A stretch of DNA of 38,252 nt from assembly GCA_938091995.1 (NCBI GenBank), contig CALKNZ010000003.1, positions 1 to 38,252 of the forward strand. Reading direction: 5' to 3'. The position numbers and the translations under genes are program-made. Of this stretch, positions 1-38,252 are shown piece by piece (positions within the stretch are counted from its first letter, which is position 1; each line of letters begins with the position of its first letter). Under the pieces are notes generated by a model that saw nothing but the letters and a program-made list of their open reading frames with translations, searched no databases and was not told the DNA's origin. The stretch comes from an uncultured Luminiphilus sp. GTDB lineage: Bacteria > Pseudomonadota > Gammaproteobacteria > Pseudomonadales > Halieaceae.

Positions 1-780
1 GAAACGCACCCGCTTGGTATTGTGATCGAGCCGGGGATGCCCGCGTATCCGCCGCGGTACACCCAGTTACAAGTTGTCCAGCCCACCCAGCAGTTTGGTA
101 AGAACGGGGCTTCAGCTTTTGGCTGGGAAGCCAGTTGGAACGACGACATGGTGCAGATGTGGTTGGGCACGGGCCCACAGCTCGATGGGCTGGGCCATAT
201 GGGCGAAGCGGGCATGTTTTATAACTGCAATCGAGGCGAGGATTTTGCCGAGATCACAGGGCTTACGCGTCTCGACACCAGTCAGGTGCCACCCATTGTG
301 GCTCGAGGTGTGCTCATCGATATGGCGAAGCACCTCAAAGTTGCTTCCCTAGACGCCGGTCAACCGATCACCAGTGAACAGCTAAAAGCGGCAATGGCAG
401 ACCAAAATATTACGGTGGGTAGTGGCGATGTGATTTTGATTCATACGGGCTATACCGATGCCACGTTAAAGTCCAATCCAGAACTTTGGGGTAGCACTAT
501 TCCGGGCATAACGAATGAGGCCGCCGTATTTTTGGCAAGTTTGCAACCGGTTGCTGTAGGCGCCGATACCTGGGGGTTAGCGGCTGTGCCGCCCGCTGAG
601 GGGGACCGCGCCTTTTATGATCATGTGGTGCTGTTAAAAGACAACGGCATTTATATTCTCGAAACGATGAACACGGGGCGACTCGCGCAGGAGTCCGTGT
701 CTGAGTTCATGTTTGTTTTGGGTCAGGCGCGATTGAAGGGGTCCGTGCAAATGATTATCAACCCGGTTGCGATGTGGTGA
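1..780 (+). CDS. Cyclase-family (kynurenine formamidase-like) hydrolase, 5' partial
   Basis: The reading frame is open from base 1, so the N-terminus lies outside the window; about 259 residues and the stop are visible. A GTG at 22 is in frame, but nothing suggests it is the true start. The fold assignment rests on the conserved stretch GTGPQLDGLGHMGE and the later segments GSGDVILIHTGYTD and AVGADTWGLAAVPP, typical of the cyclase/arylformamidase-like family (PF04199). Canonical members use HxGTHxDxPxH to bind metal. Here the first and middle His are absent while the Asp and last His remain, as in the GGTQWDGLGH-type subfamily. Such enzymes usually hydrolyse amides or cyclic esters; the substrate is unknown. 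The next gene is 213 bp downstream, so no operon is evident. Confidence 0.8.
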   Translation, partial: ETHPLGIVIEPGMPAYPPRYTQLQVVQPTQQFGKNGASAFGWEASWNDDMVQMWLGTGPQLDGLGHMGEAGMFYNCNRGEDFAEITGLTRLDTSQVPPIVARGVLIDMAKHLKVASLDAGQPITSEQLKAAMADQNITVGSGDVILIHTGYTDATLKSNPELWGSTIPGITNEAAVFLASLQPVAVGADTWGLAAVPPAEGDRAFYDHVVLLKDNGIYILETMNTGRLAQESVSEFMFVLGQARLKGSVQMIINPVAMW

Positions 781-931
781 CCCGGTTTCGAGGGTAAGCA
801 CTGGGCGTCACCGATGTGAGTTACGGGTTGTTGCTCTTAACGCCAAAGTTCCATAGTCGAGTTTGATGACGCGGGATGACAACCTTCGATGTTAGTATCA
901 GTGTCGTGGGCGGCTTGCTGGAGTGAGATGT

Positions 932-945
932 TCCAAGGCCTTGGA
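932..945. promoter_or_regulatory. 14-bp perfect palindrome upstream of the dioxygenase gene
   Basis: TCCAAGGCCTTGGA is a perfect palindrome lying 49-62 bases before the ATG of the TauD-like gene. It could be an operator for a dimeric regulator. No regulator gene is nearby and no T-run follows, so a terminator is unlikely. A chance palindrome is possible. Confidence 0.35.
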
Positions 946-993
946 TAACTAACTGTGATCGAAGAGTAAGGACGGGGCAAGGAGGTGGAGGCC

Positions 994-1815
994 ATGCAGG
1001 TTAGACGTATCGCTGGTGCTTTGGGGGCTGAGATTAAGGGTGTTGACCTGGGGCAACCCTTAACACCAGAAATCTCGACCGCTATTCGCGATCTGCTCAA
1101 TGAGCACGAGGTCCTTTTTTTTCGTAGTCAGGCCATCGAACCCGGCCAGCAGCGTGACTTAGCTTCTATTTTTGGACCTTTGCAAACCCATCCTGCGTAC
1201 GGAACGGTTGAGGGCATACCTGAGGTCATGATCCTCGAGAGTACCGTTGAAAAGCCTTCTAAGATTGAGGTCTGGCACTCTGATATGACCTTCCGCCAAC
1301 ACCCCCCTTCGGTCACCGTGTTGCGCGGTATGGTGATACCGAATGTTGGCGGTGATACGTTGTTTGCAAGTATGACCAGTGCCTACGACGCGCTGTCTGA
1401 AGGTATGAAAGTTTATCTCGACGGTCTGGTTGCAGTTCACGATTTTGCTCAGGGGTTTCGAGAAAGCCTGGCTGAGCCAGGGGGGCGTGAACGTTTGGGC
1501 GATGCGCTCTTAGAGAATCCGCCGGTGCGACACCCCGTGGTTCAGGTGCATCCTGAGACCGGGAAAAAAGTACTGTTCGTTAATGCGTTATTCACGACGC
1601 ATATAGAAGGCTTACCCCCGTTGGAATCTTTGGCTTTGTTAGATTTTCTGTGTCAGCACGCAGCCCTGCCGGAACATACCTGCCGCTTTCAATGGACGCC
1701 GGACAGCGTGGTGCTCTGGGATAACCGCAGCACGCAACACAAGCCTGTTAATGACTTTTTGCCCGCTCCGCGCTGTCTGCATCGTGTGGTGAGCGAAGGC
1801 GACCAACCCTACTGA
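994..1815 (+). CDS. TauD/TfdA-family Fe(II)/2-oxoglutarate dioxygenase
   Basis: A 273-residue member of the TauD/TfdA family (usual length about 280), which couples decarboxylation of 2-oxoglutarate to oxygenation of a small substrate such as a sulfonate or aryloxyalkanoate. Visible features are the HxD facial-triad motif in EVWHSDMTF (H95, D97), the segment HPETGKKVLFVN, the distal His in WDNRSTQHKPVNDF, and the 2-oxoglutarate-binding Arg in RCLHRVV near the C-terminus. A GTG at 985 is also in frame, but AAGGAGG at 979-985 sits 8 bases before the ATG at 994 and overlaps that GTG, so 994 is preferred. The gene ends 4 bp from the convergent symporter gene. The substrate cannot be told from sequence; taurine specificity is not claimed. 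Confidence 0.88.
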   Translation: MQVRRIAGALGAEIKGVDLGQPLTPEISTAIRDLLNEHEVLFFRSQAIEPGQQRDLASIFGPLQTHPAYGTVEGIPEVMILESTVEKPSKIEVWHSDMTFRQHPPSVTVLRGMVIPNVGGDTLFASMTSAYDALSEGMKVYLDGLVAVHDFAQGFRESLAEPGGRERLGDALLENPPVRHPVVQVHPETGKKVLFVNALFTTHIEGLPPLESLALLDFLCQHAALPEHTCRFQWTPDSVVLWDNRSTQHKPVNDFLPAPRCLHRVVSEGDQPY

Positions 1816-1819
1816 TCTT

Positions 1820-3271
1820 TTAGTATCGAGCGTCAGATCTCAGCTTTTGAATGTATTGGGTGACGTCGGCTTTCACCTCGGGGGCGAACAGGTACAGGGC
1901 GATCAAATTCGGTATGGCAATCACAAAAATCATGGCATCTGAGAAATCGAGTACGGCTTTGAGCTGTAACATGCATCCGATCACAATGAAGCCGCAGAAT
2001 AAGAGCTGAAAGCACAGTTGACCCGCACGGCTTTCGCCAAATAAATAGGTCCAGCCTTTTAGCCCGTAGTAAGACCAGGCCAGCAGGCTGGAGAAAGCAA
2101 ACAATAAGGCCGCGACGGCGATGACATAGGGTGCGAAATCAAAATGCACCGCGAAAGCTGCCGATGTCAGCTCAATACCAGCGACTTCGGTACCCATGAG
2201 GCCGTTGGGAATGGCGCTGGTGAGAATGACCAACGAGCTCAAGCTAAGAATAATCACCGTATCGATGAAGGGTTCTAACAGTGCGGTAATACCCTCAGAT
2301 GCGGGTTCATCGGTTTGAACCGCCGAGTGGGCAATAGATGCCGATCCCAGTCCCGCCTCATTAGAAAATAAGGCCCGCTGAAACCCGATCACCATGGCAC
2401 CGAGCGCACCGCCGGTTGCCCCCTCACGTGTAAACGCACCTTGCATAACCGCTTGTAGGGCCCCTGGGATATGTTCAGCACTCAAACCGATCACGATCAG
2501 AGCGCTAATAATGTAGAGACTTGCCATAAATGGCACGAGCACTACGGTGACTTTAGCAATAGAGCGAATGCCGCCAATAACCACCAGTGCAACAACAATG
2601 GCGAGTGCCAAACCGAAAAACCAACCGCGATCACTAAGCCAGCTAGCATCCCCTCCGGTGATCACCAGGAACTGTGTGTAGGCTTGATTGGCTTGGAACA
2701 TATTGCCAATACCAAACCCCGCGATAACCAGGGCGAGGGCATAAAAACAGCCCATAAAACGGCCCAGTCCTGGCCACTGTCTGTGCTGAAACCAGTGCTC
2801 AAGATAGTACATGGGGCCCCCCGAGACACTGCCATCGGGATTGTGCCGTCGGTATTTCACGCCCAGTGTACATTCCACCAGTTTGGTGGACATCGATAAA
2901 ACCCCTGCGATCAGCAACCAAAAGGCGGCTCCCGGCCCGCCCAAGCTTATTGCAACGGCCACCCCGCCAATGTTACCAACGCCTACCGTACCTGATACCG
3001 CTGTCGCGACAGCCTTAAAGTGGCTGATCTCGCCTTTTGCTTCCGGGTCACTGAAATCGCCGCGCACGTGGCGCAGGGCGAGCCACAGTGCTCTAAAGTT
3101 GATAAAACGCAAGTACACGGTGAAATACACGGCTGCGGCTGCAAGCCATAAGACAATGAGGGGCAGCTCGTTATCACCTATGGGAACGGCATAGAAAACA
3201 AAACCGGACACTGCAGAAGCAACGGGGGCGAGAAGTGCTTCTACCGTTGCGTCAATCCCTACATCAGCCAT
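1820..3271 (-). CDS. AGCS-family sodium:alanine/glycine symporter
   Basis: A 483-residue inner-membrane carrier of the alanine-or-glycine:cation symporter family, importing small neutral amino acids with Na+. The family signature GVGNIGGVAVAISLGGPGA is present near residues 95-115, followed by the conserved GGPMYYLE and FSNEAGLGSASIAHSAV segments. Around ten or more hydrophobic helices are evident. Length matches the family (about 450-530). The ATG has AGGGAAAA a few bases upstream on the minus strand. The gene is convergent with the dioxygenase, and the porin gene lies upstream on the same strand, closed by its own terminator, so the symporter probably has a separate promoter. Exact substrate (Ala, Gly, Gln) is not determined. 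Confidence 0.93.
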   Translation of the reverse strand: MADVGIDATVEALLAPVASAVSGFVFYAVPIGDNELPLIVLWLAAAAVYFTVYLRFINFRALWLALRHVRGDFSDPEAKGEISHFKAVATAVSGTVGVGNIGGVAVAISLGGPGAAFWLLIAGVLSMSTKLVECTLGVKYRRHNPDGSVSGGPMYYLEHWFQHRQWPGLGRFMGCFYALALVIAGFGIGNMFQANQAYTQFLVITGGDASWLSDRGWFFGLALAIVVALVVIGGIRSIAKVTVVLVPFMASLYIISALIVIGLSAEHIPGALQAVMQGAFTREGATGGALGAMVIGFQRALFSNEAGLGSASIAHSAVQTDEPASEGITALLEPFIDTVIILSLSSLVILTSAIPNGLMGTEVAGIELTSAAFAVHFDFAPYVIAVAALLFAFSSLLAWSYYGLKGWTYLFGESRAGQLCFQLLFCGFIVIGCMLQLKAVLDFSDAMIFVIAIPNLIALYLFAPEVKADVTQYIQKLRSDARY

Positions 3272-3507
3272 TGAAATTTTCCCTAATCTGCAGCGTCGAG
3301 GTTCGCCTCTACCGCAGGAATTTGCAAGGGTATAAACGGGAGTCTGGGGTCAACCCATGCAAACGGATTAGCGTTGGCACAGCGATTCGACGAAGTCACC
3401 GAGGTAATAAGAGTTATTGAGTCACAGAAAAACTCAAACCACCCTCGAACAGGCCGTTAAAGCGCTCGTTTGGCATAGCACGAAAACTACAAGGCCAAAC
3501 TTGAGGC

Positions 3508-3534
3508 AAAAAAAAGCCCGCTCAGAAGCGGGCT
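3508..3534 (-). terminator. Rho-independent terminator of the porin gene
   Basis: Read on the minus strand: AGCCCGCT, loop TCTG, AGCGGGCT, then a run of eight T. The 8-bp GC-rich stem plus T-run starts 15 bases after the porin stop codon. It separates the porin transcript from the symporter gene. Confidence 0.9.
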
Positions 3535-3549
3535 CTGTTGCCGTCAGTC

Positions 3550-4290
3550 TTACATAGAGATGTCGACGGCATAGCTAATGACAAATTTGATTTGATCGTT
3601 GTCGTAGCCCCCATCAGCCGCTGGACCCTCGACATCGGTTGAGCTCATCATAAAGGCGAAGCCATCCTTAGCCACGCTGATATTGTAGTCATAGTAGCCC
3701 CCAGTGGTGCCATTAAAAGCTTCCGCAAAGTCACCATCGTGATAGCCCACATGAAGCCCTATGCCTACGCCGTTGCTGATTTCAAAGCCATAATCTGCTG
3801 AGACGTAATAAGTGCTTCCTGCATCAAAATCCTGCCCGGGACCTTCGTCAGCCTCGGTATTGGTGAGTACCCAGACGCCACCACTGAAACCACCGAATCC
3901 AACTTTGGCGTAGACCTCGCCGAAGTCAAATTCTGCTTCTTTGTCGTAGTTGTAGTAGAGGTAACCCACATCCCAACTGACCCCCCCTGTTTCAAACGCG
4001 AATCCTGCATAGAGGTCGTGTTCGTAGGAGTAAACGTCTGACGGACCGTAATTGACATTAGACACCCAGGTCCCGGCATAAAAACCACCATCTGATGCGT
4101 AATCGATGCCGCCTTGTACCGCCGAGTTGTTTTCTGTTTGAGTCAGGCCTCGCCAAATGTAGTTGTTGGTCACAGCCGCGTTGGCACTCCATTCACCAGC
4201 CTGAGTGGGTAGGGCGAGTGCACTCAGCGATAAAGCAGAAACGGCGGTCAGGGTTCTTACAGATGTACTGGGGGAAAACTTGAATTTCAT
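3550..4290 (-). CDS. TorF-family putative porin (Gcw_chp family)
   Basis: A 246-residue outer-membrane protein of the Gcw_chp/TorF putative porin family. The N-terminus is a signal peptide (MKFKF start, hydrophobic SALSLSALALPTQA, likely cleavage after TQA). The mature start, GEWSANAAVTNNYIWRGLTQ, and the alternating aromatic beta-strand segments (GGFYAGTWVSNVNYG, DVGYLYYNY, YYDYNISVAKDG) are typical of this beta-barrel family. The start is set at 4290 because GAGGA lies 7 bases upstream; a longer frame to 4365 adds a non-secretory N-terminus. The C-terminal IKFVISYAVDISM is weakly amphipathic. A sigma54-type promoter, IHF-like and NtrC-like sites lie upstream, so expression under nitrogen limitation is inferred. 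The solute transported is unknown. Confidence 0.88.
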   Translation of the reverse strand: MKFKFSPSTSVRTLTAVSALSLSALALPTQAGEWSANAAVTNNYIWRGLTQTENNSAVQGGIDYASDGGFYAGTWVSNVNYGPSDVYSYEHDLYAGFAFETGGVSWDVGYLYYNYDKEAEFDFGEVYAKVGFGGFSGGVWVLTNTEADEGPGQDFDAGSTYYVSADYGFEISNGVGIGLHVGYHDGDFAEAFNGTTGGYYDYNISVAKDGFAFMMSSTDVEGPAADGGYDNDQIKFVISYAVDISM

Positions 4291-4376
4291 AGTGGGTCCT
4301 CGTAAACAGCATGAAAGAGTGAAACTCTGTGTTCGTGGGAAGCTACATGCCTCCCTTTGCGGCACACTCTGCAGTT

Positions 4377-4392
4377 AGCATGGACCTTGCCA
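4377..4392 (-). promoter_or_regulatory. Predicted sigma54 (RpoN) promoter for the porin gene
   Basis: On the minus strand the sequence is TGGCAAGGTCCATGCT. This matches the -24/-12 consensus TGGCACG-N4-TTGCW, with exactly ten bases between the invariant GG and GC. The -12 GC lies about 88 bases before the porin ATG, leaving a leader of roughly 75 bases. An IHF-like site and an NtrC-like site lie upstream, which raises confidence. Confidence 0.65.
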
Positions 4393-4399
4393 ACTTTTT

Positions 4400-4412
4400 T
4401 AAGTCTCTGATA
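4400..4412 (-). promoter_or_regulatory. Predicted IHF binding site
   Basis: On the minus strand TATCAGAGACTTA fits WATCARNNNNTTR at every position. It lies just upstream of the -24 element in an AT-rich stretch, the usual place for IHF to bend DNA between an enhancer and a sigma54 promoter. IHF consensus matches occur by chance in AT-rich DNA, so the context carries much of the weight. Confidence 0.5.
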
Positions 4413-4490
4413 AATATACATAAACCGAGTTTTTTTAAGTGGTTTAGCCGGGCAAGACGGCTGCCTTCTAGCGCTCTTTTAGGGCGGGGC

Positions 4491-4507
4491 TGCACCAAAA
4501 TTGAGCA
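4491..4507. promoter_or_regulatory. Predicted NtrC (GlnG) enhancer site
   Basis: TGCACCAAAATTGAGCA agrees at 15 of 17 positions with the enterobacterial NtrC consensus TGCACCWWWWTGGTGCA. Its centre is about 130 bases upstream of the inferred sigma54 transcription start, within the usual enhancer range. No convincing second site was found at the typical 32-bp offset. This 387-bp gap (4291-4677) between the porin and the secreted-protein gene holds no convincing gene. Confidence 0.55.
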
Positions 4508-4677
4508 TCAATGCTGCCCCAAGAATGAGCCTTGCGCTGCTATTTTGAGTAGCGTGTCGCTGGTTGGGGTAGAGGTTGGCGATAAGAGGGTGGCGATTGA
4601 GACGAAAGAGAAGACTAAACCGCGAGTCTGTGCGTAACAGCAAAAAATATACACAGATCTCATTAGGGAGAAATCAA

Positions 4678-5064
4678 TTGAAGCGCGTTATTTTGGGTCT
4701 ACTTTTTACCTGTTCAGCTAGTGCGGTGATCGCAGAGATAGATTGTCAGGCCGTTGTGGCAGCAACGTTGGATGAGCTGGCTCTAGGAGCTCCGTCAGGG
4801 TGGACAGATACCGATGCTGACTTGGCGAGATCTGCGGCGGGATCGGCATGCTTAAAAGCGGCATCGGGACGGTATGGCGATGACCTTACGGTGGAATCTA
4901 TTGGCGTCTCATCTGATACTCCGGGAGCAACGAACGCTAGTGGCAATGCGGTAGAGAACCAAAATGATCCAGAGGGCGAAGAGACGGGTGGATTCCGGAT
5001 TAAGCCGATGACGGGTTCGCCAACCCAAAAACCTTATGAGCGCGCGAGATCAGTCGACAACTAA
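4678..5064 (+). CDS. Small secreted protein of unknown function
   Basis: No family recognised. A TTG start at 4678 is chosen because AGGGAG lies 7 bases upstream and it begins directly with a clean signal peptide (MKRVILGLLFTCSASAVIA, cleavage likely before EIDC). The longer frame back to an ATG at 4576 would add a basic, non-secretory extension. The mature protein, about 109 residues, has two Cys (in EIDCQAV and GSACLKA) that could form a disulfide, an Ala-rich helical first half, and a low-complexity Asn/Glu/Gly/Pro second half that looks disordered. It is transcribed away from the porin and shares the regulatory gap at 4291-4677. Periplasmic location is inferred; function unknown. Confidence 0.6.
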   Translation: MKRVILGLLFTCSASAVIAEIDCQAVVAATLDELALGAPSGWTDTDADLARSAAGSACLKAASGRYGDDLTVESIGVSSDTPGATNASGNAVENQNDPEGEETGGFRIKPMTGSPTQKPYERARSVDN

Positions 5065-5257
5065 GCTAGTCCATGGCTGATGAAGCCACTGTCTCGGCGG
5101 CTTCTGGCCTACCACGCTTACAGGGTGCTACACCCATAGGATAGTAAAAGGCAAGGCGTTGGCCGTGCAGGTACAGCCGTGTTCTGAGACGTCACAAGGG
5201 CGCAGTGGCCGCGAGGTGGGTTAAGACATAGATCCGTCACTCAACAATGCGTGGCGC

Positions 5258-5288
5258 AAAAAAAAACCGGCAGTGACACTGCCGGTTT
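5258..5288 (-). terminator. Rho-independent terminator of katG
   Basis: On the minus strand AAACCGGCAGTG pairs with CACTGCCGGTTT around a tight loop, followed by a run of nine T (5258-5266 as A on the plus strand). It begins 22 bases after the katG stop codon. The long stem and T-run make this a strong call. Confidence 0.93.
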
Positions 5289-5309
5289 CCTTGGAGAGGG
5301 ATCGAGCAC

Positions 5310-7568
5310 TTATCGTGCTACGACGGATTGACCGCTACTGGGGTTAACCCCTTCATGGTCAAAGCGGTCATTGTTCATGACCTCAACCCAGGCAGCGACG
5401 AAATCATCGACGAATTTTTCACTACCGTCGTTAGCCGCATAAACCTCTGCAATCGCTCGAAGCTCAGCGCTTGATCCAAACATCAAATCGACTGGCGTTG
5501 CCATCCACTTGCGCGCCCCTGTACTACGATCAGTGCCGACATATTGGCCTTCAAAATCACCCGAGGCCTGCCAAACTGTTCCCATATCTAAAAGGTTGAC
5601 GAAAAAGTCTGTCGTTAACAGACCTTCACGATCGGTAAACACGCCGCTGTCGCCGTTATTACTACTGCCACTGAGCACGCGCAGGCCCCCAACAAGTGCA
5701 GTCATTTGTGCTGGAGTTAGATCGAGCTGATTTGACTTGTCGATCATGGCATTGATGGGTGATAGATAGTTCGAGCCTTGATCGTAGTAATTGCGGAAGC
5801 CATCAGCTGTAGATTCCAAGTGAGAGAAGGACGCGACATCGGTGAATTCTTGACTCGCATCCATACGGCCGGGTGTAAATGGCACCGTGACAGAGTGTCC
5901 AGCCTCTGCTGCAGCTTTTTCTATAGCGGCAGATCCGCCAAGTACAATCATATCGGCCATCGATACCTGCTTACCGTCGGTTTGACGGTTGTTAAATGCC
6001 TCTTGAACTTTTGCAAGCTCCGCCAAAACTGTACTCAGTTCCTTGGGATTGTTGATGGGCCAGTCCTTCATGGGTGCTAAACGAATACGCGCACCGTTTG
6101 CACCCCCGCGCATATCGCTATCACGGTAGCTGGAGGCTGAAGCCCAGGCCGTTCGAACGAGCTGAGGTATTGACACATCAGCGGCCAAAATAGCGGCTTT
6201 TAACGTTGCTGTGTCAGCCTCAGAAATCAGTGGGTGGTTGATTTCAGGGATTGGATCCTGCCACAGGAGAACTTCATCGGGTACATCAGCACCTACATAA
6301 CGGGCCCTGGGACCCATATCGCGGTGGGTTAGTTTAAACCAGGCCCGGGCAAAAGCGTCTTCAAACTCTGCGGGGTTGGCTAAAAATTTCTGAGAGATTT
6401 CACGGTAGGCTGGATCAACCTTGAGTGATAAATCTGTGGTAAACATAATCGGGGCATGAGTTTTACCGCTGACATGCGCATCGGGTACTGTTCCCGCACC
6501 GTTGCCATCCGTTGGAATCCACTGAATGGCTCCCGCCGGGCTTTTGGTCATTTCCCAATCGTAGGCAAAGAGGTTAGCCAAATACATCATGCTCCACTGG
6601 GTGGGAGTTGCCGTCCAGGCGCCCTCAAATCCGGAGGTAATGGTGTCCTCGGAGTGTCCCTTACCACAGCTATTTTTCCAACCAAAGCTCTGTTCTTCAA
6701 TGTTTGCTCCACCAGGCTCTACGCTTAGGCACCCGGCGGGTTTGTGAGCGCCGTGAGCCTTGCCAAAGCTGTGTCCACCGGCAATGAGCGCCACGGTTTC
6801 GGCATCGTTCATGGCCATGCGGCCGAAGGTCTCGCGAATATCATGAGCCGCCAGTGCAGGATCGGGGTTGCCGTTAGGGCCTTCGGGATTCACGTAAATT
6901 AAGCCCATTTGAACCGCTGCAAGCGGATTCTTAAGGTCGCGCTTTCCAGCGTAACGCTCGTCAGCCAGCATGACTTTTTCTGGCCCCCAATAGACGAGAT
7001 CGGGCTCCCAATCATCAGCTCGGCCTCCGGCGAAGCCAAACGATTTAAAACCCATATCTTCCATGGCTACGGTCCCGGCGAGGATCATCAAATCAGCCCA
7101 GGAAACTTGTCGGCCGTATTTCTGCTTGACGGGCCACATCAATCGTCGCGCTTTATCTAAGTTGCCATTGTCCGGCCAGCTATTGAGTGGCTCAAATCGT
7201 TGCTGACCACCGCCAGCGCCTCCCCGGCCATCGGCAACCCTGTAAGTGCCGGCACTGTGCCATGCCATGCGGATGAAGAAGGGGCCGTAGTGACCGTAAT
7301 CCGCAGGCCACCAGTCCTGGGAATCGGTCAATGTGGCTCGTACATCGGCTTTGAGGGCTTCCATGTCGACCTTGGCAAACTCCGCCGCATAGTTAAAGTT
7401 GGCACCGTAGGGATTTGAATCGGGGTTGTGCTGCCGCAGGGGTGTGAGGTCGATTCTATCGGGCCACCAAAATGTAGGAGGTTTGGCAAAGGTATTTTCG
7501 GCTTGAACTGAACCGGCTAGGGACGTAGATACCGCTATGGCTGCTGCCAGTGCTCTAATATTGAACAT
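5310..7568 (-). CDS. katG: Catalase-peroxidase KatG with signal peptide (periplasmic)
   Basis: A bifunctional haem catalase-peroxidase of 752 residues that removes H2O2. The distal site [11 protein letters not shown] gives R100, W103 and H104. The covalent Met-Tyr-Trp adduct residues are Y225 (in IYVNPEGP) and M251 (in GRMAMND) with W103. The proximal haem ligand is H266 in [13 protein letters not shown]-terminal catalytic and C-terminal pseudo-peroxidase halves are both present, so length is normal. The start at 7568 has AGAGGA 8 bases upstream and yields a signal peptide ([23 protein letters not shown], then ENTF). An ATG at 7595 has no ribosome site. Most KatGs are cytosolic; export, as in KatP-type enzymes, is inferred from this N-terminus. 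The gene is divergent from the propionyl-CoA synthetase gene and ends in a strong terminator. Confidence 0.96.
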
Positions 7569-7809
7569 CGGGTTTTTCCTCTTTTTCGGTTGCATAGGTC
7601 TTTTATAACGTCATCGCTCAAAGTAACGGGTTGAGTTTTTGGCGCTTGATGGCTCTAATCTAGGCCTTCGCAGTATGATCGGCAAACAGATTGTTTTAGA
7701 TTCTGCAATCGAAAAAATTGATCATAGAACAAATAAGCATTCAGAAAATTGTCAGCGTTGTTAAAGCGCTTGTCGGGCATGAGGCTTTATCGGCCTTTAA
7801 GGAGAGAGC

Positions 7810-9684
7810 ATGAGCTACCTCGGGGTTTATCAGGCTGCGCAAGATAACCCGGCAGAATTTTGGCTGGACAAGACGTCGTTGATCGAATGGGATGTTTTGC
7901 CCTCGATCGCTGTCGCTGAGAATGCAGGAGGCAGCGAGCGTTGGTTCGCCGATGGCATTATGAATACTTGCTTTAATGCTATCGACCGGCATGTACGCGA
8001 TGGTCGCGCACAACAAGCCGCTATTTATTACGACTCGCCGGTTACTGGCGCGCGGGAATGCATTACTTACGGTGACCTCCTTGAGCGCGTCGAGCGGGCG
8101 GCAGGTGGCTTGCAGCAGCTTGGGGCGGGTAAGGGTGACCGTGTGGTGATTTATATGCCTATGGTGCCAGAGGCCGTCATTGCTATGCTGGCCTGTGCAC
8201 GTATCGGCGCCATCCATAGCGTTGTATTTGGAGGCTTCGCCGCGCCAGAGCTCGCGGTGCGATTAACCGATGCCGCACCGAAGTTATTAATCACGGCTAC
8301 CTGCGGCGTAGAAGTAGACCGGGTTGTCCACTATATGCCAATTGTCGATGCAGCACTGGAACTTACCGAAGCCACAATTAACAATATTGTTGTCCTTGAT
8401 CGCCCCGAATCGCCCTTAGTTCCAAAGCCTGAACGTGATGTAACCTGGCGCGACTTTATGCAAAGTGGTGAGCCCTTAGGGTGCACGCCCGTTGCAGCAA
8501 CTGACCCTCTTTATATTTTGTACACCTCGGGAACGACGGGTAAACCCAAAGGCGTTGTCAGAGACAATGGTGGTCATGCCGTTGCACTTGCTTGGTCGAT
8601 GTCGGCAGTTTATGACGTTGCCCCCGGTGATGTTTTTTGGGCGGCAAGTGATATTGGCTGGGTGGTCGGGCATTCCTACATTGTTTATGCCCCCCTACTC
8701 ATGGGTTGCACGACGGTTTTGTATGAAGGGAAGCCTGTGAAGACGCCTGATGCTTCGGCTTTTTGGCGCCTAGTACATGATTATCGGGTTAGGGTTCTGT
8801 TTGCGGCACCTACGGCCTTTCGCGCTATCCGCAAGGAAGACCCGAAGGGTAATGGGTTGACGGGCTACAACCTCGATTGCTTAAAGGCTTTATTTTTAGC
8901 CGGCGAAAGGCTGGACCCATCAACCCTGAACTGGCTTGAATCGTTGACAGATTGTCCGGTGATCGATCATTGGTGGCAAACCGAAACCGGTTGGGCCATT
9001 GCCGGTAACCCCCTCGGTATTGAGCGGCTGGAGCCTAAGCCGGGCTCAGCAACGAAACCGCTGCCAGGTTATCAGGTGGCGATATTGGACCCCCAAGGTG
9101 TGCCACTGCCCCCCGGTGAGCACGGTGCCGTCGTGATTAAGCGCCCCTTACCACCGGCCTGTTTACCGACGCTTTGGCAAGATCATAAGCGTTTCGAGGA
9201 GGCGTACTTCGCCACCTATCCGGGTTATTACCTGACCGGCGATGGTGGCTATCTCGATGCCGATGGTTATCTTTTTATCATGGGGAGAACCGACGATGTT
9301 ATTAACGTAGCGGGGCACCGACTATCCACAGGTGAAATGGAAGAGGTAGTCGCGGCCCATAGGGCGGTCGCCGAGTGCGCTGTTGTGGGTGTTCAGGATG
9401 GCCTCAAAGGTCAGGTGCCCGTGGGTTTGGTGGTATTGAAAGATGGGGCTGAGGTGGCGCCAAAGACTCTCGAGCATGAGTTGGTTCAGCGTATGCGGGA
9501 GGCTATCGGACCTGTGGCGAGTTTCCGCCGCGTCCACGTGGTCAATCGACTGCCTAAAACACGTTCAGGGAAAATTCTTCGCAGTACATTGAGGTCCATT
9601 GCGGATGGAAGACCTTTTGCACCACCCTCTACGATAGAGGATCCTGCTGTACTGGATGAAATGATTGAGGTGTTGATGCCTTAG
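7810..9684 (+). CDS. prpE: Propionyl-CoA synthetase (propionate-CoA ligase)
   Basis: A 624-residue AMP-forming acyl-CoA synthetase that activates propionate (possibly acetate) to its CoA ester. The P-loop YTSGTTGKPKG begins at residue 238 and is followed by VVRDNGGHAVAL, a stretch characteristic of PrpE rather than Acs. Further motifs are WWQTETGW, YLTGDGGYLDADGYLFIMGRTDD and the C-terminal PKTRSGKILR, whose Lys (K588) is the usual acylation-sensitive catalytic residue. The segment LPPACLPTLW is also PrpE-like. AAGGAGAG precedes the ATG. The gene stands alone between katG (divergent) and pqqA. It could feed propionyl-CoA from odd-chain or branched substrates into central metabolism. Acs-like activity cannot be excluded. 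Confidence 0.88.
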   Translation: MSYLGVYQAAQDNPAEFWLDKTSLIEWDVLPSIAVAENAGGSERWFADGIMNTCFNAIDRHVRDGRAQQAAIYYDSPVTGARECITYGDLLERVERAAGGLQQLGAGKGDRVVIYMPMVPEAVIAMLACARIGAIHSVVFGGFAAPELAVRLTDAAPKLLITATCGVEVDRVVHYMPIVDAALELTEATINNIVVLDRPESPLVPKPERDVTWRDFMQSGEPLGCTPVAATDPLYILYTSGTTGKPKGVVRDNGGHAVALAWSMSAVYDVAPGDVFWAASDIGWVVGHSYIVYAPLLMGCTTVLYEGKPVKTPDASAFWRLVHDYRVRVLFAAPTAFRAIRKEDPKGNGLTGYNLDCLKALFLAGERLDPSTLNWLESLTDCPVIDHWWQTETGWAIAGNPLGIERLEPKPGSATKPLPGYQVAILDPQGVPLPPGEHGAVVIKRPLPPACLPTLWQDHKRFEEAYFATYPGYYLTGDGGYLDADGYLFIMGRTDDVINVAGHRLSTGEMEEVVAAHRAVAECAVVGVQDGLKGQVPVGLVVLKDGAEVAPKTLEHELVQRMREAIGPVASFRRVHVVNRLPKTRSGKILRSTLRSIADGRPFAPPSTIEDPAVLDEMIEVLMP

Positions 9685-9859
9685 CCAAGCAGTTTGAACG
9701 GCCTCTCCAGCCCATCATGGGTCTTACGGGCGCAATAATAGTGGTCGTAGAATGGCGTTGGGCAGTTTGTGCGCTCGTGAGCATCTTATCCGGTTGATCT
9801 GAATGGCTGGTGCCTGAGAGCGCAAGGTAATGATCTCGATGATGTCATTTTGATGGCGG

Positions 9860-9889
9860 TTGGCGGTGATAGCAAAACGGCGCTATAGT
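9860..9889 (+). promoter_or_regulatory. Candidate sigma70 promoter for pqqA
   Basis: TTGGCG and TATAGT separated by 18 bases, ending 44 bases before the pqqA ATG. The -10 is a 5/6 match. It lies in the 249-bp gap after prpE, which holds no other recognisable gene. Confidence 0.4.
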
Positions 9890-9933
9890 GTTGCAGCAGA
9901 AAGATAGTGCTGTTTAATTTGAGGAGTAGAAAC

Positions 9934-10005
9934 ATGTGGACCAAGCCTGAGTTTGTAGATTTGCGAGTTGGCTTCGAAGTGACTATGTATTTTAGCGTCC
10001 GCTAA
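9934..10005 (+). CDS. pqqA: PQQ precursor peptide PqqA
   Basis: A 23-codon gene encoding the ribosomally made precursor of pyrroloquinoline quinone. The peptide begins [20 protein letters not shown] and ends SVR. It carries the invariant Glu-x-x-x-Tyr pair (E15, Y19), whose side chains are cross-linked by PqqE to build the cofactor, and it matches the family in length (22-24 residues) and in the opening MW-KP-F-DLR pattern. GAGGAG lies 7 bases before the ATG. pqqB starts 66 bases downstream, with a hairpin between that may let pqqA be expressed above the rest of the operon. Confidence 0.96.
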
Positions 10006-10010
10006 TGCAT

Positions 10011-10031
10011 GCTGGGCTGCTGACACCCAGC
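10011..10031 (+). promoter_or_regulatory. Hairpin between pqqA and pqqB
   Basis: GCTGGG and CCCAGC form a 6-bp stem around a 9-base loop, five bases after the pqqA stop, with a short TTTT at 10040-10043. It resembles a weak attenuator or RNA-stabilising structure. A role in raising pqqA mRNA relative to the downstream genes is inference. Confidence 0.35.
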
Positions 10032-10071
10032 GGCCCCATCTTTTCGAACCCGTATTCCGAGGTGTGGCAAG

Positions 10072-11040
10072 TTGAAAGTTAGAATACTGGGATCGGCAGC
10101 GGGGGGAGGTTTTCCCCAATGGAATTGTAATTGTCATAACTGCTCTGGCGTTCGTTCGGGCAGCCTTGTAGCAACCCCGAGAACCCAATCTTCCATTGCC
10201 ATCTCCATGGACGGTGTTGGCTGGGTTTTGTTTAATGCATCCCCAGATTTACGCAGCCAGCTCGAGTCGGCGCCTCCCTTGCAACCTCGTGCGGGGTTGA
10301 GAGACACCGGTATTCGCGGGATTGTTTTGGCGGATAGCCAAATTGACCACACCACGGGCATTCTGATGCTCCGAGAAGGCTGCCCTTTGCAGATTTACTG
10401 CACCGATATGGTCGCAGAAGACCTGTCGACCGGGTTTCCTATATTTCGCATGCTTGAGAGCTGGGATGGCGGTGTTGAGCACCACGAGGTGCCGACTGAC
10501 GGCTCTTCTTTTACCGTGGAAGGCGTCGAAGGCTTGCAGCTGACCGCAGTAGTTCTCGATGGCAAAGCACCGCCATACTCACCTCACCGTCACGATCCTC
10601 ATCGAGGCGATAACGTCGGTTATTGGGTGACTGACACTGTCGCGGGAACTTCACTGCTCTATGCTCCAGGTTTGGGGCAGATGACGCCTGAGTTGGTGGC
10701 CCTGATGAAAACGACCGATCTAGTAATGGTTGACGGCACGTTTTGGTGTGAAGACGAAATGGCGCGGGCGGGGGTGGGTACCAAGCTAGCAAGCCAAATG
10801 GGGCATCTGCCACAAAGTGGTGATGACGGTATGCTGGCCTGGCTGAAAACCGTTGAGCGACCCAGAAAAATGCTAATTCACATTAACAACACTAATCCCA
10901 TTCTGATTGAAGATTCCCCAGAGCGGGCTGAAGTTGAAGCCCAAGGTATAGAAGTTGCGGTCGACGGACTTGAATTTGATGTTGAGCCTAGGAGCGGTGA
11001 ACCCGTAACAGGAGGCGTTGCCGGCGATGTCGCATCCTGA
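10072..11040 (+). CDS. pqqB: PQQ biosynthesis protein PqqB
   Basis: A 322-residue metallo-beta-lactamase-fold protein of the PqqB family, which acts on the cross-linked Glu-Tyr intermediate (a hydroxylase role has been reported) and was earlier thought to be a carrier. The family N-terminus [19 protein letters not shown] is followed by the Cys cluster NCNCHNC and by [17 protein letters not shown] and [14 protein letters not shown]. The start is a TTG: GAGGTG lies 7 bases upstream, and no other in-frame start keeps the conserved N-terminus. The C-terminus, about 20 residues past the usual end, overlaps the pqqC start by 14 bases, suggesting coupled translation. Confidence 0.95.
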
Positions 11041-11803
11041 GAGCCCCGCCTTGGGAGATTCTGAGCGACGACCACTCAGTCGTGCTGAATTTGAAGCGCG
11101 TTTGCGTGCCAAGAGTTCGCGTTATCACATTCATCATCCCTTCCATAAAGCAATGTACGCAGGCGAGTTAACCCCCCAGCAAATCCGTGGGTGGGTAGCC
11201 AATCGCTTTTACTATCAAATTATGATTCCTCAGAAAGACGCCGCCATTCTGGCTAACTGCTCTGATCGTGAGACTCGCGTGAAGTGGATACAGCGCATAC
11301 TTGACCATGACGGAGCCGATGGTGATGAGGGCGGTATTGAGGCTTGGTTGGAATTGGCCGAAGCGGTAGGACTGCAGCGCGAGGAAGTTATCGACCTTCG
11401 CTACGTTTTACCCGGGGTGCGTTTTGCCGTTGATGCCTACGTCAATTTTGCACGCCGCGCGACCTGGCAAGAAGCCGCATGTTCGTCTCTCACCGAGATG
11501 TTTGCGCCAGAAATCCATAAGTCTCGACTGAACTCGTGGCCCCAGCATTACAGCTGGATTGATCAGAGCGGCTTAAACTACTTTCGAAAACGCTTGGGCG
11601 AGGCGCGGCGCGATGTTGAGCATGGCCTTAACGTTACTCTTGATCATTTTAAGTACCGTGACCAGCAGGAGGCAGCGCTGGGCATTTTGCAGTTCAAGCT
11701 CGATATCTTGTGGACAATGCTAGACGCGATGTCCATGGCCTATGTGCACGACGCGCCTCCTTATCACAGCTGTGATAATGGCAGCCATTTAATACCCGCT
11801 TAG
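11027..11803 (+). CDS. pqqC: Pyrroloquinoline-quinone synthase PqqC
   Basis: A 258-residue cofactor-free oxidase that performs the last ring closure and eight-electron oxidation giving PQQ. Family hallmarks are [67 protein letters not shown] and the C-terminal [13 protein letters not shown]. The ATG at 11027 is 11 bases after AGGAGG (11010-11015). An in-frame TTG at 11018 is only 2 bases from it and is less likely. The start lies inside the end of pqqB. Length matches the family (about 250). Confidence 0.96.
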
Positions 11804-11831
11804 TACCACCTTTCGGAGCCGTGTTTAAGCA

Positions 11832-12104
11832 ATGATCGACCCTGTCTCAATACCGCAACTCAATAAACACTTTCGTTTGCAGTGGGAGGAGGCGCAAGAC
11901 TGTTTTGTGCTGCTTTATCCAGAGGGTATGGTGAAGCTCAACGAGAGTGCTGGGCTGATTCTAAGCTGTGTCGATGGTGTAAAGACCGTAGAGGCTATTA
12001 TTGCCGAGCTCAGCGAGCGGTTTCCTCAGGTTGAAGGCATCGCTTTAGACATTGAGGAATTCATGACCACAGCCAGTGCCCAGCACTGGGTCGCGTTTTC
12101 CTGA
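11832..12104 (+). CDS. pqqD: PqqA-binding chaperone PqqD
   Basis: A 90-residue peptide chaperone that binds PqqA and presents it to PqqE. It shows the family pattern: [33 protein letters not shown], with the conserved LNESA turn, and a following winged-helix part ([18 protein letters not shown]). Length is typical. It is 28 bases after pqqC and 9 bases before pqqE, so it is clearly in the same operon. Confidence 0.95.
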
Positions 12105-12113
12105 GCTTGTAGC

Positions 12114-13241
12114 ATGACGTCTCCCCCAGCGACTTCACCACCGTTGTGGCTTTTGGCTGAGCTCACCTACCGCTGTCCGCTGCAATGTCCCTACTGTTCC
12201 AACCCGGTAGAGCTCGCTTCGGCTGGGACTGAATTAAACACCGATGATTGGTTTCGCGTGATGCAGCAGGCACGCAAGATGGGCGCGGCCCAGTTGGGCT
12301 TTTCCGGCGGTGAGCCTTTAGTGCGACAAGATTTGGAGTTACTGGTAGCAGAGGCTCGCCGATTGGGCTTTTACAGTAATTTAATAACGTCGGGAGTCGG
12401 TCTGACTGGCGACCGGGTCGGTGCTCTGCGAGAGGCAGGCCTAGACCATATACAAATTAGTTTTCAATCAACAGACAGTGATATCAGCGAGCTATTATCG
12501 GGAAGTCGAAAGGCTTTCGCCCACAAACTGGCGATGGCCGAGGCGGTAAAGTCAGCGGGCTATCCCATGGTGCTGAACTTCGTATTACATCGACATAATA
12601 TTGATCAGATTGAACAAATTATTGATCTGTCGCATCAGCTGGGCGCTGACTACGTTGAATTAGCCAATGCTCAATATCACGGGTGGGCGTTGCTGAATCG
12701 TGACGACCTTATGCCGACTAAAGAGCAGCTCGATCGTGCCGAAAAGATAACCAATGCCTGGCGCGAAGCCCACCCCGATGGCATGCGATTATTTTTCGTC
12801 GTGCCTGATTATTACGAAGAGCGGCCAAAGCCTTGTATGAATGGTTGGGCGAAAATGTTCTTGGCGATTGCCCCTGATGGGTTGGCGCTGCCTTGTCATA
12901 GTGCCAGAAGCTTGCCGTTAGACTTTCCAAATGTTCGCGATCACGATATCTCTGCGATTTGGAACGATTCAGCTGCGTTTAATGCCTACCGTGGCTTTGA
13001 TTGGATGCAGGAGCCCTGTCGCAGTTGCCCGGAAAAAGAGCAGGATTTTGGCGGTTGCCGATGTCAGGCTTTTGCCCTGACCGGAGACGCATCCCAAGCT
13101 GACCCGGTTTGCACCAAGTCCGATCAGCGGAATCAGATTGATGCTGCGCTTACCGCGGCGAATTGTCACAATGCGGTCAGTGCCACCATGCAATACAGAT
13201 CTTGGTCAGCCTCTCAAAACATTATAGCCAGCACCCCGTGA
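12114..13241 (+). CDS. pqqE: PqqA peptide cyclase PqqE (radical SAM)
   Basis: A 375-residue radical SAM/SPASM enzyme that forms the carbon-carbon bond between Glu and Tyr of PqqA. The SAM-cluster motif CPLQCPYC gives C21, C25 and C28. SGGEPLVR is the SAM-contacting segment. C-terminal auxiliary-cluster Cys are in [31 protein letters not shown] and DPVC. The last about 40 residues after those Cys are less conserved. It is the final gene of pqqABCDE in this window. No pqqF-type peptidase is present here, so the PqqA-processing protease must be encoded elsewhere. Confidence 0.96.
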
Positions 13242-13418
13242 TGCTCTGTGCTTAGCGGTGCCACTCAAAACGAGCTGGCTAAGGTCTTGAGGTAGCGCCC
13301 GGTTCTGCAAAAAGAGCGCTGCGACCGATTGGTTGGCCTCGATAGAAGGGCCTTGGTGCTCGTTCACTTTAATCTCCGCCCTTGATAATCAGGCTCTTGG
13401 CTTAATCTTTGAGACACC

Positions 13419-13442
13419 CACCAACACCAACACCAACACCAA
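13419..13442. repeat. Four perfect tandem copies of CACCAA
   Basis: The hexamer CACCAA is repeated four times without mismatch, just beyond the stop codon of the ABC permease gene, in the 207-bp gap between two convergent operons. No other feature is seen in that gap. Slippage could vary the copy number without affecting a protein. Confidence 0.85.
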
Positions 13443-13448
13443 CCCAGA

Positions 13449-14258
13449 TCAGCCACCTCTGGGTCGCCCGGAATAAAGCATTCGCCTCGCGGGATCGAAG
13501 CCCAATACAGCGCCAACAGTGAGGGCCGTGCCTGCTGCCAGATTGACCAGCAGTGCAAGGGTGTTTAGGTCTAGGTAGAGCGCATGGCGAATAAGTTCCA
13601 CGACGTAGGTAAATGGATTAATGACGCAGGCCCAGTAAACCCATGTGTTGGCGTCTTGCATAAAGTTAAGGGGGTAAAGTGCAGGTGAAAGAAAGAATAA
13701 CGGGAAAACCACAAAGTTCATGACGCCGGCAAAATTTTCCAGCTGCTCAATCAGCGATGCCAATAATAAACCTAGGGCCCCCAAGATAAACGCGCCCATT
13801 AAAATAGCGGGTAGTGCGGTTAAGTAGCCCAGCGCTGGTGGCGCCACGTCAAAAAAGAAAGCGACGATTAAAAAGGCGTAAACCTGCAGCAAGGATGTCA
13901 GCGCTATGGCGAGCAGCTTGCAAAAAAGTAAATAGCTGCGTGGCAGTGGACTGGTGAGCAGTATTCGCATGCTCCCCATTTCGCGGTCATAAACCATAGA
14001 CAGCGAACTTTGCATACTGTTGAAAAGAATGATCATGCCGATGAGCCCCGGCGCGATATAAACCTCATAATTCACCGGGCTACCGTAAAGCGCAATGACC
14101 TGCTCATCCAAAGTGCCTCTGAAACCTGCGGCAAAAACTGCGAGCCACAGTAAGGGCCTAACCAGTGCACTGATAAAGCGGGTGCGCTGCTGCACTGACC
14201 GTTGAAGCTCACGTTTGAGCACACCCCAGAAACAAAAAAGATAGGCAGAATTTTTCAT
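13449..14258 (-). CDS. ABC-2 type permease, PQQ/alcohol-dehydrogenase-associated (PedC-like)
   Basis: A 269-residue ABC-2 family membrane permease with about six transmembrane helices. The opening MKNSAYLFCFWGVLKRELQR, the segment APGLIGMIILFNSMQSS and VYDREMGSMRILLTSPLPR are typical of the permease subfamily linked to PQQ-dependent alcohol oxidation (PedC type). The start at 14258 overlaps the upstream ATPase stop in the form ATGA, so translation is coupled; a longer frame to 14417 only runs antiparallel through the ATPase gene in another frame. The pair is convergent with pqqABCDE. Its cargo is unknown; export of a compound tied to periplasmic alcohol oxidation is an inference. Confidence 0.87.
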   Translation of the reverse strand: MKNSAYLFCFWGVLKRELQRSVQQRTRFISALVRPLLWLAVFAAGFRGTLDEQVIALYGSPVNYEVYIAPGLIGMIILFNSMQSSLSMVYDREMGSMRILLTSPLPRSYLLFCKLLAIALTSLLQVYAFLIVAFFFDVAPPALGYLTALPAILMGAFILGALGLLLASLIEQLENFAGVMNFVVFPLFFLSPALYPLNFMQDANTWVYWACVINPFTYVVELIRHALYLDLNTLALLVNLAAGTALTVGAVLGFDPARRMLYSGRPRGG

Positions 14259-14986
14259 GAGCGAGCCGTCGACAGGCTCAGTAGCAGATTGTTGGCATCG
14301 CTGACTCCAGCCTTTGTTATCAAGTCGGCAAGTTGGCCTTGGGCGTGAACTGCACCTTGGTTGAGTAGAATCACCGAGTCGTCGCCTTGCAGTTCTTCTG
14401 TTGTGTGGGTGGTCCATACAACTGCGAGTCCCTGGGTTTCTATCAACGCTCTGATATGACGTTGGAGGTGAATTCTACTTTCGAAGTCCAGCCCTGCAGT
14501 GGCTTCATCAAGCAATAAGAGTCGAGGTTTGTGCAGCAGTGCTCGGGCTATTTCTACCCGACGACGATGTCCGCCGTTTAATCTGCGTACGCGTTCGTGC
14601 CTTCGGTCCCAGAGCTGGAGGCGCTCTAACTCCTCCTGCGCTCTGGCAATTATGTGGCTAGGAGACATGCCTTGGATGGCGCCATGGTACTGGAGGTTTT
14701 GCAATACTGAGAGGTCGAGGTCTAGGGTGGGTTCCTGAAATACAATGCCCAGGGTTGCCAGCGCCGCGGCAGGTGATCGCTGCAGGTCGTGGCCGAATAG
14801 CTGCACGCTGCCAGATGACGCCCTTATGAGTCGTGTGAGCACCGAAAACAGGGTTGTTTTGCCCGCGCCATTAGCTCCCAGTAAGCCCACAAAACTGCCT
14901 TGACCTACGGTAAAGGTGACATTTTTTAGCACCTCACGGTCGGCATAACGATGGCTCAGGGCCTGAATATTGGCGGCAAATTGCAA
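14255..14986 (-). CDS. ABC transporter ATP-binding protein, PQQ-associated
   Basis: A 243-residue ABC ATPase. Walker A is GANGAGKTT, Q-loop FQEPTLD, Walker B LLLLDEA, D-loop AGLD, H-loop TTHTTEE. The signature motif is unusual: LNGGHRRRVEIARALLH replaces LSGGQ-type sequence, as in the ATPase subfamily found in PQQ-dependent alcohol dehydrogenase systems. The start appears to be TTG at 14986; no upstream ATG fits and the family N-terminus (IQALSHRYADREVL) begins soon after. It overlaps its permease by 4 bases. The gene is divergent from the acyl-CoA dehydrogenase operon, so both may respond to the same intergenic control elements. Confidence 0.9.
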   Translation of the reverse strand: MQFAANIQALSHRYADREVLKNVTFTVGQGSFVGLLGANGAGKTTLFSVLTRLIRASSGSVQLFGHDLQRSPAAALATLGIVFQEPTLDLDLSVLQNLQYHGAIQGMSPSHIIARAQEELERLQLWDRRHERVRRLNGGHRRRVEIARALLHKPRLLLLDEATAGLDFESRIHLQRHIRALIETQGLAVVWTTHTTEELQGDDSVILLNQGAVHAQGQLADLITKAGVSDANNLLLSLSTARS

Positions 14987-15029
14987 AGCCTATACACCCT
15001 GCTAAGGAGAGCGCATTACGCTAACATAC

Positions 15030-15058
15030 TTGAACGTAAAGAAAACATACGCTATGTT
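15030..15058 (+). promoter_or_regulatory. Candidate sigma70 promoter overlapped by a palindromic operator
   Basis: TTGAAC and TATGTT separated by 17 bases, about 65 bases before the acyl-CoA dehydrogenase ATG. The perfect inverted repeat AACATA-CGC-TATGTT (15044-15058) covers the -10 hexamer. AACATAC also occurs at 15023-15029, exactly 21 bp (two helical turns) before its copy at 15044-15050. This arrangement suits a repressor such as a TetR-type fatty-acid regulator. No regulator gene is in view. Confidence 0.5.
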
Positions 15059-15124
15059 CAAATTCTGCTCCCGTCATGTTTCAGTCTCCTAAAGTCGACA
15101 AGACCACCGAAAAAGGAAATCACC

Positions 15125-16381
15125 ATGGATCTTGGTATATCGGATCGTATTGCCCCAACCCTTGAGGCTGTCAGTCAATATTTGATTGAGCATGTTATGC
15201 CCTTCGAGGCTGAATTTTATGCTGAAGTCCGTAAGGGCAGCCCTTGGGAGGCCACAGCACGGCAGAATGAAATTCTGGAAACAATGAAGGCAGGTGCTCG
15301 GGAACGTGGCTTGTGGAACTTCTTTTTAACCGGCCAGGGTGAGCACGGCTCGGGATTGAATACGGTGGAATACGCTTATCTCGCCGAAGAAATGGGCAAG
15401 TCCCATTTGGGCGCTGAGGTATTTAACTGCTCAGCACCCGATACCGGCAATATGGAAGTCATACACAAATATGGCAGTGAGGCGCAAAAAGCGCAGTGGC
15501 TTGAGCCTTTAATGCGGGGTGAAATTCGCTCATGTTTTGGCATGACCGAACCCGGAGTTGCCTCTTCCGATGCCACCAATATTTGCACTTCAGCGGTTTT
15601 AGAAGGCGATGAGTGGGTCATTAATGGCGAAAAGCACTGGACCTCAGGTGCGGGGGATGAGCGCTGTAAGGTCATGATCTGTATGGTTAAAACCAGTCCA
15701 GATGCGGCAAAGCACAAGCAGCAAAGCCAGATCTTGATTCCCATGGACGCTCCCGGCGTCGAAATTTTGCGTCATTTGACGGTCTTCAATATGGATGACG
15801 CGCCTCATGGGCATATGCATGTAAAGCTCAACAATGTTCGCGTGCCTAAAGACAATATGATTTTAGGTGAAGGGCGAGGCTTCGAGATATCTCAAGGTCG
15901 ATTAGGTCCAGGGCGTATCCATCACTGCATGCGCTCGATCGGTGCGGCTGAACGTGCACTGCAAATGTTGTGTGAACGCGCCACAACTCGGGAAGCGTTT
16001 GGCCGACCCTTAGCCAAGCTGGGCGGCAACGTTGATGTTATTGCCAACGCTCGTATGGGTATTGAACAAGCACGTCTACTAACTCTGAAGACGGCCTGGA
16101 TGATGGATAACGTGGACGCAAAGGAAGCGCGAATCTGGATTTCAATGATCAAGACAGTGGTTCCTAACATGACGCTGAAGGTTGTCGACGATGCCATTCA
16201 AATGCACGGTGGGTTGGGCGTCTCCCAGGACTTTCCCCTTGCCGCTATGTGGGCGGGACAACGAACCCTGCGGCTTGCTGATGGTCCCGATGAGGTACAC
16301 CGCATGGTGGTTGGACGTCATGAGCTCAAAAAGTATTCACAAAACGCCTCAGAACCCAAAGCCACTTTCCGCGACGGCTAA
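15125..16381 (+). CDS. Acyl-CoA dehydrogenase (ACAD10/11-like)
   Basis: A 418-residue FAD enzyme that introduces the alpha,beta double bond into an acyl-CoA, first step of a beta-oxidation round. Recognisable parts are CFGMTEPGVASSDATNI (FAD/substrate loop), EWVINGEKHWTSGAG, and the C-terminal MHGGLGVSQDFPLAAMWAGQ followed by LADGPDEVHRMVVGR, which carries the presumed acidic catalytic base and is typical of the ACAD10/11-like group. The start at 15125 has AAGGAAA upstream; an open frame to 14951 adds a poorly conserved extension. First gene of a seven-gene operon. Chain length and branching preference are unknown. Confidence 0.92.
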   Translation: MDLGISDRIAPTLEAVSQYLIEHVMPFEAEFYAEVRKGSPWEATARQNEILETMKAGARERGLWNFFLTGQGEHGSGLNTVEYAYLAEEMGKSHLGAEVFNCSAPDTGNMEVIHKYGSEAQKAQWLEPLMRGEIRSCFGMTEPGVASSDATNICTSAVLEGDEWVINGEKHWTSGAGDERCKVMICMVKTSPDAAKHKQQSQILIPMDAPGVEILRHLTVFNMDDAPHGHMHVKLNNVRVPKDNMILGEGRGFEISQGRLGPGRIHHCMRSIGAAERALQMLCERATTREAFGRPLAKLGGNVDVIANARMGIEQARLLTLKTAWMMDNVDAKEARIWISMIKTVVPNMTLKVVDDAIQMHGGLGVSQDFPLAAMWAGQRTLRLADGPDEVHRMVVGRHELKKYSQNASEPKATFRDG

Positions 16382-16445
16382 TCCACGGATTCAAAACCAG
16401 AGGCAAAAACAGCAACAGCAACGGACTAGATTAAGGAGTAAGAGC

Positions 16446-16910
16446 ATGAGCATAAAGACCCTGTCTATTGATGAATTTTTGGGTATGGCGGGCCAAAAGC
16501 TGGGTACCAGTGACTGGATAACCCTTGGGCAAGAGCGTATTAACGAGTTCGCCGATTGCACTGAAGATCATCAGTTCATCCATATTGACGAAGAAAATGC
16601 CGCCAAAACCCCTTTTGGAGGCACAATAGCCCACGGATTTTTAACCTTGTCCATGCTGGTCAAGCTTTGCGAGAGCGTTTCTGTGCACCCTGAAGGGCTT
16701 GTGATGGGCGTTAACTATGGCCTGAACAAAGTGCGGTTTTTAGCGCCAGTTCGTGCGGGTAAACGTGTTCGCGCTCACATTGAACTCGCGAGTGTCGAGC
16801 AAAAGGACGACAACCGGTTTTTGGTTCAGCAAAATATAACGGTGGAAATTGAAGGCGAGGACACCCCGGCACTCTTTGCAGAGTGGTTGGGCATGAGCAT
16901 AGTTGCTTAA
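16446..16910 (+). CDS. MaoC-like (R)-specific enoyl-CoA hydratase
   Basis: A 154-residue hotdog-fold hydratase. The hydratase-2 motif appears as EDHQFIHIDEE, giving the catalytic pair D41 and H46, and GGTIAHGFLTLSM is the conserved helix entrance. Such proteins hydrate trans-2-enoyl-CoA to (3R)-hydroxyacyl-CoA. TAAGGAG lies 8 bases before the ATG at 16446. The gap to the preceding gene is 64 bp, and the next gene is 33 bp downstream. In this operon it would perform step two of beta-oxidation. Confidence 0.92.
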   Translation: MSIKTLSIDEFLGMAGQKLGTSDWITLGQERINEFADCTEDHQFIHIDEENAAKTPFGGTIAHGFLTLSMLVKLCESVSVHPEGLVMGVNYGLNKVRFLAPVRAGKRVRAHIELASVEQKDDNRFLVQQNITVEIEGEDTPALFAEWLGMSIVA

Positions 16911-16943
16911 AAACCGCCGCAAACTTCAAGAAGAGATGAGATT

Positions 16944-17864
16944 ATGACGATTCGATACGACGGCAAAGTTGCCATTATCACAGGGGCCGGTGGCGGCCTA
17001 GGGCGAAGCCACGCCATTGAAATGGCCAAGCGCGGTGCGCGGGTAGTGGTCAATGACCTCGGCGGCTCGGTAAACGGCGAGGGTCAAAATAGTGATGCCG
17101 CCATGGCGGTTGTGGCCGAGATAGAGGCCCTCGGTGGTGAAGCGATGGCACACCCCGCGAATGTTGCCAATGCTGATGAGGTGGCCGATATGGTTGCGCA
17201 GGTTATGGCACAGTGGGGACGCATTGATATTTTAGTCAACAACGCTGGGATCTTGCGGGACAAGAGCTTCACCAAAATGGACCTGGCCGATTTTCGGACT
17301 GTGCTTGAAGTGCATTTGATGGGCACCGTTAACTGCACCAAGGCCGTTTGGGACATCATGAAGGGACAGGAGTATGGCCGCATTGTGGTGACTTCGTCCT
17401 CAAGTGGGCTCTACGGCAATTTTGGCCAGAGTAACTACGGCGCCGCAAAACTCGGCGTTGTCGGCTTTATGAACACCCTGGCTCAGGAAGGTGCTAAATA
17501 CAATATTCGCGTTAATGCTTTAGCACCTACTGCAGGTACTCGTATGACAGAAGGTCTCATGGGCGAGCAGGCATTTAATCTTTTAACCCCAGAAACAGTG
17601 ACACCTGCAGTGCTGTTTATGGTGAGTGAAGACGCCCCTACGCAAACAATTATAGCGGCTGGCGCCGGTGCTTATGCGGTCGCAAAAATTGTCGAGACAG
17701 ACAGCGTTTGGCTGCCTGAAGACCAGCAAACCCCCGAGGGGTTGGCCGCACACTGGGAGCAAATTTCCCAAGGAGCTGAAACACAGCTCAAGGCAGGCTT
17801 TGAGCAAACCTTCAAAATGGTGGGTAAAGCCGCTGAAGGTCTCGGCATTAAACTGGAAAACTGA
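16944..17864 (+). CDS. Short-chain dehydrogenase, HSD17B4-like (3R)-hydroxyacyl-CoA dehydrogenase
   Basis: A 306-residue NAD(P)-dependent SDR. TGAGGGLG at residues 13-20 binds the dinucleotide, NNAG follows, and the catalytic Ser (VVTSSSSGLYGN) and YGAAK provide Ser-Tyr-Lys. The long insert after the first strand (VVNDLGGSVNGEGQNSDAA) and the C-terminal extension past residue 250 are features of the dehydrogenase part of peroxisomal multifunctional enzyme type 2. This suggests oxidation of (3R)-hydroxyacyl-CoA to 3-ketoacyl-CoA, consistent with the MaoC hydratase just upstream. Confidence 0.92.
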   Translation: MTIRYDGKVAIITGAGGGLGRSHAIEMAKRGARVVVNDLGGSVNGEGQNSDAAMAVVAEIEALGGEAMAHPANVANADEVADMVAQVMAQWGRIDILVNNAGILRDKSFTKMDLADFRTVLEVHLMGTVNCTKAVWDIMKGQEYGRIVVTSSSSGLYGNFGQSNYGAAKLGVVGFMNTLAQEGAKYNIRVNALAPTAGTRMTEGLMGEQAFNLLTPETVTPAVLFMVSEDAPTQTIIAAGAGAYAVAKIVETDSVWLPEDQQTPEGLAAHWEQISQGAETQLKAGFEQTFKMVGKAAEGLGIKLEN

Positions 17865-17875
17865 GGAATTAGATC

Positions 17876-19054
17876 ATGAGAGAAGCCGTTATAGTTTCAA
17901 CAGCGCGAACCCCTATTGGTAAAGCTTATCGAGGGAGTTTCAACAACCTCGCCGGCCCCTCTTTAGGTGGCAACGCAATCCGTGCCGCTGTGGCACGTGC
18001 GGGCATCGAAGGTGATCGCGTTGATGACGTCACTATGGGTTCTGCGCTGACGCAGGGCACTCAGGGCATGAATATTGGTCGTCTGGCGGCACTGCGCGGT
18101 GGATTGCCGGTTACCGTGAGCGGCCAAACGATTGATCGTCAGTGTTCATCGGGTCTCATGGCGGTGTCTATGGCGGCAAAGCAAATCATCGTAGATGGTA
18201 TGGACGTGACCATTGGTGGCGGTCAGGACTCTATCTCGCTGGTACAAAATGAGCACATGAATACGCATCGTTTGGCGGACGAGGCACTGATGGGTATGCA
18301 CAAAGATATTTACATGCCCATGCTGCAGACTGCCGAGGTTGTGGCCAACCGTTATGGCATTACCCGGGACGCGATGGATGAGTACGGGTTGCAGTCACAA
18401 CTGCGTGTGGCCGCGGCTTACGAGGCCGGAAAGTATGACAATGAAATCGTACCGGTAACCGCTACTCGTATTGTTTGGAACAAAGAAACTGGCGAGCAAT
18501 CTGAGGCTGAAGTTACGGTTACTGCGGATGAAGGTGTTCGCCCGTCAACCCTAGAGGGTGTTAAGGGCCTGAGAACGGTTATCGAAGGCGGTACCATCAC
18601 TGCTGGCAACGCATCTCAGCTTTCGGACGGTGCTTCTGCGCAGGTTCTGATGGAAGCTAAGCTGGCGGAGCAGCTTGGTCTTGAACCCTTAGGCGCTTAT
18701 CGTGGTATGGCTGTGGCGGGTTGTGAGCCTGACGAAATGGGCATTGGTCCCGTATTTGCCGTGCCCAAGCTATTGAAGCAGCACGGCCTCAGCGTTGACG
18801 ATATTGGATTATGGGAGCTCAACGAGGCTTTCGCTGTTCAGGTGCTTTACTGCCGAGATCAACTGGGCATCGACAACGATAAACTCAACGTCGATGGCGG
18901 GGCGATTGCCGTGGGACACCCCTACGGTATGAGTGGCTCTCGTATGATTGGCCATGCCCTTCTAGAAGGTAAGCGGCGTGGCGTCAAATATGTTGTTGTC
19001 ACTATGTGTGTTGGCGGTGGCATGGGTGCTGCTGGCCTGTTCGAGGTTTACTGA
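17876..19054 (+). CDS. Thiolase (acetyl-CoA acyltransferase)
   Basis: A 392-residue thiolase. The nucleophile is C90 in DRQCSSG; the other active-site blocks [17 protein letters not shown] (His) and [11 protein letters not shown] (Cys) are intact, so the enzyme should be active. It would cleave 3-ketoacyl-CoA to release acetyl-CoA or propionyl-CoA, closing the beta-oxidation round encoded by the three preceding genes. It starts 11 bases after the SDR stop, and the next gene begins one base after its own stop. Whether it is biosynthetic or degradative follows from context only. Confidence 0.95.
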
Positions 19055-19055
19055 T

Positions 19056-20036
19056 ATGGCCGTTGCGTTGGTATGCAGGGAGCACGGACTGCCTGAAAAG
19101 CTTGACTTGTGTGATGACTGGCCAGTACCTGAGCTCGGTGCTAGCGACGTGCTGCTGCGGGTCAAGGCAGCGGGCCTAAACTTTCCTGATGTGCTGATTA
19201 TCCAAGGTAAGTATCAGTTTCAACCAGAACTGCCATTTGTGCCTGGTGGCGAATGTGCGGGCGTAGTTGAAGCTGTTGGCAGTGATGTCAGCCGTTGGCA
19301 GGTAGGTGATGAAGTTGTGCAAATGGGTATGGCTGGTGGCTTTGCTGACACGTTGGTCGTGAACGAAAATAGTCTTTTGCCGAAACCCAAGGCACTAACT
19401 ATGACTGAGGCTGCAGGTATTGGCATCACCTACTTCACCTCCTACTACGCTTTGGTTCAACGCGCCAACATACAACCCGGAGAAACCCTGTTGGTACTGG
19501 GTGCCGCGGGCGGCGTCGGCAGCACTGCTGTTGAGCTGGGCAAAGCCTTGGGCGCCAAAGTTATTGCCGCTGCGAGCAGCGATGAAAAGCTTGAATTGTG
19601 CAAGGAGCTGGGTGCCGATGAGGTCATTAACTACAGCACCGAGGATCTCAAAGGCCGTATTAAGGCGTTGACGGAGGGTCGTGGGGTAGATGTGGTCTAT
19701 GACCCTGTGGGCGGTGATTTCAGTGAGATTGCTCTGCGGTCAATGGCGTGGCAAGGCCGCTTTTTGGTGATCGGTTTTGCCAATGGCCCAATTCCTAAGG
19801 TGCCCTTGAACTTAACGCTGCTCAAAGGGTGTCAAATCGTTGGCGTCTTTTGGGGACGGTTTATGTCTGAAGAGCCAGAAGCGCATCTGTCTAACGTAAA
19901 AACTCTATGGGAGTGGTTCGAGGCTGGAAAAATCAAGCCTGTTGTCACCGATGTTTTCCCAATCGCAGAGTATGAGTCTGGTTATGCGGCGATGATGGAA
20001 CGCAGAGCCAAGGGAAAAGTGATCTTTACTTTTTGA
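19056..20036 (+). CDS. NADPH:quinone oxidoreductase-like MDR protein
   Basis: A 326-residue zinc-independent medium-chain dehydrogenase/reductase. Typical segments are AAGLNFPDVLIIQGKYQ, GGECAGVVEAVG, the nucleotide-binding LGAAGGVGSTAVELGKALGA, and YDPVGGDFSEIALRSMAWQGR. The Cys ligands of zinc-dependent relatives are absent. The ATG at 19056 follows the thiolase stop by one base. Family members reduce quinones or enoyl groups with NADPH. In this operon it may reduce an enoyl-CoA or enone intermediate, which is inference. Confidence 0.9.
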   Translation: MAVALVCREHGLPEKLDLCDDWPVPELGASDVLLRVKAAGLNFPDVLIIQGKYQFQPELPFVPGGECAGVVEAVGSDVSRWQVGDEVVQMGMAGGFADTLVVNENSLLPKPKALTMTEAAGIGITYFTSYYALVQRANIQPGETLLVLGAAGGVGSTAVELGKALGAKVIAAASSDEKLELCKELGADEVINYSTEDLKGRIKALTEGRGVDVVYDPVGGDFSEIALRSMAWQGRFLVIGFANGPIPKVPLNLTLLKGCQIVGVFWGRFMSEEPEAHLSNVKTLWEWFEAGKIKPVVTDVFPIAEYESGYAAMMERRAKGKVIFTF

Positions 20037-20038
20037 TC

Positions 20039-21184
20039 ATGACATCCTTCAGCTTCAGCACTGTTCCCCATGTTCGCGTAGGCGCCGGTCTGGCCAGGAC
20101 CTTGGGAGATGAGTGTTTAAAGCTGGGCGTCAGCCGCCCTTTGCTCGTAACCGATAATGGGCTGGTCTCTTTAGGTCTCATCGCACCTGTTGCTCAAGCA
20201 ATAGCAGAGCAATGCGCGTCTTTAACTGTATTTGATGGGGTTACAGCTGACCCCAGCGAATCGGTTGTCGAGGCCGCTTATGCCGTGGCAAGGGAGAGCG
20301 ATGTAGACGGTGTGATTGCGGTGGGTGGCGGCAGCTCTATGGATGTTGCCAAGGTCGTATCTGTTTTGATGAAGGGCGAGCGGTTACTGGTAGACATGTA
20401 TGGTGTCGATCAGGTTCCGCCTGGGCGCCTACCCTTAGTCTTGGTTCCCACCACCGCGGGGACAGGCTCCGAAGTTACGCCGGTGGCTGTCATTACCACA
20501 GGCGCAACGACGAAAGCGGGCGTGAGTTCGGCGGTTTTGTTGCCTGATGTTGCTATTTTAGATGCCGAACTGACGCTTGGTTTACCGGCTAGCGCAACGG
20601 CCATGACGGGTATCGATGCCATGGTGCATGCCATCGAGGCGTACACGTCCAAGCTGAAGAAAAATCCGATATCCGATATGTTTGCGCTCAGGGCTTTGCG
20701 TTTGCTGTCACACAATATCAATAGGGTATTAACGCAGCCAGCAGACCTCGCCGCCCGCGAGGCCATGCTTTTGGGATCCATGTTTGCAGGCCAGGCCTTT
20801 GCCAATGCGCCGGTCGCTGCGGTGCATGCCCTCGCCTACCCACTGGGCGGGCACTATCATATTCCCCACGGTTTGAGTAACTCGCTAATGCTCCCGTCCG
20901 TTCTGGCCTTTAATGCGCCAGCGGTGCAGCAGGAGTACGGTGAGTTGGCGGCGGAGTTGCCCGGAAATGTTGCACAAAGTGCGGCAGGCTTAATGACCTG
21001 GTGCAGTGCGCTAATTGCAGCTTCCGGGCTGCCGGCAACTTTAGAGGCCGCAGGTGTTGCGGCCAATGATTTGCCCATGCTCGCCGCTGATGCCATGTTG
21101 CAGCAGCGGTTGTTGGTCAATAATCCGGTGGAAGTCACCGAGGCTAGCGCCCTGAAGCTGTACGAAAAAGCGTGGTCAGGTTGA
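20039..21184 (+). CDS. Iron-containing alcohol dehydrogenase
   Basis: A 381-residue group III alcohol dehydrogenase that interconverts alcohols and aldehydes with NAD(P). Motifs: GGGSSMDVAKVVS (nucleotide), PTTAGTGSEVTPVAV, GIDAMVHAIEAYTS (metal Asp and His), and VHALAYPLGGHYHIPHGLSNS (the two further His ligands). All four metal ligands appear present. The ATG at 20039 is preferred; an in-frame TTG at 20033 would overlap the preceding stop. It is the sixth gene of the operon, and substrate is unknown. Confidence 0.92.
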   Translation: MTSFSFSTVPHVRVGAGLARTLGDECLKLGVSRPLLVTDNGLVSLGLIAPVAQAIAEQCASLTVFDGVTADPSESVVEAAYAVARESDVDGVIAVGGGSSMDVAKVVSVLMKGERLLVDMYGVDQVPPGRLPLVLVPTTAGTGSEVTPVAVITTGATTKAGVSSAVLLPDVAILDAELTLGLPASATAMTGIDAMVHAIEAYTSKLKKNPISDMFALRALRLLSHNINRVLTQPADLAAREAMLLGSMFAGQAFANAPVAAVHALAYPLGGHYHIPHGLSNSLMLPSVLAFNAPAVQQEYGELAAELPGNVAQSAAGLMTWCSALIAASGLPATLEAAGVAANDLPMLAADAMLQQRLLVNNPVEVTEASALKLYEKAWSG

Positions 21185-21185
21185 C

Positions 21186-21617
21186 ATGGCCCATCCCGAG
21201 CCCGCGCAGAGAGAGCGGTACGCCCTTTTCTATGATGTGCCAACCCGATGGGCTGACAACGATATCTATGGCCATGCTAACAACGTTGTGTATTACGCTT
21301 GGTTCGACACGGTCGTTAATCGATTTTTAATTGAACGTGGGGGTATGCGCCCCGGTTACGACCCCATCGTGGGTTATGTCGTGGCTTCTTCCTGTGATTA
21401 TTTTGCGCCAGTAAGTTATCCCGAAATGCTCGAATTAGGCCTGCGAATAGAACGCTTGGGAAGCAAATCAGTGTCTTGGGAATTGGGCGTATTTTCGGTG
21501 GCTGATAAAACAACTCGGGCGATTGGACGCTTCACTCATGCTTTTGTCGATCAGCGATCGGGTAAGTCAGCAGCTATTCCCCCCAATATTCGTGAAGCTC
21601 TAGAGGCGTTGTTATAG
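21186..21617 (+). CDS. Acyl-CoA thioesterase, 4HBT/YbgC-like hotdog fold
   Basis: A 143-residue thioesterase. The catalytic motif RWADNDIYGHANNVVYY places the nucleophilic/general-base Asp at D26, as in 4-hydroxybenzoyl-CoA thioesterase and YbgC. It would release free acid from an acyl-CoA, perhaps relieving CoA trapping during turnover. It starts one base after the alcohol dehydrogenase stop and is the last gene of the operon, convergent with an MFS gene. Confidence 0.9.
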   Translation: MAHPEPAQRERYALFYDVPTRWADNDIYGHANNVVYYAWFDTVVNRFLIERGGMRPGYDPIVGYVVASSCDYFAPVSYPEMLELGLRIERLGSKSVSWELGVFSVADKTTRAIGRFTHAFVDQRSGKSAAIPPNIREALEALL

Positions 21618-21622
21618 CTTTC

Positions 21623-21641
21623 AGGCCCGGTCAACGGGTCT
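21623..21641. terminator. Weak hairpin between convergent operon ends
   Basis: AGGCCCG, loop GTCAA, CGGGTCT forms a 7-bp stem with one G-T pair. It lies between the thioesterase stop and the MFS stop. The T-run is poor on both strands, so termination is possible but not assured. Confidence 0.3.
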
Positions 21642-21659
21642 TGTAAAGAAGCATTGGGC

Positions 21660-22877
21660 TTAGCCGTTTCCTCGCATTCGGGACGCTGTGATAACCACCA
21701 TAATCAAAATCGCGGCCGCGCCCAGAGCAGAAATTGTCGGGTCAATCTCGTACAAAAAACCGCAAATTAAGGGGCCTGTGACGAAACCTGCAGCGGGGCA
21801 GGCCGTCACTAAGCCGGCTGCGGCTCCCTGCTCCTCGTGAGACACAGCGAGTGAAGCTGAGGCGGCAATAGCCGGAACGGCGAGACCTAGACCTGCGCCC
21901 AAAGATGCCATGCCGACTAAAACCAGAACAAACGAGCCGGGTATTGCAATGACTAAGGCCCCCACCATGAGCAGTACGACTCCAGCGCGGATCAGTGTAA
22001 TGGGCCTGCCTTGGAAACGGGACGCGACAAATAGCTGCATGGCGAAGGAAAAGAGTGCGGCGATCATCAGAGCGAATCCGGTGTACTGAGCGGTCTCAGT
22101 ACCACTCAGGGATAGCATATCTTGAAGACGGAACCCCAAAGTTTGTTGCAGTCCGGCGAAGCCCGTGAAGCCGCCAAAAGAGCACAGTAGATAAAGACGC
22201 AGTCTCGGATCGATAAAGCGCAGTCGTTTGGTCGGCCGTGACTTGGTTTCCCTTATTTTTCCCGGGGGCAATTTTAGGGCAATCACGATGGCGGCTAGGG
22301 CTGCTAACAGGCTAGCGGTATACAGCGGAAAGAGCAGGCCGAAGCCGGCAAGCGCGCCGGCGACGATGGGGCCAATGATCATCCCGAGGCTGCTCGCAGT
22401 GCCCAGACGGGCCAGGGCCTTGGTTCGGTGCTGCCGCGAACTGAAATCTGCTGCGTAGGCTGCAGCTCCGGGGTTAGTGCCCGACATAACGACAGCTTGA
22501 GAGCAACGTCCCAGCAAAATTAGCCCAAAAAGCAGAGGCCCTGCGAGCCAGCCGCGCATGGCAGCATCGAAGATCATGGCAAAGATAAAATTGCCTACGG
22601 CATATCCGGTCAAGCCAATTAGCATCACGGGTTTGCGGCCGATTTGATCACACATGCGGCCCCAAACAGTGGCCGCAGCGCTAAAAACCAGTGCCGATGA
22701 AGCAATAATGGTGTTTATTTGTAATACCGTCAGATTTACTTCGCGCCCTAGCGGGGGAAGGATCGCAAAAATAAACGATTGACCGATGGCTGTTGTCAGC
22801 AGGCCCGTGGTCAGTAAGCCCAGTTGCAGTGGGGTTAAACGCTGGTCTTCATCGGTCTGGACGCTATCGGTTGTCAT
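21660..22877 (-). CDS. MFS transporter (DHA1-type)
   Basis: A 405-residue inner-membrane major facilitator with about twelve hydrophobic helices. The loop 2-3 motif A is seen as [17 protein letters not shown]. It resembles drug:proton antiporters of the Bcr/TetA type, but the substrate cannot be read from sequence. The start at 22877 gives a 22-residue cytoplasmic N-terminus before the first helix; an in-frame ATG at 22904 adds nine residues and neither has a strong ribosome site. It is divergent from carA, and its 3' end faces the beta-oxidation operon. Confidence 0.87.
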
Positions 22878-22947
22878 GAGGATCTCTGTGTCGGCATGGC
22901 GCATCCTAGAGCAAGTGGCGCTGAACTCAATGTTTTCTGCTTGCTCA

Positions 22948-22976
22948 TGGACAGGGCAGGGGTCTTCAAATACACT
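22948..22976 (+). promoter_or_regulatory. Candidate sigma70 promoter for carAB
   Basis: TGGACA and TACACT separated by 17 bases. Transcription from here would leave a leader of about 150 bases before carA. I see no clear ArgR box or attenuator in that leader. Confidence 0.35.
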
Positions 22977-23129
22977 AACGTCCCAGCCGGCAGGGTCTTT
23001 GCTCTTAGCGAGTATGTAGACCCAGCGTTACTCAAGCCATTGCCAATACGCGTCACACCCTGTGCCATTTCGGACACTCGGGTGGCACTTTATGACAGCC
23101 GTGCGGGCCTTGCTGACTGGGAGATAAAT

Positions 23130-24275
23130 GTGCCAAACATCGCTATCCTCGCCCTAGAAGATGGCACGATTTTTCGCGGAATGTCTGTGGGTGCAGAGGG
23201 CCAGACAACCGGTGAAGTGGTTTTTAATACCGCCATGACCGGTTATCAGGAAATCCTCACTGACCCTTCTTACGCGCGACAGATTGTTACCCTGACTTAT
23301 CCACATATTGGCAATACTGGCGTGAACTCTGAAGACGCGGAGTCGACGGGTATTCATGCGGCGGGGCTTGTCATTCGCGATCTACCTCTTGTTGCGAGCA
23401 GTTGGCGCAGCGAGCAGAGCCTGTCGAGTTACCTCACCGCAGAGGGTGTGGTGGCGATTGCCGACATTGATACACGAAAACTCACGCGAATTTTGCGAGA
23501 TAAAGGGGCGTTGAGCGGCTGTATCGTTGCGGGTGAAGATCCTGATGCCGAATTTGCCCTCGCACAAGCCCGTGATTTTGCGGGACTCGTGGGTATGGAT
23601 CTGGCCAAGGAAGTGACGACGCAGACGCCCTACACCTGGGAGGAGGGAAGCTGGCAGTGGGGTGGCGATCAGCGACCGGCACCGGCGGTTAATTTTTCTG
23701 TTGTGGCCCTAGATTTTGGTGTCAAACGCAATATTTTGAGAATGCTGGTAGATCGAGGCTGTTCTTTAACCGTATTGCCAGCTCAGTCCAATATTGAGAC
23801 GGTTTGTGCTCACGAGCCGGACGGCATCTTTCTTTCTAATGGCCCGGGAGACCCTGAGCCATGTGATTACGCCATTGAACTCGCTCGCGCAGCCATGAGC
23901 CGTGGAATCCCGCTTTTTGGTATCTGCTTGGGGCATCAAATTATGGCGCTAGCGAGCGGAGCCAGCACTGAGAAAATGAAGTTTGGTCATCACGGTGCGA
24001 ATCATCCGGTACAAAGGCTCGGGGATGGCACGGTCATGGTGACGAGTCAAAATCATGGCTTTACGGTCTCCGAGGAGGGCTTACCCGAGACCTTAGACGT
24101 CACCCACAGATCACTTTTTGATGGATCGATTCAGGGGATATCTCGCAAAGATGTGCCGGCTTACAGTTTTCAGGGCCACCCCGAGGCAAGTCCGGGTCCA
24201 CGGGACGCCGGACAGTTATTTGACCCCTTTATACGCGCTATGAAAGCCCGGCGCGCCGAGCAGGAGGGCGGTTGA
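23130..24275 (+). CDS. carA: Carbamoyl-phosphate synthase small subunit
   Basis: The glutaminase subunit of carbamoyl-phosphate synthase, supplying ammonia for arginine and pyrimidine synthesis. The GTG at 23130 gives 381 residues, against 382 in E. coli, and is preceded by GGGAGA; the frame is open further up to 22896 but that part is not CarA-like. The catalytic Cys is in [13 protein letters not shown], and the His/Glu pair in [11 protein letters not shown]. The N-terminal [21 protein letters not shown] is diagnostic. carB follows after one base. Confidence 0.96.
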
Positions 24276-24276
24276 A

Positions 24277-27200
24277 ATGCCAAAACGTCATGACATAGAG
24301 AGCGTATTAATACTCGGTGCTGGCCCCATAGTGATCGGTCAAGCTTGTGAGTTCGACTACTCGGGAGCTCAGGCCTGCAAAGCCCTGCGTGAAGAGGGGT
24401 ATCGAGTCATATTGGTTAACTCTAACCCGGCCACGATTATGACTGACCCGGCTATGGCCGATGCCACCTATATTGAGCCGGTGGAGTGGCAGACAGTTGC
24501 GCGCATTATCGAACGTGAGCGGCCAGATGCCATCTTGCCAACCATGGGAGGACAGACCGCGCTTAACTGTGCACTGAAGTTGGCCGCAGAAGGGGTGCTG
24601 AATAAATACGGTGTCGAGATGATAGGCGCTAGTAAGGATGCGATCGACAAGGCCGAGGATCGAGAACTCTTTGACCAGGCAATGAAGCGGATTGGCTTGG
24701 CGACCCCGCGCGCATCAACAGCGCACTCTATGGATGAGGCCTTCAAAATTTTAGGTGACTTGGGTTTTCCCTGCATTATTCGGCCATCGTTTACGATGGG
24801 AGGGTCCGGCGGTGGTATTGCTTACAATCGAGACGAGTTCGAGGCCATATGCCTTCGCGGCCTGGATTTGTCACCGACCAACGAACTGCTTATTGACGAG
24901 TCCTTGATCGGTTGGAAAGAGTACGAGATGGAGGTGGTCCGGGATCGCAAAGACAACTGCATCATCATTTGCTCGATTGAAAATTTTGATGCTATGGGTG
25001 TCCACACGGGTGACTCGATTACTGTCGCCCCGGCCCAGACTTTGACGGATAAAGAATATCAAGTGATGCGTGACGCCTCACTTGCGGTCTTGCGTGAAAT
25101 CGGAGTCGAAACAGGTGGGTCAAACGTACAGTTTGGGCTGTGCCCTGATACCGGCCGCATGGTGGTCATAGAGATGAATCCTCGGGTATCTCGATCGTCT
25201 GCGCTGGCTTCTAAGGCGACTGGATTCCCTATTGCCAAGGTGGCAGCAAAGCTTGCTGTAGGTTACACCCTCGATGAGCTCGAAAATGATATTACCGGTG
25301 GCAGTACGCCGGCATCTTTCGAGCCTTCAATTGACTATGTTGTTACGAAAATCCCACGCTTTGCTTTTGAAAAATTTGCCACCGCTGATGCCCGCCTAAC
25401 CACCCAGATGAAATCTGTGGGTGAAGTGATGGCAATAGGTCGCACCTTTCAGGAGTCTGTGCAAAAGGCATTACGGGGATTAGAGGTGGGCTCATCGGGC
25501 TTTGAATCTCAAATTACTGTTACCGATGCTGATACGCGGGCTGAGCTGGTCGATGCGTTGACCAACCCCTGCGCAGAGAGAATTTGGTATGTCGCTGATG
25601 CGTTTCGATCCGGCTTCTCCCTCGAAGAGGTGGCGGGCTATTCGGGAATAGACCCCTGGTTCCTAGTGCAAATTGAAGACTTGGTAGTCGCCGAGGCCCG
25701 TTTAGCCGGTAGGGCACTGGAGAGCTTAGATTATGCCGAGCTCCGAGTTCTAAAGCGCAAGGGGTTTTCGGACGCCCGCTTAGCCGCGTTGTTGGCAACT
25801 TCGGAAGGCAGCGTACGCGAATACCGTCAAGGCCTTGGTCTGCGTCCGGTTTATAAGCGCGTTGACACTTGTGCGGCAGAATTTGCAACTTCCACCGCGT
25901 ACATGTACTCAACCTACGAGGAGGAGTGCGAGGCGGCACCGAGTGACCGTAAAAAAATAGTGGTGCTGGGTGGCGGTCCCAACCGCATTGGACAGGGAAT
26001 CGAATTCGATTACTGCTGCGTCCATGCCGCGCTTGCCATGCGTGAGGATGGTTATGAAACCATTATGGTCAACTGCAACCCCGAGACGGTATCGACAGAC
26101 TACGACACCTCGGATCGGCTCTTTTTTGAACCGGTAACCCTTGAGGATGTTCTGGAAATTGTTGATTTGGAAAAGCCGGTTGGCGTGATTGTCCAGTTTG
26201 GGGGGCAGACACCGCTTAAACTGGCGCGAGCCCTCGAAAGTGCAGGTGTGCCCATTATTGGTACAACCCCTGATCAAATTGATAGGGCTGAAGATCGAGA
26301 GCGCTTTCAGCACATGATTCAAAAACTGGGTTTGCGTCAGCCGGAGAACACGACGGTGCGCAGCGTTGATGCGGCTATTTCTGCGGCTGCGGAAATAGGT
26401 TATCCCTTGGTCGTGCGTCCATCCTATGTGCTGGGTGGTCGAGCTATGGAGATTGTCTACCGAGAAGAGGATCTACTGCGCTACATGCGCGACGCGGTGA
26501 GAGTGTCTGAGGACTCGCCTGTTTTGCTCGACAGTTTTCTCAGTGCTGCTATCGAGGTTGATATCGATGCAGTTAGTGACGGTAATGCGGTCGTGATCGG
26601 CGCGATCATGCAACATATTGAGCAGGCTGGTGTGCACTCTGGGGATTCCGCTTGCTCACTGCCCCCTTACAGTCTCGACGCTGAAGTCCAAGACCAAATG
26701 CGCGATGTGGTTCGTGCCATGGCGATCGAGCTTGGCGTGTGCGGGCTTATGAATGTTCAGCTGGCGTATCAAGATAATGAGATTTACGTTATTGAGGTTA
26801 ACCCTAGGGCATCGAGGACGGTTCCCTTTGTCTCAAAGGCGGTAGGTATCTCGTTGGCAAAGATAGCGTCGCGGTGCATGGCCGGTCAGTCACTCGCGGA
26901 TCAAGGTGTGACCCGTGAAGTTGTCCCGCCTTATTTTGCTGTTAAGGAAGCGGTACTGCCGTTCAATAAATTTCCCGGTATCGACCCTATTTTGGGCCCG
27001 GAAATGAAGTCCACAGGTGAGGTGATGGGTACCGGCGACACCTTTGCCGCAGCGTTTGCCAGAGCACAGCTAGGCGCTGGAGACGAGCCGCCTCAGTCGG
27101 GTCTTGCACTCTTTAGCGTGCGAGATGTCGATAAACCTGCCGCAGTAGATGTGGCTAGACGTTTAGTAGAGCGGGGCTTTACCTTGGCTGCTACTGGTGG

Positions 27201-27498
27201 CACCGCATTGGCGCTGGAAGCAGCAGGATTGAAGGTGCGTCGGATCAATAAAGTTCGCGAAGGTCGACCTCATATCGTCGATCTGATAAAAAATGATGAG
27301 GCCAGTTTGGTGGTGAATACCACGGAAGGCCGTACGGCAATTCAAGACTCAGCCCCCATCCGTGCCAGTGCTGAGCAGCACCGAGTTTTTTATACCACGA
27401 CATTAGCGGCAGCAGAGGCAGTTTGTATGGCGCTAGAGCAGGAAACCGATATTTCTGTGCGAAGGCTACAGGATTTACATGAGAGCATCACAGCATGA
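24277..27498 (+). CDS. carB: Carbamoyl-phosphate synthase large subunit
   Basis: A 1073-residue synthase, identical in length to the E. coli protein. Two homologous ATP-grasp halves (about 1-400 and 555-935) start with [20 protein letters not shown] and [18 protein letters not shown] helical oligomerisation region lies between them, and an MGS-like allosteric domain begins near residue 940 ([19 protein letters not shown]). It forms carbamoyl phosphate from bicarbonate, ammonia and two ATP, partnered with CarA. The stop overlaps the greA start (ATGA), giving carA-carB-greA. Confidence 0.98.
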
Positions 27499-27971
27499 AT
27501 AAAGTACCCATGACCGTTGCTGGAGAGCAGGCCCTCAGAGAGGAACTGGATCGACTCAAGCGCGAGGATCGCCCAAGGATCATACAAGCTATTGCAGAAG
27601 CACGGGAGCATGGCGATCTCAAGGAAAATGCCGAGTATCATGCGGCTCGCGAGCAGCAGAGCTTTGCCGAGGGACGTATTCAAGATATTGAACACAAGCT
27701 GTCTCACGCGCAGGTTATCGATGTGAGTGCGATTCCCAACACGGGTAAAGTGATTTTCGGGACAACGGTTGATCTCATCAATACCGAAAACGATAGCCCC
27801 GTGACTTACCGCATTGTGGGTGAGGACGAGTCTGACGTGAAGGCGAACCTGATCTCTGTGAGCTCTCCGATTGCGAGGGCTTTAGTAGGCAAAAGTGAAG
27901 GCGACGAGGTGGTGGTTAAGGCGCCTAGCGGCGACATTTATTATGAAATCGAGCGCGTGCACCACATTTAA
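27495..27971 (+). CDS. greA: Transcription elongation factor GreA
   Basis: A 158-residue RNA polymerase secondary-channel factor that stimulates cleavage of backtracked transcripts. The N-terminal coiled coil carries the acidic tip DLKENAEY (D41, E44) and is followed by the globular domain with [10 protein letters not shown] and [18 protein letters not shown]. Its length equals that of E. coli GreA. It overlaps the carB stop by 4 bases, the order also seen in Pseudomonas. Confidence 0.98.
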
Positions 27972-28016
27972 GGTTCTCTCAATTTGAATCTGTACGGCTT
28001 TCTCGATAGCCTGTAT

Positions 28017-28031
28017 TGATTCTCTTTCTCA
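28017..28031. promoter_or_regulatory. Weak Fur-box-like inverted repeat upstream of feoA
   Basis: TGATTCTCTTTCTCA matches the 7-1-7 Fur pattern TGATAATNATTATCA at 10 of 14 defined positions. It lies 16 bases before the feoA ATG. Iron repression of feo operons is well known; this site is only suggestive. Confidence 0.3.
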
Positions 28032-28047
28032 TTAAGTGTCCATTCCT

Positions 28048-28320
28048 ATGAATAATGCTCCCGCCGCTAAAGCTCTGTGGGACCTGCGTCCTGGAGAGGC
28101 CGCCACGGTCACCGGCTTTGGCGATAAGTTGCCGGTGTCTTATCAAGGGCGGGTCATGGAATTCGGTTTTCAGCCAGGTGCCCTTGTTCACTGTCTGTTA
28201 AATCCGGGTTTCGGTGCTCCGCGTGTTTATAGCATCTGTAATTCGGTATTTTCCTTGGATAAAGAGGTAGCTGCCGCTGTATTTGTTGCTGTGAGCAGCC
28301 CTGTGGAAGCCGAGTCGTGA
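28048..28320 (+). CDS. feoA: Ferrous iron transport protein FeoA
   Basis: A 90-residue SH3-like cytosolic protein that partners FeoB. The family pattern is seen in LWDLRPGEAATVTGFG, VMEFGFQPGALVHCL and the closing SLDKEVAAAVFV. The ATG at 28048 is chosen; an in-frame GTG at 28036 would add four residues, and neither has a good ribosome site. The stop overlaps the feoB GTG start (GTGA). It is separated from greA by 76 bp. Confidence 0.9.
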   Translation: MNNAPAAKALWDLRPGEAATVTGFGDKLPVSYQGRVMEFGFQPGALVHCLLNPGFGAPRVYSICNSVFSLDKEVAAAVFVAVSSPVEAES

Positions 28321-30146
28321 AGCGTGTGCTGCTTTTAGGTAGCCCCAATTCAGGAAAGAGCTCGTTGTTCAACCGACTGACAGGTTTGAGTCAGCGGGTT
28401 GCCAACTACCCCGGTATTACAGTTGATGTAGCCAGCGGGCCTATGGCGAGTCTGCCAGACATCGAGCTTGTTGATTTTCCCGGCACCTACTCCCTAGAGC
28501 CCATTTCAGGTGAGGAAGCCATTGCCGTGAACTTCTTAAACGAGGCGTTAGCAGATGACAATGTTAGTCATGTGCTTTGTGTGGCTGACACCACTCGGCT
28601 GGAAAAGTGTATGCACTTCATTCTGCAGGTCATCAGGGAGTGCCAGCATCATCAGAAGCCGGTGACAGTTTTGGCTAACATGTCTGATGTCATTCGGGAT
28701 AATCAGCTGACGTTTGACCCTGTTGGGCTTTCAGATGCGCTAGGAGTTCCTGTTATTCCTGTGTCTGCTCGAGATAGTCAGGGTTTTGCGCCGATCATAG
28801 AGTGCGTGGCAGATGGCGCTACTGCTCAAAATACGACAGACCGCAATTGGCGTGAAGCCCCTAACGAGATTTTACGCGGCACAGCTCAGCAGTTGGCAGC
28901 AAAATTCAGCCCCAAGGGTGATGTGCTGATTAATTCGCAGCTTAGGCTGGATCGTTTTTTTCTGAGTACGGCTCTCGGTGGTTTAGCCTTCTTTTTTATT
29001 ATGTTTCTGTTTTTCCAGTCGATCTTTACTTGGTCGGCACCGGTGATGGACGCGGTTGAGTCCCTAGTTTCTGGTTTGGGTCAGCTCGTAGTCCCTTTGA
29101 TACCCAATCAAATCATCGCTGACTTTGTGGCCGATGCTTTGTTTGGCGGTGTCGGTGCTTTCCTCGTATTCGTTCCTCAAATTTTCGTACTGACGTTGGT
29201 GATCGGTGTGATGGAAGATTCGGGCTATCTCGCTCGCGCTGCGCTTATCTGTCATCGTCCACTCAGAGTGTTTGGTCTCACTGGCAAGAGTTTTATCCCG
29301 CTGCTATCCGGGGTTGCCTGTGCGATTCCTGCCATATATGCAGCGCGGTCTGTTGATTCACCGCGGCAGAGAATGATGACCTATTTGGCTATTCCACTAA
29401 TGCCGTGTTCGGCACGGTTGCCGGTCTATGCCTTGTTAATTGCCACCTTTATTCCTAAGGATACGGGTTTGTTTGGGCTGGTAGGCTGGCAGGGCTTGGC
29501 CCTATTTTGCATCTACTTTTTTGGCATGCTCGTGGCGCTCTTGGTGACAGGACTCGTGAGTAAGGCGTCAAAAAATAAGCAGACTGAGCAGCCCTTCGTA
29601 CTTGAGCTACCGCCATACCGACTGCCAACCGCCAAGCCTTTGCTCCGCAATGCCTGGAATCGCTGTCAACAGTTCGTGACCCAGGCCGGCAAAATCATCC
29701 TCGCGGTGACTATGGTGGTTTGGGTGCTGGGTTATTTCCCCAATGGCGGGGCTGACCTTGGCCAGTCTTGGCTCGGAACTCTAGGGCATATTGTCGAACC
29801 GGTTTTCGCCCCTTTGGGACTGGACTGGCGGTATGGGATCGCGATTTTAACGAGCTTTCTGGCCCGAGAGGTCTTTGTCGGTACCTTGGGTACCATCTTC
29901 GGTATCGAGGGGTCTGATGAAAATATGCTGCCGCTGGTCGATCATATTCAGGCCAGCGGTTTACCTCTGGGTTCGGGAATTGCCCTGTTGGTCTTTTTTG
30001 CGGTGGCCCTGCAATGCGTTTCTACCGTGGTCATTCTTGCGCGGGAGGGTTCAACTCGTCTGGCCTTGAGCATGCTATTGAGTTACCTAGTGGGGGCTTA
30101 CCTTCTGTCACTGATGGCCTTTCAAATCGTCAGCCTGCTGTTTTAG
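28317..30146 (+). CDS. feoB: Ferrous iron transporter FeoB
   Basis: A 609-residue GTPase-coupled Fe(II) importer of the inner membrane. The G domain shows G1 GSPNSGKSS (residues 8-16), G3 DFPGTYS, G4 NMSD and G5 SARD. The membrane part has the two gate regions, with PLLSGVACAIPAIYAARSV and the conserved Cys in LMPCSARLPVY. It is compact compared with the 773-residue E. coli protein, mostly through shorter linkers and C-terminus, but all core regions seem present. No feoC follows. Start is GTG, coupled to feoA. Confidence 0.95.
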   Translation: MKRVLLLGSPNSGKSSLFNRLTGLSQRVANYPGITVDVASGPMASLPDIELVDFPGTYSLEPISGEEAIAVNFLNEALADDNVSHVLCVADTTRLEKCMHFILQVIRECQHHQKPVTVLANMSDVIRDNQLTFDPVGLSDALGVPVIPVSARDSQGFAPIIECVADGATAQNTTDRNWREAPNEILRGTAQQLAAKFSPKGDVLINSQLRLDRFFLSTALGGLAFFFIMFLFFQSIFTWSAPVMDAVESLVSGLGQLVVPLIPNQIIADFVADALFGGVGAFLVFVPQIFVLTLVIGVMEDSGYLARAALICHRPLRVFGLTGKSFIPLLSGVACAIPAIYAARSVDSPRQRMMTYLAIPLMPCSARLPVYALLIATFIPKDTGLFGLVGWQGLALFCIYFFGMLVALLVTGLVSKASKNKQTEQPFVLELPPYRLPTAKPLLRNAWNRCQQFVTQAGKIILAVTMVVWVLGYFPNGGADLGQSWLGTLGHIVEPVFAPLGLDWRYGIAILTSFLAREVFVGTLGTIFGIEGSDENMLPLVDHIQASGLPLGSGIALLVFFAVALQCVSTVVILAREGSTRLALSMLLSYLVGAYLLSLMAFQIVSLLF

Positions 30147-30274
30147 CGACTGCTCATCCTTCCCTGATATTTCAAAGGTAGAGGGTCGAATCGCGTTGGC
30201 CTAAGTCGTGATTTGATGGCTGCGTGTTGCTTAGTGCGATGAGTCCCTCTCCGGTTTGGGAGAAAGAAGGTTTT

Positions 30275-30619
30275 TTACAGTGTGCGTTGCAGATTTGATT
30301 TACGTGGATCTGCTTGGGGGTTGCGACGCAACAGAGTTGCCGTGTTGCCAATACGTTGCACTAACTCGGCGCGAGTCGTCTGACACAGCTGTTCGATTAG
30401 CGTGTCCCGAAGGTCTCGATCACCCACGGCAATTTTTATTTTGATGAGCTCGTGGTCGCCCAATGCCCTATCGACTTCTGCAAGGACATTGGAACTGAGG
30501 CCATTGCCACCAACCCGCACAACAGGGTTAAGTTTGTGAGCAATGGCTCGGTATTGTCGCAGCACCGTATTGCTTAAAGGGGTTTTCGGAGTTTTGCGCT
30601 CGCTTTCCATCGTGGTCAT
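30275..30619 (-). CDS. yhbY: CRM-domain RNA-binding protein YhbY
   Basis: A 114-residue protein with one CRS1-YhbY (CRM) domain, associated with pre-50S ribosomal particles. Conserved parts are LRAIAHKLNP-like YRAIAHKLNPVVRVGGNGLS, the loop GGNG, and DHELIKIKIAVGDRDLRD. It is slightly longer than the E. coli protein (97) at both ends. Start is uncertain between ATG at 30619 and 30610. It is divergent from rlmE and convergent with feoB, in the usual greA-yhbY-rlmE neighbourhood. Confidence 0.92.
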   Translation of the reverse strand: MTTMESERKTPKTPLSNTVLRQYRAIAHKLNPVVRVGGNGLSSNVLAEVDRALGDHELIKIKIAVGDRDLRDTLIEQLCQTTRAELVQRIGNTATLLRRNPQADPRKSNLQRTL

Positions 30620-30672
30620 CTATACTTGGGGCTGTGTAGTGTACGTCAGACTGTGATAAGAGTCCTCCACCT

Positions 30673-31299
30673 ATGGTTAAGAAACGTTCCTCGAGTCGCG
30701 CATGGCTGAAAGAGCATCGCGAAGATCTCTACGTCCAGCGCGCAATAAAGGAGGGTTATCGCTCTCGAGCCTGCTATAAGTTGAAAGAGATTAATGATCG
30801 CGATCGTGTGATTAAGCCGGGGATGACGGTCTTGGATTTGGGCGCAGCCCCAGGGGGTTGGTCTCAAGTAGCGGTCGAGATGGTCGGCGATCATGGTCGG
30901 GTCATTGCTAGTGACATTCTGCCCATGGATAACCTGGCGGATGTGGAATTTGTTCTGGGTGATTTTACTGACGAGGCGGTATTTGAAGCTTTACTCGCTC
31001 TTCTTGGGGAAAGTCCGGTCGATGTTGTCTTATCGGACATGGCGCCTAATATGAGTGGTGTGAGTGCTGTTGACCAACCGAGGTCGATGTACTTGGTAGA
31101 GTTGGCACTGGATTTGGCTACTCAAACCCTTGAAAAAGGGGGTACTCTTGTGAGTAAGGTCTTTCAGGGAGAGGGATTCGAGGCTGTCATGGCGACGGCC
31201 AGGCTGCATTTTAATCGTGTTCTGACCCGTAAGCCCGAGGCCTCGCGTCCAAGATCACGGGAGGTGTATTTGGTGGCTTCAGGATTTAAAGGCCGCTAG
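30673..31299 (+). CDS. rlmE: 23S rRNA (uridine-2'-O)-methyltransferase RlmE
   Basis: A 208-residue SAM-dependent enzyme (FtsJ/RrmJ) that 2'-O-methylates U2552 of 23S rRNA. The catalytic K-D-K-E tetrad is visible: K38 in YKLKEI, D in VLSDMAPN, K in [10 protein letters not shown] and E in SREVYL. The SAM motif is [12 protein letters not shown]. Length matches E. coli (209). It is 53 bp from the divergent yhbY start and precedes ftsH, as in most gammaproteobacteria. Confidence 0.97.
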
Positions 31300-31368
31300 G
31301 GGTGCAGTTTTTACGTGATATGGGTGTCTGTAGCGGGTAAGTTCGGGATTGCTCGACGCCAAAAGGGG

Positions 31369-31397
31369 CTTGAAATCTACTCGTGGCGGCCCAACGT
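31369..31397 (+). promoter_or_regulatory. Candidate sigma32 heat-shock promoter for ftsH
   Basis: CTTGAAA, then 13 bases, then GCCCAACGT, resembling the heat-shock consensus CTTGAAA-N11-16-CCCCATNT. The -35 is perfect and the -10 partial. It lies about 60 bases before the ftsH start. Heat-shock control of rlmE-ftsH is known in E. coli. Confidence 0.4.
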
Positions 31398-31454
31398 AGT
31401 ACCTATATACTGACACTTGTGCGCGTGTCTCAAGGTAAGAGTGAGGAAACGATT

Positions 31455-33377
31455 TTGAACAATATGGCGAAGAATCTGCTTTTGTGGCTTGTGATTGCCG
31501 CGGTGCTGCTTTCGATATTTAACAACTTCAGTATGCAAGGCGCTACCGAGCAGGTCGGCTACTCCAGTTTTATCGAGGAAATTAACAACGACCGTATTCG
31601 TAAGGTCGTCGTTGATGGGCTTACGATCAGTGCAGAACGTTATGACGGCTCGAACTTTGAGACCATCCGGCCCATGGTCGAAGACCCCAAGCTAATGGAT
31701 GACCTCTTAACTCATAGCGTGGAGGTTGAGGGGCGTAAACCCGAGCAGCAAAGTGTCTGGACGCAGCTGCTGGTCGCCAGTTTCCCGATTCTCATTATTA
31801 TTGCGGTATTCATGTTCTTTATGCGTCAGATGCAAGGCGGCGGGGGTGGCCGCGGCGGCCCCATGAGCTTTGGTAAGAGCAAGGCTAAGTTATTGGGTGA
31901 AGACCAAATCACGACGACTTTTGCCGACGTGGCGGGTGTAGACGAAGCGAAGGAAGATGTTCAGGAATTGGTTGAGTACCTTCGGGACCCCAGTCGTTTC
32001 CAGAAATTAGGGGGTAGGATCCCCCGGGGCATCTTGATGGTTGGGCAGCCGGGAACCGGCAAAACCTTGTTGGCGAAAGCCATCGCAGGTGAGGCCAAGG
32101 TCCCCTTCTTTTCTATCTCAGGTTCCGATTTCGTGGAAATGTTCGTCGGCGTGGGTGCCTCTCGGGTGCGCGACATGTTCGAGCAGGCTAAAAAGCAGTC
32201 TCCGTGCATTATTTTTATTGATGAGATTGATGCGGTCGGGCGGCATCGAGGTGCGGGCTTGGGCGGTGGACACGATGAGCGTGAGCAAACGCTTAACCAA
32301 CTGCTGGTAGAGATGGATGGTTTTGAAGCCAACGATGGCGTTATTGTTATTGCAGCGACTAACCGGCCCGACGTGCTAGATCCGGCGTTGCTTCGCCCGG
32401 GACGCTTTGATCGTCAGGTCGTTGTAGGTCTGCCTGACATTCGCGGAAGAGAGCATATTTTGAAAGTGCACATGCGTAAGGTGCCGCTGGGGGAAGACGT
32501 CGATCCTTCGAAGATTGCCAGAGGCACGCCGGGTTTTTCCGGTGCTGACCTTGCCAACCTTGTGAATGAGGCGGCTTTATTCGCGGCACGCTCGGGGGTG
32601 CGCATGGTAGGCATGCAGCAGTTTGAGCTGGCGAAAGATAAAATCATGATGGGTGCAGAGCGGCGCTCTATGGTGATGTCAGAAAAAGAAAAGTTGAATA
32701 CGGCATATCACGAAGCGGGACATGCGATTGTTGGTCGGTTGATGCCTGAACATGACCCCGTATACAAGGTGTCTATCATTCCCCGAGGGCGAGCCCTTGG
32801 TGTCACCATGTTTCTTCCGGAAGAGGATCGCTACAGTCACAGCCGTCGGCACATTGTGGGCCAAATCACGAGCTTGTTTGGTGGACGGGTCGCTGAGGAA
32901 ATGACATTGGGACCAGAGGGTATTACAACGGGCGCATCTAACGATATTCAGCGCGCGACTGAAATCGCTCGGAACATGGTCACCAAGTGGGGTCTCTCAC
33001 CCGTGATGGGCCCACTGATGTATGACGAGGGCGGTGAAGAGGTATTTTTAGGTCGCAGTGCTGGGCAGCCAGCGAAAGCCATGTCAGACGACACGGCACG
33101 TGCTATCGATAAGGAGGTCAGAACTATTATCGATGAGTGTTATCAGGGCGCCTATAAGATACTGGAAGACAACCGTAAGAAACTCGATGTGATGGCCGAA
33201 GCACTCATGCAGTACGAGACCATTGATGCGGACCAGATCGACGATATTATGAATGAACGTGTTCCACGCCCGCCTGCGGATTGGGGTGATTCTGACAGTG
33301 GCCAATCTGATGCCGACGATGCTTCATCATCCACTGACTCTGTTGGTCCTATTGGCGATCCCGCTGGCGAGCATTGA
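31455..33377 (+). CDS. ftsH: ATP-dependent zinc metalloprotease FtsH
   Basis: A 640-residue membrane-anchored AAA+ protease for quality control and regulated proteolysis. Two transmembrane helices ([15 protein letters not shown] and [14 protein letters not shown]) flank a small periplasmic domain. Walker A is GQPGTGKT (K203), Walker B IIFIDEID, then the second region of homology [18 protein letters not shown] and the zinc site HEAGH (H419, H423). The TTG at 31455, giving MNNMAKNL, is chosen because GAGGA lies 7 bases upstream; the ATG at 31464 is poorly spaced. The acidic Asp/Ser-rich tail is disordered. folP starts 12 bp downstream. Confidence 0.97.
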
Positions 33378-33389
33378 TCGACTAGCATC

Positions 33390-34262
33390 ATGACAGATCC
33401 GGGCTACGGGCCCACACAATTGGTGTGCCCTGGCCGGGAACTTTCTCTGACGCGACCCCTGGTCATGGGGATTCTCAACGTGACTCCCGATTCGTTTTCT
33501 GATGGCGGGGTACTTTTTAACGACTCTAATTTAAATGTAGATGCCCTGTGCCGAGCGGCTGAAACCATGGTCACTGCGGGTGCTTCGTTCCTCGATATCG
33601 GCGGAGAGTCTACGCGTCCGGGTGCGCTTAGTGTCTCAGAACAGGAAGAGATGGACCGGGTTCTTGGGGCGATAGACTGTATCAAGCGCCGCTTTGACGT
33701 TGAGATTTCATTAGACACGAGCACTCCACGGGTCATGCTAGCCGGAGCTGCGGCGGGCGTCGGTATGATTAATGATGTTCGTGCACTGACTCGGGAGGGC
33801 GCTGTCGAAGCTGCTGCCAAAACGGGTTTACCTGTTTGCTTGATGCATATGCAAGGCGATCCACTGACAATGCAGAAGGGCCCTCAGTATCTAGACGTGG
33901 TCCTGGAGGTGACGGCATTTCTCGAGCAACGTGCAGCGGTTTGCAATGCTGCAGGGATTTCCCGTGAGCGCTTGGTTTTTGACCCCGGCTTCGGGTTTGG
34001 CAAAACGCCAAAGCATAATTTTACCTTACTGAAGCGTTTGCCCGAAGTCGCTGCCTTGGGGCAGCCCATATTGGTGGGATTATCGCGCAAGTCCATGATA
34101 GCCTCGGTCATCGACCGCGACACGTCCCAGCGACTACCCGCAAGTTTGGCCTTAGCCGTGCTGGCTATGGTGGGTGGTGCTCACATATTGCGGGTACACG
34201 ATGTTGTGGAAACGATGGATGCCGTCGCCATGATGAGCGCTTGTGCAGAGGCTTCGCTATGA
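33390..34262 (+). CDS. folP: Dihydropteroate synthase
   Basis: A 290-residue TIM-barrel enzyme that condenses p-aminobenzoate with dihydropterin pyrophosphate in folate synthesis, the sulfonamide target. Signatures: MGILNVTPDSFSDGG, FLDIGGESTRPGA, LDTSTPRV, MINDVRAL, LMHMQGDP, DPGFGFGKT and LVGLSRKSMI. Length is normal (about 280). Its last bases overlap the glmM start (ATGA), the ftsH-folP-glmM order of gammaproteobacteria. Confidence 0.97.
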   Translation: MTDPGYGPTQLVCPGRELSLTRPLVMGILNVTPDSFSDGGVLFNDSNLNVDALCRAAETMVTAGASFLDIGGESTRPGALSVSEQEEMDRVLGAIDCIKRRFDVEISLDTSTPRVMLAGAAAGVGMINDVRALTREGAVEAAAKTGLPVCLMHMQGDPLTMQKGPQYLDVVLEVTAFLEQRAAVCNAAGISRERLVFDPGFGFGKTPKHNFTLLKRLPEVAALGQPILVGLSRKSMIASVIDRDTSQRLPASLALAVLAMVGGAHILRVHDVVETMDAVAMMSACAEASL

Positions 34263-35599
34263 ATAAGAGATATTTTGGTACCGATGGTATTCGCGGCCGC
34301 GTTGGCGAAACGCCGATCACGCCAGAATTTATGCTGCGATTAGGTTGGGCTTGTGGCCGAGTCTTCTCCGAGCGTTCAGCGGAAAAAGTGTCGGTTATTA
34401 TTGGTAAAGATACTCGCGTGTCGGGGTACATGTTTGAATCTGCGCTTGAAGCAGGCCTAGTGGCTGCAGGTGTGAACGTAAAACTGCTGGGCCCACTGCC
34501 TACACCTGCGATAGCCATGATGACTCGCAGTCAGAATGCCGCAGTTGGCATCGTGATCAGTGCTTCCCACAATCCTTATTACGATAATGGCATTAAATTC
34601 TTTTCCGACCTTGGCGCGAAGCTGTCTGACGAGTTGGAGCTGGCAATCGAGGCGGCACTCGATCTCCCCATCCAGACCGTGGATTCAGCTCAGCTGGGCA
34701 AAGCCACGCGGCTTAGTGATGCTGCGGGCAGATATGTGGAATTTTGTAAAGCCACGTTGCCCCGCCAATACACTCTAAAGGGGTTAAATATCGTCATCGA
34801 TTGTGCCCACGGCGCGACGTATAACGTGGCCCCAGCTGTTTTTCGCGAGCTAGGCGCTAACCTGACGGTGATAGGTGCTGAGCCAGATGGCTTTAATATC
34901 AACGAGGGTGTCGGTTCGACAGCAACTGAATTGCTCAGTCAGCAAGTTGTCGAGATGAAAGCAGACCTGGGAATCGCTTTTGATGGCGATGGTGATCGAG
35001 TTCTTTTCGTAGATGCTGATGGCTCCGTTGTAGATGGTGATGCTTTGCTTTACGTGCTGGCGATGCACCGTCTTGCTATCGGAAAGTCTGACCCAGGCGT
35101 GGTCGGCACGCAGATGTCCAATATGGGTTTGGAAATCGCCTTGGGAGAGCAGGGTATTCAGTTAGCGAGAACTCAGGTGGGTGATCGTTACGTCCGCGAA
35201 CGCATGGCTGCAGAAGGTTGGCAGCTGGGAGGAGAGTCTTCGGGGCATTTGATTTGCGGCGATGTCACGACTACTGGTGATGGCATTGTTGCGGCACTGC
35301 AAGTTCTCAAGGCCATTGTCGCCAGTGATCGATCTCTCTCAGACTTACTGTCGGGAATGAAACGTCTGCCTCAAATTATGATCAATGTGCCGCTACCAGA
35401 GAGCCGTCTTGATTTGGTAGGTGATAACCCCGTGTCTTCAATGTGTCGCGAGGTGGAGCAGGCCTTAGAGGGACGAGGTCGGCTTTTGTTGCGCGCTTCA
35501 GGGACTGAACCGGTGATAAGAGTCATGGTTGAAGGTGATGATGCTGCTGAAATTCAACAGCTGGCTGAGCAGGTAGCCGGTGTGATTCGGTGTGCTTGA
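34259..35599 (+). CDS. glmM: Phosphoglucosamine mutase
   Basis: A 446-residue alpha-D-phosphohexomutase converting glucosamine-6-phosphate to glucosamine-1-phosphate for peptidoglycan and LPS. The phosphoserine is S103 in VISASHNPYYDNGIK, the Mg site DGDGDR begins at D242, substrate specificity loop GGESSGH, and phosphate-binding RASGTEPVIRVM near the C-terminus. The start MNKRYFGTDGIRG at 34259 is the conserved one and overlaps the folP stop. Confidence 0.98.
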   Translation: MNKRYFGTDGIRGRVGETPITPEFMLRLGWACGRVFSERSAEKVSVIIGKDTRVSGYMFESALEAGLVAAGVNVKLLGPLPTPAIAMMTRSQNAAVGIVISASHNPYYDNGIKFFSDLGAKLSDELELAIEAALDLPIQTVDSAQLGKATRLSDAAGRYVEFCKATLPRQYTLKGLNIVIDCAHGATYNVAPAVFRELGANLTVIGAEPDGFNINEGVGSTATELLSQQVVEMKADLGIAFDGDGDRVLFVDADGSVVDGDALLYVLAMHRLAIGKSDPGVVGTQMSNMGLEIALGEQGIQLARTQVGDRYVRERMAAEGWQLGGESSGHLICGDVTTTGDGIVAALQVLKAIVASDRSLSDLLSGMKRLPQIMINVPLPESRLDLVGDNPVSSMCREVEQALEGRGRLLLRASGTEPVIRVMVEGDDAAEIQQLAEQVAGVIRCA

Positions 35600-35624
35600 T
35601 ATGCGCTGGCATGGCCCGAGAAAC

Positions 35625-35653
35625 TTGCGGTTGAGAGGGGCTTCGGCTATTCT
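35625..35653 (+). promoter_or_regulatory. Candidate sigma70 promoter for tpiA-secG-tRNA-Leu
   Basis: TTGCGG and TATTCT with 17-bp spacing, about 30 bases before the tpiA ATG, in the 84-bp gap after glmM. Confidence 0.5.
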
Positions 35654-35683
35654 CGCGCGCCTGATTTGTCCGGAGCGGGCGTA

Positions 35684-36427
35684 ATGCCGGGACTCGTCAT
35701 CGCTAATTGGAAGCTGCACGGTAGTTTGGCTCTAGTCGCAGAGTTTGGGCAACAGTGGCGCGCATTGCCCCCATTGTCGGACGTCGAGGTGGTGGTATGC
35801 CCGCCGACACCCTACTTAGGGGCGATCCGTGAGGCGTTTGAGGGTATGCGGCTAGGCGCCCAAGATTGTGCCGATCAACGCGAAGGCGCTTTTACCGGCG
35901 AAGTGGCGGTTCAGATGCTCGGAGAGTTTGGGTGTAGATACGTCATTATTGGTCATTCCGAGCGACGATCGTTATACGGTGAAACCGATGCGCAGGTTGC
36001 GCGTAAAGCTAGGCTGGCTTCTGCCGAAGGGCTTCATCCGGTGGTTTGTGTTGGCGAGTCGCTAGAGCAGCGTGAAGCGGGTCAGGAAGTTAAGGTGGTG
36101 AGTGAGCAGCTTCTGGGCTCGTTAGCGCAGGTGCCTTGTGAGCGTTTAGTGATTGCCTATGAGCCTATATGGGCGATTGGTACTGGGCGTACGGCAACAC
36201 CGGAGCAGGCTGAAGCCATGCATGGTGTGATCAGGCGCTGCATGCAAGAGCACTTCGGCGCTGTTGGAGCAGCAATCCCCATTATTTACGGGGGTAGCGT
36301 TAAGCCCGAAAATGCCAGTGAGCTTTTTGGGTGCGAAAACATAGACGGAGCCCTCGTTGGAGGAGCTTCATTAGAGGCCAAAAGTTTTTGGCAAATTGCC
36401 AGCGCTGCAAGCGCTGGGAGGGCGTAG
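35684..36427 (+). CDS. tpiA: Triosephosphate isomerase
   Basis: A 247-residue TIM-barrel glycolytic enzyme interconverting dihydroxyacetone phosphate and glyceraldehyde-3-phosphate. Catalytic residues are K10 in ANWKLHG, H91 in IIGHSERR and E160 in AYEPIWAIGTG; the phosphate loop YGGSVKPENA is present. The ATG at 35684 is preceded by GGAG at 8 bases; an in-frame alternative at 35666 adds six non-conserved residues. Its stop TAG shares its last base with the secG GTG. Confidence 0.98.
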   Translation: MPGLVIANWKLHGSLALVAEFGQQWRALPPLSDVEVVVCPPTPYLGAIREAFEGMRLGAQDCADQREGAFTGEVAVQMLGEFGCRYVIIGHSERRSLYGETDAQVARKARLASAEGLHPVVCVGESLEQREAGQEVKVVSEQLLGSLAQVPCERLVIAYEPIWAIGTGRTATPEQAEAMHGVIRRCMQEHFGAVGAAIPIIYGGSVKPENASELFGCENIDGALVGGASLEAKSFWQIASAASAGRA

Positions 36428-36855
36428 TGGAACAGATTATTTTAGTGGTACACCTGTTAGTGGCTCTGGGCATCATTGGCCTGATCATGATGCAGCAGGG
36501 CAAAGGCGCTGACATCGGTGCCTCGTTTGGTGCTGGTGGCTCGCAAACGCTATTTGGCAGCGTGGGCAGCGCTAATTTACTGACCAAGTTAACCGCTTGG
36601 TTGGTGGCGGCATTTTTTGCCAGTAGTTTTGGTTTAGCTATGATCGCCGATAGCCGCACCGTCAGCGAAGACGATTTGGGCTTCGAACTGCCCATGGAAG
36701 CTGTTGAAGTGGCACCTGTGCAATCTTTCGAAAGTGACGTACCTGAGGGTGATATCCCAGATATGTCATTTGAAACTGAAGCAAACGATTTACCTTCGCT
36801 AGATACAACAGAAGGTGATGTTATTGACTCGGGTCAGGATTTACCCGAGGGTTAA
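36427..36855 (+). CDS. secG: Preprotein translocase subunit SecG
   Basis: A 142-residue inner-membrane subunit of SecYEG. The first helix begins MEQIILVVHLLVALGIIGL, followed by the conserved cytoplasmic loop MMQQGKGADIGASFGAGGSQTLFG and a second helix (residues about 52-72). The C-terminal tail of about 70 residues is strongly acidic and longer than in E. coli SecG (110 in total). Start is GTG, shown by conservation of the opening residues and the one-base overlap with tpiA. tRNA-Leu follows after 5 bases. Confidence 0.95.
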   Translation: MEQIILVVHLLVALGIIGLIMMQQGKGADIGASFGAGGSQTLFGSVGSANLLTKLTAWLVAAFFASSFGLAMIADSRTVSEDDLGFELPMEAVEVAPVQSFESDVPEGDIPDMSFETEANDLPSLDTTEGDVIDSGQDLPEG

Positions 36856-36860
36856 GTTAT

Positions 36861-36946
36861 GCGGGAGTGGTGGAATTGGTAGACACGCTATCTTGAGGGG
36901 GTAGTGGCCTTTGGCTGTGCGGGTTCAAGTCCCGCCTTCCGCACCA
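36861..36946 (+). tRNA. tRNA-Leu (anticodon GAG)
   Basis: An 86-base class II tRNA with encoded CCA. The acceptor stem GCGGGAG pairs with CTTCCGC (one G-T), the D-arm is GTGGAATTGGTAGAC, the anticodon stem CTATC/GGTAG encloses loop TTGAGGG (anticodon GAG), and the T-arm is GCGGGTTCAAGTCCCGC. A variable arm lies between. The position directly after secG is the same as E. coli leuU. Confidence 0.97.
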
Positions 36947-37235
36947 ATATATGAGAGCTATAGTAAGTTAAGTCATTGATTTTATTAAACTTTATTGGCA
37001 TTAAGCGGCCTTTCTTTTGCCTAGAATGCACGTAAGTTATTGATAATTATGGCCTTTTATTAAATCTCAAAGGCGCTCTACAGCAAGGCATGGGGCTGTT
37101 TTGGCTACCATTTTAGACTTCTTCTTTTATCTTCGGCGCCTTCTGCACATAGGTTGGCGTGATATGAACGGTAAGCTGGCCTATTTAGCCTTATAGTCTC
37201 ACCCGGAAACGACAAGGTAATGGAGCACACCACTG
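36947..37235. other. AT-rich gap after tRNA-Leu, no gene seen
   Basis: This 289-bp stretch is visibly more AT-rich than the genes before it. It holds no convincing ORF, no second tRNA and no strong terminator; only a weak 6-bp stem (GCCTTT at 37052, AAAGGC at 37069) was noted. In relatives, a tRNA-Met and/or rimP usually begin here. Confidence 0.6.
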
Positions 37236-37421
37236 GTGCGGATAATCTTAATCATATTGTTACTTGCAATTTTGGCCTCTGGGGTAAGTGCGACCGTAAG
37301 TGGTCGATTCTCATCATTGCTAAATATATTAGAGGACGTCCAAAGGAATGAACCCATTCAGAAGCAGCAAGAACTTGGAATATTTGATGAAACAAACTGG
37401 GACGGATCAGACTTTCAGTAG
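37236..37421 (+). CDS. Possible small secreted peptide, overlapping the next gene
   Basis: A 61-residue frame starting with GTG; GGAG lies about 10 bases upstream. It opens with a signal-peptide-like segment (MRIILIILLLAILASGVSA) and continues as a polar, Gln/Glu-rich tail. It overlaps the next gene by 74 bases in another frame, which makes one of the two starts doubtful. No family recognised. It could be a real short leader gene or a chance frame. Confidence 0.3.
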   Translation: MRIILIILLLAILASGVSATVSGRFSSLLNILEDVQRNEPIQKQQELGIFDETNWDGSDFQ

Positions 37422-38238
37422 TTATTTATTTGCACCACTAGTTCTGCTGGGCTGCTTAGTGCCTTTGATCTCATATGCCGAAGTAAATACTTTTGAGGCA
37501 GGTCAGCCTATTCGTGCTTCAGAGATGAACCATAATTTTGAGGTGGTGCAGGAGCAGATAGAGGAGATAAGCACTAGCAGTATCACTGATGCGGGTTGCT
37601 CAGCGACTCAGCAGGACAACAGTGTGCTGATTGAGTGTTCTGATGGGACTTCTGGGGTGATTGCTGGGGCTGGCACGGTTGTAGTTTATCCGCAGGGGCT
37701 AATTGGTGAGGTGCCACTAGCTGAATACAATAGTGGAGAAATAGTCATCGTAGATGGAAATGGGATTACGTTAGCGCGAAGTGTCAACGATCTTGCTGAT
37801 AATCCACTTGCGTTTTTCGCAAACTTACCTCTTAGATATCTTGATCTAACAGTTGTCTTCTACAATAACGAAGACAGCGGCTACGTGGAGCTTCTCTCTT
37901 ATAACTGGGGTTATCTAGCACAGGCTAGTACAGTTCTCTTTAAAACTGCAGATTGTTCAGGGCCAGCATGGCTCGCTCCATCTAGAGGCACGGTTCCTTA
38001 TGGACTGGTAAACACGGGTTCAAGGTTTTATGTGATAGGAGAGGGGGCGTCATTGGAAAACCTCCTTTTTGAATCCAGAATTATCAGCGCCCACTTGAAC
38101 TATAATGGTGTGTATCGAAGCGCGCAGCCCTGTGAGGCGGGCCAGTTTGTTACAGATGCCTACCTTGCCGCTGAATACACCCCAGCCCCAGAAATCCTCA
38201 ACGCTGCCTACCCAGTCCGAATGGAGCAGCTTCCTTAG
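37348..38238 (+). CDS. Secreted protein of unknown function
   Basis: A 296-residue protein with a hydrophobic export segment (LFAPLVLLGCLVPLISYA, residues about 27-44) and a mature start EVNTFEAGQPIRASEMNHNF. The pattern F-x-AG-x-x-I-x-A-x-x-xN-x-NF followed by a short helix is common at the start of secreted or surface proteins of marine bacteria, often before a trimerising helix; this is family memory, not a domain call. Four mature Cys may form two disulfides (DAGC with IEC; ADC with QPC). The rest is beta-rich without a known domain. AGAGGA lies 11 bases before the ATG at 37348; an in-frame ATG at 37387 gives a more normal signal peptide. Codon use looks more AT-rich than the housekeeping block. 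Confidence 0.7.
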   Translation: MNPFRSSKNLEYLMKQTGTDQTFSSYLFAPLVLLGCLVPLISYAEVNTFEAGQPIRASEMNHNFEVVQEQIEEISTSSITDAGCSATQQDNSVLIECSDGTSGVIAGAGTVVVYPQGLIGEVPLAEYNSGEIVIVDGNGITLARSVNDLADNPLAFFANLPLRYLDLTVVFYNNEDSGYVELLSYNWGYLAQASTVLFKTADCSGPAWLAPSRGTVPYGLVNTGSRFYVIGEGASLENLLFESRIISAHLNYNGVYRSAQPCEAGQFVTDAYLAAEYTPAPEILNAAYPVRMEQLP

Positions 38239-38252
38239 TCAGCCCCAGCCTT

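Follow-up and report, generated by a model that had tools for sequence, protein, structure and literature searches.

A predicted NtrC-IHF-sigma54 control region upstream of a stand-alone torF gene in Luminiphilus, with counterparts at TorF loci across Gammaproteobacteria

We investigated the region upstream of torF, a gene for an outer-membrane protein of the TorF/Gcw_chp family, in a 38,252-nt stretch of DNA from an uncultured Luminiphilus sp. (hereafter, the window, meaning this whole stretch). Positions 4507-4377, read on the minus strand, very probably constitute a sigma54 promoter with an NtrC enhancer and an IHF site, driving torF as a stand-alone gene that is induced under nitrogen limitation. 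The evidence consists of the sites themselves, their conservation, the helical phasing of their spacing, the linkage of torF to glnK in related genomes, and the presence of the regulator genes. The mechanism is of a known kind, and what seems to be new is the class-wide link to TorF and the stand-alone form found here.

An earlier sequence-only reading had proposed three motifs in the right order, strand and spacing on the minus strand, and all three were located at the proposed places (Table 1) using general motif consensuses and sigma54 weights. The proposed full match to the IHF consensus was recovered at every specified position, and the 15/17 given for the NtrC site, a count that includes the middle bases too, corresponds to 12 of 14 specified positions, with a perfect right half-site and a degenerate left half-site. 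Taking the C of the GC as -12, transcription would start at about 4366, placing the centre of the NtrC site near -133 (the earlier reading gave about 130 bases upstream of the inferred start) and the centre of the IHF site at about -40, not far from where the polymerase binds. Enhancers for NtrC commonly come in pairs, and no second NtrC site was identified in the torF control region of the window; this, the weak left half-site and the position of the IHF site speak somewhat against the reading.

Table 1. Coordinates of the torF locus in the window and of a Shewanella gene detected among the control genes
Feature	Position	Strand	Details
NtrC-type enhancer site TGCTCAATTTTGGTGCA	4507-4491	minus	12/14 specified positions of TGCACYA-N3-TRGTGCA
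IHF-type site TATCAGAGACTTA	4412-4400	minus	9/9 specified positions of WATCAR-N4-TTR
sigma54 -24/-12 promoter element TTGGCAAGGTCCATGCT	4393-4377	minus	GG-N10-GC present
Inferred transcription start	4366	minus	12 bases past the -12 C; 76-nt leader
torF, TorF/Gcw_chp family outer-membrane protein, 246 aa	3550-4290	minus	ATG at 4290
Likely intrinsic terminator after torF	3536-3513	minus	10-pair stem, 6 G-C, then T run
AGCS amino-acid symporter gene	1820-3271	minus	TIGR00835, PF01235; beyond the likely terminator
Divergent gene, small exported protein	4678-5064	plus	shares intergenic region with torF
Shewanella control gene with NtrC + sigma54 pair	L103:7153-8131, L104:7180-8158, L107:2756-3734	minus	

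The chance level of each motif was assessed with 2000 mononucleotide shuffles of the 330 bp upstream of the torF ATG, which gave p values of 0.001 for the sigma54 element, 0.0035 for the NtrC site and 0.008 for the IHF site. Across both strands of the 38 kb, no sigma54 site other than that of torF reaches 14 bits, and another 12/14 NtrC match lies at 2874-2890, within agcS. Searching the genome (2.88 Mb, 80.75% complete, with the window on contig C3) for the composite GCNC-N6-GGTGC-N90..120-TTGG-N10-GC yielded three matches, against none for the reversed pattern: one at torF, one in the glnK leader, relying there on a second TTGG..GC rather than on the best -24/-12 element, and one within a coding frame on C38. 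The -24/-12 element alone is not decisive, because TGGCA-N7-TGCW occurs 88 times in the genome compared with 33 times for the reversed pattern. IHF matches on their own turn up frequently in DNA this AT-rich (mean shuffle p 0.26).

The control region is conserved within the genus. Among 36 other Luminiphilus genomes (54-100% complete), the TorF is similar to that of the window in 15 (A type, 67-98% identity) and more distant in another 15 (B type, 34-41%), with no TorF found in 6 at E<=1e-10; the best TorF among named genomes has 97% protein identity, and the nearest named relatives belong to Luminiphilus/Halieaceae. GG-N10-GC precedes torF in all 16 Luminiphilus A-type loci, window included, and in all 9 B-type loci fetched from the 15 B-type genomes, at a distance of about 103-155 bp from the start of the match, and the NtrC-type site of the window has aligned counterparts in relatives. 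For counting, a pair required a sigma54 element scoring 9 or higher and an NtrC match of at least 11/14, with 60-170 bp between them, thresholds that were fixed after a first look at the data. Such pairs occur in 17 of 29 relatives (8/15 A-type, 8/9 genus B-type, 1/5 others), with the sigma54 element detected in 26 and the NtrC site in 19. The sequence-only reading had named a lack of conservation in close relatives as grounds for abandoning it; this comparison was run, and conservation was found in A-type and B-type loci alike.

Conservation extends well beyond the genus. In the best 80 of 577 confirmed TorF loci from named genomes, the pair was detected at 56, the sigma54 element at 67 and the NtrC site at 63. 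Control genes of the same 80 loci, excluding torF, glnK and amtB, yielded the pair in 4 of 447 cases (sigma54 alone in 40, NtrC alone in 34), and in 4 of 248 when restricted to controls with an intergenic upstream region (200 bp mostly without long frames). Three of these four control pairs belong to one Shewanella gene. A class-wide sample, chosen by family score and not by likeness to the window (30 loci from the 143 of 274 genomes having the family), contained the pair at 24 loci. Many Shewanella TorF loci carry the pair as well. At these thresholds, the pair was missed at 24/80, 12/29 and 6/30 loci in the named, relative and class-wide sets, respectively, in several cases because the best NtrC match reached 10/14, and in others (L093, L100, L112, L130, L139 and L149, among others) because no sigma54 element was seen. 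These counts are not independent, as the sequences are related and the sets overlap, the 80 named loci with the 29 relatives, and L008 and L074 look like one contig; in 16 of the 80 named loci the beginning of the match stood in for the gene start, no start codon having been found there or further upstream, and the frame of one locus (L091) is short.

The Shewanella gene among the controls lies near torF and reads as a membrane protein, with its NtrC and sigma54 sites 87-88 bp apart; it is possibly another NtrC target.

The spacing of the two sites has a period near that of the DNA helix. The NtrC-sigma54 distances of 66 non-identical pairs cluster at 79-80, 88-91, 97-101, 108-112, 123-125 and 132-133 bp, with further values at 67, 69, 103-104, 113-114, 118, 144 and 152, the window itself, at 114, lying at the edge of the 108-112 cluster. 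Their best period is 10.85 bp, with R=0.54, a value that none of 1000 uniform draws reached; counting each distance once gives R=0.49, reached in 1 of 2000 draws, and a period of about 10.8 bp is expected if the contacts lie on one face of the helix. The IHF site has preferred positions: among 72 regions, 28 have their best match in minus orientation, 23-26 bp ahead of the sigma54 element, and another 12, including the type seen in the window, have it in plus orientation at 12-14 bp, making 40 regions with a match at either preferred position, compared with a mean of 0.36 per bin and a maximum of 3 in 300 shuffles. Most A-type Halieaceae loci that have the pair share the same IHF position. Because the IHF bins were picked after seeing the data and the sequences share history, the spacing and IHF counts are not independent tests.

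The proteins that would act on this region are encoded in the same genome: RpoN (PF00309, above cut-off), NtrC (732.7 bits against a curated cut-off of 558.6) and IHF alpha (161 against 120.25 bits; the search covered the alpha family). The genome also supplies an internal standard, a glnK-amtB-glnK operon preceded by a 13/14 NtrC site with a sigma54 element 92 bp downstream, as well as a TGGCA-N7-TGCA sigma54 element about 100 bp upstream of the start of a frame that we read by eye as glnA. In this operon, called by PF00909 for amtB and by eye for glnK and ubiK, two P-II genes surround one ammonium transporter, divergent from ubiK (L151, on C38). No torF was seen adjoining it, the operon and the window lying on different contigs, and in this genome torF is not the first gene of a glnK-amtB operon.

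Elsewhere, torF often occupies that position. It immediately precedes glnK in 18 of the best 80 of 577 named-genome loci, each of which has an upstream ubiK on the opposite strand, not always adjoining torF. Every one of the 9 fetched B-type loci of the genus has torF directly followed by glnK, with a ubiK gene of opposite orientation on the upstream side, and glnK and/or amtB are present at 22 of the 30 class-wide loci. The order varies, with glnK and amtB preceding torF in L113 and L116, and amtB alone following it in L108. At the 15 other A-type loci of the genus, neither glnK nor amtB was seen in the up to 1.5 kb covered on each side; one of the 18 torF-glnK loci, that of Marinibactrum, encodes a TorF of the A type. 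In a tree of 136 of 140 proteins (four were left out for length), the A type falls in a clade of 38 with support 0.993 that includes one operonic member, and the nine B-type genes of the genus form one clade, all operonic. The ancestral arrangement was likely ubiK / torF-glnK-amtB, and the stand-alone torF would have retained the control of that operon, although the direction of the gene move is not proved. Tandem torF pairs were observed before glnK in L111, L134 and L115.

The genes flanking torF in the window do not appear to share its promoter. The downstream AGCS symporter had been taken to fit the nitrogen theme; this part of the earlier interpretation is weaker, because a likely terminator separates the two genes (two terminator-like sites in the region against a shuffle mean of 1.6) and the linkage is patchy. 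Of the 24 A-type Halieaceae loci besides the window, 7 have an AGCS gene next to torF, several of the 24 being short and two (L008/L074) seemingly one contig. We therefore rejected a shared torF-AGCS operon. The divergent gene encodes an exported protein of 128 aa with a TTG start, conserved cysteines and a C-terminal KPYERxR-like motif, had no match in Pfam or NCBIfam (searched as the longer frame 4576-5064), and adjoins torF at 23 of these 24 Halieaceae loci, the exception (L077) having little upstream DNA. A sigma54 promoter for this gene was likewise rejected, as the best candidate sites reached 10.1 in the window and between 1.6 and 9.3 across 23 relatives, with no element conserved.

The torF product scores 83.7 bits against PF09694 (cut-off 24) and 133.4 against TIGR02001 (cut-off 47.15); Pfam lists Gcw_chp as a protein of unknown function. 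An AlphaFold2 model built with 64 sequences (pLDDT 88.9) has 12 strands after an N-terminal signal-like helix. All 50 Foldseek matches listed are outer-membrane barrels: the intimin barrel ranks first by E-value, KdgM (4fqe) second with a TM score of 0.68 by target and 0.49 by query length, and NanC (2wjq; 0.58 and 0.50) and Tsx lower down. KdgM and NanC are porins with small barrels like the TorF model, at about 9% identity to TorF, but the fold match is only a general one because intimin ranks first. No solved sequence homologue was found in the PDB below E=0.15, the value of the best match. The model thus supports TorF being an outer-membrane barrel, without pointing to a particular substrate. 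It agrees in family and strand number with the PVP family of TCDB (1.B.71), under which the available portion of a published compilation places Gcw-chp with 12 strands, Gcw chp also appearing under 1.B.4; that portion names neither a regulator nor a substrate (PMC4827864).

The architecture has precedents. The E. coli glnHp2 promoter is an NtrC-sigma54 promoter with IHF. The Xylella glnA promoter resembles that of torF in combining NtrC, IHF and -24/-12 elements at a single promoter, but the target of the torF promoter is an outer-membrane barrel, it has one NtrC site versus two putative ones, and its IHF site lies near -24 (PMC3224663). The NtrC core has been described as glnA, amtB, glnBK and ntrBC (PMC5343134). 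Two induced genes are of interest. In Herbaspirillum seropedicae, the nlmA-glnK-amtB operon is NtrC-dependent, with an amtB fusion rising 21-fold (PMC3023670); like many torF genes, nlmA is a membrane-protein gene placed first in a glnK-amtB operon and strongly upregulated in nitrogen limitation, but the torF gene of the window stands alone, and the authors place NlmA most probably in the periplasm (PMC3023670). In OM43 cells without nitrogen and vitamins, the largest transcript change, a rise of 1,900-fold, was that of a hypothetical gene (NB46_00251) putatively cotranscribed with amtB and glnK (PMC5120137). Their gene positions suggest that nlmA and the OM43 gene may both encode TorF, in which case the nitrogen induction of the family would already have been measured without being recognized as a family trait. 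Among the papers examined, we found no tie between TorF, Gcw_chp or TIGR02001 and nitrogen control, a result that does not establish absence from print, and there was none in the available text of PMC2820453, PMC12316311 or PMC13303613, the last of which names TorF in a protein gel. "Torf" in a Pseudomonas paper (PMC8264665) is an author's name.

Relatives of TorF are also encoded on viral contigs. Among 190 IMG/VR stretches, 156 encode one, with up to 73% identity to the window protein. We studied the best 80 of these 156 (L188-L267); in the 79 whose upstream DNA extended to 150 bp or more (L198 was left out), none had the NtrC-sigma54 pair, 6 had the sigma54 element, 2 the NtrC site, none glnK and 2 amtB; two torF frames in the set are broken, with guessed starts. 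Genes of phage type occur near torF on the contigs examined: L188 has a lysozyme, a helicase and a DNA-binding protein, L192 a DNA ligase, L197 genes for baseplate and virion structural proteins, and L208 one for tail-fibre assembly. In a tree with 78 of the 80, the viral sequences form clades of 63, 7, 4, 2 and 2, the clade of 7 adjoining Pseudohongiella (parent support 0.776) and that of 4 adjoining a sequence from Luminiphilus (parent support 0.045); the final clade of 2, with a GC of 0.67, may be host DNA. As several viral clades are present, repeated capture of torF is likely but not settled. Three queries returned no TorF match among GenBank phages at E 1e-5. A viral porin beside amtB, described in PMC8115048, is OmpL, thought to derive from Bacteroidetes, and was set aside as not TorF.

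In L188, an alternative oxidase (PF01786), a short IscU-like frame and torF are consecutive (L188:3994-5732) near the phage lysozyme; the IscU-like frame was read by eye and has no match in Pfam or PHROGs. In PLSDB, TorF relatives were found on 19 plasmid records, one of them above 80% query coverage, with hosts including Marinobacter, Halomonas, Azoarcus and Pseudoalteromonas.

Several other explanations can be weighed against these data. The motifs could be chance matches in an AT-rich leader, with torF transcribed from an ordinary housekeeping promoter; the abundance of the -24/-12 pattern across the genome and the frequency of chance IHF matches lend this some plausibility, but it is contradicted by the conservation, the distance periodicity and the controls, and no sigma70-type site was found in 3200-4750 (shuffle mean 1.4), so that we consider it exceedingly improbable. 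A true sigma54 promoter might alternatively answer to an enhancer-binding protein other than NtrC, in which case the signal would not be nitrogen. The ntrC model has 26 matches in the genome, and apart from NtrC itself 7 of them span most of the ATPase region, and the left half of the NtrC site in the window is weak; however, the sites read as the NtrC palindrome across the family and torF precedes glnK in many loci, making another activator quite improbable.

The name of the family raises a different issue, namely whether TorF is a respiratory TMAO porin for which nitrogen control is secondary. Shewanella SO4694 (torF) is indeed listed as a TMAO reductase system outer membrane porin (PMC5955497), and, as TMAO contains nitrogen, the two roles could both hold. 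Yet torF is linked to glnK in many loci, and the NtrC-sigma54 pair occurs at many TorF loci of Shewanella itself, and we regard a primarily respiratory role as unlikely. Judged from sequence comparison, NtrC-driven induction of torF in nitrogen limitation is the best reading.

Under NtrC-driven induction, low glutamine would lead NtrB to phosphorylate NtrC, and NtrC-P, bound about 133 bp upstream, would contact the waiting RNA polymerase-sigma54 through a loop assisted by IHF, its ATPase then opening the torF promoter. The TorF barrel would be produced along with GlnK-AmtB and glutamine synthetase, in this Luminiphilus lineage from a relocated torF carrying its own copy of the same control. 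Most likely, TorF would widen outer-membrane passage for scarce nitrogen solutes.

More tentatively, and with rather less than even confidence, we propose that TorF serves the gammaproteobacterial NtrC regulon as a dedicated gate in the outer membrane and supplies the missing partner of GlnK-AmtB there, its control being kept even outside the operon, and that marine phages took torF repeatedly, freed of this control, such that infected cells keep importing nitrogen. The NtrC-IHF-sigma54 region and the glnK linkage lead to a testable hypothesis for TorF, that of an outer-membrane channel made under nitrogen shortage, which bears on nitrogen competition among marine bacteria such as Luminiphilus. 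If the phage copies of torF are confirmed, outer-membrane nitrogen uptake would join the capabilities that cells acquire from the viruses infecting them.
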